From Thelephora terrestris (lineage: Eukaryota; Basidiomycota; Agaricomycetes; Thelephorales; Thelephoraceae), in NCBI GenBank assembly GCA_015956445.1, contig WIUZ02000022.1, positions 310,001 through 374,000 of the forward strand: 64,000 nt of DNA, written 5' to 3'. Below the pieces are notes generated by a model. It had not been told where the DNA came from. It made no database searches and saw nothing but the letters and a program-made list of their open reading frames with translations. Within the stretch, counting starts at the first letter, position 1. Each line of letters starts with the position of its first letter. The position numbers and the translations under genes are program-made. Shown in pieces: positions 1 through 64,000 of the stretch.

Positions 1-1212
1 CTTGATACTACCATCCCCTAAGCACCCGAGAGCTTTTCCGTCGAGTAGAGCATGTAGGTGCGAGAGTCGGACAGAGGACTCTGAAGAAATCCCAATCTTG
101 GCGTAGTAGACAATGCTTAAGACTAGAGTATGCAGTGCCATGACACATTCAAATCGATCCTCGAAGTCGACGTAAGTGGCGGACGATGTAGGTGCAGCGG
201 ATTCCAAGGTGGAGCTTGTCTCGTAACGAAGTCCAAGTGCGTCTTCTGCTGTGCGAGATGCCAGCCCAGCGTCAGGCCAAAACCCCCCTATAATAAGGAT
301 CCTAAGGCGAAGAACGTGCGATAGCAATGTGATATGAGGATGCTGGTGCTTGGAGAAGGGGTCTCGTAATTTATCCACAAATGTAAGGGCGATATGGAAC
401 TCGTTGAGGGAAAGGTGCTGAGAGATCATTTTCAGGAGAACAAGGTATCCTGTTTGCGGGGAATCTTGAACAGTAATAGAGGTCGCGAGCCGCCTGAGAA
501 GGGTGAGGGAAAATTTGGGCTTTTGTTGCCAAAGCGAAAATTGTGCATGAGCAAGGGTTATTTGGTATTTGTATTTTTGGAGCGAAGAATGCTGCGGATT
601 GTCAGCCGCGGTTTTCGACTCGGTGTCGGATAAGTCACCTGCTGAGCTAGCACGCTCTACCAAAAAAGAGTCATGAACACGACCAATACTCTGGTAAGAA
701 GCACAACGTACACACTTGGTGATTGCTCGGTCAACCTGGATAGGAATTGGGTTACAACTAGGCCCCCGCAAGTACATGGTTGTCCGTACCTCTGCTTCAA
801 TGTTTCGAGCCCACGCGTGTCGCTCATGGGAGCTAGCAGGTAATCGGCTACCTATCACCTGCAAACCAACTTGTGCCAGGGTCGTCCACGCCCTGCATTC
901 TATCTCGGGGGAGAGAGCCTTCATCTGAAGACACCTACGTAATGCCACCACGGATAAACGAAGACTTTCATCATGAAGTGGATGATTTGGAGGAAGAATT
1001 AAAATGGCTGGTAAGGAAAGCAGGAGCAAGGGCAATGGAAGAGGTCTGAAATGTAGGACGGGTTCTCTGGGGGACTGCGGGAGAGGAACAACGGATGATG
1101 CACGCGAGGGAGGCGAAGGCTCGGGCATTGGTTTTGGCGTCGATGAGAGCCTAGGTCGTTTTGAAGGACGGACATCAACGCCAGACTCTAGGAATGCCTG
1201 ATCTGTGGCCAT
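1..1212 (-). CDS. MAU2: Cohesin-loading factor MAU2/SCC4 (partial, runs off left edge)
   Basis: MAU2/Scc4 is the TPR-like partner of SCC2 that loads cohesin onto chromatin. The gene starts at ATG 1212 and is still open at base 1, so the C-terminal part is missing. Exon 1 (1212-790) encodes an N-terminus with a basic KRPR patch, then helices including RCLQMKALSPEIECRAWTTL. A short exon lies near 735-714, and a long exon runs from about 641 to the edge with repeated amphipathic helices such as KYKYQITLAHAQFSLWQQK and VMALHTLVLSIVYY, ending LLDGKALGCLGDGS. The helical-repeat layout and these blocks match my memory of fungal cohesin-loading factors. The exact exon 2/3 junction is uncertain. It is divergent from the next gene with a 95-bp spacer. 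The family call is by recognition, not search. Confidence 0.72.
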   Translation of the reverse strand, partial: MATDQAFLESGVDVRPSKRPRLSSTPKPMPEPSPPSRASSVVPLPQSPREPVLHFRPLPLPLLLLSLPAILILPPNHPLHDESLRLSVVALRRCLQMKALSPEIECRAWTTLAQVGLQVIGSRLPASSHERHAWARNIEAEVRTTMYLRGPSCNPIPIQVDRAITKCVRCASYQSIGRVHDSFLVERASSAGDLSDTESKTAADNPQHSSLQKYKYQITLAHAQFSLWQQKPKFSLTLLRRLATSITVQDSPQTGYLVLLKMISQHLSLNEFHIALTFVDKLRDPFSKHQHPHITLLSHVLRLRILIIGGFWPDAGLASRTAEDALGLRYETSSTLESAAPTSSATYVDFEDRFECVMALHTLVLSIVYYAKIGISSESSVRLSHLHALLDGKALGCLGDGSIK

Positions 1213-1307
1213 ATCGAAGGTGGAAGTAAACGAGAGCGCGTCAAGAGGATATGTCACAGTCCTTGCCGCGATCGATTTGGGCCCATCACGTGAGGCAGGC
1301 GCCGATC
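1213..1307. promoter_or_regulatory. Bidirectional promoter, MAU2 / Rad60-like gene
   Basis: Only 95 bp separate the two divergent start codons (1212 minus, 1308 plus), so both promoters must lie here or inside the 5' ends of the genes. No clear TATA box is visible. Confidence 0.45.
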
Positions 1308-2829
1308 ATGCCTCCCCGTCCACGACCAAAGCCGAAGGTGCGCTCAGGAAACAACTCCCAGCCTCTCAAAGAGATACCTCCTTCTCAAGATGAAGAGGAT
1401 TCGATCTTTATCAAGAGCGGTAACCTCACCACTGCACATTGGAAGCAGATGAACCAAATACCTAGCGGTGCGCTCCCTCTTCAATCGCAGCTCGTGACAG
1501 TCTGATATTTAGCCAGCACACGAATCATACGGAGACTACGATTCCGGAAATAACGAAGATCAATGCAATCCCGTCAAAAAACCAGGTGGGAAGAATTTGA
1601 TTCCCAAAAAGTACCCACTTTCACCATCAAGCGCACTTCCAACCATTAACAGCGTCCTCGCAGGGTAAAATCTCAGTCTAACGATGGGGGAACACAGGCA
1701 CTATATATCGACGATTCAGATAATGAACTCGTACCTTCCGTACCCTCAATGAATCCAAATCGACCCCGCAGTCGTTCCAGGTCCATCACACCTCCACCAG
1801 AGCTCGCTCCAGAGCAGAAGATGAAGGCACGAGACTTAGTGAGGTAACCCTGAGCGCTCAGCTGCAGTCCCCCTCGTTTATTGTACGTTAGGCAAGCTTT
1901 AGGTCTCTCCGACCGTCGTTCGGTTTCTCCCCAACCCTCTTGTCTCGATCGCCACAAAGTGGATGACACAGAGGCACTTGACCCAGAACTGGCGTCGATT
2001 GTGTTACGTTCTACAAAAGCTGGCAGTTCGCTTCCCTTCCGGATGGGAGAAGATGACCATCCCCACGAAGTCATTATCAACGTTCAGTGGAGGTACCATC
2101 CGTCCGAAGGGAGCCAAAAGCCACCCAGGTGGACGTTCCGCGCTAGCAGGGTATGTTTTCTAAAGCATGTTCAATGAGGTCGCGATTCTTATCTTTGTCA
2201 GTCAGAAAATCTGCGTCACGTTTTCAAAACGGTCGCAAATGCCATGGGTGTTCTGCCTGATGATATTGTACTTGCTCTCAAGGGCAATAGAGTGTACTCG
2301 TCGGTCTCGCCTGCAGCCTTGGGCATATGGTCAGACGGCGAATTTGGTAACCTCCCTTCGATAATCCTCTGAGACTTCAAATAACATATCTGTAGATGCC
2401 TGCCTTGGCGGGACCTACGAACATCTTAAGGATAGTCGCTTGCGCGTGCCTTCTGGCTCGCGCGCCACCGTCGATGAAAGTGAAGAGAGCGGAGAAGGGA
2501 GCTCGGACACGGGTAGCATCGGAGATGTAGCAGATGACACCTTCAAGTTAACGCTTCGCTCGGTAAAGTCCCCTAAAGGTGTCGTATTGACTGTCCGACC
2601 ACAGACGAAGTGTGGGTCGATAGTCAAAGCCTACCTCAGGAAGGTTGGCCTCGCTAACGAATACCTGGAATATGGCACTAGTACAAGGGTTCGGAACCGA
2701 GGGAGGCGAAGTGTCATAATTGCTTCTGGTCCTCGGCTCGTTATTGACGGAGACAAACTCGACAATGAAGTTGAGATAAGAGAAGCGGATGTGGAGGATG
2801 GGGACATCATTGAGGTCATGGGCCTGTGA
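1308..2829 (+). CDS. Rad60/Esc2/NIP45-family protein with two SUMO-like domains
   Basis: Proteins of this family carry tandem SUMO-like domains and act with the SUMO pathway and SMC5/6 in genome stability. Six exons join with consistent phase: 1308-1419, 1491-1585, 1677-1843, 1892-2150, 2202-2346 and 2396-2829, giving 403 residues. All introns have GT/AG ends. The N-terminal 110 residues are disordered, basic and Ser/Pro rich, with the acidic stretch YIDDSDNE, a possible SUMO-interaction motif. A first ubiquitin-like domain starts near VIINVQWRYHP, followed by an acidic Ser/Glu linker. A C-terminal Rad60-SLD-like domain runs from FKLTLRSVK to the end, finishing DGDIIEVMGL, the usual final strand. 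ATG 1308 was chosen because it gives the only consistent frame. The exact ortholog (Rad60, Esc2 or NIP45) cannot be fixed from sequence alone. Confidence 0.75.
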
Positions 2830-2971
2830 CTCCTAGAGTGTGGTGTATGGTACAATATGACACCTGGTTTATCGTCAGGACTTGATGAAGGAAAGAAAGA
2901 GTGTAACGTACCCAACCATTCCACGGCCACCCCAATCACGCCGAGGGGTGAGCTGCACGACTATTGTTTGA

Positions 2972-3584
2972 TTATCCCTTGAGACGGAAAGCAGGATGGG
3001 ACGCTGGAGCATTTACGGTTAGAAAGGTATAACGGTACACTGGATAGACAACATTTTCATTGCGTTCTACCAGCTGCGCGATATGCTGAAGGGAGCCACT
3101 GATGTTCCCCGCCGCGAGCGGGCCAAATTTAATGACGAGATCCCCAGGACGCAGTCCCTTTGGTGGCGTTAAAAGTATCTGGTGACTGGGCAAGGTAGAA
3201 ACTCACAGCCAATTGAGCAGGGCTATTTGGAGCGACGGCATCGACCTTTGCAAATGGGAGGAGGGAGTGGGGGGGCGTTTTCGCGTCGGTCTCGGGACGT
3301 GCAAGTTGGGAAGCGTGGACACGCTCCAAGGCCATTGCGATCTTGTCCATTAGGGTGGACAAGTCATTCCGGAAGCGGATTATCCTCACGCGCGCATGCC
3401 TAACCGCCCAAACGTCAATATCTGCACGGGGGAATCCATCACCATCTGTGAGTGGTGAATCAAGGGTGGAGTTGTTTGCCCTTAGAATGGTTGCTTGGGA
3501 TTCAATCCCGTCCTCGATGTTGCTCTTCAGTGCAATGAGGGCATTCAAGTCGTCATTAGCGCACTCCTCAATTGAGGTGGCCAT
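2972..3584 (-). CDS. NAS2: 26S proteasome assembly chaperone NAS2/PSMD9 (p27)
   Basis: Nas2 binds the Rpt5 tail during assembly of the proteasome base. Exon 1 (3584-3207, 126 codons) encodes the helical N-terminal Nas2 domain, with DDLNALIALKSNIEDGIESQ and a WAVRHARVRIIRFRNDL segment. The C-terminal PDZ domain starts at FAKVDAVAPNSPAQLA and continues in exon 2 (3157-2972) as GLRPGDLVIKFG. The frame change between them is best explained by a 49-bp intron (3206-3158) with GTGAGT donor and AAG acceptor, which restores the canonical PDZ sequence SPA-x-LA-GL-x-xGD. The product is about 187 residues, close to the family norm. The gene is convergent with the Rad60-like gene (142 bp apart). Confidence 0.87.
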
Positions 3585-3699
3585 GGTGGGTCAAGTTATG
3601 GTCAAGTCAGGAGTGTGGGGAGGCAACCCTCTGCTAAATTTTGGCTCCATGCGGATTTCCCACACACCCGGTTTTGACCTCATTAGGTCAATTTTTTTA

Positions 3700-3976
3700 C
3701 AGCTGTTTTCAACACGATAGACCGTTTTCTGTAGGATACAGCCCCAGGTTTTTATCTACCTTTTGATGGTATTGGGGCTCGGCATCCTGGCATGATGCAC
3801 GGTGCCAGGGTCAAGTCCCTCAATGTAACTCACTTACCCCCCAGAAAATGGTAGTACATCCCTGGCATCGACTGCAGGTAGTTGGCAACCCTGAGGACCG
3901 AGAATCAAAGGAACGGCGGGGACAAAAACCTGGGGCTGTATCCGACGGAAAATGGTCTATCTTTTTGAAAACAGCC
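3700..3976. mobile_element. Small inverted-repeat element (MITE) with about 52-bp termini
   Basis: Bases 3700-3755 and the reverse complement of 3925-3976 match over about 50 positions with a few differences; the shared core includes GGATACAGCCCCAGGTTTT. The arms enclose about 170 bp with no ORF. There is no transposase and no convincing target duplication, so the family is unassigned. It lies at the boundary between the host block and the repeat island. Confidence 0.5.
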
Positions 3977-4409
3977 ATAAATGACTGAATTCCCAAGCCA
4001 AATTCTCAAACTCCTACACCACAAGTTTTGCCTCAGCTGTACTGTAAAAAAAAAAAGCAATAATTTTTAGTACATGGTAAGTACATAATGTACTGCAAAT
4101 GTACTGATTTTATCTGTGCAAAAAGGCATAGTTTGCAACAAATATGTTAGGGTGGAGCCCAACCTCAAGCTCAGAGGCAAGTGGATGCAGTTCAGAAGAG
4201 GATGGTACCTAGAAGGGGTGACACATCAGTAAAAGAGGCACCCTGTTATTCCAGCTTAATTTAATTGCTCAAAATTGTTGAAGTTATATCACACTTATTT
4301 TCGACAACCGCAGCTTATCGGGCACATCCAAACAAGGTTATTGGCAAGCAAGAAAACAATCAAGAACATAATATTCAGGGTCAATTGGAGCGGTAAAGAC
4401 AACAAGTAG
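3977..4409. other. Non-coding stretch with repeated GTAC motifs
   Basis: No gene is visible. Bases 4065-4110 contain several TGTAC/GTACAT motifs at short spacing next to an A-run; otherwise the stretch looks like degenerate intergenic sequence. Confidence 0.4.
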
Positions 4410-4790
4410 CTAGGTCAGGGTTTCAAAAGTGTGATAATCGATGTACTTGTTTAGATAGAAGGTGCTGAATACATCAAGTGTGTGACTAAAATTGATCTCC
4501 CTGGGCATTGGAGTATTATCCTTGAAAACGGGCAATAGATGCGCAGCGCGGACAATGGAATCAAGGTGGACAACGGACATGATTATGAAACCACCATCAC
4601 TGTAATCTGGTTCAAAGATCCAAAGGCCGTTGTCCGGGTCGGAGTCGGTGAAGCTCTTGCAGTATTCGTGGACGAGGGCACATTCAAAAAGTTCTTCTTT
4701 GAGCATGAACAAAAAGAGGAAATGCACCCTCGCAACTTCGAGGCCTCGTACTCCAGTGGTGTCTGAGCCAGTAGTGAGGAGGACAGGATC
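4410..4790 (-). mobile_element. C-terminal fragment of a Plavaka/KDZ-type transposon protein
   Basis: The minus strand stays open for about 125 codons and reads GVRGLEVARVHFLF, then FECALVHEYC, DNGLWIFEPDY, MSVVHLDSIVRAAHLLPVF and, at the end, SHTLDVFSTFYLNKYIDYHTFE. This block order (CALVH, GLW-x-x-P, VIHLDSI-RAAHL-P-F, LD-F-x-x-FY-NK-x-DYH) is one I recall as the C-terminus of large proteins in Agaricomycete DNA transposons of the Plavaka/KDZ group. Nothing upstream extends it, so it is an isolated remnant. Assignment is from memory of the family pattern. Confidence 0.5.
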
Positions 4791-5084
4791 CCGTCAGGGT
4801 GTGGTAATACCACTTGTTTGCCACCTCAAGGTGGACCGGATAGTCTCGCGGTAATATCCCTCAATGCCGGAACTGTTGCTTGGGGCGCGGTGTCGTGACT
4901 GTATTTCGGACACTATCCGGAATCGCGACCTTCTCTCGACTATCGACAACCGCTGCGCGAGGTCTAGATGACTTCCCTCAGCATTCTCGACTGTCCCGAC
5001 AAGGACTCGCCTGTCCCTTTGCTTCGCTACACTTCCCTCTCTCCTTATCCCCCTTCGCGACATCACGACGTCCCGACGTTTTCC

Positions 5085-5166
5085 CCTTTCGACCTGCGAC
5101 CTGCGACTTAGACCTGCAACCTGCGACCTGCACCCCCTCGACCCGCGACCTGCGACCTGCGTTTCT
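5085..5166. repeat. Degenerate tandem repeat, unit about CGACCTG
   Basis: About eight imperfect copies of a 7-10 bp unit (CGACCTG / CGACCTGCGA) lie head to tail on the plus strand. Confidence 0.6.
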
Positions 5167-5550
5167 TAGCATTTAGTATCCCTAGGACTTTGTTTCCTTC
5201 ACATTCCCTCCCGATCACGTCCCGATCAGTCCCGATCGCGTCCCGACTTTTCAGTACGTTTTATATCTTTGGTTTTCATCTCCCTATCTCCATTCCCTGC
5301 GTTCCGATCACGTCTCGATCGATCGCCCTGCTTGCGACTCCAGACCTCCCTCTGGTTCGTTTCTCAACCACATTCCTTTCCTTCATCATTCCCTTCGTTC
5401 CCCCGCCTTCCCTATGTCATAGACTCGTCATAAGGTCTCTTGACATCATTTTGGTTCGTTCCCTTTGGTTCCCTTCGTTTTCAGAGCCCTTAGCATTGTA
5501 TATAAAGGCCCCTGTATTCGATAGACCACAGAATCACTCAGCAGCGTTCC

Positions 5551-5581
5551 CTCTCTCTCTCTTCCTCTCTCTCTCTCTCTT
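5551..5581. repeat. CT dinucleotide microsatellite
   Basis: Interrupted (CT)n run of about 30 bp downstream of the TATA-like box at 5500. Confidence 0.7.
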
Positions 5582-6070
5582 CTGAGGCCTAGCAGCGTTG
5601 CTACGGTCCTCCCTTCGGTTCCCTCGTCGTCTCCTCCTCATTCTCGTCGTCCCTCTGGTCTCTGGTGTTCCGCTGGTGTCCCGCTTTTCAGCCTTGTTAT
5701 CCCGACGCTTCCCGACGTTTCCCTTAGTTAGCTATCAATAGTTTTGTTCTTTGGTTTCCCTGTTGTCTTCCACTTCGTTCTCCCGATTTGCATCGCGACT
5801 TTCCCTCTCATCGTTTATTCGCTTCCTGCAGATTCCCTAGAGGCTCACACCTCTAAACCGAGGACCCGACCTTCTAACTGCCATCTCTGCCCTCTCGGAC
5901 TCCGAAGGCTTTGTGGCTAGATCAGCGGAAGGTAGCCTTGGCGGAATGGAAGACAGGGATTTCTTGGACGGCATCGAGAGTCGGACAGGCAGAAATTGAA
6001 GGGGTTTCAGCAAAGGCAGGGTTTTCTTGATAGAACAAGAAAAGCCGGTGTCGGACCCCAGGATTATCAT

Positions 6071-7557
6071 TATTTATTTACGATTTTACGCACAATTTAT
6101 AGTCAACAAGTTGAACAATGGATTATTTGAATGATTAAAGAATTATTTAGGCCTGATAAGATTAGATAACAGAAAGTCTAATTATAATCCATTCTAGATA
6201 AGATAAGATAAGGATCCTACAGATTAGATCAAGAGATCAGATAGCCATGGAAAGCCCTAGAACATCATGGAACTTCCTGGAACATGCTGGAAAGTGCTGG
6301 AACATTCTAGAAGGTGACGGAACGTCACAAATGTGATAACTTGTCACACCAAGAATGCTGTGGAAGCAGATGGAACATGACGGAATATTATGGAACATCG
6401 TGGAAAGTGCTGGAATGTTCTGGAACATTCTTGTGTAAAATAGTATATATAGACCTCAACCCCACTTCTAAGAGAAGAACAGGTACCTACTGCTCAGGAA
6501 AAAAGCACAGTTTGCTCTATCCTCACATCAGCTGAGCATCCTTTTGCTCAGTGTCTCTTTCCCCCCCCCACTTTACATCTACCCTCTCTCTCTACATCTA
6601 CCCTCTAAAGTATCTACCTCAATTCCCTTAGGACTGTGTGGTTGAGTGATTTTGAGCAATCACATACCATATTTAGCCCTACCCTCTGTGAGAAGAAGTT
6701 CTAAGTCAGAAGAACTGAATAAGCTTAGTACACTTGAGACGTTGGAATCTTGGTATCTGTAGTACTAAAGTCTGAAACTTTAGGCAGATAACCCCACCTC
6801 AGAGAAGTGACTAACTGAGTGACAGCCAGATTTAGCAGTACCACAAGGACTCACGACATATTTTTCGACATAGGTTTATTATCTGAAGATTATTGAAGAC
6901 ATATCAGTTAAGACGTACTAGACGTCATCTGCAGCAAAGTTTAGGGTATCAGTTATACCCTCCCAGTTTTACGACATATCTTGTCACCTTTACAACATAT
7001 CTAGCACAGCCCCAGGTGTAAGTGTACACCTTCCCTTTTAGGTCTAGTCACACGACACAGCCTCAACACAGCCTTAGGCATAGCCCTAAGCACAGCATCA
7101 ATACACAGCCTTAGGCACAGCCCTAAGCACAGCCCTAAGCACAGCATCAAAAGCACAGCATCAAAGCACAGCCTTAGGAATTCAGCCTCAAACACACCCT
7201 TTGAGCACCCCCCTCTTTCCCCCTCCCCTTTGGTCTACCCCAGTAGATCATCCCCTCCACTCTTGATCTCCCCTTAGATCAGGAACTCCATTCCCATCAA
7301 ATCACCACCAAACCCCCACACACCAGATAAGCGTCTAATCAAGGAACAGGAACAACTGAGTGATATAGTACGTCTGATTCCCTTGGAATAATACTGAAGG
7401 ACACACTCACAGAGTAGATCCCTCAGCAAACTCATCAGGTCCGAGAGCCGGAAATAGGAACCCCGCTCACCCTGTGGAGTTGTTAGTCGCGTTCATAGAC
7501 TACTCAACCAGCCTGCTTAGCTTCTATACACTTAGTCTCTAAGCGAACCAACTGGGT
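6071..7557 (+). mobile_element. Second LTR-like fossil region
   Basis: An AT-rich section (6071-6240) with repeated GATAAGATAAGAT-like words is followed by many copies of a GGAA-CAT-x-x-TGGAA word at 6245-6435, a TATA box at 6443-6451 (AGTATATATAG) and a transcription-start-like region. Coding potential is absent. The layout resembles an LTR promoter plus leader, but no partner LTR was found and the limits are uncertain. Confidence 0.33.
7055..7172. repeat. Tandem repeat of CACAGC-CTTAGG / CACAGC-ATCAA units
   Basis: About nine copies of a 12-14 bp unit alternate between CACAGCCYTARG and CACAGCATCAA forms. They produce a long repetitive open frame on the minus strand that is not a gene. Confidence 0.68.
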
Positions 7558-8346
7558 CTAGTTATCTTCTGTATAGAACATAACACTACACCACCCACGA
7601 GCATGACACCGGACAAGAGCCTCGAGATTTGCTTGCTTGATATGTCGGCCGAGTTCCCAAAACGAGGCTAGAGGATATCCGTGAGCTGGACTACCATGAG
7701 AACAGTTGTTTATGTAGATATTGAAACAAAATTTACCTCGTTTATGGGCAAGAGAAACGACGCTCATTGTGGAGGGGCCATCAACCAGGCCTGCTTCTTC
7801 CTTGTCATTGTCAGCGTCGAGGTCTTGGCCGTAGTCATCATCGCCGTTGTTGTTGCTAACCAAAACACTCTCCGCATCATCACTCCCACTGGTTGTGATG
7901 ATTTTGCCATTTACCCCCTTTTATTTAACGCCTCATCACCACTAAGTCAGTTGGTGCTTTGCCCTAAACACGGCGGTAAACTGTTTATTATACAATATGC
8001 CCTATGCTTAATGACTCAAAGTCCAATACGTGGAACGTGCTACTAGTCAAGATACCCCAGAAGACCCGAGGTATAATACGTGAACATGTACCAGCGGACC
8101 TTCATACGAAGATCCCCCCTACCTGGCCCTCCGTTACCCCTGGACGACTAGTAGATATTCAGGCTACCGACAACAAGGGATGTATTAATAAGTGTCGCGC
8201 ACTGACCTCTCGCAGAAGTCAACCGGCTTATTAATCTGACCCTTGGATTGGACTTATGAAAACCATTATGCTTTACGACTCATGGATCACGTGCAATAGA
8301 CAAGATAGAAGATTGATTCCAAGGAGCCACAGTACAAAAGAGTTAT
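7558..8346. other. Unassigned region in repeat island
   Basis: Short open frames exist on both strands, for example an acidic one of about 100 codons on the minus strand ending at 7558, but none shows a recognisable domain, intron or neighbour. Probably degenerate element sequence. Confidence 0.3.
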
Positions 8347-8571
8347 TTAATCAATATCTCTGCGGATCCTTTGTACCGTCTCCAAGGCTGACCTCACCAA
8401 CTCCTCGTTCGCCCAGTTCTGCTCCCTAATCTCGTTCGGATCTACATCGGACAAGTCATCGTAATTAGGAAGATCCTCCGTATCAGAATTTGGTTCTGAG
8501 TCAGGAACAAACTCGGTGTACGGATCAAAGTCCTGGACCGGCCATCGTCCCCTCGGCTGAGTAGTGTCCAT
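8347..8571 (-). CDS. Short acidic ORF abutting an LTR arm, unknown
   Basis: A 74-codon frame starts at ATG 8571, the base next to the LTR palindrome, and ends in TAA-type stop at 8347. It is rich in Asp, Glu and Pro (PDSEPNSDTEDLPNYDD) and ends in a charged helix, VRSALETVQRIRRDID. I do not recognise it. It could be a remnant of a retroelement leader ORF or of a host gene cut by the insertion. Confidence 0.28.
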   Translation of the reverse strand: MDTTQPRGRWPVQDFDPYTEFVPDSEPNSDTEDLPNYDDLSDVDPNEIREQNWANEELVRSALETVQRIRRDID

Positions 8572-10222
8572 TGTAGTGCCTCCAGTTCTGGGGATGTGGG
8601 ATTCTGAGGTTTGCTGTCCTCAGTCCTCAGTCCTCCTCTTCGCTTTTCCTCCCCTTTGCAACCTTTGCAACCTCCTTTGGAACATCCTCCTCTTCGGAAC
8701 TTCTTCTTCTTCGCTGGAGCTTCCTATTCACCAGAGCTTCCTCTTTGCAAACTTCCTCTTCGCCAGAGCTTCCTCTCCTTCGCCGGAGCTTCCTCTTCTC
8801 CAGAAGACTTTCCCCTTTCATGACGACTTTCCCCTTTTCTCCTCTTCCCCTATGGCTTCACCATTGCATCATAGGTCCCTATTTCACAGTTTCCCTCCTT
8901 TCTTCTCTGGATCCTTCTCAGAGCAGACCTTAGTATATATATCCTGTACTAGCTACTCTGGAGATCATTGCGCTCCATCCTATTGAAGTCCAGTCAGCCA
9001 TGTTCCCCTCCTCCTAGTCTGAAGCTTTGCTCTAGTCCCCTTGTCGTCCCCAGTGTCTTCTTGCTTTCCTCAGTGTCTTTCCCTAGTGTTCTCTGCTCCC
9101 CTCGTCAAATCTTCCCTTCGGAACCCCTTGGAACTCTTTCGGAACTCTCGCAATCTCTCTGCTTTTCTTGCTTTGTCTCTAGCTCTCTTCTGGTATCTCC
9201 ACCTTCACGCTTTCTTCACAACTGTTCCCCAGTCGCTGCTTGGAGTTCCTTGACACTGTACAACCTAGGACCCACCTTCACAGGAGCTCTCTGGGCCTTG
9301 ATCCTCTGCCACCATGGAGGTCCACCAAGAAGAATCCCTGTTCACCTGGAACCCACGCCAGGACTCGAACCCGGAACCTTCAGATTAGAAGTCTGATATC
9401 ATAACCATTACAGGGGTTCTTCTTGGTGGACCTCCGTGGTGGCAGAGGATCAAGGCCCAGAGAGTTCCTGTGAAGGTGGGTCCTAGGTTGTGCAGTGTCA
9501 AGGAACTCCAAGCAGCGGCTGGGGAACAGTTGCGAAGAAAGCGCGAAGGTGGAGATACCAGAAGAGAGCTAGAGACAAAGCAAGAAAAGCAGAGAGTTCC
9601 AAGGGGTTCCGAAGGGAAGATTTGACGAGGGGAGCAGAGAACACTAGGGAAAGACACTGAGGAAAGCAAGAAGACACTGGGGATGACGAGGGGACTAGAG
9701 CAAAGCTTCAGACTAGGAGGAGGGGAACATGGCTGACTGGACTTCAATAGGATGGAGCGCAATGATCTCCAGAGTAGCTAGTACAGGATATATACTAAGG
9801 TCTGCTCTGAGAAGGATCCAGAGAAGAAAGGAGGGAAACTGTGAAATAGGGACCTATGATGCAATGGTGAAGTCATAGGGGAAGAGGAGAAAAGGGGAAA
9901 GTCGTCATGAAAGGGGAAAGTCATCATAAAGGGGGAACTAAGAAAAGGGGAAAGTCTTCTGGAGAAGAGGAAGCTCCGGTGAAGAGGAAGTTCGCAAAGA
10001 GGAAGCTCTGGTGAATAGGAAGCTCTGGTGAAGGAGAAGAAGCTCTGGCGAAGGAGGGAAAGCTCCGGCGAAGAAGAGGAAGCTCCGGCGAAGAGGAGGA
10101 GGTTCCGAAGGTTCCGAAGGCAGTTGCGAAGGTTGTGAAGGGGAGGAAAAGCAAAGAGGAGGAATGAGGACTGAGGACAGCAAACCTCAGAATCCCACAT
10201 CCCCAGAACTGGAGGCACTACA
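8572..10222. mobile_element. Head-to-head LTR palindrome (fossil LTR retroelement)
   Basis: Bases 8572-9344 form an LTR-like unit: 5' TG, 3' CA, a CT-rich body and a TATATATAT box near 8934. The same unit lies inverted at about 9415-10222. The arms are about 770 and 805 bp and differ by scattered changes and small insertions, so the element is relatively young but not new. In the plus orientation the left LTR is followed by two bases and then TGGAACCCACGCCAGG, a primer-binding-site-like match to the 3' end of the tRNA-like sequence in the hinge. There is no coding interior. Because both strands give TG...CA ends, orientation rests on the primer site and TATA box. Confidence 0.72.
9347..9411 (-). 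other. tRNA-Arg(UCU)-derived sequence at the palindrome hinge
   Basis: On the minus strand the hinge reads as most of a tRNA. The anticodon arm is TCAGA-CTTCTAA-TCTGA with anticodon TCT at 9389-9387. A T-arm follows (CCGGG-TTCGAGT-CCTGG), then the acceptor strand CGTGGGT, one base, and CCA. Eukaryotic tRNA genes do not encode CCA, so the CCA suggests a copy of a mature tRNA. The 5' acceptor strand and D-stem are missing or replaced by LTR sequence, so this is unlikely to be a working tRNA gene. Confidence 0.55.
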
Positions 10223-10228
10223 TCGTCC

Positions 10229-10487
10229 AAGATGTAATCTAAATGCCCTCAAAAACATGAGATGTTTTCACAATGTGCCCAGTGGGCACATTCAGGAAAC
10301 ATTGCTTGGGAACATTTTGAGGAAATTTCAAATGGAGTTGGTGGGCGCAGTTGAATTACATGTCAAGGTAACATTTTAAATGTAATCAACCTGGAATCGG
10401 CAATTACAATCATTGAAAGTGCACATGAACTCACCATGTAATCAGGATGTAATCACCAATTCCAGGTGCCCCTGCCCCCAGTGAGTG
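10229..10487. mobile_element. Truncated palindromic CACTG element, right end
   Basis: It ends in CCAGGTGCCCCTGCCCCCAGTG at 10487, the reverse complement of the CACTGGGGGCA terminus of other elements here, and carries the internal words GCCCAGTGGGCAC and ATGTAATC. Its left end is missing where the LTR palindrome stops. The same sequence recurs at 20604-20902 and 22110-22291, defining a second subfamily. Confidence 0.55.
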
Positions 10488-12433
10488 TCCAGACGTGTGA
10501 GATAACAGAAATCCAAGAATGACGTGAGAGCCTTGATGATGTCGATGGGAACAAAGCCTTCCAGTGAGGTGACGAAAATGTTCATGAATGCCTTAGAGTC
10601 GTTCCCAGTCCACTGTTGGAAGTTCCGCCCTTGTTTGAACCTGCAAAGTCCAGGGAATAGAGGGACAAGAGCAATTCTGGAGAGGAGGTCAGGGTAAGTG
10701 AGAAGTTGATCAGGGTGAAAGCAAACCTCCGATTGACTTCATTGAGAATCTCTGACCCCCAAGACAGGCCGTACTCCAGCTTGAGGTATTCTTCACACTG
10801 GGGGCAAGGGGTCAAATACCCAGTGGGTACATGCTGAATACATTGTGATCACAGTCAAAAAGTGATCACAATGTGCCCAGTGGGGAAAATTTGAATACAT
10901 TCAAAATGTACCTGGCCATGTGAACCCAATGTGCCCACTGGGGACATTTTGATTGCGATCACAATGTACACATCAATGTGATCTCAATGTGCCTGCTGTG
11001 CACATTTTAATTTCTTTCACAATGTCCCCATCAATGCGTTCTCAATGTACCCAGCTCATTACATAATAGTTTCTTTCACAATGTTGTCCACAATGTGTTC
11101 AGCATGTGGCTGAGCCACTCATTCAAAATTCTTTCAAAGATTATCCAGTGATGTGTCCATAATGTCCCCAGGGGGTTGTTTTGAAGTAATCACAATGTAA
11201 TCACAATATTGTTCAATTTCATCATGAAATTTCAAAGAAATCACTATGTATATGGCTGTACACATTCTAGACACACCACTGGATACTTTGTGAAAGAATT
11301 TTGAATGAGTGGCTCAGCCACATGCTGGACACATTGTGGACAACATTGTGAAAGAAACTATTATGTAATGAGCTGGGTACATTGAGAACGCATTGATGGG
11401 GACATTGTGAAAGAAATTAAAATGTGCACAGCAGGCACATTGAGATCACATTGATGTGTACATTGTGATCGCAATCAAAATGTCCCCAGTGGGCACATTG
11501 GGTTCACATGGCCAGGTACATTTTGAATGTATTCAAATTTTCCCCACTGGGCACATTGTGATCACTTTTTGACTGTGATCACAATGTATTCAGCATGTAC
11601 CCACTGGGTATTTGACCCCTTGCCCCCAGTGTCAACCCATGTGACAAGGTGATCCTTGAATGTCCCTTTGATGGCCTGGTGGAGGAGGTCGGGAATGAGC
11701 AGTTCATATATATCTGCACGCGGGAACTGAGCGGTGAATGGCTCGAAGCAATGGTCAAGATAAGGGAGGTTCAGCAGCAGACCAGAACTCACCATGAAGT
11801 CTGGCACAATGCCATAGCCGTACCAGAGAGTATCTTTGTTCTGAGTATTGGAGAGCCTTAGGAGTTGCCTGAGGGTACGAAGCACAGCAGGCAACCCATC
11901 GAGGTCTGTGTGGTTAGCATCACACCTAAAGAAATATGTTTTCACTCAAGTGTAATGGGCAGTAAGGAGATACAGACGTTACGCACCATCCATACACGCA
12001 CCTGCAGCAAGTGATTGTTCAGGATAATCTGCAATGTGTGGGCCAATGCCGTAGATTGCACGGCGGAAATGGTAGTCAGCACAACGAACGATGTCCCACA
12101 TAGTCATGTAAGGCTTGGTGCTGTCATTCACCACAGCGAGACACCCGTGAAAGAGATGACGACAGAAGTCGTGGAAAATTTCGCTCTTTGCGTCATCATG
12201 AGTACCTGTTGGTCTCATTAGCTTGAGCGTACAATGATTAGGTTATACATCATTTACCTTTGGGAATTGGAAGGAAGCCGATTAGAACGAGGGCGGCCTT
12301 ATGCGCCCGTCGAAGGCAGTTATGAACGTTCCCAACAGATAGGTAAACGGGATGATAAGAGTGTTGACCGGTTGCGACGGAGACAGTCGTCTTGTCAGAC
12401 CCAAGAATGATTGGAACGAACATCGACCCATGA
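10488..12433 (-). mobile_element. Plavaka-type transposase, broken, N-terminal/core half
   Basis: Reading the minus strand from 12433 downward gives blocks of the Plavaka (CACTA-related) transposase of mushroom fungi. These are FVPIILGSDKTTVSVATGQ, HPVYLSVGNVHN, RRAHKAALVLIGFLPIPK; then HFRRAIYGIGPHIADYPEQ; then YGIVPDF, DIYELLIPDLLHQAIKG and TFKDHLVTWV. After an inserted element (10796-11631) it continues EEYLKLEYGLSWGSEIL, GRNFQQWTGNDSKAFM and VPIDIIKALTSFLDFCYL. Several frame changes and spacer stretches show it is a pseudogene. Upstream coding sequence is cut at 12433 by another palindromic element and downstream sequence at 10487 by a third. Family identity is strong by motif order. Confidence 0.82.
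10796..11631. mobile_element. Palindromic CACTG element, complete, TSD TCA
   Basis: This 836-bp element starts CACTGGGGGCAAGGGGTC and ends with its reverse complement. The two arms (about 400 bp each) are near-perfect inverted copies around a centre near 11215. The flanks carry the duplicated triplet TCA (10793-10795 and 11632-11634). Removing the element and one TCA restores the transposase frame WV-E-E-Y, which proves the insertion. It has no ORF of its own. CACTG termini plus 3-bp duplication fit the CACTA superfamily. Confidence 0.87.
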
Positions 12434-13004
12434 CACTGGGGGCAAGGGGTCACTTACCCAGCAATTACATTGTGATTACATTGTGATTTTTTAGACAATG
12501 TGTCCAGCCTGTGGCCAGGAGGTACATGCTGAGTTCTTTTACAAAGTATCCATCAATGTGACCACAATGTGGCCAGTGGGTCCACCTTGATCACTGTTAC
12601 AAAGTACCCATCAATTCGATCAAAATGTGCCCTGTGGGTCCATGCAGGATACATTGTAAAAGTATCCATCAAAGCGGCCACTGGGCACTTTGTGAAAGAA
12701 GCCCTTGGTTTCTTTCACAATTTTGTTCACAATGTATCCTACTGGGTGCCTGAGCCACTCATTGAGAGTTCTTTCAAAAAGTGCCCAGCAATGCAACCAC
12801 AATGTCCCCAGGGGGTTCTTCTTAATGTTTTCACAATGAACTCTCAATGTGGTTGGATTTCACAACAAACTCTCAAAGAAACCATTGAGTATCTGGTTGA
12901 AAACTTTGTGGACACATTGCTGGATACTTTATGAAAGAACTCTCAATGAGTGGCTCAGGCACCCAGTAGGATACATTGTGAACAAAATTGTGAAAGAAAC
13001 CAAG
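12434..13004. mobile_element. Palindromic CACTG element, right arm truncated
   Basis: The left end CACTGGGGGCAAGGGGTC at 12434 follows the triplet TGA. The left arm runs to about 12850 and the inverted right arm from about 12865 to 13004, where it stops abruptly against Helitron-derived sequence. The element sits in the same Plavaka transposase as the 10796 element. Confidence 0.68.
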
Positions 13005-13935
13005 GGCTGGGTCTGGCTTGTTCTCATGAATAGCAAGGTTCTGCAACTCAGTAGAGATGGCACTAATGAGGAATGACTTCCCAGTTCCAGCAGTTCCATA
13101 AATATTGATCCGAAGGGGCTCTGGGCTTTCATTTGCATCTTGCTCTGCTCCAAGTAGTGCTTTGTACCATGCAGGAACCTGCAGAAACACCTCTCTCTGT
13201 TCACCCTGGAGGAGTCGCCAATCGACTCCAGGTAGTTGATTGGCTGGAGCCACTCCCAATCTCTTCTGGGTTTCTATCCAGTCTGCAGCCATTGTGATTT
13301 CTTCTTCAGTCCAATCTGACTGGGTCCAAGGGTGCTGCTCATCAATATCACGTAGACCCAACCGACTAATGTTTCCACCCACACGTGCATTTGGGGCACG
13401 CCCTGCTTCAGCCATCCATGCATCTTGTAAAAGTTCATCATCATCACTTCCCCCCAGAGATTCAGTATCAGAGTCTGGCTCCTCCTCTACTGCTTCTGGG
13501 AGTGGATCAGGGTTGTAATGGATGGGGTGGCAGTTTAGTTGGCAGTGTTGGTAGAAGGAGGTCCAGCTTTGGATGTTGTCAGTGAGAAGGTTGTCAAAGG
13601 AACAATGTGGGTGGTGGAGGAGGACTTTGGCACAACAAAACTTCTCATAGCTTTCAGCATGAGCAGGGTCACCAACAAATCATGGCCAGACATCAACTAC
13701 ATATGGTTTTGCCCCATGAGCACCACACCTTTTGTATTGGCCTGAATTAAAATCATACCAATGGCAGAATTCATAGAGGGAAAGATCGGATCCTCCAGCT
13801 CATCAGGACTTCCAATGTAGCGTTGGAGGAAAGAAATAGTGCCTGGGCATGGAACAAATGCAACCTCATCGGAGGTACCCTCAGAAACTTTGAGTGAGCG
13901 ATATTGCCTGGAAGAGACCCGTGAAGAAGGATGTA
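13005..13935 (-). mobile_element. Helitron Rep/helicase remnant (Pif1-like domain)
   Basis: The minus strand encodes WP-x-FVGDPAHAESYEKFCCAKVLLHHPHCSFDNLL, the conserved pre-helicase block of Helitron proteins (here with an in-frame stop after WP). An acidic linker and HPWTQSDWTEEEITMAADW follow. The start of the Pif1 helicase comes next: EQREVFLQVPAWYKALL and the Walker A motif GTAGTGKSFLISAI, cut off soon after. A frameshift precedes the WP block. The N-terminal Rep domain and the rest of the helicase are absent, and no CTRR/hairpin end was identified. Confidence 0.72.
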
Positions 13936-15126
13936 TAAGTCCCTTTCAGATAGCTGGTGGTTGTAATTTTTTCAGATTTCTTCGAAAAATTCCTGGATTT
14001 TTGTGCCCAGATTTCCCCAGATTTTTGTATGTTGCCAGATATTTTGAGGCCAACAGGTGTTGCAGTGAGCGCATGCTTAGCCGACTCGCGGAAATTAGCT
14101 AAGCAAGGTCTATTACCAAAAAAGGAACTACAGTTGCTGACATAAGCTAGGCTTTTTGGATGCCCCAAGCAATCTAGAGCCTCACAAGCTCAGCTAATGA
14201 GAGCAAGCATCCTACAAACTGCTGCCCCTCAGGAAGTCCTTCCGATGAGAAAAGCCTCTCCCAAATCCCCGCCCCTCAAGAAGTCTTTCAAATGAGGACA
14301 AGGCTCTCCCATACCCCTGCCCCTCAGGAACTTGTTCCTATGAGGGCAAATTTCTCTGACAGCGTAAGAGACATTTTACCCATGCAATTCAGCTTGTTTC
14401 GCTTGGTTGGGGCAGTATTGAGTGTGTGAAGGCGACATTTGTTGTCAGTCCTGTATTGAATGGGGTCCACCGGTCCTTCGAGAGGGTGGCCATCTGCAAA
14501 CATGGCACACTTTTGAGAGGGCAGGTTCTGCAATGGGTGGTCATAGCCCACTCTAATAAAGAGACCTGACAAGAGGAAGCCCACCTGATGGAGAGCAAGT
14601 ATGAGTGGAGGCAAGCTAGGTGGGGGCAATGAAAAATGCTTGGTCATATTTATAGCGTTGACACCCTCACTCAGGCTGTGGCGCCACAATCACAGTGGAG
14701 TTTCTTTTGCACAAAGCCCCCTGATTAACAGCCTCTGGCTCACCTCAATGGAAAGTTGGCTGTGCCTCACCAGCAATGGTACACTAAAATAAGGGTGACT
14801 CCTTTTGACAAATTTGAGTGTACCCTGTGAGGAGAACAACAGCTACTTAGTGACCGTGACAATTAGACTTCTTTCATGAAGGGAACAGGGTGAATGGGAT
14901 GCTGACATACTAAGTAAAACCCTGTCACAGGGGCAGATCCAAGAATTTGGAGAGAAAGAGGGGGATTGTAGAGGAATGCTTGGCGGCAGAAAGGAGGCTT
15001 TGAGAGAGATGGTGTTGAGAAGGTTAACTGACACAGGTGAAACTACTACAGACATACCGAGATGAACAGTTCCTGTAGACTTCATCCAACCCAGCATCTA
15101 ATCAGGCTGAAACACTGTACTCAGCG
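13936..15126. other. Unassigned repeat-island sequence
   Basis: No gene can be supported. Minus-strand open frames at 14324-14689 overlap in two frames without a recognisable domain. The stretch includes the tandem repeat at 14220-14364 and ends at the left terminus of the 15127 palindrome. Confidence 0.35.
14220..14364. repeat. Three-copy tandem repeat, unit about 48 bp
   Basis: Each unit has the form TGCCCCTCAGGAAGT, a variable ten bases, ATGAG and a CTCTCCCA-type tail; copies start near 14222, 14268 and 14317. Confidence 0.6.
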
Positions 15127-15602
15127 CACTGGTGGCAGACCCCTACTTACTCAGCAGGCAAATTGAGGGTTTTTTGAGTGTTTTTCAACAATTTACTCAG
15201 ATTTTAACCAGTGGGTTAATTGTGAGAAAATTCACAACTTATCCACCACATTTCCCTCAATTTGATCAGTAGGTAAGTTCCGAAATTGTTCCCAACAACC
15301 TCATCAGTTTGCCCATGAGATACTTCTTTGAAAAAACTCTAAGGGTTCTTTCACAAATTGCACCAAATGTGTCCATCACATGATCTGAGCCACTCACCCA
15401 GAGTTCTTTCCCAAATTACCAATCTGTCCTCAACATGCTCAAACATATACACAGTGGATTTGTGGTGGAGTGAGCTGTGACAGCCAGTTATGTGATCTGA
15501 TCATGTGATTGTGGGAATTTCTGTAGTGGTATATAGTGGTGTTGATCCCATCAATATAACTTGGCTTTACTCTCCCAATGTGTCCTGCAACAGTTTGTTG
15601 GG

Positions 15603-16751
15603 ATGGCTCTCTTCTTTCGACCACCACTTCCCCCTCCGGCGCCTAATTCGTTTGTCCCACCAGATGTAGACACCATCAACTACTTCGAACGAACCGTTAT
15701 CAGACCTCTCCAAATAAACCTCAGTGATATAGAGCTAGTTTTTCAACGTGCAGATGAGGAAGATGACCCGATCCAAAAACAATCCAAACGACACTACTAC
15801 ATCTCCCGCATCCTTGAAATTCTCAATGACGACTCTTCCCAATCCCTTTGGCCCATCCTTTACCCCTCCTCCAGATTTGAAGACAATCTCCTCAGACAAC
15901 TCCAATTTATTTGAACAGGAGTTGACAACCTCAACACCAACAACAACCCTACCACACCACAACCTTCCTCCCAACCTGCTGCAGATGTCATTCCGACGTT
16001 GGTGGCAATGGAGGCGAACATTACAAATCTACAAGTGGAGACTCTAGCCTCCCTTAAAAGCTATGCTGACGCTGCTAAAGTGTCTGCTCCCATAACCCCC
16101 CCTCCCCCACCCCCTCCATCAAAGCCCCCACAGCCAAAACCTCCCCTGAAAAGGAACCTCCTTCCACAAGCAGTGATTCAAACTAAAGGCAAAACAGATC
16201 CCAAGAGCCTCCCCTCCTTTGTTGACCTGGTCACCACCCTTAACAAATCCCTCCACGAACATCCCAAACACTTGCACGTCCGTGTGGTCGGCGTGAAGTG
16301 GACCGCAGCATCAAACCTAGTGGTCCGCGCCCAGGCACCCTCTCCCTCTGCCCTCGTTAACGCCCTCAAGGCTGTTCAGGCATCAATTACGTCCAATCTA
16401 CTGATTATCAAGGACATCATCCCCAACACAAGATGGTCTCGTGTGACCCTGTCACATGTGTTCACCGGCAAGGAACCCGATTCACCCGCTTACTCCCCAG
16501 AAGCCCTCCACGAGGAACTATCCACGCATAACCCCAACTATACGTCGCTCATCATCAGACAGTACCCCTCATGGATAAGAAACCCCAAGAACTTCACAAA
16601 CGGCCAAACATCCTCAATCTCCTTTGCCTTTGAAGACCCAGATGGGACATGCGCCCAACGTCTCATCGGGACCTCTCTCACCGCTTTTGGCAACCTCAGG
16701 TGCACTCTCAAAGCCTGGGTCTCACCAAAGAAAACAGCGCAGAAGCCATAG
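15603..16751 (+). pseudogene. LINE ORF1-like (gag-like) protein, one in-frame stop
   Basis: One frame runs 383 codons from ATG 15603 to a stop at 16751, interrupted by a single TGA at 15912-15914. The protein has a Pro-rich start (PPLPPPAPNSF), a helical segment, LVAMEANITNLQVETLASLK (coiled-coil-like), a poly-Pro linker, and a C-terminal domain. That domain contains HVRVVGVKWTAASNLVVRA, TRWSRVTLSHVFTGK, LIIRQYPSWIRNPKNF and SISFAFEDPDG. This last block resembles ORF1 nucleic-acid-binding domains of fungal non-LTR elements (Tad1-like), from memory. It has no zinc knuckle and no reverse transcriptase. Near-intactness implies a recent copy. Confidence 0.62.
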
Positions 16752-17091
16752 CAAGCCTTTGCAGCAGATGTTTTAAACGGGTAATCTGCACGTCAAGTCT
16801 CTATATACATTTGGTATCCTCCCGCACTTTCCCCACGTAGATTAGTGTCCTTGTGTTACACTGATATTTCCCCCGTTGGTCCAGGACTCCCACGCCTTGG
16901 TACCATAACTACCCTGTGCGTCAGGTATACCTTGTATTCCTGTTTCCCTTTCCCCCCGCTGTTATGTTCGATCATGTTCGTGATTCACCAAAGATGCAAG
17001 TAGACCATACGATAGCAAAGTGTAACATAGGTAGTACTACCTCAGCACTATAAACTGGCATCAAAAAAAAAAAAAAAAAAAAAAAAAAAAA
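15603..17091 (+). mobile_element. LINE-like retroposed copy: ORF1, 3'UTR and poly-A tail
   Basis: A 29-A run (17063-17091) ends the copy. The 14-bp word ACAGTTTGTTGGGA occurs at 15590-15603 and again at 17091-17104, a clear target-site duplication of target-primed reverse transcription. Between them lie only a gag-like ORF1 and about 310 bp of 3' UTR. The copy begins essentially at the ORF1 start codon and has no reverse transcriptase, so it is a 5'-truncated or ORF1-only (HAL1-like) derivative, or a retroposed mRNA. Confidence 0.75.
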
Positions 17092-17718
17092 CAGTTTGTT
17101 GGGAGTTTGTCATAAAACTGAGCAAATCAGAGTTTTTTTTGATCACATCAAAGAGAACCTGGTGGGTATGTCACTGAGTATATTGTGAGCAGGTTTTGAA
17201 TGAACATGTGGTGGGCACATTTGGTGCAATCTGTGAAAGAAAATTTAGAGTTTACTCAAAGGAGTACCTTATGGGCAAACTAATGAGTTTGTTGAGAAAA
17301 ATTTCAAAACTTACCCACCAATCAAATTGAGGGAAAAGTGGTGGATGAGTTTTGAATTTGCTCACAATTAACCCACTGGGTAAAATCTGGGTAAATTGTT
17401 GAAAAACTCTCAAAAAACCCTCAATCTGCCTGCTGGGTAAGTAGGGGTCTGCCCCCAGTGAGAGGTCTGAGCTAAAGGTTGAGATGGAATAAAGTTATGA
17501 GCACTGATGGAATAGAAAATGGTCCAGAGAGCAGGGTGACCAGGGTGGAGGTTGCCTAGAGGCAGTCTCGAGGCTGGGAAGGGTCCAGAACACAATGGAG
17601 TCGAGCAACCAATAGGAAGGAATCAGAGAATGGGAGATTCGACATTGTGACATCTCCTTGGGACTTTAAAAACGAACCGTCCTTGGTTGCCAACTTGATA
17701 ACCTTTTCTTCCCTCTCC

Positions 17719-18838
17719 ATGACCTGGTTCCCGTCTGATGCTAAGGGGAATCCTCTCCCTCCGTTCAGTCCTCTAGACACAATTGATCAGAAGGGAGGTT
17801 TGTTCCCGTCCATCGAGAACGATTCGCCATGGACCTTCGAGGAGGTGAATGCCACGTATCCATCGACCACGGGGATCTGGGAGTCCGTTCGTGAAGTGTG
17901 GAGGCTGAGCACGTTCGAGGAGCTCAGTACCGGGGATAGAACGTGGACTGCTCTCATGAAGGCGTGGATGGTGAGTTTTCTTGGGGATTCCTTTGCAAAA
18001 GAGCTTCCTACTAACGAAGAAACCTAGGTGAGGCACTTCGAAGTGTGCCGGGAAGCTGAGGTGCAGCCGTATGGCCCAGTTGTGGAATACCTGCGACATG
18101 TGGTCCAGCAGAACCTCATCAGTGGGGAGGGGCTTCTGTCGTTGGGGGTGAAGATGCCGAAGACTCCGAAGACTGGGAGACCTACGCTGAGAGCAAAGCT
18201 TCCATACGTTCTCGTTCCTCCTACTCTGGTGCAGCATATCCCGAAGAGGAAGGAGGTGACTCCCAATTCGCCGACCACCACTACACAGGGCGAGGAAACG
18301 GAGGCCATGGATGAGGAGTGGAAGGTGACTCAGGGCAGAGGAAGCCTTTTCCAAGGGGAGCAACGTGGAGGTGCAGGAAACCGAGCTGGGTGCCAGTCGG
18401 AGGGGGCTAGAATCCCTTCAGATGTTCGATGACATCGTCAACAATTTGGAGCTCCCAAGGATGATGATCCAGGAATGGTACACGGATTTCATAGGTGCTC
18501 GGCTCGCCGAAGATTCTCAGAGGATGAGGCTAGATTCACAAAAAGACGCCTGGGAGGACATTGGCCAAAAGTTCCAGGCTCGCTTGCTCGGGAACAGCGC
18601 CATGGTAGTTGATAGTGCACCAGTCACGGGGCTGTTGAAACCTCGAGTCCTCAGTCCTCAGGTGGAGGAGAGCATGGTCGAGGACCCAGAGAAGATCGTC
18701 GAGGATCCAGGTACTCCAGTGCAATCTGAGGCTCTTTCATCCTCTGAGTCCGAAGATGAGTTCACGATGAAGAAGGAGGGGAAGAAGAGAGCGGTTCCGA
18801 AGGAGGAGAAGAAAGCGGAGGAGGCTGAGGGGGAGTGA
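17719..18838 (+). pseudogene. Unidentified protein gene, one intron, probable frameshift
   Basis: Exon 1 is open from about 17560; the first in-frame ATG is 17719. It encodes NATYPSTTGIWESVREVWRL and FEELSTGDRTWTALMKAWM, then a well-formed 57-bp intron (17971-18027) with a CTACTAAC branch site. Exon 2 gives VRHFEVCREAEVQPYGPVVEYLRHVVQQNL and a basic/Pro-rich stretch. Near 18322-18365 the frame must change by one base to continue with SLQMFDDIVNNLELPRMMIQEWYTDF and an acidic, Lys/Glu-rich tail ending at 18838. No intron fits there, so I infer a frameshift. I do not recognise the family. The 5' end lies against a palindromic element and may be damaged. Confidence 0.45.
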
Positions 18839-19690
18839 AGAACCGTCTGGCTGGAGACCCTCAGTAACTCTTCCACTGGAGCGAGGCAACTGGCAGCCCT
18901 TGCTGGAATATCTCACACAGCAGACGGCTGGAGGGCAGCAAATATCCCTCACCCTTCAAACACCCCAAGGGCCAATTTGCAAAGCTTTTTGCAAGAGATA
19001 CATGCGCTTGTGAAAGTTCTCAGGGTATCTGATGTCTGGGAGGGAATGTGAGCTTCATTTGCGCTGATAGAAAATCACGAGCCTCATCACAAAATACTGT
19101 TCAAACAGGCCTAGTTTTAGTTCCACTCCCAGCATTGAAACCGTTGCTCCATTATAAATTACCACCTCTTCCTCCCATCACCCCCAAGCACTTGGAATAG
19201 AGTGCTTGACCAATATTTATGTAATCCGGATGAGGACGATTGATCATAATAGAAGTCTCTTGTCTTATATCGGATCTATTACGTACTAGTAAAGTTCCTA
19301 TATCCGAACTCCAATACCTGAGCACACATTCCATTCGCAAGCGCTGAAATCTTTTAACTCTGCTCTCCAAAACCCTCACTGTTCTCTTTCCTGTCCTCTA
19401 CCATCTCTCTTTTCTGCCCTCGGAATCTGAAGAATGCTGAGGCTGACCTTTGATACACTGCTGCATCAACCAAGCACCTTGGAGATTGAGATCCAGGGAA
19501 AAATCGGACATGCTTTGAGGATCATACGTGGATGTCAAGGAGATCAGATCTGGGCAAGGACAATCCAAACACTGGTAAGTCAGATATGCCAAAAGCGACA
19601 CAACACAAACCCGATTTGGAGCCACTCACATCTTTCCCAAATACGCACTTTTGTAAGTTTGCAGGAGTAGACAACTTGTCTGGGCTGTGA
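18839..19690. other. Unassigned stretch
   Basis: No supportable gene. A 78-codon plus-strand frame at 19434-19670 has no recognisable features. Sequence is unremarkable and AT-leaning compared with host genes. Confidence 0.3.
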
Positions 19691-20603
19691 CACTGGGGGA
19701 AAGAGGGTACTTACCCAGTGGGTACATTGTGGGTTTTGAAACCATTTGTGCAGTTGTTACCCATCAGGTACTTTTTGAAAGATACCCATCAATTCACCCA
19801 CATTTTAGCCACTGGGTACATGGTGGGTACTTGATCCATGCTTTCATGAGTTCTGTACATGTCCTATCCTCTTACAACTCAGAAATTCATGCAAAGCCAG
19901 AGAACGACATGGTCCTTCAGGATGTGATTGGCAGCACAATGTCCAATGATCTTTGACCTTGGCCTCCCTTCAACATATTCCTGAATAGCAACCAATGGAC
20001 AGGGATGTGATCCAACCAGAATGAAGTGATGTTGACAAGTATATTTGTGCAACTCTCCGTGAAATTGGTTTGCAGCTCCTTCCATATGAAGGGCTATAAT
20101 TGCTCCACAACCGAGTGGAATGTTACCCACCAGGTACATGTTGGGTATTTTTTGAAAGATATCCATTGATTTGCCCACATTTTACCCACTGGATATATGG
20201 TGGGTACTTTTTGAGTGAAACACCTGGGTTCTTTCACAATTTACTTTCCAATGTGCCCATCACATACCTGAGCCACCCATTGAGAGTTCTTTGAGAGTTT
20301 TTGATGAAACTGAGCCACACTGTGAGTTCTTTGTGGGTTCTTTGAAAAAAACCCACTGGGTACATTGTGATCAGATTGGTGGGTACTTTATGAAGGAACT
20401 GAATGGGTAGCTCAGGTTTGTGATTGGCACATTGAAAAGTAAATTGTGAAAGAACCCAGGTGTTTCACTCAAAAAGTACCCACCATATATCCAGTGGGTG
20501 AAATGCGGGCAAATCAATGGATATCTTTCAAAAAATACCCAACGTGTACTTGGTGGGTAACAGCTGGGCAAATGGTTTTAAAACTCACAATGTACCCACT
20601 GGG
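19691..20603. mobile_element. Composite palindromic CACTG element with internal foreign segment
   Basis: The left terminus CACTGGGGGAAAG at 19691 follows TGA, and its arm reaches about 19855. A second copy of the same arm restarts near 20110, runs to a centre near 20325 and returns as the inverted arm to 20603, where the outermost bases are missing. Between the two left-arm copies (19857-20100) is a minus-strand open segment reading GELHKYTCQHHFILVGSHPCPLVAIQEYVEGRPRSK, apparently from another transposon that I cannot name. The internal words are shared with the 24004 element. Confidence 0.6.
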
Positions 20604-20902
20604 TAAGTGTCAAGGCAACATTTGAAATGTAATCAACCTGGAATTGGCAATTACAATTATTGGGAAGTGCACATGAACTCTCCAAGTAATCAAGACATAA
20701 TAACCGATTCCAGGTGCCCTTGCTCCTAGTGAATATACCCACTGGGCACATTCAGGAAACATTGCTTGGGAAAAATTTGAGGAAATTTCAAATGGAGTTG
20801 GTGACATCAGTTGAATTAAATGTCAAGGTAACATTTGAGACGTAATCAACGTAATCAAGATGGAATCATCAGTTCCAGATGCCCCTGCTCCCAGTGAGAG
20901 GC
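20604..20902. mobile_element. Two tandem right-end fragments of the second CACTG subfamily
   Basis: The first fragment ends at 20733 (GGTGCCCTTGCTCCTAGTG), the second at 20902 (GATGCCCCTGCTCCCAGTG). Both align with 10260-10487, sharing ACATTCAGGAAACATTGCTT and CAAATGGAGTTGGTG. Left ends are absent. Confidence 0.55.
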
Positions 20903-21134
20903 ATTTCATCCGTGTCATTGCTGCAAATGCACCACAGTCTTTCATCATTGCTCTCTGAGGCCTCACGGACCTCTGCTACCTCGCCCAGTTGTGCCAACTT
21001 GATGATGATCAACTTACTCAAATAACCTCCTCCCTCCAACTTTTTTGTACTTACAAGCAATCCATCTTGGATGCTCACGCTTTTGTGGGGAAGGGAAACA
21101 AGCTGCTGGACCACTTCCAAATCCCCAAACTTGA

Positions 21135-22291
21135 CACTGGGGGCAAGAGCACCTGGAATCAACGATTACATCTTGATTACATGACACTGGGGACAAACCC
21201 CTACTTACTGATCAGGTACTTTTTGAATATATTGCGGCTCCATGTCCAATGCACTAACACTTTGCTGGGCAAGAACAAGTTGAGTTCTTTCAGAATGTAC
21301 TAAACACTGTGACTACTACTTCCCAGCTCAGTACATTGTGTAAACATTCAAAAAGTACCAAATTGTGTGACCACAATGTCCCTGATCAGTAATTGTTCAG
21401 TACTTTTTGATTGTGTCAAAGAAAGTGATCAACAAGTACCTGCACTGCACATTGTGGTTTCAATGAAGATTTACTGGGTCATGTGACTACAAGGTACCAA
21501 ACTGGTGAATGCTGAGTACTTCTAGAATGTCCTGAGCCCATGTTTTCAAATTTTACCTGAGTGGCTCAAAGAAAATGTGATGACACAGTACTGAGCCTGG
21601 GTATATCCTGAGCACTTTTTGAAAGGATTCAGTATATTTTAGTTTCTTTCAAAAAGTGCTCAGGATATACCCAGGCTCAGTACTGTGTCATCACATTTTC
21701 TTTGAGCCACTCAGGTAAAATTTGAAAACATGGGCTCAGGACATTCTAGAAGTACTCAGCATTCACCAGTTTGGTACCTTGTAGTCACATGACCCAGTAA
21801 ATCTTCATTGAAACCACAATGTGCAGTGCAGGTACTTGTTGATCACTTTCTTTGACACAATCAAAAAGTACTGAACAATTACTGATCAGGGACATTGTGG
21901 TCACACAATTTGGTACTTTTTGAATGTTTACACAATGTACTGAGCTGGGAAGTAGTAGTCACAGTGTTTAGTACATTCTGAAAGAACTCAACTTGTTCTT
22001 GCCCAGCAAAGTGTTAGTGCATTGGACATGGAACCACAATGTATTCAAAAAGTACCTGGTGACTAAGTGGGGGTTTGTCCCCAGTGTCATGTAATCAAGA
22101 TGTAATCGCCGATTCCAGGTTGATTACATTTCAAATGTTACCTTGGCATGTAATCCAACCAATGTCCATCAATTCCATTTGGAATGTTCTCAACAAATTT
22201 TTCTGTAATGTTTTTGACATGTCAGCAAAAATGGTATTGCAATGCAATCAACATGTCTGACCACCAATTCCAGGTGCCCTTGCCCCCAGTG
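21135..22291. mobile_element. Palindromic CACTG element (second subfamily), TSD TGA, host of a nested palindrome
   Basis: It begins CACTGGGGGCAAGAGCACC at 21135 and ends GGTGCCCTTGCCCCCAGTG at 22291, flanked on both sides by TGA (21132-21134, 22292-22294). Excision with one TGA rejoins PKL-E-L in the surrounding transposase. A second palindrome (21185-22086) sits inside it. The two sequences touching the inner element are themselves inverted copies, the left ending TTGATTACATGA and the right starting TCATGTAATCAA. Confidence 0.77.
21185..22086. mobile_element. Nested near-perfect palindromic CACTG element
   Basis: A 902-bp element with termini CACTGGGGACAAACCCC. Arms of about 440 bp pair almost base for base around a centre near 21638; the left-arm words CTTTGCTGGGCAAGAACAAG and TGAGTACTTCTAGAATGTCC recur inverted on the right. 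No coding capacity. Flanking triplets are TGA on the left and TCA on the right. Confidence 0.82.
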
Positions 22292-22890
22292 TGAGCTGTA
22301 ATGTGCCATTGTTCCTAGTGACCATGCAATGGACTGCTGATACCACAGAGCATGCACACATCACAGAGATCAGAGTTCCTGGGTGGTCTGGCAACAACCA
22401 ATCATACAACCCACAAATCTGCATGTGGCTCAATTGCTCTGAGAAACACAGAAATTTCAACCTTGTACTTTCCATTCATGAGCTTCAACTCCACTCACAC
22501 CACACCAACCCACCAGAGCAGCAGGACAACAATCCAAGTGGCTCAAATGCTGACGCTGATGATGCCAAAGAAGATGACCAAGGCGTGACTCATTCAGATC
22601 TGTTGTCGTGCTGTTGAATTGGCTATTCTCCAATTCTTCCTATTGGCTCCTCGAACCCATTTAGTTCTGGCAGCTTCCCAGCCTCGTGACTGCCTCAAGG
22701 CGATCCTTGTTCGCCTCATCTGAACATCTTATTGTCTACGGTAAGCTGCTACTATCTGGGTGGACTCGGAACACGGCCAGAATAGCAGGAGTGAAGGTGA
22801 GGGGTCACTGGTTGTGCAGAGGTCGGGAAGGGGAGAGAAGCTGGATAGAGGAGAGGGAACCATGGTAGGTCAGGAAGTCATTGGGACAGG

Positions 22891-23213
22891 CACTGGGGGC
22901 AAGGGCCCAAATACCCACTGGGCACATTGTGATTACATTGTGAACACATTTTGAATGTTGTCGATTTTACAATGTGAATTGAATGTATTCAAAATATGCC
23001 TAAGACATGTGTTTTGGTGTATTATGGTCACATGACTGGGTACATTGTAAATGTGATCAGTATTTGCCCAGTGGTAATATTAAATTCACATTTTTGGGCA
23101 CATTTTGAACGTACCTGATTTTTACCCACTGGGCACATTGGGATCACTTGTTGACTGTGACCACAATGTAATCACAATGTACCTGGTGGGTATATAAGCT
23201 CTTGCCCCCAATG
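22891..23213. mobile_element. Short palindromic CACTG element, TSD AGG
   Basis: 323 bp, from CACTGGGGGCAAGGGCCC to CTCTTGCCCCCAATG, with AGG on both sides (22888-22890, 23214-23216). Arms are shorter and more diverged than in the other members; internal words TACCCACTGGGCACATTG are inverted near the right end. Confidence 0.75.
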
Positions 23214-23627
23214 AGGGGAGAGAACTCCGTACTAGTGAACTCCTTGCTAGATGATGGCGGTGAGCTAGGGGACAAGTGGACTAGTGGGCTATGGGGCTAG
23301 AGGGCTATTGAGATTGATGTCAGAGCGAAGAGCGAGGGGTTGGCGATGATCAGGTTGTTCAGGCAGAAGGGAAAAGAGGTGTGAAGAGGCCCAGGGGGTT
23401 TCTTTTTCATTCAGCTAGCTAGTACAGAGTATTTATGGGTAACAATAGCGCGATCTATTCAAAAGAGATGGGCAAAGTCACAAACAAATGGAGAAACAGT
23501 GGGAAAATAAAAACAAGTATATAGAAGGAGATAAACGAGAGTCTGACGCGAGGTAGGGGAACAGATGGGGCATTGGGAAGTTGGAACAATGTTGTGATGA
23601 GTCTTACTGAGAGGAAGGAGCAAGCGT
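23214..23627. other. Non-coding spacer inside the Plavaka remnant
   Basis: No ORF of interest. Purine-rich, with a TATTTATGGG word at 23429 that could be a weak TATA-like site; nothing else noted. Confidence 0.3.
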
Positions 23628-24003
23628 GTGAAACAGAGCCAAAAGGGGAAGTCTATGAACCCAGCCCTTACTCACTTGTACACTCTGTCTGAGGTCTCCA
23701 ACTACCCAGAGTGTTCAACTAGTTCACCGTCTCAACCAAATCTGTTTGCTCATGCTGTGTGGCTATCTGCAAATGTCACTCCGTTGATGCCACTCCCTCT
23801 CCACACCATGTACACTGACACGATGGCATTCCAACTCAACTATCATCTCAGTCTCAAGCCTATCACTGTTGAAGAGGCTACTATTGAATTCAAGCTTCCT
23901 GACCTCTGTCCCACCCTTGCCAACTACATCCATCATTTGTGAATCCTCCAGTCTCCCATAGCCAAGATTGAACAGCAACAATCAGCACCCCCAATGCTGC
24001 ATT

Positions 24004-24679
24004 CACTGGGGGCAAGAAGGTACTTACCCAGTGGGTACATTGTGAGTTTTGAAACCATTCGCCCAGTTGTTACCCACCAGGTACTTTTTGGGTACTTTTT
24101 GAAAGATACTCATCAATTCGCCCGCATTTTACCCACTGGGTGCATGGTGGGTACTTCTCAAGCAAAAGACCTGGTTTCTTTCACAATTTACTTTCCAAAG
24201 TGCCCATCACAAACCTGAGCCACTCGTTGGGAGTTTTTTCACAAAATACCCACCAATCTGATCACAATGTACTCAACCAGATACTCAATGGGCTCTTTGA
24301 GAGTTTGTGGTGAAACTGAGCCAGAGTGTGAGTTCTTTGTGAGTTCTTTGAAAAAAACCCACTGGGTACATTGTGATCAGATTGGTGGGTACTTTATGAA
24401 AGAACTCTCAACAAGTGGCTCAGGTTTGTGATGGGCACTTTGGAAAGTAAATTGGGAAAGAAACCAGGTCTTTCGCTTGAGAAGTACCCACTGGGTTCCT
24501 GAGTGGGTACTTTCACAAAGTACCCACCATGCACCCAGTGGGTAAAATGCGGGCGAATTGATGGGTATCTTTCAAAAAGTACCCAGAAAGTACCTGGTGG
24601 GTAACAACCGGGCGAATGGTTTCAAAACTCACAATGAACTCACAATGTACCCACTAGTAAGTACCCCTTGCCCCCAGTG
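24004..24679. mobile_element. Palindromic CACTG element, complete, TSD ATT
   Basis: 676 bp, starting CACTGGGGGCAAGAAGGTAC and ending GTACCCCTTGCCCCCAGTG, flanked by ATT on both sides (24001-24003, 24680-24682). Arms of about 320 bp are closely matched around a centre near 24320. It belongs to the same subfamily as the 19691 composite. Confidence 0.87.
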
Positions 24680-25825
24680 ATTACCGTTCACCCACCTTCA
24701 GGCGTGATACTCAGTCTGGATGCAGATGCGTACAAGTGATGTGGAGGGGTTTACTGATCTGCAACAGGTCAGCGCCATGCCAGCAACCAAAGGCTGGCTG
24801 TTTGGGCAGTACGAAACTGTCCTCCTTTCAAATGGAATGGCCTCAGGGCCAGGGCTAGGGGATACTTTTTTTTTTCTTTCCTTCATTCGATGCTGACAGA
24901 TTTCAGGCTATGAAGTTGCGCAGATCCAAATGATCTTCCACCCTGTCGTCACACCGTTGAATCAGCTATTCCCCGATTCTTCCCATTGGCTGCTCAAACC
25001 TATTAAGTTCCGGCAGCTTCCTGGCCTCATGACTGCCTCAAGGCGATCCTCGTTCCCCTCATTGGAACATCTTATTGTCTTACGAATGCCCTTCCCTGCT
25101 TTTCATCACCTTACCGGGAACCCCGTTTCAAATCCCTGCGTTCTAGCCTCCATCTTCCTGCTTCTTGACTTACCAGGACTTTGATATCCCTGATGCCTCC
25201 TTCCCCAAGCCTCTTGTCACTGTTTCAACTCTCATTCTAGTCTCTCATCACCAGTCCCCATTGCCATCTTGTCTTCCCGCTGCCAATCCCCAGTTCTCTT
25301 GTCGTCCTGTGTCCAACTCTTCATCTCACACCTTTCTTATTGATCATTCCGTTCCATTCTCCGCATCATTCTGTTCTCTGAGCACTTGCCTCCGCTACTC
25401 TTGCCTTCATCTTCCTCTTTCAAGTCCATTTCCCCTGTGTTTCCCCTGTATGATGCGGCTCTCCCTTACATCAGCAAAATGGCCTTGAAATTATTTTCCC
25501 ACCAGCCAAATAGTTGTGGGTCCCCAATTGTAAATGTTGTGTCAACATATATAAAATTATGACCTACATTATATAATGAGGTTATGTTGTCATTGTTTAC
25601 CAGATAAGTGCAAATAATCACGAAATAAGGTGCCTGCCACCTTTTCTGATGCTACTGCTGTTGTCACCCTTCATCACCTTCTTCTTAGTTACTCAGCCTT
25701 TGTTGTTGTTTCTCCTCTATAGTCACCCCTTTCACTCATCTCCCCTCAGTTTCACTTTTCTGTTCCCACTTCCTCTCTCAACTATCCTTGACATCGCTTA
25801 CTTAGGAGATTTTAGGATTTCCTTT
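24680..25825. other. Unassigned stretch with a dispersed repeat and AT-rich segment
   Basis: Bases about 24955-25080 repeat 22612-22735 on the same strand with about 85% visual identity (shared word TGACTGCCTCAAGGCGATCC). Bases 25500-25630 are AT-rich with several TATATA words. The rest is CT-rich with no recognisable gene. Confidence 0.45.
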
Positions 25826-26701
25826 CAGTGGGGGCAAGGGGTTGTGTTCCAGTCCAGAACATCACAAGTTCATTGCAAGGAAATGGATGATGTACCTGGC
25901 AAAAACCCACCCAGTACATTGCAAACACATTCTGAATTTTCCAAGCTGATTTCCTTGCAGAATTCTGGGACAGAAAATGGTCAGTACATTCACAGTGTTC
26001 CAGTGATGTTCCCATTAGATAATCCATGGGTACGTTCAGAATTTTCCCAAAGAAAGTAACCTCGATGTCGCCAGTCGGCGCATTTACAATGTTCCTGGTC
26101 AGAAAAATTCAAAATGCACCCAAATGGTGTATTTGCAGTGTTCTGGGGTGGTACCTCCAGAATGTACTGGTGCTGTCGACTGTGATGTACTGAGTTTGGC
26201 AAAGGTCAGGAACACTGCAGGAACACTGCAAGGAAACTGGAAAAACTGGGAATATCACAAGTTCATTCAAAATATTCCCAGTTTTTCCAGTTTCCTCGCA
26301 GTGTTCCTGCAGTGTTCCTGACCTTTGCCAAACTCAGTACATCACAGTCGACAGCACCAGTACATTCTGGAGGTACCACCCCAGAACACTGCAAATACAC
26401 CATTTGGGTGCATTTTGAATTTTTCTGACCAGGAACATTGTAAATGCGCCGACTGGCGACATCGAGGTTACTTTCTTTGGGAAAATTCTGAACGTACCCA
26501 TGGATTATCTAATGGGAACATCACTGGAACACTGTGAATGTACTGACCATTTTCTGTCCCAGAATTCTGCAAGGAAATCAGCTTGGAAAATTCAGAATGT
26601 GTTTGCAATGTACTGGGTGGGTTTTTGCCAGGTACATCATCCATTTCCTTGCAATGAACTTGTGATGTTCTGGACTGGAACACAACCCCTTGTCTCCAGT
26701 G
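25826..26701. mobile_element. Near-perfect palindromic element, TSD TTT
   Basis: 876 bp. The left end is CAGTGGGGGCAAGGGGTTGTG; the right end read inward is CACTGGAGACAAGGGGTTGTG. TTT flanks both sides (25823-25825, 26702-26704). The arms are about 430 bp and nearly identical over long stretches, with a short loop near 26255-26272. Translations of opposite strands are identical for 70 residues, so the arms have barely diverged. No coding function is inferred. Its arms share no long words with the other CACTG elements apart from the termini. Confidence 0.9.
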
Positions 26702-27062
26702 TTTATATACTGTGTCCTAGATAGCCTTGAATGCATTGATTCAGATCCCCCAGTTTCAGTTCCAGTCCGAGTTCCAGTTTTCCAGTTCGCTTCTCTAAAG
26801 TCTCCAGTTCTTTCTCTGTTGTGTCTTAGTGTTACTCTCTTGCCTGCCTACTCTGCTACTCTCAAACCTTTGCAACAATTCTCCATCACAATATTCTGCA
26901 ACTTCATTTCCCATCCCACTCTGCTTTTCCTTGCTCCTCGCGCTTCACTCTAGTCGTTGCAGTACTTCCCCAGCGATTCTCCAACTTCTCTAGGCAACTA
27001 AGGACAGATCTTCTGTCCTGGTGGTTGTATAGATCGCAACACTCAGCCAGTACCAACCCCTA
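26702..27062. other. Unassigned CT-rich stretch
   Basis: Repeated CCAGTT words at 26748-26815 and pyrimidine-rich sequence; no gene seen. It could be the continuation of old element sequence split by the 25826 palindrome. Confidence 0.3.
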
Positions 27063-27448
27063 CTTGCTCATTCACTCTATCTGAGGTCTCCGACTACACA
27101 GAGTGTTCAGCTAGTTCACCATATGGCCCATTAGTCCATATCTCACTTATGCAGAACACTTCAATATCATTCCGCAGCCCACTTTCTATGGTAGCACATC
27201 TCAGGGGACCTGTCCTGATCCCATCACAGGGCAGTGTGAAACAATCCACCTGGGCCAACAGGTCTCATCTTGGAGATGTTGTCCTGCTCTCGCAAGCTTG
27301 GATCCCCACTCCCCTGATTCCACGGTATGGCCTCAAAGTGGACTCAAAGTTGACAGCAAAAAACAGCCTGGAATGTAGCACAGAGTTCTGCCTCAACTGC
27401 TTTTTTGAGAAAGAATTGTATAACTCCATGTTTCGAGAGAATTTTTAG
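27063..27448 (+). mobile_element. C-terminal fragment of a second Plavaka-type copy
   Basis: The first 60 bp repeat 23663-23722 (both read LSEVS-x-Y-x-ECS-x-SSP). The fragment then reads MVAHLRGPVLIPSQGSV, HLGDVVLLSQ, IPRYGLKVDSKLTAKNSLEC and STEFCLNCFFEKELY before the stop at 27448. The order LRGP, GDVV-x-LSQ, P-x-(F/Y)G-x-K, R/KLT-x-x-NSLE, EF-L-N-F-x-KEL is one I recall as the end of Plavaka-type proteins. Internal sequence between the two blocks is missing. Confidence 0.6.
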
Positions 27449-27939
27449 TTAAACTACAACAATACAGTTATAGCTTGGCTACTCTAACGTAATGAGTGTC
27501 ACGTCAGACATTTGGTTTGGTGTTGGACTCAAGTCTCAGAGATGAGTTGGGCTTTGGGCAGGGTGCTGGACCCTCTTTGCCGTGTTGATCACTTTAAGGG
27601 CCTTTTCGGCAAGCAATGGCTTTTCACTCTATTTTCACTCTATTTTGACCATTTTCGACACTTTTCAACTTTGAAAAAAAAAACTGTTTTCATGATGGAT
27701 GAGACAGAGAACAAAAGGAAAAAGAGAGTTAAAGCAGCAAAACCATCACACCTCAATCTTGATTCCCTGTTCATTTCAACAGAAAGTGGGATCAAAAGGT
27801 GTTCTCAATCAAAGACAGAAAGCTACAAAACTAGATAACACACTATGGAGAAGACCCTCAATCACTGATGGCCCTTGAAACAACTTCAAAGTGGCCTAGA
27901 AACCTTGCTGACTCGGCAGGTGGTTTGCTGATGTATGCG
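27449..27939. other. Boundary between repeat island and host block
   Basis: No gene seen. Two adjacent copies of TCACTCTATTTT (27628-27651) and a 9-10 A run at 27675 are present. The DEAH-helicase gene begins its 3' end at about 27940. Confidence 0.3.
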
Positions 27940-30537
27940 TCAAAGGAAGTTGAGACCAAGATAAGTACAAAACTGCAGAAAGATATCACCAGGTTTATTA
28001 GTGACTACTGATAGCTTGCACACATTCAACACGTCAAAATTTATGAGATATATGGCTGAACACACTGGAAACCTCTGCTTTAGATATAACTGAAACCCCT
28101 CGTGCATACATTTGAGTTGTGAGGACCTATAAGCATAAGTCAGCGGTAAAATCATTCTCCCATTGGGATCATATACACACAAGTTCATTATAAACAATTG
28201 CTGGGTGAGACATTTGAACCACTGAACCCGGGTGTATCTTCATAACCTGATCACCCATGAATAATTCCAGCCGACCCAGCGAGATGCCATAACTCACCGA
28301 AGAGCCCATCACTTGTTTATAAAGGCCGTTCGGTTGGACAAAAGCAGTGTTCTGTACCAGACCCAGAACAAGGCAACGTAAGATAGGTTGCACTTGACTA
28401 CCGCACGAGATATCTGTATTGATCCCAATCCGCCCGCAGATCTTTCGAAGCTGGCGCCGGATTTCCATGGCCTCGGATAGAGCTCGTTCGTTCAGGGAAT
28501 TCGCGGCACACCAAGATTTCGTTGCCCCACTAGATGCTGAAGAAACGACTTCCTGATAAGCGCGGAAGGCGTTCAGAATCGTGCAGTGGTCCCCAGAAGG
28601 ATGTTTAAATTTTTCCCGTGCGTCAACCGCAGCCGAGTCATTGCTTGGAGTCCCTAGAAATAACCTCGACGAGACTGAGAACGCAGAAACAACATCAATG
28701 ACCTCTTTGGAACACCCGAGCTCCCCAGAGGCCAGTATCGTACGAGCAAATTTCGGGTCGACAGGTAGCTCTGCCATCTTCCTTCCTGCGTCAGTGAGGT
28801 TTTGGTGCTTATCGATAGCACCGAGGATAGACAAAGTGGTTAGTCCAGAATGTACTATAATCGTGTTAGAGGCCGTCTATTAGAGGGACGTCACCACTGA
28901 TAAACTAACCTGCCTCTTCGTCTGGATCATCCATGAAATCGTGCCCTTCCACGTCAAGACCCAGACATTTCAGTTCTAGAATAACTGCAGTCAAATCACA
29001 TCTACAGATCTCGGGTTCCAGCGCTGGGACCATCGAATCAAATGCATGCATTGGATACACCCGGAAACAGAACCCTTCCCCCTGTCAATCAATCAGAACC
29101 CCCCCCTGTTGAGGAAAAGGTTACAAACCTCTCTGCCTGCGCGTCCCGCCCGTTGCATGGCAGAAGATCTACTGATGTCTCTGGTCAATAAAGTGTCTAC
29201 ACCTGTGAGAACGACATCAATTGAGGCCGTTTGCCACCAGAGCATATAACCTACCGCTACTAGCTTCCTTAGCAACATAGCGCTTTTCCTTACACTTTCC
29301 TGTGTCAATAACGTATTTGATACCAGGAATCGTAATCGATGTTTCGGCGATGTTTGTCGCGAGGATGCACTTCCTGGAACCATATGGCGTGGGTTCGAAG
29401 ACTTTCGATTGTTGTGACGGATGGAGGGAGGAGTACATGGGATACACAAGGACCTAGTCGAGTTGTGAGATTGTGAGACACAGGGTCGTCCATATCTGTT
29501 ACCGGCATCACTCCTTGGGGTAGCTGGCGTGCGTAGAAGTTTATCGAAGAAAGGAGGTTTTCAATCTCTTCCTGGCCAGGAAGGAATATCAGAACATCCC
29601 CAGCGCTGTTACTGGTGTGGATCTGGAAGAAGGTACGCAAAGCCGCTTCCACAAAGTCCGGTTGGCCGGCTGGTGTGTGAAATATACGCACGGCATACTG
29701 CCGGCCCTTGACATAGATCAGTTCTGCGCTGCAAGGGTTGCATGAGTATGTAGGTATACATCTAACTGGCAGAGATGTATATACCCGCCGAAGAAATCGC
29801 TGAACCTGCGCGCGTCCAACGTAGCGCTCATGATGACTACTTTCAAAGGGTTTGTAGGTTGGTCGTGACCCAAGGGTAAACCATTGCGCCGCTGGAGAAT
29901 TCGTTTGAGGCTCGCCAGAAGGACGTCTGTTCGCAATGTCCTTTCGTGTGCTTCGTCAATGATAATGACACCGTAATGAGATAAGAGCGCATCGGATATG
30001 AGTTCCCGAACCAACATTCCATCCGTGATGAATTTGATCTTCGTGCTTGGGCAGTAATTTTCGTCGAAACGGATAGAATATCCGACAGATGTGCCTAGCG
30101 GAACCCCTCGTTCCGTAGCGACACGAGCAGCGAGGGAGGTAGCACCGACTCGCCTCGGTTGGGTGATTGCAATGCATTTTCCTCGTGATATACCGGCCTC
30201 GAGGATGTACTGGGGTATCTCTTTCGGCGATTTAGTGAATATGTGCAGAATATGTGGCTGCTTGGCTCACGGGTTGACTTTCCAGAGCCTGTTTCGCCCA
30301 CAAGTATAGTTACGGAGTTCCGTTGCAACTCACGAATTATCTCGGGTTTCCCTTGAGAACGATTCTGTTCACTGCTGAGTAAAAAAACCCTAAAGCCAAG
30401 AACGCACCCTGGGCGATGGGCAATTCATCTCGATAAGACGAGCGTGCCGTATGTCCGACGTGAGAGGGCGGCCGTTTCTTGCTCGTCTCGCACCCAGCCT
30501 CCTGTTTTTTTCTCTTGAGGGGGGGAAGTGATGCCAT
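27940..30537 (-). CDS. DEAH-box RNA helicase, DHR2/DHX33-like
   Basis: Members remodel RNA in ribosome biogenesis. The gene starts at ATG 30537 with a basic N-terminus (PPLKRKKQEAG). Helicase motifs follow across several exons: I GETGSGKST (about 30288), Ia TQPRRVGATS, II DEAH (about 29957), III SATLDARRF, IV DVLIFLPGQEEIE, V ATNIAETSITIPGI with GVDTLLTRDI, and VI QRAGRAGRE. Winged-helix and ratchet (HA2) blocks come next, ILGAIDKHQNLTDAGRKMAELPVDPKFA, then the OB-fold with MKIHPGSVV and YNELV. A 51-bp intron splits the OB-fold. The last exon gives TTQMYARGVSVISKAE, but the usual tryptophan-containing tail is not seen, so the 3' end is uncertain. DHR2/DHX33 is preferred over DHX35 by overall feel only. 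Confidence 0.75.
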
Positions 30538-30624
30538 AATTGAACGATCGGATATTCCCGTGGTTGCGGGTCACCCTTCCCAGCCCTTCCCCCCCAGATC
30601 CCAGACGACTTGGCTAGTGGTAGA
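30538..30624. promoter_or_regulatory. Bidirectional promoter, DEAH helicase / DUF4203 gene
   Basis: The two divergent start codons are 87 bp apart; no TATA box is evident. Confidence 0.4.
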
Positions 30625-32317
30625 ATGGCCGCTGTGCGGTTGACAGATCTCCTACCGACGAATGGCTATCTCTTGCCATATGCCCTGTCTCTTTTCTTCA
30701 TCTCTTTTGTTCTCACCTTCTCAGGAGCCTTCTTGACATTGGATCGTACGAGATCATTCGCACCAACGGGTGATGTCTTCCAGGATAAACGAAAGTCTAC
30801 ATCCAGGCTTGTTGCTTCCTTTTTCCGGGGGGGCTTGGGTGGCATATTAACCGGTTTTTTCTTCGGCAGTGAGTTGTCACTACTTCCCCCCACTCCAGCA
30901 GAAGCCTCACTCTCGCAGTTCATTTCGCCACCTTCCTATCCCTCCTCATACCAAGTGTCACCCCATCCCAGACCCTGAAACCGGCCTCTTATCTGACTGT
31001 TTGGCTCCTCCCATCGTTGGCCACATCGGTCGCCGCGGGAAGGTGGAAATATTTTTCCTTCATTGCCTCGGGTTTATGTGGAGGGTACGTTTGGAAGATT
31101 AGAAAATGTCTGACTCATCTAAGGGTTTTGCCAGCACTTCTCTAGCGCTCGCAGTCTCGGTCACTATTCATCCGTCTCTCCTTACCCGCATAGTACTTGT
31201 TGCGGTGTTCTCCTCAACGTTGGCAGCCCTGACCCCCATCCCCATTCCGCGTCTCCAACCAGTACTCCTTCGGATATCGTCTTCAGCAGCCGGCTCATTT
31301 GGCCTTGTTATTTCCATCGCACTTTTCACCCGTATAGAACCTTGGTCCAATGTCTGGGAACGTTTGTGGGTCCAAAATGACATCCAATGGGGGACCGCAC
31401 AGGAAAAGGGATTAAGCGCGGGATTCTTTTTGTTCCTGGCATTTGGAGTTAGCACCGACTGGTGGCTCAGAACCAAGTTTGGAGAAAACCCTGATCAGGT
31501 CCGTCATTGATCCTTACCGACAGCAGGCTACTAATCAGAATGAACTCCCCAGAAATGGGACAGCTATCTTGCCCAATATGTTGCCAACCTTCCCGAGGAA
31601 TCTAACAGAGCGGGAATCTTCCACCCCGTGGTTGCTATCTGGAGCAAACCTCCGTTCAAATTTCTCGGACCTGAACCCATTATTTCGCTGGAGGAACCAG
31701 ATATAAATTGCTTGCGCGAGGGAAAGAGGGACAAATGGATGGGGAATGATCGTATCTTGAAGACTAAAGCGAGAGGAAACATCAAATTCCGTCCGCTTGA
31801 TGACGAGGACTCAACGGATTCAGAAACCGAGGCGGGACACATTTCCAAGGGAGAAGCACGTCATATGAATCCTCACCCATGGTTGGCAGGGGTTGGTCCT
31901 AATCTCTCGACACACTCTTCAGCATCGACGGTTTCGGATAATGGTGTGCACTCGCATGCGCTCGGTGAAAAAGATCCGCATCAGGTTGACTCTCGGTCCC
32001 GTCTTTCGACGGACCTTGAAATGTATGACTTGCCGGACTACTCCGACCGCGAAGTGGACATTACAACGGATTTCAGTCCGACCAGACACGGTCCAGATTT
32101 GATGCCGCGATTTCACCAGAACACGACACTGCTTCATAAGCTCCCGGCTAGCGATGTCAATGTCACGCCACCTTTGGATGCTTCCGTCTCCAGCACATCG
32201 CGACACGGCCCACACCAGGACAACCCTGGAGACTCACTGAAAAGGCACGAGAGCCCAAGGTGGCAAGCCTTTTGGAAGGATGTAAATGAGAAGATTCGGC
32301 ACAAAGAAATACGATGA
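30625..32317 (+). CDS. DUF4203 (TMEM198-like) multi-pass membrane protein
   Basis: From ATG 30625 the protein has a string of hydrophobic segments: YALSLFFISFVLTFSGAFL, then a Gly-rich helix GGLGGILTGFFFG, then VLVAVFSSTLAALTPI, SSSAAGSFGLVISIALF and GLSAGFFLFLAFGV in later exons. After an intron (about 31498-31552) comes KWDSYLAQYVANLP, AGIFHP and a long polar, Ser/Asp-rich cytosolic tail ending at 32317. The helix pattern and the W-x-x-YL-x-x-Y-x-x-NLP block after the last helix recall basidiomycete DUF4203/TM7S3-TM198 proteins. Function is unknown. Two upstream introns (about 30870-31000 and 31085-31135) are needed but not placed exactly. Confidence 0.62.
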
Positions 32318-32473
32318 TTTGACGACCTGGTCCATGATGTATCTGGTTTTTCCACACTCGTTTCAGTTCGCGATTGACGACTTTACGACCCTGTTACGCC
32401 ATTCATGTGTTATGTATTACTGTTTATCTATGGTAACTGCAGATCCGACTCTGCGCGAGTGACAGAATGCTGG

Positions 32474-35400
32474 TCAGATCCGTTGACGCTGCGACCGCTC
32501 GTCGCTCTCGATGTCCCTTTTGCGTTTGATGCCTGCGGTCCGTAAGTGCTCCTGTTTGCTGCGTTTCTTTCTTCCCTCCTTCTCCAAAACTTCCTTCTCT
32601 GCTATCCTCTTGCGAACGCTTGCTTTTCGATCGCGTTCTTGTCTCCGCCTCATGATCTGATCCTTCCTTAATGCCTTTGCTTGCTGCAATAAGGCAATGG
32701 CCTTCTTTTCCTCTCCTTCCAAGACCACTGCCCTCCGTTGCACATATGTGGCTTTCCCCTGAGGTCTCATGACTTTGGCTTTCGATGCGTATGGGAGCTC
32801 TCCTTGGAGTTTTCGGGGGATTTTCAGGCGGTTGAAATGTCGATCGGTCCTGGCTATCGGCTTGTACGTGGAGTTTGCATTGGATGGGGTAGGATAGCCT
32901 TCCGATCTCCGAACTTCTCCTGTTAGGCGCATCCCTGCCCAACTGCTCTTGTCTGAAAGCAATAAGGAAGTGACTGGGTTATAGAGCTTCCTCGGCAGTA
33001 CGGCGGTCCAAGACCTCAGGAAGACGATATCTAATGGGACGTGTCATCAGAAACAAAATACTTCGTGAAGTAAGTGATCGCTCACCGCTCATCAACACCT
33101 TGTCCTCGAAAGTCGCTCGGAAGGCGCCGTCAGGCTTTGGCAAGGCACGCTTGACCTGTCCACGTATCCCCGAAACTGTCCTGATGCTTGCGCCTTCAAA
33201 CTTTGCGACTTCCAATGCGCTTGTGAACATGTCTTTGATGAACGCCGTGTTCTTAAAAACCTTGCACGGCACACCGGTAAGTTTGAGCTTCTTGACTATC
33301 TTGGCAGAGCGGTCGATGTCAAGGACGACGCCAGTTGCAGAAACTCTGAACCCTTTGCTCTCGGGTGTTAGAGAATTGAATGCGCAGAACCCGGTGTTAG
33401 GGAGTGACACAGGGCCGTAAAAAGTCGCGTAACAATGCATATGTTCAGGGGTATACTTGAGCAGGCGCATTCGAACTGAATGGTCATCCAAGGAATAGAT
33501 GGGGGCACTCTGGAACCGCCTCCACCCGAGGGAAAAGATCAGTGGGTCATTGGTTTTTAGGGTCCGTGAGAACCACCGATGCCGTTTTAATCGAACCTGT
33601 ACGAATCCGAACCGTTCTTCCGCTGCCAGCAGACCTCCGACGATGATAGGGTATGTTGGGTCGAAATTTTCAACCATTTCGCAAGGGGCCCTCTCAACTT
33701 CGATCCGGAGATACGATCCCGGAGGGAACCCCTGGACTGCCGCGCGCATATTTTCGTCCAAGGATTGAAATTCTTCGCGATTGAGGGCTGATTGTTTGGC
33801 CATCTCCTCCTTTCGCTCGTCGTAGAATCCTTTACCCGACGCGCCCGGATCTTCGTATAGCTCGTCGAATTTCCGTCGCAAAGATTCCTTCTTGGCAAGT
33901 TGAATGGTACTAGGGGAGTCACCTCCGTCCACATTGGGCTCGAGATCCTCAAAATTTCCTTCGACGTCTGGTTCCTCGCTTCCCCTACGTTGATCTGAAG
34001 AGTCGCCCAATCCTGTAATAAACTGTGGGCGAATGGTGTCCAAAGCGCCTACGCCACTCCACCGCTCATTTGAATTGACGATAGAGGGTTCTTTGGTTGC
34101 ATCCTGTTGTTCAACGATCTGGCCGCCACCCGGTACTGGAACAAAGAAATCATCTTCGGCGTCAGGGGGATCCACACGGGCAGCCCCTTGAAGGATTTGT
34201 GTGGGCGTCAGAGCCGATGAGTACACCAATTTGAACCAGTCTATCCTCGAGGGACGCGCTCCCGAACCACACTTCGTGAGTGTAGTGGTACCAATATTGC
34301 ATTTCCACCGCGGAGCGTCATCGAGGTCGTTTTCCGAAATTTCTGGATCGTCATTGCTCGGGGAGTCACCAGTAACGGAATTGGCAGAGTTTTCCTGAGA
34401 AACATTTTCCTCAGAATCATCTGAGTCACTCCCAGCGAAATATAAACGGCGATCGTATTCGGTTGGGGAAGCAGGTGGAATAGATTTCATAGAACGTCTC
34501 TCCGAAAGGTCGTCTGTTTCGTAGGCATCGGCACTTGTATCTTCCAAGTCGGAAAGGGTCGAATCCGAGTCTCGGCGGCTTGAATCAGATTCCCAGCCTT
34601 GATCCGTCTGAGTTGGAACTTCCCCAGTTGCGAGCCCGCTTGTCGAAGTCCCGAGTAAACGAATGGGTTTATTGGAAGTGACTTCTTGTAGAGTGGTTGA
34701 AGCATCCTGCAAAGCGAACACCATCCTTTCCCCTTCGCCTAGCGGAGCTATGGTCGTTGTTACCAAAGGCATGCAAGGGTCGGACGAGAAACCACACACC
34801 CTCGTTAATCCCCTTCGCGAAGGTTCCAGGTACATCGACGTACACTGCGTCCTTGTCGTACATCACCCCTCCGATGTCACTCATTGGGGCGTGTATAATC
34901 AACCTCTTTTTCTCGCTGAGCTTCCGCAGTTTCTCTGAGCCGATATTTGGGAGAGGGCAGGGGTCTTCCAGCCGGGTCGAAGAAGTGATTGTAAAGTCCC
35001 CGGCACCAGGGATGTGGATTTTAGAATGCTGTTGTAGATTTGTTCCTCTGAGATACCCATATAGGATAATTCTGCGGTCGCATTTTCCTTCCGACAGTCG
35101 AACCTCTTCTCGAGGAGTAAGGTCCTCCATTCTGTCGGCGAGAAGGTATGGGTGAGAATTCCGAAAGACGAGGGGACGGAATTTCATGATGGCAATGAAC
35201 CTTGAAAGGTTCATGATCTCGTGGTCAGGATACCGGCCATTGAGGACACCTGAAAGGTAGAAAAGCTTTGCCCCTTGATAAATTTCTGCCCAGAATCGTT
35301 TTTTCAGAGCTTTTTTTGTGTCCCGAAGAGTAGATGTCTTTTTGATCAGGTCAAGGTGGGTGAGCACACCAATGACCTTTGGAAAACCATGAGATTGCAG

Positions 35401-35996
35401 TATATTGAGGAATTCAAACGTTTCCTAGCAAACATTCGGTAATTTCATGTCGAAGCCACCAGCAGAATCTTAATACGCACCATTTCAAACCCAAAGGATG
35501 CGTCCACCAACAATAGAACTAGATCAGCGACCTTTCCTATGTCAATCATCGAGTTGAGATCGTTGTTGCATTCCAAAAACGTTAGTCTGCGCCGTTTTCC
35601 GCTGATAACGGTGATAGGGCCCTGGGCACGTTGTAAGGTCTGTTTCGTAAATCTTCGGACGAGGCTCTTGAGGAGTGTTGTTTTCCCCACTCCAGGCGGG
35701 CCGACAATGGCCACTATGACTGGAGGAGGATCATCGTCTGGTGTCCGATTAACAAGGGGTACGTGAAGGCGCGTTTGATCCCGTTCGGCGGTCCTTCGAG
35801 CCTGCCTATCCGCTCTGCGTCCTGATCTCGGGGCAAATGCCTTGAACAACAAATATCTGTCAGCTCGCATCGAAAACCACAAACACCGTCGCACTTTCTC
35901 GTTGAAGCTTGTAGGCGCACCTCCCTTGCCGTTTGTCTTGTCCGCCGTTGCTCTGGACTGGCTTTGTCTGTGCGGTTTATGCTTTTGTTGCTCCAT
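32474..35996 (-). CDS. BMS1: Ribosome biogenesis GTPase BMS1
   Basis: BMS1 is a GTPase of the small-subunit processome, acting in the nucleolus in 18S rRNA maturation. ATG 35996 opens a basic exon, spliced (GTGCGA donor) to [16 protein letters not shown]. The P-loop is [14 protein letters not shown], followed by the hallmark [20 protein letters not shown] and [16 protein letters not shown]. Then come [25 protein letters not shown] and the AARP2CN-type region. A long acidic linker (about 34600-33900) leads to the C-terminal conserved domain with [13 protein letters not shown] and the KHRWF-x-RTLK-x-NDPL block. The last exon is Lys/Arg-rich ([37 protein letters not shown]). About 1,100 residues and all expected parts make this a complete gene. 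Confidence 0.95.
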
Positions 35997-36755
35997 TCAC
36001 CTGGAAACTGAGCGGGCGATCGAGAAAAGATGGAAACAGCGCACGTGATCGTCAAGCGAAATACAAGCGCTGGGGCCAAATTTTGGCTCCATTCGGAACT
36101 GATACGAGATTTCCACACTCAGTTCAGGTCGCACTTTCTGGAAGCAGTCTTCTCCAGAATATCATATGCTACGCAAAATTTAAAAACATATTTCGGATAA
36201 CCAACTTCGATTCGGTAACGGATTTTGCGAAAAGTATGTATCTCAAGCACTAACTTTGAAGGTGAGCTCGGCGATCGCTTGATCGAGAGTATTGAACACC
36301 ACCACTCTTGTGGCGGGTAGACTTGATCTCGGTTATCACCCGGGCATGAGATGTAAATGGCGGCCTCGAGTGCGACCAAAGGTCGATATGTATGGCGGAT
36401 TCCACATAAGGACACAGGCAAAGGCGATTTGCCAACCTGCACAAGTACTCTGGCCGTTTTAATGATTCTCGCAACGCATCGTCTTTGTCCAGCATCAGTG
36501 GGTGACTTGGTGAAGCCCGGATATGTTTCAAGCTAGATCTAGTCTTAGAGGCAATTACCCAAAGGCCAAATTTTTGGATGCTGTCCGCCGGAGTATTGGT
36601 GAATAAACAGTACTCTCCGGTATGGGGCCTGGATGGCCCATCAAGCTGAGGCAGGCGACTCCTGAGGTTGGATTATTAGAAAACCGCTTGATCACTGTAT
36701 TATATATGGAGTGGAGATCATGAGCGACAGAACATGTATATCGAGTAAGTGGTCC
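35997..36755. other. Intergenic region, possible small unresolved gene
   Basis: Between BMS1 and KGD1, the minus strand has a 93-codon frame at 36531-36250 (MLDKDDALRESLKRPEYLC) with a possible GT/AG intron near 36436-36366. I do not recognise it and cannot settle its frame, so it is not called as a gene. Confidence 0.3.
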
Positions 36756-39700
36756 CTATGCGAACGCCTCCGCCAAAAACTCTTCGATTTGCTTTTTATG
36801 TACGACCTGGGGGAAGGCATAAGTCGCGACATGATAGATGTGGGAGGGACCGAACCTTGTAGCCTGTTGCAACGGAGCTTGTTGGTTCCCGTCCAGCGTA
36901 CAAGGGGTACTTCCCTTGATGGTGCTGTGTTTCATTTGCGGCAGTCAAGATCCTTGGCGCGACATATGTCCAAGCCCCGTTGTTCAAAGGCTCCTCCTAA
37001 AGGGGATAAACACAAAATCCCGCGAGGGAACGATGAAACGGGCATACCTGACACCACAGAATATCTGCATTTGGATATTTGTCAAGGTGTGAGGTGATCT
37101 TCATTGCTACGGCGTGAGTGGTGGGAATGAGAATGAGTTGCAAAAGGACACACCAGATCGTATGGGAAAGGTGAAATCTGTTCGAGTCGGCTAATCGCCA
37201 CATCGTTTATGCCTTTATCTTGGCGCCCCTTGATGAGAGCGTGATAGACTTGACCTGACGAATATATTCAAAAAATTGGCTGCGGTTACACGACTGAAGG
37301 GACGGACCGCTGCACAATATGTGTCTTCGAATCTCGTTGGGTGGTGCCAAGTTGTCCGGATGAGGATCTGGGATGTATCGCTGGAACGCTGTATCTGTCG
37401 TCATCTCCTCTAACGAAGAACGGGCGTGTGGGTCTCGCAACAAGGCTTTAGACCAAAACACGATGAGCTTTGTTGTGGTGTCAGTCATGAAAGTCGCAAG
37501 AACGCTCCGCAGTACGCACAGGTTTCCGGAAATCTCTATGAATTTGGCGCCGGAGAACGTGGAACTAGCAAAACTCTCAGCACATGCTCAAAGCTGGCAG
37601 ACAATCAACTGACATAATTAGCTGGGGTTCTGGAGGGAGAACGTCAGATCAACGAGGGATCGAGCTACGACTGAAGGTACTTGCGTGGGGTATACGATCT
37701 GCATGTTGCAATCTTGGTGTTGTCTCTCCAACTTCTCTGGGGTAGGATATACGAGAGGGTGGTCATCGCAGAGCTGGAGGAAGCGCTCCAATCGACCGCT
37801 TGAGTGTTCTGGACCTTGCCCGTCGTACCCATGTGGCAAGCTCATCACTAACCCCGTTCGCTGCAGCCATTTTCTCTCTCCGGAAGCGATGAACTGGTCA
37901 ATGATGCACTGTGCGTTGTTGGCAAAATCGCCGAACTGGGCCTCCCAGATGGTCAACGAGTCGGGAGAGACAAGCGAGTACCCAAGTTCGAACCCAAGCG
38001 CCCCGAATTCGGACAGGGATGAGTTGCAGACCTTGAACTTTGCTTGGAAGCCACTGAGATCATCGAGTGGGATATACTGCTCCTCAGTATTCTGGTCGTG
38101 AATTACTGCGTGGCGTTGGGAAAAGGTTCCTCGTTCAACATCTTGACCGGAAAGACGAACGTGTTTTTTCTCCAAGACTAGGGAGCCAAATGCGAGTGCC
38201 TCAGCAGTAGCCCAGTCGATATTCTGACCGTCTTCTACAGTTTTTCCCCTTGTGGCGAGGATTCGAGCAAGGTTACGGTGTGGAGTGAAACCCTGGGGGT
38301 AGGAAGAAATCGCACGACCAATCTTCTTGAGAGTATCGATGTCTACGCCCGTAGACCTGGTGGGAAGAGTGTCCTCTGCGAGCTCACGTGGGGAGGGGAA
38401 TCCCTGCCAACTGGAGGAGAGCCACTCTTTGCTCGTAGGGACATAATCCTTCGCTCCTTCAGCGGCCTTTTCCATCGTCCCCCAGACCCACTTCTTGTGC
38501 TCCTCGATGTTCTGCTCCGTAAAAGTACCACGACCAACAAGAAACTTGGTGTATTGGGTCAGGGGAGTTTGTTGCTTGTCAACGGCTTTGTACATCCTCG
38601 GTTGGGTGAACATTGGCTGATCTGTTTCGTTGTGCCCGTATCGGCGATAACAGACTATATCAATGACGACGTCTTTCTTCCACTTGGCACGGTAGTCAGC
38701 AGCGAGTTGGCAGACAAAATTGACGGCTTCCACATTGTCTCCATTGACGTGGAATATGGGAGCATCAATGGATTTGGCGATGTCAGATGGGTAGGGAGTG
38801 GATCGGGAGAATCGAGGGTCAGTGGTAAAACCGATTTGATTGTTGACGATCAGGTGAATGGTTCCGCCAGTGCCGTAGTTTGGAAGGGTATGGAATCCCA
38901 TGGTCTCGTAGACAACGCCCTGACCAGCAAATGCGGCATCACCGTGTAGCAAAACCGCCATGGCAGTGTCATGTTGAGATTCGTCCCGTTCGAAGTGCTG
39001 TATTGCGCGAGTCTTACCCAGGACGACAGGGTTGACAGCCTCGAGATGTGACGGGTTCGCAACCAGGGAGAGTGCAACTTTCTTTCCGGATGGTGTGGGG
39101 CGAATGTAGTTGGCTCCAAGATGGTACTTGACATCGCCAGCTGATGATTCTTCTGGATCGGCGGTACCGGAAAATTCGTTGAGGATGGCCTCGATCGGTT
39201 TGCGAATGACATTTGCAAGTACGTTCAGACGACCACGATGAGGCATGCCAATCATCACGTGCTTCACGCCATGGTCCACAGACCTATCGATCAGGGCTTT
39301 CATCCCAGGAATGAGGGATTCGCACCCCTCCAAACCGAACCTCTTCTCGTTGGGGTACTTGCTCGCGATGAACTTCTCGAATGACTCGGACCAGATGAGA
39401 CGATCGAGGATCATCCGTTTCTCATCGATGGTGTAGTTCCATGGCTTTGGAATCTCGACGCGTTCCCTGATCCAATCGCACTGCTCCTTGTCTGGGATAT
39501 GGATATACTGTATTCCAACCGCGCCGCCTGGGTACTTGACGTGAGAGGAATCCACAGCAAAGTCACCGGAAACTCTCACAGTGAATTCTCTGGCAGAGTT
39601 TAATTATCTCTCCCAATTTCATCGTCTTTCTGTCTTCGGTCGCAAAATGGGGTAAAATGCCAGGCCCTAACGTAATCTCTTTGTCCAGGTCGCGTTCCGT

Positions 39701-40223
39701 GAACCCGTAACGTGACAACTCAAGTTCAGGGGGTCTGACTCCATTGAGGTCGGGATCGAGGATACCGAGGGGGTCGAGCTGTGCAACGTGGTGACCACGG
39801 ACTTGATAGGCACGAACGAGGAGTTGTGTCTGGGAAGCTTGTCAGCGTGCCGGAACCAACACAACAAAGAGCCACTGATACCTTGAGATGGTCATCCAGC
39901 TCCACACCTGAACTTGCGTGGAGGGCGGGCGCGCCGTCTGAAGGAGCTGGCACGACGCTGGGAGGTTGCCGGAAAGCTTCGGAACTAGGCAGGCCCTTCT
40001 CTAAGCCGGAGAAGTAGACATCCCAAGACGCATGAACCGATTTTGGGTCCCCCTTCCAATGCCGGTACATCTCCTCCACATAATACGTATTTGTGCCATT
40101 TGCGAAAAGGTCGTTCGCAGAAGGAGTTGCAAAGCCGCGAGATTGGGGTAGGGCAACAGTCGTTGGCAGCGACGCCCGGAGACGTAGGTTGGGGAACCTA
40201 CGGAGGATAGGACGGGAGAACAT
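36756..40223 (-). CDS. KGD1: 2-oxoglutarate dehydrogenase E1 component, mitochondrial
   Basis: E1 decarboxylates 2-oxoglutarate with thiamine diphosphate and feeds the E2 lipoyl domain, yielding succinyl-CoA in the TCA cycle. Exon 1 (40223-39882) encodes an Arg-rich mitochondrial presequence ([17 protein letters not shown]) then [22 protein letters not shown]. Exon 2 (39829-39580) has [14 protein letters not shown]. Exon 3 from 39534 holds the core: [86 protein letters not shown], and [20 protein letters not shown]. Later exons give the E1 C-terminus: [59 protein letters not shown], ending at 36756. About 1,000 residues and complete. Divergent from the CoA-transferase gene. Confidence 0.95.
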
Positions 40224-40380
40224 GAGTATGAGGGGCTATGAGAGGACAGAGCCGCAGCGAGGTGTCGGGGCATCAAGGAACGGTCCGACCATTTTATCGG
40301 ACCCTTCCAAGTCACGTTACCCGAGGCGCTGGTGGCTCGCCTGTGGTTTTCGAAAAAGCAATCGTTTATTCAGACAAACT
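40224..40380. promoter_or_regulatory. Bidirectional promoter, KGD1 / CoA-transferase gene
   Basis: 157 bp lie between the divergent start codons at 40223 (minus) and 40381 (plus), suggesting shared control of a succinyl-CoA producer and a probable acyl-CoA transferase. No known factor site can be named. Confidence 0.45.
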
Positions 40381-42213
40381 ATGTCCACGGTTGCGCTAGG
40401 TATCATACGGCGTTCCTTCTCCCCTTGTGTTCCGTTCAGAACTAAATGGCCCTCAAAGCCCTACCACGCACATCCATCTGCTCCGCGCCTGGGTGGCATT
40501 GAACCTCCATTGCGTGGCGTCAAGGTCCTTGACCTCACCCGTGTCCTGGCAGGCCCAACAGCAACGATGTTGCTTGCCGACCTTGGAGCCGATGTAATCA
40601 AGGTCGAAGAAATAACGCGGGGAGACGATACCAGTTTAGTCTCTCCCCATTCGATCCCTCTCCCTGCTGATAATAACGCGTTTCAGGGTCTTGGAGCTCT
40701 CCCGCGGCACCTCTGCTGGATAGCGCCCCTATGGAAAGCTCCCACTTGCCACCAGAGTCGGCGTACTTCCTGTCTGTGAACCGCAACAAGCGTTCGATCA
40801 CTGTGGATTTCAAAACACCGGCCGGACTTGGGATCTTGCATCGGTTGATCGAACGGTCCGATATTCTCATCGAGAATTTTGTTTCCGGAAAGCTCGCTAC
40901 GGCTGGTTTAGGATGGGATGATTGCCGTAAAGTCAACCCCCGCCTCATCTACGCTTCAATCACCGGTAATATTGCTCTCGCGACTTCTCCAGGAACCGCC
41001 GCACTCACCTCGTTACCAAAGGGTATGGTCAGACGGGGCCATATAGAGGGGCTGCAGGATATGACGTCGTAATTGAAGGCGAAGGTACACTCATGTGCGC
41101 ACTCGGTTTTCATGGTTACTCACCTCCTATCCGCAGCGGGACTGATGCACATGTAACAATGACATTCCGATCCACTCTTCGCCGCTCACAGATAATTGAT
41201 CTCTCTTACACAGCACCGGTGAGCCTGATCGCCCACCATGCAAGGTAGGCGTTGCTAGCACAGACATAGCCACTGGCTTGTATGCCCACGGTGCTATTAT
41301 GGCAGCATTGATCTCGAGGGAAAAGACCGGGAAGGGTGTGTGGGTAGATTGCAACCTATTCGAGTCCCAAGTACGCCTTTCCCCCCCGCCTAGCTTGTGT
41401 AGGGATCACGCCAGTCGGTCTAGATTGCGGGGTTAGCAAATATCGCATCCAACTACTTAATTGCGGGGCAAGAAGCAAGCAGGCACGGTACTTCTCACCC
41501 GTCCATCGTCCCATACCAGCTCTTCCCCTGCAAGGATGGGTTTATTATGATCGGTGCAGGTAACGAAAAACAGGTGTGTATTCCGCTAATCGTCTGCAAA
41601 TTACCTTAACGCGGTTTTCCAGTTCAAGAAACTCGTTGAAAATATATTACACATGCCCGAGCTTTTGACCGACCCTCGTTTCGCTAACAATAATGCACGA
41701 GTCGAGAACCGTGATGCGCTCGTAAAGATCATCACAGACGTATTATTACAGAACACCCGGAATTATTGGCTTTCTAAATTCGAAGGGCTCGGGTGAGCCA
41801 CTGACGGCTCGTGCTCCTCCCCAGAGTTGACATCTCCTTAGCGTGCCGTTTGGACCTATTAACAACATAGCGGAAACGTTTGCCCATCCACAGGCAAGGG
41901 CGCGTGAGATTGTCGTCGAGGTAGAGGTAATCAATTTCATTCGCATTGGTCCTTCCCTTGTCTGTCGCTAACATACCTCTAATTAGCATCCGAGAGCTGG
42001 AAAAATCAAACTCGTAGCTCCTGCGGTGTCGTATAACGGCAGGAGAATGCCAATTACGCGGCCTCCACCGTGGCTCTCCCAACACACGACTGAGGTATAC
42101 CCGTTTTATTGCATTCATGGGGTAGATCCTTACTTGAACTTCACAAGGTGCTGACAGAACTGGGGTATTCATCGGAAGAAATCAGCAAGCTCCGGTCCAA
42201 CAGAGTCATTTGA
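40381..42213 (+). CDS. Family III CoA-transferase (SUGCT/CaiB-like), mitochondrial
   Basis: These enzymes move CoA between carboxylic acids; the eukaryotic SUGCT makes glutaryl-CoA from glutarate with succinyl-CoA. The N-terminus ([13 protein letters not shown]) looks like a mitochondrial presequence. The fold follows in several exons: [81 protein letters not shown]. Then comes the nucleophile motif [17 protein letters not shown], whose Asp is the expected catalytic residue, followed by [30 protein letters not shown] and [11 protein letters not shown]. The end is at 42213. Substrate cannot be read from sequence; the SUGCT idea rests on family resemblance and on its divergent neighbour KGD1. 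Confidence 0.87.
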
Positions 42214-42399
42214 TTTTTCGCCGTGGATAGGCATTAGTGTATTCGTTTATATCACCCGCGTTTGGGCACCGTAGAGGTGATTCTCCCTCTGCCCACAAAC
42301 TACTTCGCGCCCCTCCCTGGATGCGCTGTGGAATTGAATACGCGCGCGCCAACTCTCACATAAGTGTGCAGAAGCACACCAAAAGTCCATTGGAATCGA

Positions 42400-45300
42400 T
42401 CATCGCTTGCCCTTGTAGAACTCTCCTAACGCCTTCATAGTCGCCCCAAACGTGCTAGTAATCTTTACACCAGGCAAAATCCAGTTAGGCAACTTGCGCT
42501 GGATCCGAGGTGACGAGTACCGGGTGTCGACTAGAACTAAACTTGACCAGTCCTTTTGGTGCCTGATTGCGCGGCCTTCCGACAGAAATAATAAGTCAGG
42601 GCCCGTTTGGCAGGGAACTTCGCACCTATACTCTGATTCACTGCATTCATGCACAAGTTCTCGTAAAGTTCCTTCCCAGCGTCCTCCTTCTCGCCTTTCT
42701 GTTTGGACAGGTTGCTTACATATTTCAGCCTCTCTTTCAGCTCCGGCGAGCTCGCGTTAGGGTACGGGAGCCCAACCATCACTACGGCACGGGCTAGATC
42801 GTCAGCAAAGTTCAACCCTTCGGATAACTTCGCCCCGACAACAGCCATCAAAATAGCCCCGTTGCATTTACCTGAACCCCGCTGTGTCGAAGTTAGGAAT
42901 ACTGTGTGATGAAGAAGCTGACGAATATATCACCCACATACTGTTGGATCTCTTTTGCGTAGTCCCTCAGGACTCTTTCGACTTCGGCTGTTTCCGTTGG
43001 CTCATAGAATACCTCCCAATTGGCTTTCAGGAACAGTCAGGCCCACCCTGACCAACGACATTTACCTTTTTACGCATTCCAATCTTTTCCAACGTCTTGT
43101 CTGCCATCCACAGCTTGCGCACAGTGTCGAGGACGTGATAGGATGAGAAAAAAATCACCACCCCTGCCGGAACAACGTTGACGAGATTTACAAGCAGTTG
43201 CCCCAACTCGTCAAACTTTGGGACAACAGTCATCAACCCTCAGCTGAGCGGATATTTATCGATTGCGCCGTACCAACGCTCCATCTTCTCGGTTCTGGAA
43301 TTTGAACTCCATCTGGCCGCCCCTTGGTCCCTTTTGTACTACGACGGCCAGAACGTTTGCGGGAGGAATGATGTGTCCACAGGAGAATGGCCGAATCCTT
43401 TTGATGTCTACATCAGGAAATAACTGGTTCGTCATAGCGGGGATCTAGATCCCTGCGCATGAGACAGAAGACAAGGGTTGAAAACCGTATCCTTACAGGA
43501 GACATAGTTCCTCCGGCGAGAATCATACATCTGGCAGCATCTGCAAGCTCCCGGAAGTGACTTGCAGGATTTAACTGTTGGTATTTGATTTCCACCCGAT
43601 CCCTTGATTCCGCGGACAGGATGATACAACCATCTAGAAGGGCGTTATTAAGGCAATCAAAACGTTGGAGAAAACTCCACCATCGCTCGGGCTCGCCAAT
43701 GCAAGGAGAAATGACTCCACGGCATGTAGAGGAGGAGTAACCCCTTTCTTAGTTTCTAGAGAATGATGAGAACCTATAATACAATGAAAGCAGCGAAGCT
43801 GACGGTCGTCCGAGTAGCTGGCGATCTTTCTGGCGATCTTGGAAAAGATTAGGGTAAAACTCGGGACATAAAGACTGCAGGTACCTTGCTGTCCTCTAGG
43901 TAGGACTTGATGTCCAAGAAATTAATACCCTCGATATTCTTCCCCATTTTTCCAACAAATGCCCTTGTGGACATGACTTCCGTCGGACGCAAGTTTGGAG
44001 CCCCATGACCTGGTGTACCTTTCTCCCATTCTACGATGAATTGTCGAATGGCGTTGAGAGAGACCCGTAATTTCTCTAAGTATAAAAGGTGATCATGAGA
44101 TAGTCTCAGGCGAAACTTGGAGAGGTAGGCATCGAGCTGGGATATGGATACCCTGATCACACTGGAACCAAGGACAACAGATGATAATGAGAGTAGCGTA
44201 GAAACCAAATCTTTGAGAAGTCAGATAATCTAACACATCAGGCATGACGAACGCACTGTGGGCTTCATCGATTACTATTATTTGGTTGGTGACGTCGATA
44301 CCAAGGGCTTTTCTGGCAACGCCCGATAACAATAGATTGTAAGGCAGAGCCACAAGCTTGTGAACGGCAGCTAAGGCACGCGAAACCAATGTGAGGGAAC
44401 CAGTTATAAACGCACCTGAGCTTGCTTGATGGCCTTCCGAGAAGCAAAATAAGGGCAAACGTTTACCAGCTTTCCTGAGATTGCAAGATCCTCGATGTCC
44501 TTCGGTATCGCCTAGCGCAGGTTAAGGTCGTGATACGGAAAGGGGGTGAAGTACATACCAGAATCTGGTCTCTAAATTCGAGAAGCTGTGTCTCATCCTC
44601 CCTTGGCGGGAGGAATCTACAACCGGATCCGGGTTTTCCTTTGACTGGTCAACTAAGAACGTCAAAGGGTGTTTCCACAACGAACCCGCCAATAGCTCTC
44701 TGCATTTCTCATCAAGGTCGCCGCTAGATTCAATCAGCGGCTTATTGATACACAGTTGCTTCCGGGACCCGAGCGAGACCACTCGAACGGTAGATGTGCG
44801 CTCGTCTGCTTCGTCACTTGTTTGGGGTGTCGCGTTGAAAATCCTGAGGTGGTGGAGTTCTCCTATGACCTGCGCTAGCTGAGAGTGTGTACGGGAGGCA
44901 TAATAGACTTTCGTGCACGTTGGCTCCTCCGCGCTGGGCCTTGAAGTGCCATGATTCGCGAGCCTATGGAAGTTCGACAAGAAGAAATGGCAGGAGCGAG
45001 CAGCCTTACCGTTGCATGAGTGCCTTGACCTTCGGGTCGATGTTGTCTTCAGCCTCCTGCCCTGTGGAATCATCTGGCAAGAATGCATCCTCGTCTGGAA
45101 TGTACTTCCCATCCGGATGGGACAATTTCTTGAAAAAGTTACTGTAAGGGTCTCACTGTACTTCTATAGTGCCTGGCCACGCACCTGGCGTTTCACCACT
45201 CGTCCGCTTGCGATCCGTTTCATGGCTTCTTCTCGCCTCCGAGCGCGGAAAAGTCTCTCTCGGTATTCGGCTTCCTCTGCGTCTAATTCACGTCGCCGCC

Positions 45301-45692
45301 TATCTAACGTCTGTAACGCGACCCAGTCGTTCGCTACGTGTCACAATCATGAGACTTTATTCTGGTTGGTACAAAGGAGGGGCTTACGATCGTCGGTGGC
45401 AAGGCAATCGGTGAGGCGACCCTTCTTGGCACGCTCATGATCGTCAAGTAGCCAGGATATCGTCGCGCTTAATAAGCTCGCTGTTTTACCCTGGAGGAGC
45501 ATCGTTAGATTGGGGTCGTCGGGATGCACTTTAGGAATTCACCGTCCCAGTCGGACTCTCGACGACGGCGACAGCCTTGTCCTCGATTGCACCGTACAGG
45601 TGCTGCATGAGACTAAGCTGAATATCATACGGCTTATCATAAGGGAAGACAGGGAAAGCATCGGGAGTTGAGAGCGAGAGATTCGAATCCAT
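42400..45692 (-). CDS. CHL1: Fe-S DNA helicase CHL1/DDX11
   Basis: Chl1 is an XPD-family 5'-3' helicase that supports sister-chromatid cohesion at the replication fork. ATG 45692 starts MDSNLSLSTPDAFPVFPYDKPYDIQLSLMQHLY. Walker A is ESPTGTGKTASLL, split by an intron. Then come YYASRTHSQLAQVIGEL, the Fe-S region with SLGSRKQLCINK and LDEKCREL, and IVIDEAHSAF (motif II; the core DEAH box). Later exons give RELADAARCMILAGGTMSPV, VPAGVVIFFSSYHVL, AVVGAKLSEGLNFADDLARAVVMVGLPYPN, MNAVNQSIGRAIRH, and the terminal WILPGVKITSTFGATMKALGEFY ending at 42400. About ten short introns, no obvious defect. Divergent from the SPX transporter gene (166 bp). Confidence 0.92.
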
Positions 45693-45858
45693 TCTTGCCA
45701 CCAGTCCGGCGGCCACGCGGATGAGGGTATGTCAACCAAATCCGCATGGCTCGGGCCGCCCCGCCAGGTACCCGACCCCCACTCGCACCCTACGACCACC
45801 TGCAGCAGCGACGATAGAGTCTATCCCTCTAACCACATTTCGTACTGCAAACCTTCCG
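45693..45858. promoter_or_regulatory. Bidirectional promoter, CHL1 / SPX transporter
   Basis: 166 bp separate the divergent starts 45692 and 45859. No CACGTG-type phosphate-response box is visible in it. Confidence 0.4.
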
Positions 45859-48800
45859 ATGAAATTCAGGTTCGTCCAAGTCTTCGAGTTTACAGGGAAA
45901 TTCACGCCAAACCAACCCTACCCTGTTCAGTTCATCGCTCAAGTTCAACGCCGTCTCCGAATGGTGGGATGACTACATCGAGTAAGCGCAACTCTGAGAC
46001 GAGCAAACCACATTGCCTCACACTTCTAAGCTATGATGGCCTCAAGAAGCAGATATACCTCGTCGAGAAGCGCCAGTCTGGCCTAGACACAAATTATCAC
46101 GATCTTGAGTCTCAGCGTAGTCCCCTTCTCGGCAACTCCGATACCGACGAAGTCTTCAGTCAATACCTTGATCGAGAGCTCAGGAAAATCACTCTTTTCT
46201 ATGAGTCGCAAGCAACAGAATTATTCGAAGACATAGAGGACCTAGAAGCACAAGTCGCAGAACAGGATGAAGCGGAAATGCGCGACTACCCTGAGTTTGA
46301 CGAAGAGGATGAAGATGAGGAAGACGAAGACGGGGAGGGTGATACTTTGCTGCAACACGGGGAGGTTCCCAAGCCTCGCAAGAAAGGTGTTGTAATTCGC
46401 TGTTGACTTCTTTTCGCGAACCATTTGCCGAGACTGTGACCAGGAAGAAAGCGAAGGAATTCGACCCTTCGACGATTGAGCTTATCTTCCAGCGAGGAAG
46501 GCGCTGATCTCGATGCAAGTCTTTCATCCCTCCGACGCGTTGGGCTTTCCCTGCGAGGGAAATCTCCAAAAGTGTCCGCCCGCACCCTGGCGAACACTTG
46601 GAATTCCCTTACCCACAGCGGCTCCTCTGCACAAGTTCCAGAGACTGTGTGGACCTCTGACACTGACTATGCATGGGACGTAAGGCTCCTATTCAAGCGC
46701 AGGATCACCAACCTTTATGTTTCAACATCCTCTCTTAAATCGTTTGTCGAGCTCAACTATTCAGGATTCAGGAAAATTCTGAAAAAGTAAGCACGGTTAT
46801 GGACTTGGGTGTTTTGCTCCTTAACCGCTTCATCAGGTATGACAAAGTCACCTTCAACGAGGTGGGCGACGCTCCCAGCGACAGCAATCCTTGTCCTCAC
46901 AGTCATCCCTCAGCTCAAAGACAGATACTTGCATGATGTTGTAGAACATGCACCTCCCTTTACCCAAGCATCTAAGGACAGGATCACTGCAGCACTGCGC
47001 AAACTCCTCCACCTCTATTCTCATTGTGTGACCAAAGAAGATGTCTCTGCCGCGCAGCGACAGTTGAAACTTCACCAGCGCGAACACATTGCCTGGGAGC
47101 GCGACACCGTATGGAGACAGATGATTGGTCGTGAACGTAGGGGGGAAGGGGACGGTGATTCAGAAACTGTTGGGGGTACATTGGCAGTTCAGCAAGAGGC
47201 GGAAGCCGTCGAAATTCAGACTCCTCTGGGTCACCTGAAGCTCAAACGTCGACACATCTGGAAAGCGATTGCGGTCACTGTATTCCTCACCCTGTTGCGT
47301 ATCCAGACCGTGGATGGGGAAGAGGCTAACAAATGCTTTGCCATTCTGGTCTTCGCGACAATATTGTGGGCATCAGAGGTGAGATAATCCCATTCTGTAT
47401 GAAATATCCCCTGATCAAGGCATAAAGGCCATACCTCTGTTTGTTACGTCAATCCTAATGCCCCTACTTCTGGTATGTTTGCGCGTAATACGGAGGACGG
47501 GTGAGGATGGCATTGTTACTCGTTTGACAACGCCGGAGGCCACCAAGTAAGTGTCTAAATCCCCAGGTCTGCGTCATCCTCACCTTGATCAGGTATATCT
47601 TTTCTGTCATGTTCTCCCCGACCATCATGCTGTTGATTGGAGGATTTACTATCGCATCCGCCTTAAGCAAGACTGCTATAGACCGCGTCCTCATCACTAG
47701 GGTGCTGAGCATGGCCGGTACGCGTCCGAGCACAGTGTTACTTGCGTTTATGGGGGTTTCGTGCTTTGCCAGCATGTGGATCAGGCAAGACGATGTAGAT
47801 CCGCCTCCTTGCTTTTCTGACTCTCGCTTAGCAATGTTGCCGCTCCGACATTGTGCTTTACACTTATCCGTGTTCGTCTCTCTTTACTGGAAAGCGAAGG
47901 CACACTCACCCTTTTTCGATAGCCTATACTCCGCACGCTTCCACCGAAGTCGACTTTTGCGCCATGTCTGATCGTGAGTCAGCTCCCTCTCAACCTGACC
48001 CCCATCACTGATTCCTGAATCCGTAGCTTGGGATCGCTCTTGCCGCGTATGTGGGTCTCCAAGCTAACTCTTCTATTGACTCAACAGCCATGACCCAGAA
48101 ATATTGGAGGTCAATCTTCCCCGATTTCATCTCCTCAGAACCTGATTGCGCTTCAACACATGGACCCGCCCCTCGACTGGACGAGATGGTTTGCAGTCGC
48201 GATACCTGTGTCTACAGTGTCTATTATCTTGATCTGGTGGTTATTGCTTGTCAGCTACAACCCCGCTCGTTCCCCCGATCCAACAGAACCCGATATCGAA
48301 GTCAAACCGATTCGCGCAGCAAAGGAGCCATTCACTCTGAAGCAGTATTGGGTGTCGTTTGTATGCCTTGTGACCATCGGGCTCTGGTGTGTGGAACACC
48401 AGATGGAATCTTTGGTTGGAGACATGGGAATAATCGCCATAATTCCTATTGTTGCGTTCTTTTCGACTGGGGTTTTAAAGAAGGTACCTGTTAGATGCTG
48501 GCTCCTTTTGGTATCGATGATTAACGCATGATCTAGGATGACTTCGAGCACTTTTTATGGACTGTAGTTTTCCTTGCAATGGGAGGAATTGCTCTTGGAA
48601 AGGGAGTGACCAGCAGCGGGCTGTTGGACGTGATGGACGAGCTCATCCGGGGCATCATAACGGACATGTCTTTGTATTCGGTAGTCTTGGTGCTCTCTGG
48701 GATCGTATTGGTTTGCACTTTCAGTTTCCACAATCACGGCTGGCTAAACCCCGTGCCCCACAGGTCGTATCAACCTTTGTCAGCCACACGATCGCCAGTG

Positions 48801-49239
48801 TGTTGCTTGTTCCCATCGCAAAGGAAGTTGGCAAGAACCTTCCCGGAAACCATGCCAATCTACTCATATTCTTGACTGGACTAATTTGCTCGACTGGAAT
48901 GGGCATGCCTGTGTCGGGGTTTCCAAACCAAACCGCGTAAGCGCAGCTCCATTTCAGCGAGATCCTCGCGTCTCTGACGATGACGACCAGCGCTACCCAG
49001 GAAGATGAACTTGGTCAGCTGTATCTATCTAACGTCGACTTTTTGAAGAATGGTGTCCCCGCAAGCATTGTCGCAACATTTGTAAGCAATCTCAGTAGAG
49101 GCTGGGGTCCTTTCCTAAATCTGATTGTGCCTTGCAGGTTGTGGCCACTATAGGATACCTTCTGATGAGAGTCATTGGGTAAGTAACCGCATTACGTTCT
49201 CTGAAGTGGTGCTTACATTGTAACGATTTTAGGCTCTGA
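45859..49239 (+). CDS. PHO91: SPX-domain low-affinity phosphate transporter (PHO87/PHO90/PHO91 type)
   Basis: The protein joins a cytosolic SPX domain, which senses inositol pyrophosphates, to a DASS/SLC13-type transporter. A tiny first exon encodes MKF; spliced with the next two exons it gives MKFSSSLKFNAVSEWWDDYI then DYDGLKKQIYLVEK, a canonical SPX start. An acidic linker follows, then the remaining SPX helices (FRKILKKYDKVTF). The membrane part includes HIWKAIAVTVFLTLLRIQ, FSPTIMLLIGGFTIASALSKT, LLAFMGVSCFASMWI, PISSPQNLIAL (substrate-loop-like), FLAMGGIALGKGVTSSGLL and STGMGMPVSGFPNQTA. The gene ends VIGL at 49239 after a last intron. About ten introns. PHO91 (vacuolar) versus PHO87/90 (plasma membrane) cannot be settled; the symbol is provisional. 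Confidence 0.9.
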
Positions 49240-49443
49240 CTTGATCTTCCCGCGTCGGGTGCACAGTGACAATTCACTGTGACAGTCTTAGGCCCCTTAT
49301 ATACCTCAGAGAAATATCGTTTTGTCAATCTCGGAGTTATTTTCGCACACAGTTTCTCTAAGAACCAAGATACAATAGAACTACGCAATTAATGGTGCCT
49401 ATAGGAAACATTGGACGTCACGAACGGATGCAAAAGTATTTTG

Positions 49444-51131
49444 TTACCATGGTCTGAGCGGCCCGCGCACAGGCATGTCGCTGCTGCTTTGTAGGTCAGG
49501 ATCAATGGTCCGAGAGAAGTCTGATTCGTCATTTCTGGGCAAACCACCGCCCGACATTTCTCCGAAAGTTTCTGATTTGAATCTCGAGGAATGATCCAGA
49601 TCGCGAATCTGCGGTTCCTCGGTTACGTATACGTGCTGATCACGGTTCGCATGTGCCGAAACGGAAGAAGCCTCTCCACGTGGGGGGTGGGCCGAGAAGG
49701 GTGACGAGGGGAAAAACGCCTCGTTCGGAGGTAGGGACCTATGCAGCCCACATCCATTAGCCAAAGAGTCCACGACCAAAGGAGAGCCACTAACGTTTTG
49801 AGAGAATGATGCACCGAGGAGTCCCCGTGTTTCAAACGCTCGAGTATTGTCTTGGGTGGGTCGCGATCTCTTATCTCATTGAACCTTACCAAATCCGCGA
49901 CGGATGGAAGGGTAACCGCGTAATTAGATGACGACGGTTGAACCGGAGGAAGGGTGCCCCTTTGTGCCTCACGGATTATTGGAGACGATGATGCCGGCCG
50001 CCGGGGATGAGACTGATCAGATGGATGGCTGACATGAGTCTCCGGCCGCTGGCTGAGGTAAGACGACTGATACGGATTGTAACGAGTTGACTCTGGTTGT
50101 GATGTCGGCGTCAGAGGGTTAGGTGATCGAAGAAGGGGAAGTTCACGAGAGGTGGATGAGAGATAGGTCGCATCCTGCGGCTTTCCAACAAAAAATTGTT
50201 GTTGGAGGGGAGGCGAGTGGCCCTGCGGAGGAGCAGGAGACACAATACTCCATGAGTGGTTGCTGGCGTTCGCTGGCCCGGCGACCCGGCGAGTTCTGCG
50301 CCTACGCGCGTCCCCAGCAATAACTTGACCGAACCCGGGCTGGTCAGGGGCGATACAAGTGTCGGGGAAGGTTGGACTATCGCTACCGGTTTCAGGTCAG
50401 CTGGTAACGACGGAGAACCTTAGACACACCCAAATAGGGGAACGAGGTCATATCGGATGTGCCATGCAACCCTTATCAACCTTCAGCTTATGCATACGAT
50501 CAAAGATCGTAGACGTATTTACCTGCGAGAAAGCCGGAGAGCGACCTGTTATAGATAAGTAGCTAATCGCTGATCGAAGGTAACGGCTGGGACCCTACCT
50601 CATACGGCATCCAGGTCCCTTGAATCTTCAAGTAACCCCCACGAACCCTGCGGATGCGCGCGGCAAGTTCTGGCTCCGATTCCACCATTTTCACAATATC
50701 AGCTAGAGAACAAACGGGTCAATGGAACGGCCAAGCACACAGCTTAGTTTACCTTTTGAGTGTCCAAGCGCTGGAAAATTGGTATGATCCCTCAGCGACT
50801 TGGCCGGATGCCTACGTAGCCAGTCACCTGTACGAACCTTTCCAAATTCCAGTCCATAGGATATACCCGTCATCCATGTCCATCATGATCCACTGACCTA
50901 GGAGCGGGTACTCATACACGGGGCTGCCTTCTATCAGAGGGTGTCATGGGTTAGAACAACTGAAAGAACGCACATATAGCCACGGGGGTCGTTACTTGTG
51001 ATATACCGGCCTTTAGTGACATTATGATTTGGGCTTGTATATGGGCGGAAGAGTCGATGGGAAACCTCGTGCTCATAAAGAGACTGGGGCGGGGACTGGA
51101 AGAGCGGGGTTGGCCAGTGAATCGTTATCAT
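49444..51131 (-). CDS. APSES/KilA-N-type transcription factor
   Basis: Spliced exons on the minus strand give KGRYITSNDPRGY, PVYEYPLLGQWIMMDMDDGY, ILWTGIWK-ALGHSKADIVKMVES, ARIRRVRGGYLKIQGTWMPYE, VALRLSRRVAWHIRYDLVPLFG. This is the APSES-type KilA-N DNA-binding domain, with the helix-turn-helix and the GYLKIQGTW strand. An Arg-rich tail follows (GDARRRRTRRVAG, likely nuclear localisation), then a long disordered Pro/Ser/Gln region ending at 49444. Such proteins are fungal regulators of morphogenesis; the exact target is unknown. At least six introns of about 50 bp; the junctions near 50998-50950 are not exact. ATG 51131 starts MITIHWPTPLFQ. No ankyrin repeats are seen, so it is unlike the Swi4/Mbp1 branch. 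Confidence 0.85.
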
Positions 51132-52384
51132 GCTGAGCCACTTACACCACCAGGCGTGGGCCGCACCGACATGGATATGTGACAGTTGAATATTCCTTGA
51201 AGCCCGAGGGAACTAGCGTATGGGGATAGGCTGATCCAAGGTATAAGGGGGAAGGAAAAAAAACTCCGAGCAGGTGAGCGCAGTCTTATTGATTTCGAGG
51301 CAGGCAAAAGTGGACAGGTTTGTTCATGGCATGAGCGCGCCGTGCCGAACAGAGGCATCTTCGATCATTCCTTTCGATTGGGTTTGAGAGGAAATTTATC
51401 GAGCAGTTGACCGTGACAAAGATGGACCGGTCGGCGCCGGATGAGACAAAATAGAACACACGCAAGGTTGCCGGATAAAAGTCCGTTGACAGTGAGAATG
51501 ACACGTGATCGTCAAAAAGTTCTGTTCGAGGTTGTGTCTGAATAGTCTCAAACAACCGAATACTTTGGGGGAATGGCCGAGTCGCACATCAGTCGGATCG
51601 TGCGCTCGAGGACGAGTTCCTGATCAGTGATCGGTGATGTATGATGCATTGATCGATCTTGCCGCTCACCGAGTTGCCACCCGTCCCGTCCGATGGCGCG
51701 GATCTCGGCGGTTCAACTTTCGGGGCCGTGGGGCGACCAAGGTCACCACCCCCCGGCAGCGAGGATAAAGAACAATGTGCCACATGCCCTGCAATTGAAT
51801 CTATCCTGGAAGCAGCTATCGCCACAAATCCATCGGTTCAGAGCCTCGAGTCCCATGAAGGTCCGAGGGCACCTCGGTTCAGTCCAGGCCGGTAGAATGC
51901 ATTTCCCAGACAGACCGAGCCTTGACTAAACCTTGACCACGGACCCATCTTTCGGACCCATCACATCCTTATCACTCATATACCATTACCCGCTTTAGAG
52001 AAAAACGGGCTTAGTGCCCATCTTTCTTCGGTAAGCCTGTCCATCAGGTCGAAATTATCAATACAATTCCATTTCTCACTCCTCGACCTCCTCATTGACA
52101 CCATCTTCGCTCCATATCCTAAGGAACTATATTACCTCCATCAGATCCAACGACCCGACTGTAGGCGTGGATTCACTCACCGTTGCTCGTTGCTCGGAAA
52201 TATCTTCTAACGTGGAAATCGGCCTAGTCGCAAACGGGAGCCTTTCCCATGAAATTCCGACTGTTGACCGCCGAGCGACGGTTTTATCGCCCACTGCCGT
52301 CTTCTTTCCTATAACCCACTTTACACATTTCCTGAGTAGATGTCAATGGCGTGCGCGGACCGGGTGATTGACTAGGACTATAGC
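51132..52384. other. Long intergenic region upstream of the APSES gene
   Basis: No gene is supported in about 1.25 kb. Short frames occur on both strands (for example 52095-52367 plus), without domains or introns. This is much longer than other spacers in the host block and could be an extended promoter or 5' UTR of the transcription-factor gene. Confidence 0.4.
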
Positions 52385-55300
52385 TCACTCTTCCGATATG
52401 CCGTATGTTGATTTCAGATACGCTTTGAGTAGCATAACAACGCAGATGATGACGGAAGATTGCATCGATGGAAGCATACTCTTGGAGACTACGGCTTGTA
52501 CTTGACCTGCATCGCCGTCCCCATGCAGTTGTGTTAACAAGTGCGCCGGAGCCACTATCTCGACCAATTGTGTCCCAGAAGTGGAAAGGACTGATGTCAG
52601 ATATTTGGCGACTGTGAGAACATCCTCTTGGAGTTTATACTCGAAGGTTGCAAGGTTATCAGCCATGTATCTTGCAAAGTAAATGTCGTGTTGTGTTGTC
52701 ACTTCCTGCATGTCAAACACCTTTGACATGGCCCGTAGGAAGTCTAACTTTGCTGGCCGCTTCTCCCGGACGAGGGAGTACCAGCCATGCAGCAAAGCAG
52801 TTGGGGTGTTCTGGGCGATTCGAAATCCTGATGGTAACCATGAATTTATCTGTAAAGATGATAAAAAGATGGCAAATTGCCCACCTCGGACAGCATCATC
52901 GTTGCAAAGTGACTTCTGGTACTCGAAGGATGACCTCGCGCCGACAATATATCGGGAATTCAATAGGGATGAATGCTTGTTGTGTAGGATGTGATGTAAC
53001 GAGCTCGCGCGATTGCTGATGGAGAGGACGGGGCTCGTTTCTAGTGCCACGACTGCCGGGAACGACTAGGGTTCTTTGTGAGGAAGGTTCATAAAAACCC
53101 CAGTGCTTGCTTACTTGGAGCGGATGAGTTAAACCCTGTTTGATCGTAAATGTAAGGACGTCTATGGCCCCTCCCTGAAGTTGAGGAACAGGAGAGAGAG
53201 CAGCCTTGAGGATCGGATCGAGATACCGTTGCAGGACCGCCGAGCTGACCCTGCGCGCTTGGATCAGCTTCCGGTCGATTCAAGGCACCGGGACGGAACA
53301 AACCCGGATTCAGCAAAGTCCTCCGTATTTCCAACAAGCTCGGCAAGATTGACTTTCTCATCACCATGTGCAACTTTCAACCCTATGACCAGGCTTAGCG
53401 AGACCCGTTTGACATTGGCAGGATCGCACCTTTCTCCTTCTCAATTTCGGCGATCTTTGATGCCTCAGAGACAAGGAAATCGTAGAGAATCTTCAACATG
53501 CGTCCCTTGGTTTCGTCAGAGCCGGACTGGAAAATATTGTCCATGATTTTCGTGGAAGGTTCTGAAGTCATCAACGAGGGTTGGGCACGAAACAGAAAGC
53601 CTGTGCAAGGAGGGGCGATCAGGATTGGAGGTTGTCAGGAGTTGGCGCAAATTACTACCTAAGCATTGCAAAAGACGCCCTTTCAACGTCGAATCGAAAT
53701 ACTTGTCGTAGAGGCGAACCAGCATGGTATATATGTGATCCGTAATTGAACTCTACACAACCGAGGATTCCACGCGGTGAGAGCTAGCGGTGAACCCGAT
53801 GAAGTGTTTGCTTACTGTGGAGACTGCTTGCAGAACGTTTCTCACGTCTAGCCCAAGAATGGTCAAATTAGGTCCGCTGCTTTGTCGATTGTAATTCATA
53901 CATACCCTCTCTTTCTTCTCTAAGACGATCGAAGTCGCAATGCTCGCATAACAACGACACTATCAGTATCAGCATAGAGAGGCTCCTGTTATCTCCAGGT
54001 GATAGCTGGGTGTTGGTAGGTCTTGCGACAAACTTTTGGAGTAGTCCTACAGAGGGTGAGACCAGAGCGAGCAAGGAGCGTTAGGCAAAGTACCGTTGCA
54101 CGATTTGAGTAGGTTGACGAGGCGTAGAAAGTCACGGGTCAGGCACTGCACTACTACACACATGCATGCGACAGTCTCCTGCAGTCCCTGAGCCAACAGT
54201 TGAGCTGAACATCGCCTTGAGAAGACAAGTAAACTTACGTTGAGGCCTGCTGACGGCTTGAGGATCATTGGCTGTAGAGCAAGCTGCAGATCTTGTCCAA
54301 AACCAGTCGCGGTCTTGGGCATATGGGGAATGGCTGCTCGGAAAATTTTGAGGAGGTAGTCCGCGATCATTTGCTCATCCTCTGAGGGTGTAGTCTTATC
54401 GTCCTTAGATTTCTTCTCGATGGCCAAAATCGCACTCTTAAGGTACGGAAGAAGCGTCGAGGCCTTCGAGGCGGTCAATAGCTGAGGGTATGCAGACGTG
54501 AACAAGTGTATCGTTCGTATGCTGTTGGTTGTTGTCTGTGTTGGCTTAGCAATCGTTTTGCATAGAAGGTTTGCAGTGTACTCACAAAGCCCGGGACATC
54601 GGAGGCGTCGACCAGTCCGTCAATTAATGTGTCGCAAATCTCGACGTAACGGGACCGCAGAAACGCAATGTCAGACTCCTGCTTCTCAAGCATCATCTTA
54701 TGGAGTATATCTTCCAGCGGTGCTTGCCTCTCCCTAAAGCCTGCCAAGACGCCCATGATGACAGCAACCGTCGAGGATGCCTCTGCTTTACTGCGCTCGC
54801 GCTTCTGACCCACGACAGAAGGATCATGAAACCAAAGTTCCTCTAGTGTCTTCACAGCCAGTTCCTTGATACTAGGGTCCTCGTCGAACCAACGCATTGT
54901 CAGTTTCGTGCAGATGTCTATGCGATGGGCAGTATCGTCCGAAACCTCGTAGAATGACTTCAACAACTTGATCACGCGTTTACGAACAGCGAGACCAGTG
55001 TCCTTTATTAAACCATGTGAGCAGTAATTCGAGGAAACGAAAAAGATGGTGTACCGCCACGCGCTCGGCTAGCCTTGGATAATACTCGCGAGCGACAACT
55101 GGTGAGTCAATCATGTATTTCCCAATAAGATCGACCGCGGCATCACGGACGGCGGTAGAATGGTCAAGTAAATGAATTTCGATAGCACTGCGAACATTGC
55201 TCTAAGGCAACCAGGTCAGGGTGAGAATTGATTGTGATGGGTTGTCGTACCATGGAGAGTATGCTTGGATCGCTGGTCAGGATTTGACCCAGGGCACGGA

Positions 55301-58300
55301 GAGCTTTTGTACGCATGAAAACCGGCGGCGCGTCCAAAGCTACAAGTACGACGTTCAAGATGGGGAGGAATAAGCCCTTGAGGCTTTGCACACTTCCTAC
55401 TTCTTCGGAGAGGCGGTCCATGTACGCTGCCTCTTGCTCGGAGCTGTAAGAAGGGTCAGAGCGTGAAGTTTAGTTCGAAAAAGGGTGGTGTACCCTGGAT
55501 CAAAAATATCTGCCGAAGACTCGACCCAAACATCGCAGAGCGAAGATTTAGCCTTCGATATGAAGGAAATAAGGCCCTGGCTTGGGTGGGAACTACCCAG
55601 GCTGGTCATGGTTCCCTGACATTGTTTCAGCACACAAGCGAGCTCTTGCCCCCAAATTGCCCCTGTGAGTTCTCGGGCACTCTTCAGAAACGTTAGTCGA
55701 GTTACATAAAGATAGGGGGGAACTTGCATCGTAGGACTGGTCTTCCGAAGAGTGTTTACACAAGAACGAAAAGATCTCTTGATGCGCGGAGACTCGTGCA
55801 TCCAACTCGGAGATGGTCAAGTTAGAATGAATCTTCCAGGTGATAAGTAGAGTTTCATTCGAGAAGTAAGTGGACAAGATACCTCTTCCATTGGCTTCAA
55901 TATCCGATCCCCACCGCGCTCAGTCGAAGACCTGGAACTGAATTTGAGAGAAGTTGATCTTAGGCGGGAAGCGATGACGCCAAGGTGGTCCAGTGCCATC
56001 GATCGAGCAGCACCTGTATCACTCTGATTTGTCTTCACATCGTCTAGCGACCCAACCTTCAAGACAATCAGTGTAAGTCCAAGCGTATGAGAAGACAACC
56101 AACCATGACTTTGCAGATGATACCAAGCAGCAGTCCAGCAGCAGGCCATTCTGGCCAGAATAGTACGGCAAGAAGGTCGGAGATAAAGTTGTCGAATATG
56201 GCACGGTATTCTGCTTCATTGCTCGATTTTGTAGCTTTGGTCTTGCCTGACCTGGGAATAAGGAATCAGAAAAGATACGGTATGAAAATCTCGATGGGTG
56301 ATGCCTTTGTGTCAAAAAAAGGACGATGGTCTTCGCAGACTTGATGGCTGACTCCAGCCCGTTAGTGTAAAGATTGATTTCCTGGTCGCTGGTAGGTTAG
56401 CGCGCGCGGTGAGTCGGGAGATGCGTGCTACTTCTATGTCATCATCGCTGAATCCGACAGAATCACTCGGTGTGGTTTCTTGTGTTGCCTGTGCCTGGAG
56501 TCGCGTTTTCATTATCTTTCTTGCTCTCGAAGGAACATCATGCGCAGAAGTTTGGACCAGCTGCAGGAGAAGAGCAGAGACCGTGCGAATGGTCCTCCCA
56601 TCTCGCAATCTCTTGAGGTATCAGCAAATGGAAAATCAAATCCAAACCCAGGAATGAGTGACTCACCTGAACTGTCCGGCTTTCTGCTTCGCATCCGAGA
56701 GTTTGCTAAGAGAGCTCAGTATTTCCTCAATAACCCACGACCGTTGCTCTTCGTGAAAGGCAAAAATCTGCGTCAAAGTTCGTTAGTGAATGCGAGAAAA
56801 AGGCAATTAAGACCCACGCTTCTAATGAGGGTCAACGCATCAAGTCGCAGCCCTTTGATCGCGCTATTTCCAAGCGTATTATGGACGACATTACTTTTCT
56901 TTCCCTTTCCGTCCGGGGCAGTAGGCTCCATAATAAAGAAAGGACCGATTGCGATATATACTGCTTGGATGATAATCACATCGGAGAGTGAGATGAACTC
57001 TGCACGTATCAGACTATTGATCCTAGGCACGACGGAAGATAGTATCTGAAATATCTCGGCAATGAGACCGCGGTGTGCTTGGGTTTCCACAGAGTTTGTT
57101 TGGACCATCGTGCGTAAGATCGGGGGGACCTGCCCATAGAGGTCGGTTGCAGCTTCAACGAATGGGTACACTATCTTGCTGAGCTGGTTCTTGACGACAC
57201 TAAAGCAGGTCGAGATAAGTTCTTCCGAATAAACCTTTGGAAAATTGTCAAATTGCCCCCCATTGGAGAGTATGAGTGCGCACCTGCTTAGGAAGCCGGT
57301 CGCTCGACAAAATTGAAATACAACACTCTGCAGCCATTATGCTCTCCTTTGCTGTTGTCAGGCATTTGAGCAGGCCTTCGAGGTTGACGCTTGCGTCTTG
57401 TTGGTCATCAGGTTCTGGGTCGACAACGGAGTTGGCATCTTCACTCGGGTCAAGTTCTGAAGCCTTCGCCCTCTTCGACCCTTTACCAGATCTCTTGGTA
57501 ACAGAACGCTTGGAAGAGGTTTGTAGCTCTGAGGGAACTTTGAAGGGATCGAGATCTTCTCCGATCTGAACTGATCGCTCGAGTATCTTGAGAAGTCGAA
57601 GAATTTTTGGAACCTCCAGATAAGACATCCGTCCGTCATCTTTGCGAGCACTATTTGGGGCACCATTCTGACCACGTGAGGTTGGAGGCCTGCGTTTTGT
57701 CGGGCGGGAGATCTTTCCAACTATGGTTGTAATCTTGGATACTATAGTGGGGTTGAGGCAAGGGCGAGCACAGTTGGTGGTTAAATGTAAGGAGAAGAGG
57801 TCATGCCGAAGATCGCCAGGGTCGGGGTATTGTGGTAGATCGTCCTCCGCTTCAAAAATATCGTCGATCAACGACTCTAGTTTGTCGAAAGGGGCTTGAA
57901 AAGCATTAGAAGAGTTTGAACCTGAGGATCTGGACAAAATACCTCTATCGTCCCGTCCACCTGTTCTCTTGACGGGAGACGCGCGACCGTCGGTGCTACT
58001 GGTTGCGCAAGAGCTGCGGTGCTGAGCGACTGACCCGGCAGATGAGTTGATACCGTCGAATCGGCTACCGCTGGTCTGCGAGGTCTCGCGAATTGCAGGC
58101 GGGTTGGGTGTGGGTGCTTGGCTCTTCCTGGCACTGGGCCTCGGGGGTACCTCAACATAAACCTGGCTCTTCTTCGGGAATCTAGACATGCTGGGGAGAT
58201 GTTTCTGGATCTGGGGGGTAGGGGAATTCGCGGAAGTGTGGAGCGGAGGTTGTTGTTTCGAAACGGGACCTTCTGTATCCTCGTGCTTTCTCTTCCTGGG

Positions 58301-59187
58301 GGTCACGGTTTGAGTTTCCGTCGTCCTGGGCACCAACTTCGGGGTTTGAACGCGGGGCAGCACATTGTCAGATGACACTGGAGGGATTGTAGCGGGGGGA
58401 GTTGGTATTGGGGGCTTGGAGAAGGGAGTAGGGGTGACGATGGAAGGGGTTCCAATCGAGAGATCCTTTGTCTTGTTTGCAACGAATTCGTGGAAGAACT
58501 GAGTAGACGTCTCTGGCTCGTACACCTTCCGCGGCGGACGTGGTTGTTCTTGCAAAGCATTTGCAAGGGACGATGATGAGTGTGCGATGCCTGGCGGAGG
58601 GGTCGGGTACGCATATGGCATAGAGGAAACCGTGTGTTGGAATATTGATTGAGCAAATTCACTAGGTTGGTACCCTGTCTGCCATATTGTTGATAGGTCC
58701 TGTTGAGGGTAGCCGTAATTACTGCCGAGGTAGAAAATCAGCAACTCGTGGAGACCTGGATGGTCTCGCTCTGCGCACTAAGATGGTGTCTCCGTGAGGT
58801 ATCGGACCGCTTCATTTCGGGTATTCTCCCAATAGCCACCATCACCGGGGTTTGGACGTCCCGCGGTCAAGTATTGAAGCTCGCTTGCGTACTCATTGTC
58901 AGAGTACTCCATGTGCCCGTATTGAGGGTGCATATAGGTGGGACTTATGGTGAGATTGCTGAGGTGCCGTGCAACTGAGATGAAATGAGAACTACGCGAG
59001 ATGTGTATTTTGTCAAAAGCTAACCATGTGTTGTCGGGGTCGCAGACGCGAAAGGATAAACTGCGAGAAGTCTACGAGCGTCTTGGACAGAATCGGCGAC
59101 ATATCTTCCAAGATTTGGGTCAGAGGACGGTTGTGAAGGGCGATACTGGTGACTTTGACTCGGTCGTCGGTTGCCGTTGTTGTGCAT
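52385..59187 (-). CDS. SCC2: Cohesin loader SCC2/NIPBL (Mis4-type)
   Basis: SCC2 is the HEAT-repeat ATPase activator that, with SCC4/MAU2, loads cohesin. ATG 59187 starts a disordered N-terminus ([38 protein letters not shown]), the region that in orthologs contacts SCC4. A Pro/Ser-rich linker follows, then [17 protein letters not shown] and the start of the helical repeats. Landmarks include [32 protein letters not shown], the hook region [88 protein letters not shown] and [16 protein letters not shown]. The last exon has [23 protein letters not shown] and ends at 52385. At least 15 short introns; size is about 1,900 residues, normal for fungi. Its partner MAU2 is at the left edge of the window. 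Confidence 0.88.
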
Positions 59188-59434
59188 CACTACTCGAGGC
59201 AGGTGAATTGCTTTGTGGTGCACTCGAGGATGGAGGCCACCGCGTGTAATAATGCGGAGTTCAACGAGAGAAGACTCAAGTCGATCAAATTTCGCACGGC
59301 AGGCATTGGCCACGGCGGTCAACACACTAGCAGGCCACCAAACAACGGTTTGTAATGCGTGAATTGAAAGGAATGCTATGTACTGGTACAGACTATCGGA
59401 TGGTCTTGACGCTTAATGTATTGTCCAAACGTTA

Positions 59435-61210
59435 CTACTTATCGATCATTTCTTTCCCTTCACCCCTGAACCTGTCCAATTCCTGCCTCCATGGCTTCCA
59501 GTCTGCGCCGTACTTCCGCAGGAGTCGGGATAGCTCTTCCCTTTGTTCAGCCTTGGCAAGTGGTCAATATACAAAGGAAGGGGCAATGGGAACAACTTAC
59601 AAGGTTCCACGGTTCATCCCCGCCATAAACATCCTCGAACAATTGCTTGAGTTCGTGGCGTTTCAGTCTCTCGACACGTTTGAAGGTTGTCATAATCTCT
59701 TGCTTCAGCCTCTCCTTTGTAGCTTCGTCTTCCTCCTTCGACCACCACCCCCTATTCTCCATAAAGAGTCGGAACCTGACGATGGGGTTATCGACATTCT
59801 TTCGGTCCTCAACCTCCTGGCGGGGGCGGTAGGCAAAAGAATCATCAGAGGTGGAATGATGTCCAACACTACAAACGAATATAAGTCGCCAGGGACGAGG
59901 TTGATATCCAAGGGAGTTACCGATAAGTCATTGCTTCTACCAATACGCCTCTCCCGCCTTCAACACATCGCCGTCTGGCCTCGGATATCGCGCCGATGAC
60001 GGCCAGGATATCGTTTCCGTCAACCCGGATAGTGTCAATACCGTATCCTGCGCCTCGTGCGGCGATCCCGTCTCCGTAATATTGTTCTGATGATGGTGTG
60101 GATATGGCGAATCCATTATTCCTCGCAATAAATAATGTCGGAGATGGAATTGTGGATGCCAATAGCATTCCTGCATGGAAATCGCCCTCGGATGCAGCAC
60201 CCTCACCGAAAAATACAGCTGCGCAATTCTTTCCCCGACGTTTGGGATCACGCTTGATCGCGTATCCGACTCCTGCAGCTTGTGGGATCTGAGTGGCAAG
60301 CGTGGAAGAGATCGTATGGAAGTGGTGCTTTGGGGAACCAAAATGCTGAATGACCCGTTGATAAAAAACTGCGGAAAAATGTCACAAGTGTTTCTTACCA
60401 CTGGCATCTGGCGACCCTTTGTGGCCGCATCCTCTTCATTGCCGAAGCATTGCGCCATCGCGGCGTCGACACTAAAGCCGCGCCAAAGCAAAACACCCAT
60501 TTCGCGGTATTGGCCTAGTGGGAATAAACACTAGGAAACTCTGGGGTTGTAACGGCAACTACACACCCAATACCCTAGGAATCGTAAGCACGCAGAATTG
60601 AATGAACGAAACAGGGGATTACTCGTCATCAGGGGCAAGAGCCATAGCAGAGCCGATGATCGTAGCCTCTTCTCCGTGCTAGAAACGATGAATCTCGGGA
60701 TTCGACTCACCAATTTGTACTCACTGAAGTCATCTGCGTACATTGTAAGTACAGTACATCAAGACATGGAGGGGGGAACACACATAGAACGAGATTTTGC
60801 CTTGACGCTGAACATTGTTCATGAGAGTGTCTATAGTGGGTAGCAGAAGCATTTTCTCGTATCTGGAATAGATTGAGTGCAGGGTTTGAGGGAGGAACGA
60901 GGATAATGTACAATTTGCGGGCAAGTTCCTCGTCAATCTACCGACCGGAGCAAGGAAATTAAAGAGTCGAGGGATGTAAGTGAAATTGAGGTACCTTGGG
61001 GAGCTCTGCACCCTCCAGAGGAATTCCAATGCCATCCAAGACACGATATGTTGGGATTTTAGATCCGTCCGAGTTGACCGAGTTGAAGAACTTGAGTTTG
61101 GGAGTGAACGGGGACTGGGAACTCGGGAGATGGCCGTAAGCCGGAGCCTGAGAGGCAAATCTCCGCGAGTGGCATCCGATGGCAATGAAAGTCCTATTCC
61201 ACACGTTCAT
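59435..61210 (-). CDS. BCKDHA: Branched-chain 2-oxoacid dehydrogenase E1 alpha, mitochondrial
   Basis: E1 alpha binds thiamine diphosphate and decarboxylates the keto acids of Leu, Ile and Val. ATG 61210 starts a presequence ([16 protein letters not shown]). Conserved segments then follow across about eight exons: [54 protein letters not shown]-type sequence, [71 protein letters not shown] (ThDP-binding GDG-like loop), [48 protein letters not shown] (phosphorylation-loop serines) and [19 protein letters not shown]. It ends at 59435. About 440 residues, complete. Confidence 0.92.
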
Positions 61211-61441
61211 TAGTTGGCCGGTAGTGGGTGTGGGGAAATGCGGATGTCAATGATGATGATGCCGGAAAAGGAAAGCTGTCGATTGCCACCGAATTTGATC
61301 AGCAACGGTCTCGATCACTCATGTTGCTCCCCCAGAAGGCTGGGCGGGTTTGTTTGCCAGCTTTGTTCTTCTTCCTCATCTCAGCTTCCGGGTCAGAGGC
61401 TATTTTATTTGTTCACTTATTTCTTCTTTTACTGGCAGCCA

Positions 61442-62760
61442 ATGCTGTCTTTTGTTCTCGTTCTCTTCTTTCTTTCGTCAGTCCTCGCTTTCAGGACCAT
61501 CCGTTTTTCTAGCATCCAACAGTGTGGGCCATTCAACGTCACTTTCTCGGGCACCCAGCCAGCAGCCCTTCCTCTTACTCTTACGGTAGTGCCGTTCGGC
61601 TCGTCAGCTGTACCTCTCTCGATCCCTCTTCCAAACACAGAATGGGATTCAGAGACCAGCACCGGAGTCGCTATCACGTTCCTTCCCTACCCGGCAGGGA
61701 CGACCTTCATAGCGTCCCTCGATGATTCCCAAGGCCGGAGCACGGGCCATACGTCAGACATCATGAGGATTCAACAGTCCGGGGACACATCTTGCATCTC
61801 CTCAGCAGAACAATCACAAACCTACACTCCCGGACCGCCATTTTCTCAATGTCAGCCATTCGACGTCACCTTCGATCCGATTCGTGCCTTTCCGCCTATA
61901 GTCCGTTTATTTGTACCAAATGGCCAGGCCTTTTCCCTTGATCAAATACAGGAGCCGACCGACCCTGGGACGAGTAATTTCACTATGGTCGCCTTCCGCG
62001 GCCAGCCCGTGGTCCTGCTATTCAGGGACGAGTCAGCCCGTCTCCAGTCTACAAACCTGATAACCGTGACGGGGGACGCAACTAGTAGCAAAAGCTGTTT
62101 TCCTGACCCACCGGCCAAGCAAGGCCCGAATAGACCTAAGCAGGCTGGTCTATCCAAGTGAGTGAAGTTCACCTTTGCGATGGCCCACCCCGTTTCTGAG
62201 AGCCTACTAGGCAAGCTGTGACAGGGATCGTTGCTTCCATCGTCAGCGTTGTGACGCTATTATCCATCCTTGTCGTTCTACACCTTTTCCTGCGGTACAG
62301 GCGGAGCAGCCGAGCCCGTGGAGAAATACTACAGGGAGGGATTGAACGTGGCCCCGGCTTCGCTAAACCGGGAGTCGCTCCGCCTCCTGATACACAACCT
62401 GCCCAGTCGTCATGGAATGCGATCACCATCATCAACAAATCAATGCCCTACCCGATGGAAAAGTACACGAGTCGGCCAGTTTCCCCTTACTTCGTTCAGT
62501 CAACCCCACAAAATCACGACCCGGACCGCTACGAGCAAATGCAATCGCTCAGCGCCGCAACAGCCGATTTGGATCAGATCCTCAACGCATCTGTTATCAT
62601 TTCTGACGGTGGCGAGGGAATATGGTCTTCATCGTTGTCGCCTTCCACCCCGCACTCACAAGACATTCAATATACAGAACTGCCAAGTAGAACAAAGGAA
62701 CAACATGGGGCGACGATCCTGGTATCTCCTTCGTCGTCCCCATCGAACCTCGAGATTTGA
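61442..62760 (+). CDS. Type I membrane protein with signal peptide, unknown
   Basis: ATG 61442 is chosen because it begins a clean signal peptide, MLSFVLVLFFLSSVLA. The frame is open upstream to 61214 but that stretch is low-quality and would bury the signal. The lumenal part (about 215 residues) holds two similar segments, each opening QCGPFNVTF / QCQPFDVTF and each about 100 residues, suggesting an internal duplication. After a 58-bp intron (about 62159-62216) comes a single transmembrane helix, TGIVASIVSVVTLLSILVVLHLFL, with basic RYRRSSRARG on its inner side. A cytosolic Ser/Pro tail follows to 62760. This layout occurs in many basidiomycete cell-surface proteins; no function can be named. 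Confidence 0.68.
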
Positions 62761-62832
62761 TCATTCCTATGTGTTGCATCCAGCAGGTATTATTTTCGGG
62801 CAGGGCGTGACCCATAGGGGGACGAGGTGGCT

Positions 62833-63182
62833 ATGGTGGCTCCTACTTCAGAAAATTTCCCCTATACTGCTTTTGCTCGGTTGGAGGCGATTTCTGTGTT
62901 TGTGCTCAGTTACTGTATTTTTACCTTGCGATAGCTATTGTTTTGAATTTGAAGCCAGTCATCGCGATTGCTGCTACTTCCATCACAGGTACACATATAA
63001 TGCAACGGTTGAATTTGAACCTTAGAGTCGAGTAGATATGAGAGATCGTCGATTTTTCCTTCCGGGTGCTGACTACCGTCACCCCTGTGGCCTCCGTTGG
63101 CCTCTTCGGCTCCTTTATGGTCGCTTTTCTCCGTGGTATCAAGGATATTTCCAAACTTTCAGATGATGCCAAGGCAAAGTGA
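62833..63182 (+). CDS. Small hydrophobic protein, unknown
   Basis: The plus strand shows MVAPTSENFPYTAFARLEAI, then a hydrophobic segment ending IAIVLNLKPVIAIAATSIT, an intron starting GTACAC near 62990, and TTVTPVASVGLFGSFMVAFL-RGIKDISKLSDDAKAK, stop at 63182. It looks like a small two-helix membrane protein of about 90-100 residues. Near 62905-62935 the frame must change; either an unusually short intron (about 26 bp) or a frameshift is needed. The second exon's acceptor is also uncertain. Function unknown. Confidence 0.4.
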
Positions 63183-63864
63183 TACCTTGAAGGTGACATT
63201 GACCTGAAAGAACCGGACGAGTAAAGAGTTTCCAGTAAGCCTCCTTGCAGTAAGGCCTAACTACTCTGAAATCTCGGCAACGTCTTTTGAATGAAGCAGA
63301 TGTGATGATGAGCACTGTGAAAAATCCTGTACCTTATATCTGACGACATGCGCCTAAAACTCACAGATGAAGTTGGTGGAAGGCGCTGAAAGTGGGCGCT
63401 TATAAGAAAGGCGGCATGAATGGCCTTGATTTTAGTCGCTATAGTTTTTACGGTGGAGGATTCGTTGTAGTTAAATAACGCTGTTGTATGACTTGCGGTT
63501 AATCGTAGGCGTCGATCATATTCCACAGATGTGGGCCTTCGGCGTTGCTTTGCCCGGTAACTGGCAAAACTCGAAACCTTGAGCTTGGAGTCCGGAGAGC
63601 CATGGCTAGAACTGGCCCAGACCAGCACGGGAGACAGTCTACCACGCCTCGCGATCAAATAGGTTGCCATCACTCCAGATCGGGTGTGCTACTACATCTT
63701 GACGTTGTTCCTCCTCTTCATTCGCCTGCCCGCTTGCTGTCTTTCTTTTCAACCCACGCTCTTTTTGTCTTCGTCTCCTCCTTTCTTTAGTTTTCCCAGC
63801 GAAGTCCTTCTGTCCGGTATATCTGACTCGCCAGATTCAACGTTCGACGTTCGACCCTCAACGT
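63183..63864. promoter_or_regulatory. Intergenic region with pyrimidine-rich promoter before 63865
   Basis: No convincing gene; a 138-codon minus-strand frame (63673-63257) lacks any recognisable domain. Bases 63700-63800 are strongly CT-rich, a common feature just upstream of well-expressed fungal genes. Confidence 0.4.
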
Positions 63865-64000
63865 ATGTCCCGCCAACAATATCCGGCTCCTCCACCCCGT
63901 GGAACAAATCCCTTCATCGACGCAGAGCCTATCTATGAGACTGGCCCACCAATCACACACCCACGTCGCGACCTGTCTTCGCCACACAGCTTGTCCGTTT
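63865..64000 (+). CDS. Proline-rich N-terminus of a gene cut by the right edge
   Basis: ATG 63865 begins MSRQQYPAPPPRGTNPFIDA followed by EPIYETGPPITHPRRDLSS and remains open to base 64000. The disordered, Pro-rich opening and upstream CT-rich tract support a real start. N-termini of this style occur in several fungal membrane-associated enzymes, but too little is present to name a family. Confidence 0.5.
   Translation, partial: MSRQQYPAPPPRGTNPFIDAEPIYETGPPITHPRRDLSSPHSLSV

Follow-up and report, generated by a model that had tools for sequence, protein, structure and literature searches.

Putative non-autonomous EnSpm/CACTA elements with palindromic, within-element homogenized arms in Thelephora terrestris

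Results

Organization of the locus

The sequence analyzed here (the window) is a 64,000-nt stretch of the Thelephora terrestris assembly GCA_015956445.1, contig WIUZ02000022.1, positions 310,001–374,000 of the forward strand. The terminal motif CACTGGGGGCAAG, allowing at most two mismatches, was found 25 times in the window, while 1.93 matches were expected and the maximum among 100 shuffles was eight. Most of the matches (21 of 25) fall within 10471–26701. Of these 21, 20 are at the ends of elements or inside them, including two internal to E7, and the one at 13447 lies outside every element. A 20-base pattern, comprising the outer end and part of the subterminal region, had no match in viral contigs or in bacterial and archaeal genomes, collections that contain no fungal genomes and are uninformative on copy number.

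Seven pieces retain two ends. E1 (10796–11631) is a palindrome with 370-bp arms, 98.1% identical, around a 96-nt loop, and it interrupts the reading frame of a Plavaka transposase. E3 (15127–17460) is of the palindrome type but has diverged further, its 259-bp arms being 88% identical, and its center is occupied by a poly(A)-tailed insert of ∼1.5 kb (15604–17089, plus strand). This insert has its own duplication, AACAGTTTGTTGGGA, at 15589 and 17090, whose length is 13–15 bp, as its first two A are possibly part of the poly(A). By eye the insert appeared retroelement-like, and its open 278-aa part had no Pfam match. E5out (21135–22291) is an asymmetric element of the TGTAATC subfamily, of 255 bp once the element nested in it is subtracted. 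The nested element, E5in (21185–22086), is a palindrome with 441-bp arms, seven mismatches and a 20-nt loop. E6 (22891–23213) is a short relative of E1 and not a full palindrome, E7 (24004–24679) is palindromic with asymmetric indels, and E8 (25826–26701) is a palindrome of a distinct subfamily, with 430-bp arms, four mismatches and a 16-nt loop.

The original prediction was of about ten elements with common termini. The seven two-ended pieces are real, while E0, E2, and E4 each lack one end. E0 (10229–10483, no strand assigned, start coordinate taken from that prediction) is a right-end fragment of the TGTAATC subfamily whose left end is lost. E2 (12434–13008) belongs to the E1 palindrome family; its left CACTGGGGG end is present, and the right end and outer right arm are gone. 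E4 (19691–20609) is a relative of E7 with a partly duplicated left arm (19758–19840 and 20121–20213) and no right terminus. It is followed by right-end fragments of the TGTAATC subfamily (20610–20896), with ends at 20731 and 20896.

Five of the seven two-ended pieces have CACTG..CAGTG at both ends, in agreement with the CAC..GTG termini of EnSpm/CACTA elements. One letter is changed in one terminus of E6 (right, CATTG) and of E8 (left, CAGTG), and the left end of E3 differs from the consensus in three letters. The elements measure 0.3–0.9 kb (E3 2.3 kb including its insert), and none has a coding sequence of its own. Being short, with terminal inverted repeats and duplications, present in several copies and lacking their own transposase, they have within the window the characters of non-autonomous elements, or MITEs.

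Target-site duplications and the likely mobilizer

The five 3-bp duplications originally predicted, TCA (E1), TGA (E5out), AGG (E6), ATT (E7), and TTT (E8), are all exact. Their presence in five of the seven two-ended pieces (P ∼ 4e-8, for a measured chance of 0.018 per pair) is as known for EnSpm/CACTA elements. The TTT duplication of E8, which has a T-rich flank, is the weakest of the five, and E3 has no 3-bp duplication (GCG against AGA, taking its start at 15127). The TGA duplication belongs to E5out, the outer, asymmetric element of another subfamily, and not to the nested palindrome: E5in is flanked by TGA and TCA, which are reverse complements of each other and not a direct duplication.

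Termini and duplications thus fit the predicted assignment to CACTA-type mobile elements. In rusts, EnSpm elements have CAC..GTG termini and 3-bp duplications (fungal element survey 2025, PMC12730594), and 3-bp duplications together with CACTG ends are also known from CNIRT6, a CACTA element that is mobile in another basidiomycete (PMC12810828). The further proposal that a Plavaka transposase is the mobilizer is not supported. EnSpm/CACTA and Plavaka are both assigned to one broad clade, CMCT, and a Plavaka transposase gene (PF18759) does lie in the same cluster, as three open pieces on the minus strand of 11634–12432 (12253–12432, 11982–12242, and 11634–11945). The gene probably continues past E1 (10484–10794, minus strand), where an open frame, 10585–10794, is in phase with 11634–11945, although this frame has no Pfam match of its own. 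Excising E1 together with one TCA copy leaves a frame that stays open through the site (...HLVTWV/EEYLKL...). Because E1 interrupts its reading frame, and with E2 and E0 abutting it, the gene looks like a target of the elements. Moreover, the published termini are TGT..ACA for PlavakaA, with 2-bp duplications, and CATCA..TGATG for PlavakaB, with 2–3 bp duplications (PMC12730594). The elements have neither type of terminus, and among the Plavaka types their 3-bp duplications are compatible with PlavakaB only. Mobilization by Plavaka transposases is therefore, in our judgment, very unlikely.

The likely mobilizer, judging from ends and duplications, would be an EnSpm/CACTA-type transposase encoded elsewhere. 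A Pfam scan detected no CACTA transposase in any of the 47 stop-to-stop frames of at least 150 aa in the window, nor in the Plavaka pieces. EnSpm/CACTA elements typically have short subterminal repeats, in either orientation, to which a transposon protein binds. Two short words, both picked after word counts in the same sequences, are candidate motifs of this kind: ACATTGTG is enriched in six of nine arms or pieces (its count being reached by 0 or 1 of 200 shuffles) and CCCA(C/G)TGGG in five of nine (0 of 200), and neither is enriched in E3 or E8.

The CpG observed/expected ratio was 0.03–0.30 in the elements versus 0.94 at 30–60 kb, which fits methylation-driven decay. Four stretches near the elements are also low in CpG (0.17–0.44), and the Plavaka gene has a ratio of 0.80. 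Because nearby stretches are low as well, no conclusion was drawn from the low CpG of the elements.

Palindromic structure

The elements had been described as consisting almost wholly of two inverted arms. This is true of E1, E5in, and E8, which are 94.0%, 97.3%, and 97.7% self-complementary; the other seven of the 10 measured pieces are below 90% (E5out, which includes E5in, 84.4%; E7, 82.0%; E6, 71.8%; E4, 66.2%; E2, 62.6%; E3, 61.8%; E0, 56.9%). In this set E4 was counted once, its value being 66.4% or 70.1% if extended to 20731 or 20896, respectively. The predicted minimum free energies of the hairpins are −713, −831, and −853 kcal/mol for E1, E5in, and E8. A covariance model of the miRNA precursor MIR7533 matched E7 with 110.9 bits, against a gathering score of 230, and was rejected; the alignment rested mostly on pairing matches rather than common letters and was found on both strands. 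The remaining miRNA matches, at the centers of E5in, E7, and E8, were also under their gathering scores.

Chimeric by-products of strand-displacement amplification can be inverted. The formation of chimeric by-products in such reactions is described (PMC9484634), and the palindromes could accordingly be artefacts of DNA amplification or assembly. We consider this barely credible. The symmetry stops at or within a few base pairs of the CACTG ends in E1 and E8, and 34 bp beyond them in E5in; direct duplications flank E1, E6, E7, and E8; and the same loop is found in diverged relatives.

Common ancestry and homogenization of the arms

The loops of E1, E2, E7, and E4 are homologous, all six pairs scoring above each of 1000 shuffles, with the loops of E7 and E4 inverted relative to those of E1 and E2; the four pairs tried in the opposite orientation gave no match. 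The arm limits of E1, E2, and E7 are near-identical. As the four have a common loop and their axes nearly coincide, a single ancestral palindrome is enough to explain E1, E2, E4, and E7, and for these, to which our claim is limited, the repeated origin of the palindromic form that had been proposed is not required. Close relatives of E5in and E8 are absent from the window.

Within elements, the aligned arms are 98.1% (E1), 93.4% (E2), 91.9% (E7), and 94.5% (E4) identical, versus 51%–86% between these elements. In all 10 pairs of E1, E2, E3, E4, and E7, informative sites were exclusively of the within-element type (15–104 each), with none of either cross type. The alignments of E3 with the others (47%–55% identity) and of E1 with E7 and E4 (51%–59%) are weak, E3 having been kept in the quartet set despite this; the secure quartets are E1/E2 (19 sites), E2/E7 (22), and E7/E4 (18). 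Two trees grouping arms across elements were rejected (delta lnL 382, AU p < 1e-36). In the free ten-arm tree, the E7 arms are paraphyletic to E4 (support 63), and the pairing of the E2 arms has a support of 55. The concatenated left arm of E4 gave 10 within-element and no cross sites against E7; the later quartet and tree analyses used its inner copy instead. Within E4 itself, over 75 columns, seven sites set the inner left copy and the right arm together apart from the second left copy and the two arms of E7, with one site for each alternative. The arms of E1, E2, E4, and E7 have thus been kept or made alike within each element.

Arms far more alike within than between elements would also be found if each palindrome had been made anew in one step from a single element end, broken or capped by a hairpin, that folded back and was copied, the arms then being young. 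The short loops of E8 (16 nt) and E5in (20 nt) are in line with such an origin, but the shared loop and near-identical limits of E1, E2, and E7 (the loop also in E4) would mean that the same axis was hit repeatedly. Complete copying also predicts evenly spread mismatches. This was evaluated by comparing the longest mismatch-free run with permutations, in eight arm segments of seven palindromes. Mismatches are clustered in four of the seven: the observed run was reached in two (E1), zero (E5in), and 26 (E8) of 100000 permutations, and in nine of 20000 for E2. No clustering was observed among these segments in E3, E7 (two segments), and E4. In E5in the mismatches are confined to the outer 54 bp, between a matching terminus and a clean interior, contrary to even copying. 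The clustering in E8 depends on four mismatches, of which three lie in the terminus. For E1 and E2 the cluster adjoins the loop, where the repeat finder fixed the arm limit; outward copying primed by an old, imperfect stem could leave this pattern, which again suits a one-step origin. When the innermost 20 bp are trimmed, clustering persists (73 of 50000 permutations in E1 and 163 of 50000 in E2), and with 30 bp trimmed it vanishes in both, so that the patchiness of E1 and E2 is the weaker. Patchy transfer between arms is most cleanly supported in E5in, and on balance we regard a one-step origin as unlikely.

Discussion

We favor, with a probability of about two in three, the interpretation that these are non-autonomous fungal EnSpm/CACTA elements composed of two end regions that face each other, with arms homogenized by conversion or template switching. 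These regions are rich in short repeats, which are possibly sites for the transposase or its partner, and they make up the elements, which have no coding interior of their own. As their ends and duplications suggest, a CACTA-type transposase from elsewhere would cut and paste them, making the 3-bp duplications. One ancestral palindrome gave rise to at least E1, E2, E4, and E7, after which sequence passed from one arm to the other within each, keeping or making the arms alike, likely through template switching on a folded hairpin or gene conversion between arms after a break. In E5in, the 22 bp beyond the ends are identical in inverted orientation, and the relatives E0 and E4b read differently there. 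This is suggestive of a tract that perhaps ran beyond the element end into the flank, leaving inverted TGA/TCA instead of a direct duplication, although the outer element may instead carry these 22 bp as an inherited variant.

The elements resemble fungal EnSpm/CACTA transposons in their CACTG ends (CNIRT6) or CAC..GTG ends (rust EnSpm), 3-bp duplications, and basidiomycete hosts (PMC12810828, PMC12730594). They differ from CNIRT6, which is ∼7.5 kb long with a transposase gene and 24-bp terminal inverted repeats (PMC12810828), in being 0.3–0.9 kb and noncoding, with three of them almost wholly palindromic. Plavaka, represented in the window by a relic gene, has unlike termini. A presumed transposon of Agaricus, likened here by description only, also has a palindromic structure and many copies, but the transposon that hosts it there has 9-bp duplications, and CACTG ends are not mentioned in its description. 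That palindrome excepted, none of the literature matches listed, which covered few subscription papers, describes a palindromic CACTA element from a fungus.

In foldback-type elements, such as Galileo and Tetris of Drosophila and Tm1 of nematodes, very long inverted repeats form much of the element. Their inverted repeats are long like those described here, but they belong to other superfamilies; Galileo of D. willistoni has 7–8 bp duplications, and the main text of the Galileo paper never uses the term gene conversion. Homogenization of inverted repeats in general is already known, and its occurrence between the arms within these elements is the new result. According to passages of the yeast studies (PMC8604942, PMC8794818), template switching homogenizes inverted-repeat arms, one arm templating the other as proposed here, and homogenization is stated to be frequent in long inverted repeats. 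The arms in the yeast cases described in those passages are 7–16 bp, whereas the clean runs here are 303–395 bp; therefore, long-tract conversion may be needed.

A bolder proposal is that the palindrome is a heritable, self-renewing form of a transposon lineage, the arms being rewritten mutually via a folded intermediate, perhaps in each transposition cycle. We hold this to be distinctly unlikely; if true, both ends would always share the same transposase-binding sites, and any mutation arising in one arm would be either erased or fixed in both.

Long near-perfect palindromes with short loops are expected to be fragile (PMC3855049, PMC7999016); those with loops of 16–20 nt nevertheless persist in this genome and were corrected toward symmetry. 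The likely mobilizer of the family shifts from Plavaka to an EnSpm/CACTA element. If arm homogenization holds genome-wide, near-identical arms would be no sign of a young insertion, and the family would be a natural record of the tract lengths and polarity of inverted-repeat conversion. If copies keep rewriting one half after the other, as there are signs that they do, this could account for the near-perfect state in which such mirror sequences remain.

Ends, target duplications and superfamily

The window contains 25 matches to the terminal motif CACTGGGGGCAAG, with up to two mismatches allowed, where 1.93 would be expected. Both ends can be recognised in seven pieces. Perfect direct repeats of 3 bp border five of the seven: TCA (E1, 10796–11631), TGA (E5out, 21135–22291), AGG (E6, 22891–23213), ATT (E7, 24004–24679) and TTT (E8, 25826–26701). 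The chance measured for a single pair is 0.018, which puts the probability of this result near 4e-8. The CACTG-type ends of the original prediction are present, as are its five duplications, all exact at the coordinates first proposed. Of the 10 pieces measured, three fit its description of elements made almost entirely of two long arms: E1, E8 and E5in, a palindrome nested in E5out at 21185–22086 (self-complementarity 94.0%, 97.7% and 97.3%, respectively). E7 and E4 (19691–20609) are imperfect palindromes, E2 (12434–13008) lacks its outer right arm, and E6 is a short E1 relative whose arms measure 58 bp. E0 (10229–10483) and the tail at 20610–20896 are end fragments of another subfamily.

The ends point to the EnSpm/CACTA type, because they match those of rust EnSpm and CNIRT6 and not the reported Plavaka termini. 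In passages of Kojima's survey of fungal elements (PMC12730594), rust EnSpm has CAC..GTG termini and 3-bp duplications, PlavakaA has TGT..ACA and 2 bp, and PlavakaB has CATCA..TGATG and 2–3 bp. CNIRT6 of Cryptococcus neoformans, classed as CACTA in an excerpt of PMC12810828, has 24-bp TIRs starting with CACTG and 3-bp duplications, and the window elements share both CACTG ends and duplication length. A Pfam scan of the 47 frames of at least 150 aa in the window gave no match to a CACTA transposase. Outside the cluster, the matches were to ordinary cell proteins, for example, a Bms1-type ribosome biogenesis factor, 2-oxoglutarate dehydrogenase and a cohesion factor, and two more were sub-threshold.

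A Plavaka transposase had been proposed as the mobiliser. Besides the difference in termini, E1 sits at the interruption of the Plavaka gene (11634–12432, minus strand) and E2 and E0 adjoin it on either side; the gene is therefore better read as a target. PF18759 matches its three open pieces (E 5.7e-27, 2.3e-16 and 5.9e-19) and, again, a slightly longer version of the last. The third piece stops, at the final position of the Pfam model, at the point where E1 starts. When the flanks of E1 are joined with one TCA, the same frame stays open for 70 more codons. Taken alone, these match no Pfam family; they are probably the next part of the gene. A frame at 12873–13679 (minus strand), with sub-threshold AAA, NPHP3 and PIF1 matches, neighbours this relic, with E2 at the junction. 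Going by the Plavaka gene, the host is probably a basidiomycete.

Arms are homogenised within elements

Aligned arm identity within elements is 98.1% (E1), 93.4% (E2), 91.9% (E7), 94.5% (E4) and 88.0% (E3, 15127–17460), and between elements it is 47–86%, the maximum being E7 against E4. For each pair of these five, we counted sites with two states, each in two arms. All 10 pairs had within-element sites only (19, 80, 65, 104, 22, 15, 42, 18, 72 and 50), with no site of either cross type; the pairs are not independent, those with E3 as well as E1/E7 and E1/E4 are based on weak alignments, and the secure pairs are E1/E2, E2/E7 and E7/E4. Two tested trees grouping arms across elements were rejected (delta lnL 382, AU p < 1e-36). 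The weak joins of the unconstrained tree are those of the E2 arms (55) and of one E7 arm with E4 (63). Seven sites in E4 unite the right arm with the inner left copy, to the exclusion of the second left copy and the two E7 arms; each alternative grouping has one site.

E5in is the cleanest case of patchiness, because its mismatches have a matching terminus on one side and a clean interior on the other: all seven lie in the outermost 54 of 441 bp, and its longest clean run of 387 bp was equalled in 0 of 100000 permutations. Three of the four E8 mismatches lie in the outermost 9 of 430 bp (run 395 bp; 26 of 100000), and all seven of E1 in the innermost 67 of 370 bp (303 bp; 2 of 100000). The E2 run, 77 of 106 bp, was equalled in 9 of 20000; for E1 and E2 the repeat finder set the inner arm limit, most of their mismatches are within 30 bp of the loop, and the clustering was kept after trimming 20 bp and gone after 30 bp. 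Permutation tests found no significant clustering in E3, E7 or E4.

The TGA duplication belongs to E5out, not to E5in. Without the nested element, E5out is 255 bp long and asymmetric, its kin being E0 and the fragments at 20610–20896. The left flank of E5in is TGA and the right one TCA, its reverse complement, and outside the element the inverted symmetry runs on for 22 identical bases, or 34 with two mismatches. E0 and E4b, which are relatives of the outer element, differ in sequence on the corresponding side. It looks as though one flank was copied onto the other after insertion, though the symmetry could also be an inherited variant of the outer element.

One ancestral palindrome suffices for four elements

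The loops of E1, E2, E7 and E4 measure 96, 97, 87 and 114 nt and are homologous: all six pairs, in matching orientation, score above every one of 1000 dinucleotide shuffles, which the four pairs tried in the opposite orientation do not. The E7 and E4 loops are inverted relative to those of E1 and E2. By our reading, the arms of E1, E2 and E7 reach the loop at nearly the same position, to within ~6 bp; the inner arm limit of E4 differs. The TGAGCCACTC box occurs exactly eight times in the window, always inside E1, E2, E3, E5in or E7. A single ancestral palindrome thus suffices for E1, E2, E4 and E7, and the proposal that the palindromic form arose more than once is not needed for these four. 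The kinship of E3 and E5in to them is at best weak, and that of E8 is not detectable.

Another palindrome of ~1.67 kb without CACTG ends lies at 8556–10225, with five arm segments 83–99% complementary; of four segments tested, one has clustered mismatches (423 of 20000 permutations). Near its centre is a tRNA-like sequence (9350–9417, minus strand; Rfam tRNA, 42.5 bits, gathering 29); ARAGORN, run with the bacterial code, found no tRNA. Our guess is inverted retroelement ends around a copied tRNA. A poly(A)-tailed insert at 15604–17089 has a duplication of 13–15 bp and a long reading frame broken by one internal stop; the open 278-aa part has no Pfam match. CpG observed/expected is 0.03–0.30 in the elements (10796–26701) and 0.94 in the gene-rich 30–60 kb part, as would be expected if the former region were methylated.

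Possible mechanism

According to portions of published work, a polymerase switching template within a folded inverted repeat can make its arms alike (PMC8604942, PMC8794818), long inverted repeats homogenise (PMC8604942), and inverted repeats provoke breaks (PMC3855049, PMC7999016). Template switching, such breaks, or both may have acted on the window elements. Short motifs in both orientations abound in the arms of the E1 group, E6 and E5in; these motifs were picked after word counts in the same sequences. They are reminiscent of the CACTA subterminal repeats bound by TnpA in plants, as described in part of PMC8195511. If, by this analogy, the motif-rich arms are subterminal repeats, this would explain the continued movement of elements reduced to their end regions.
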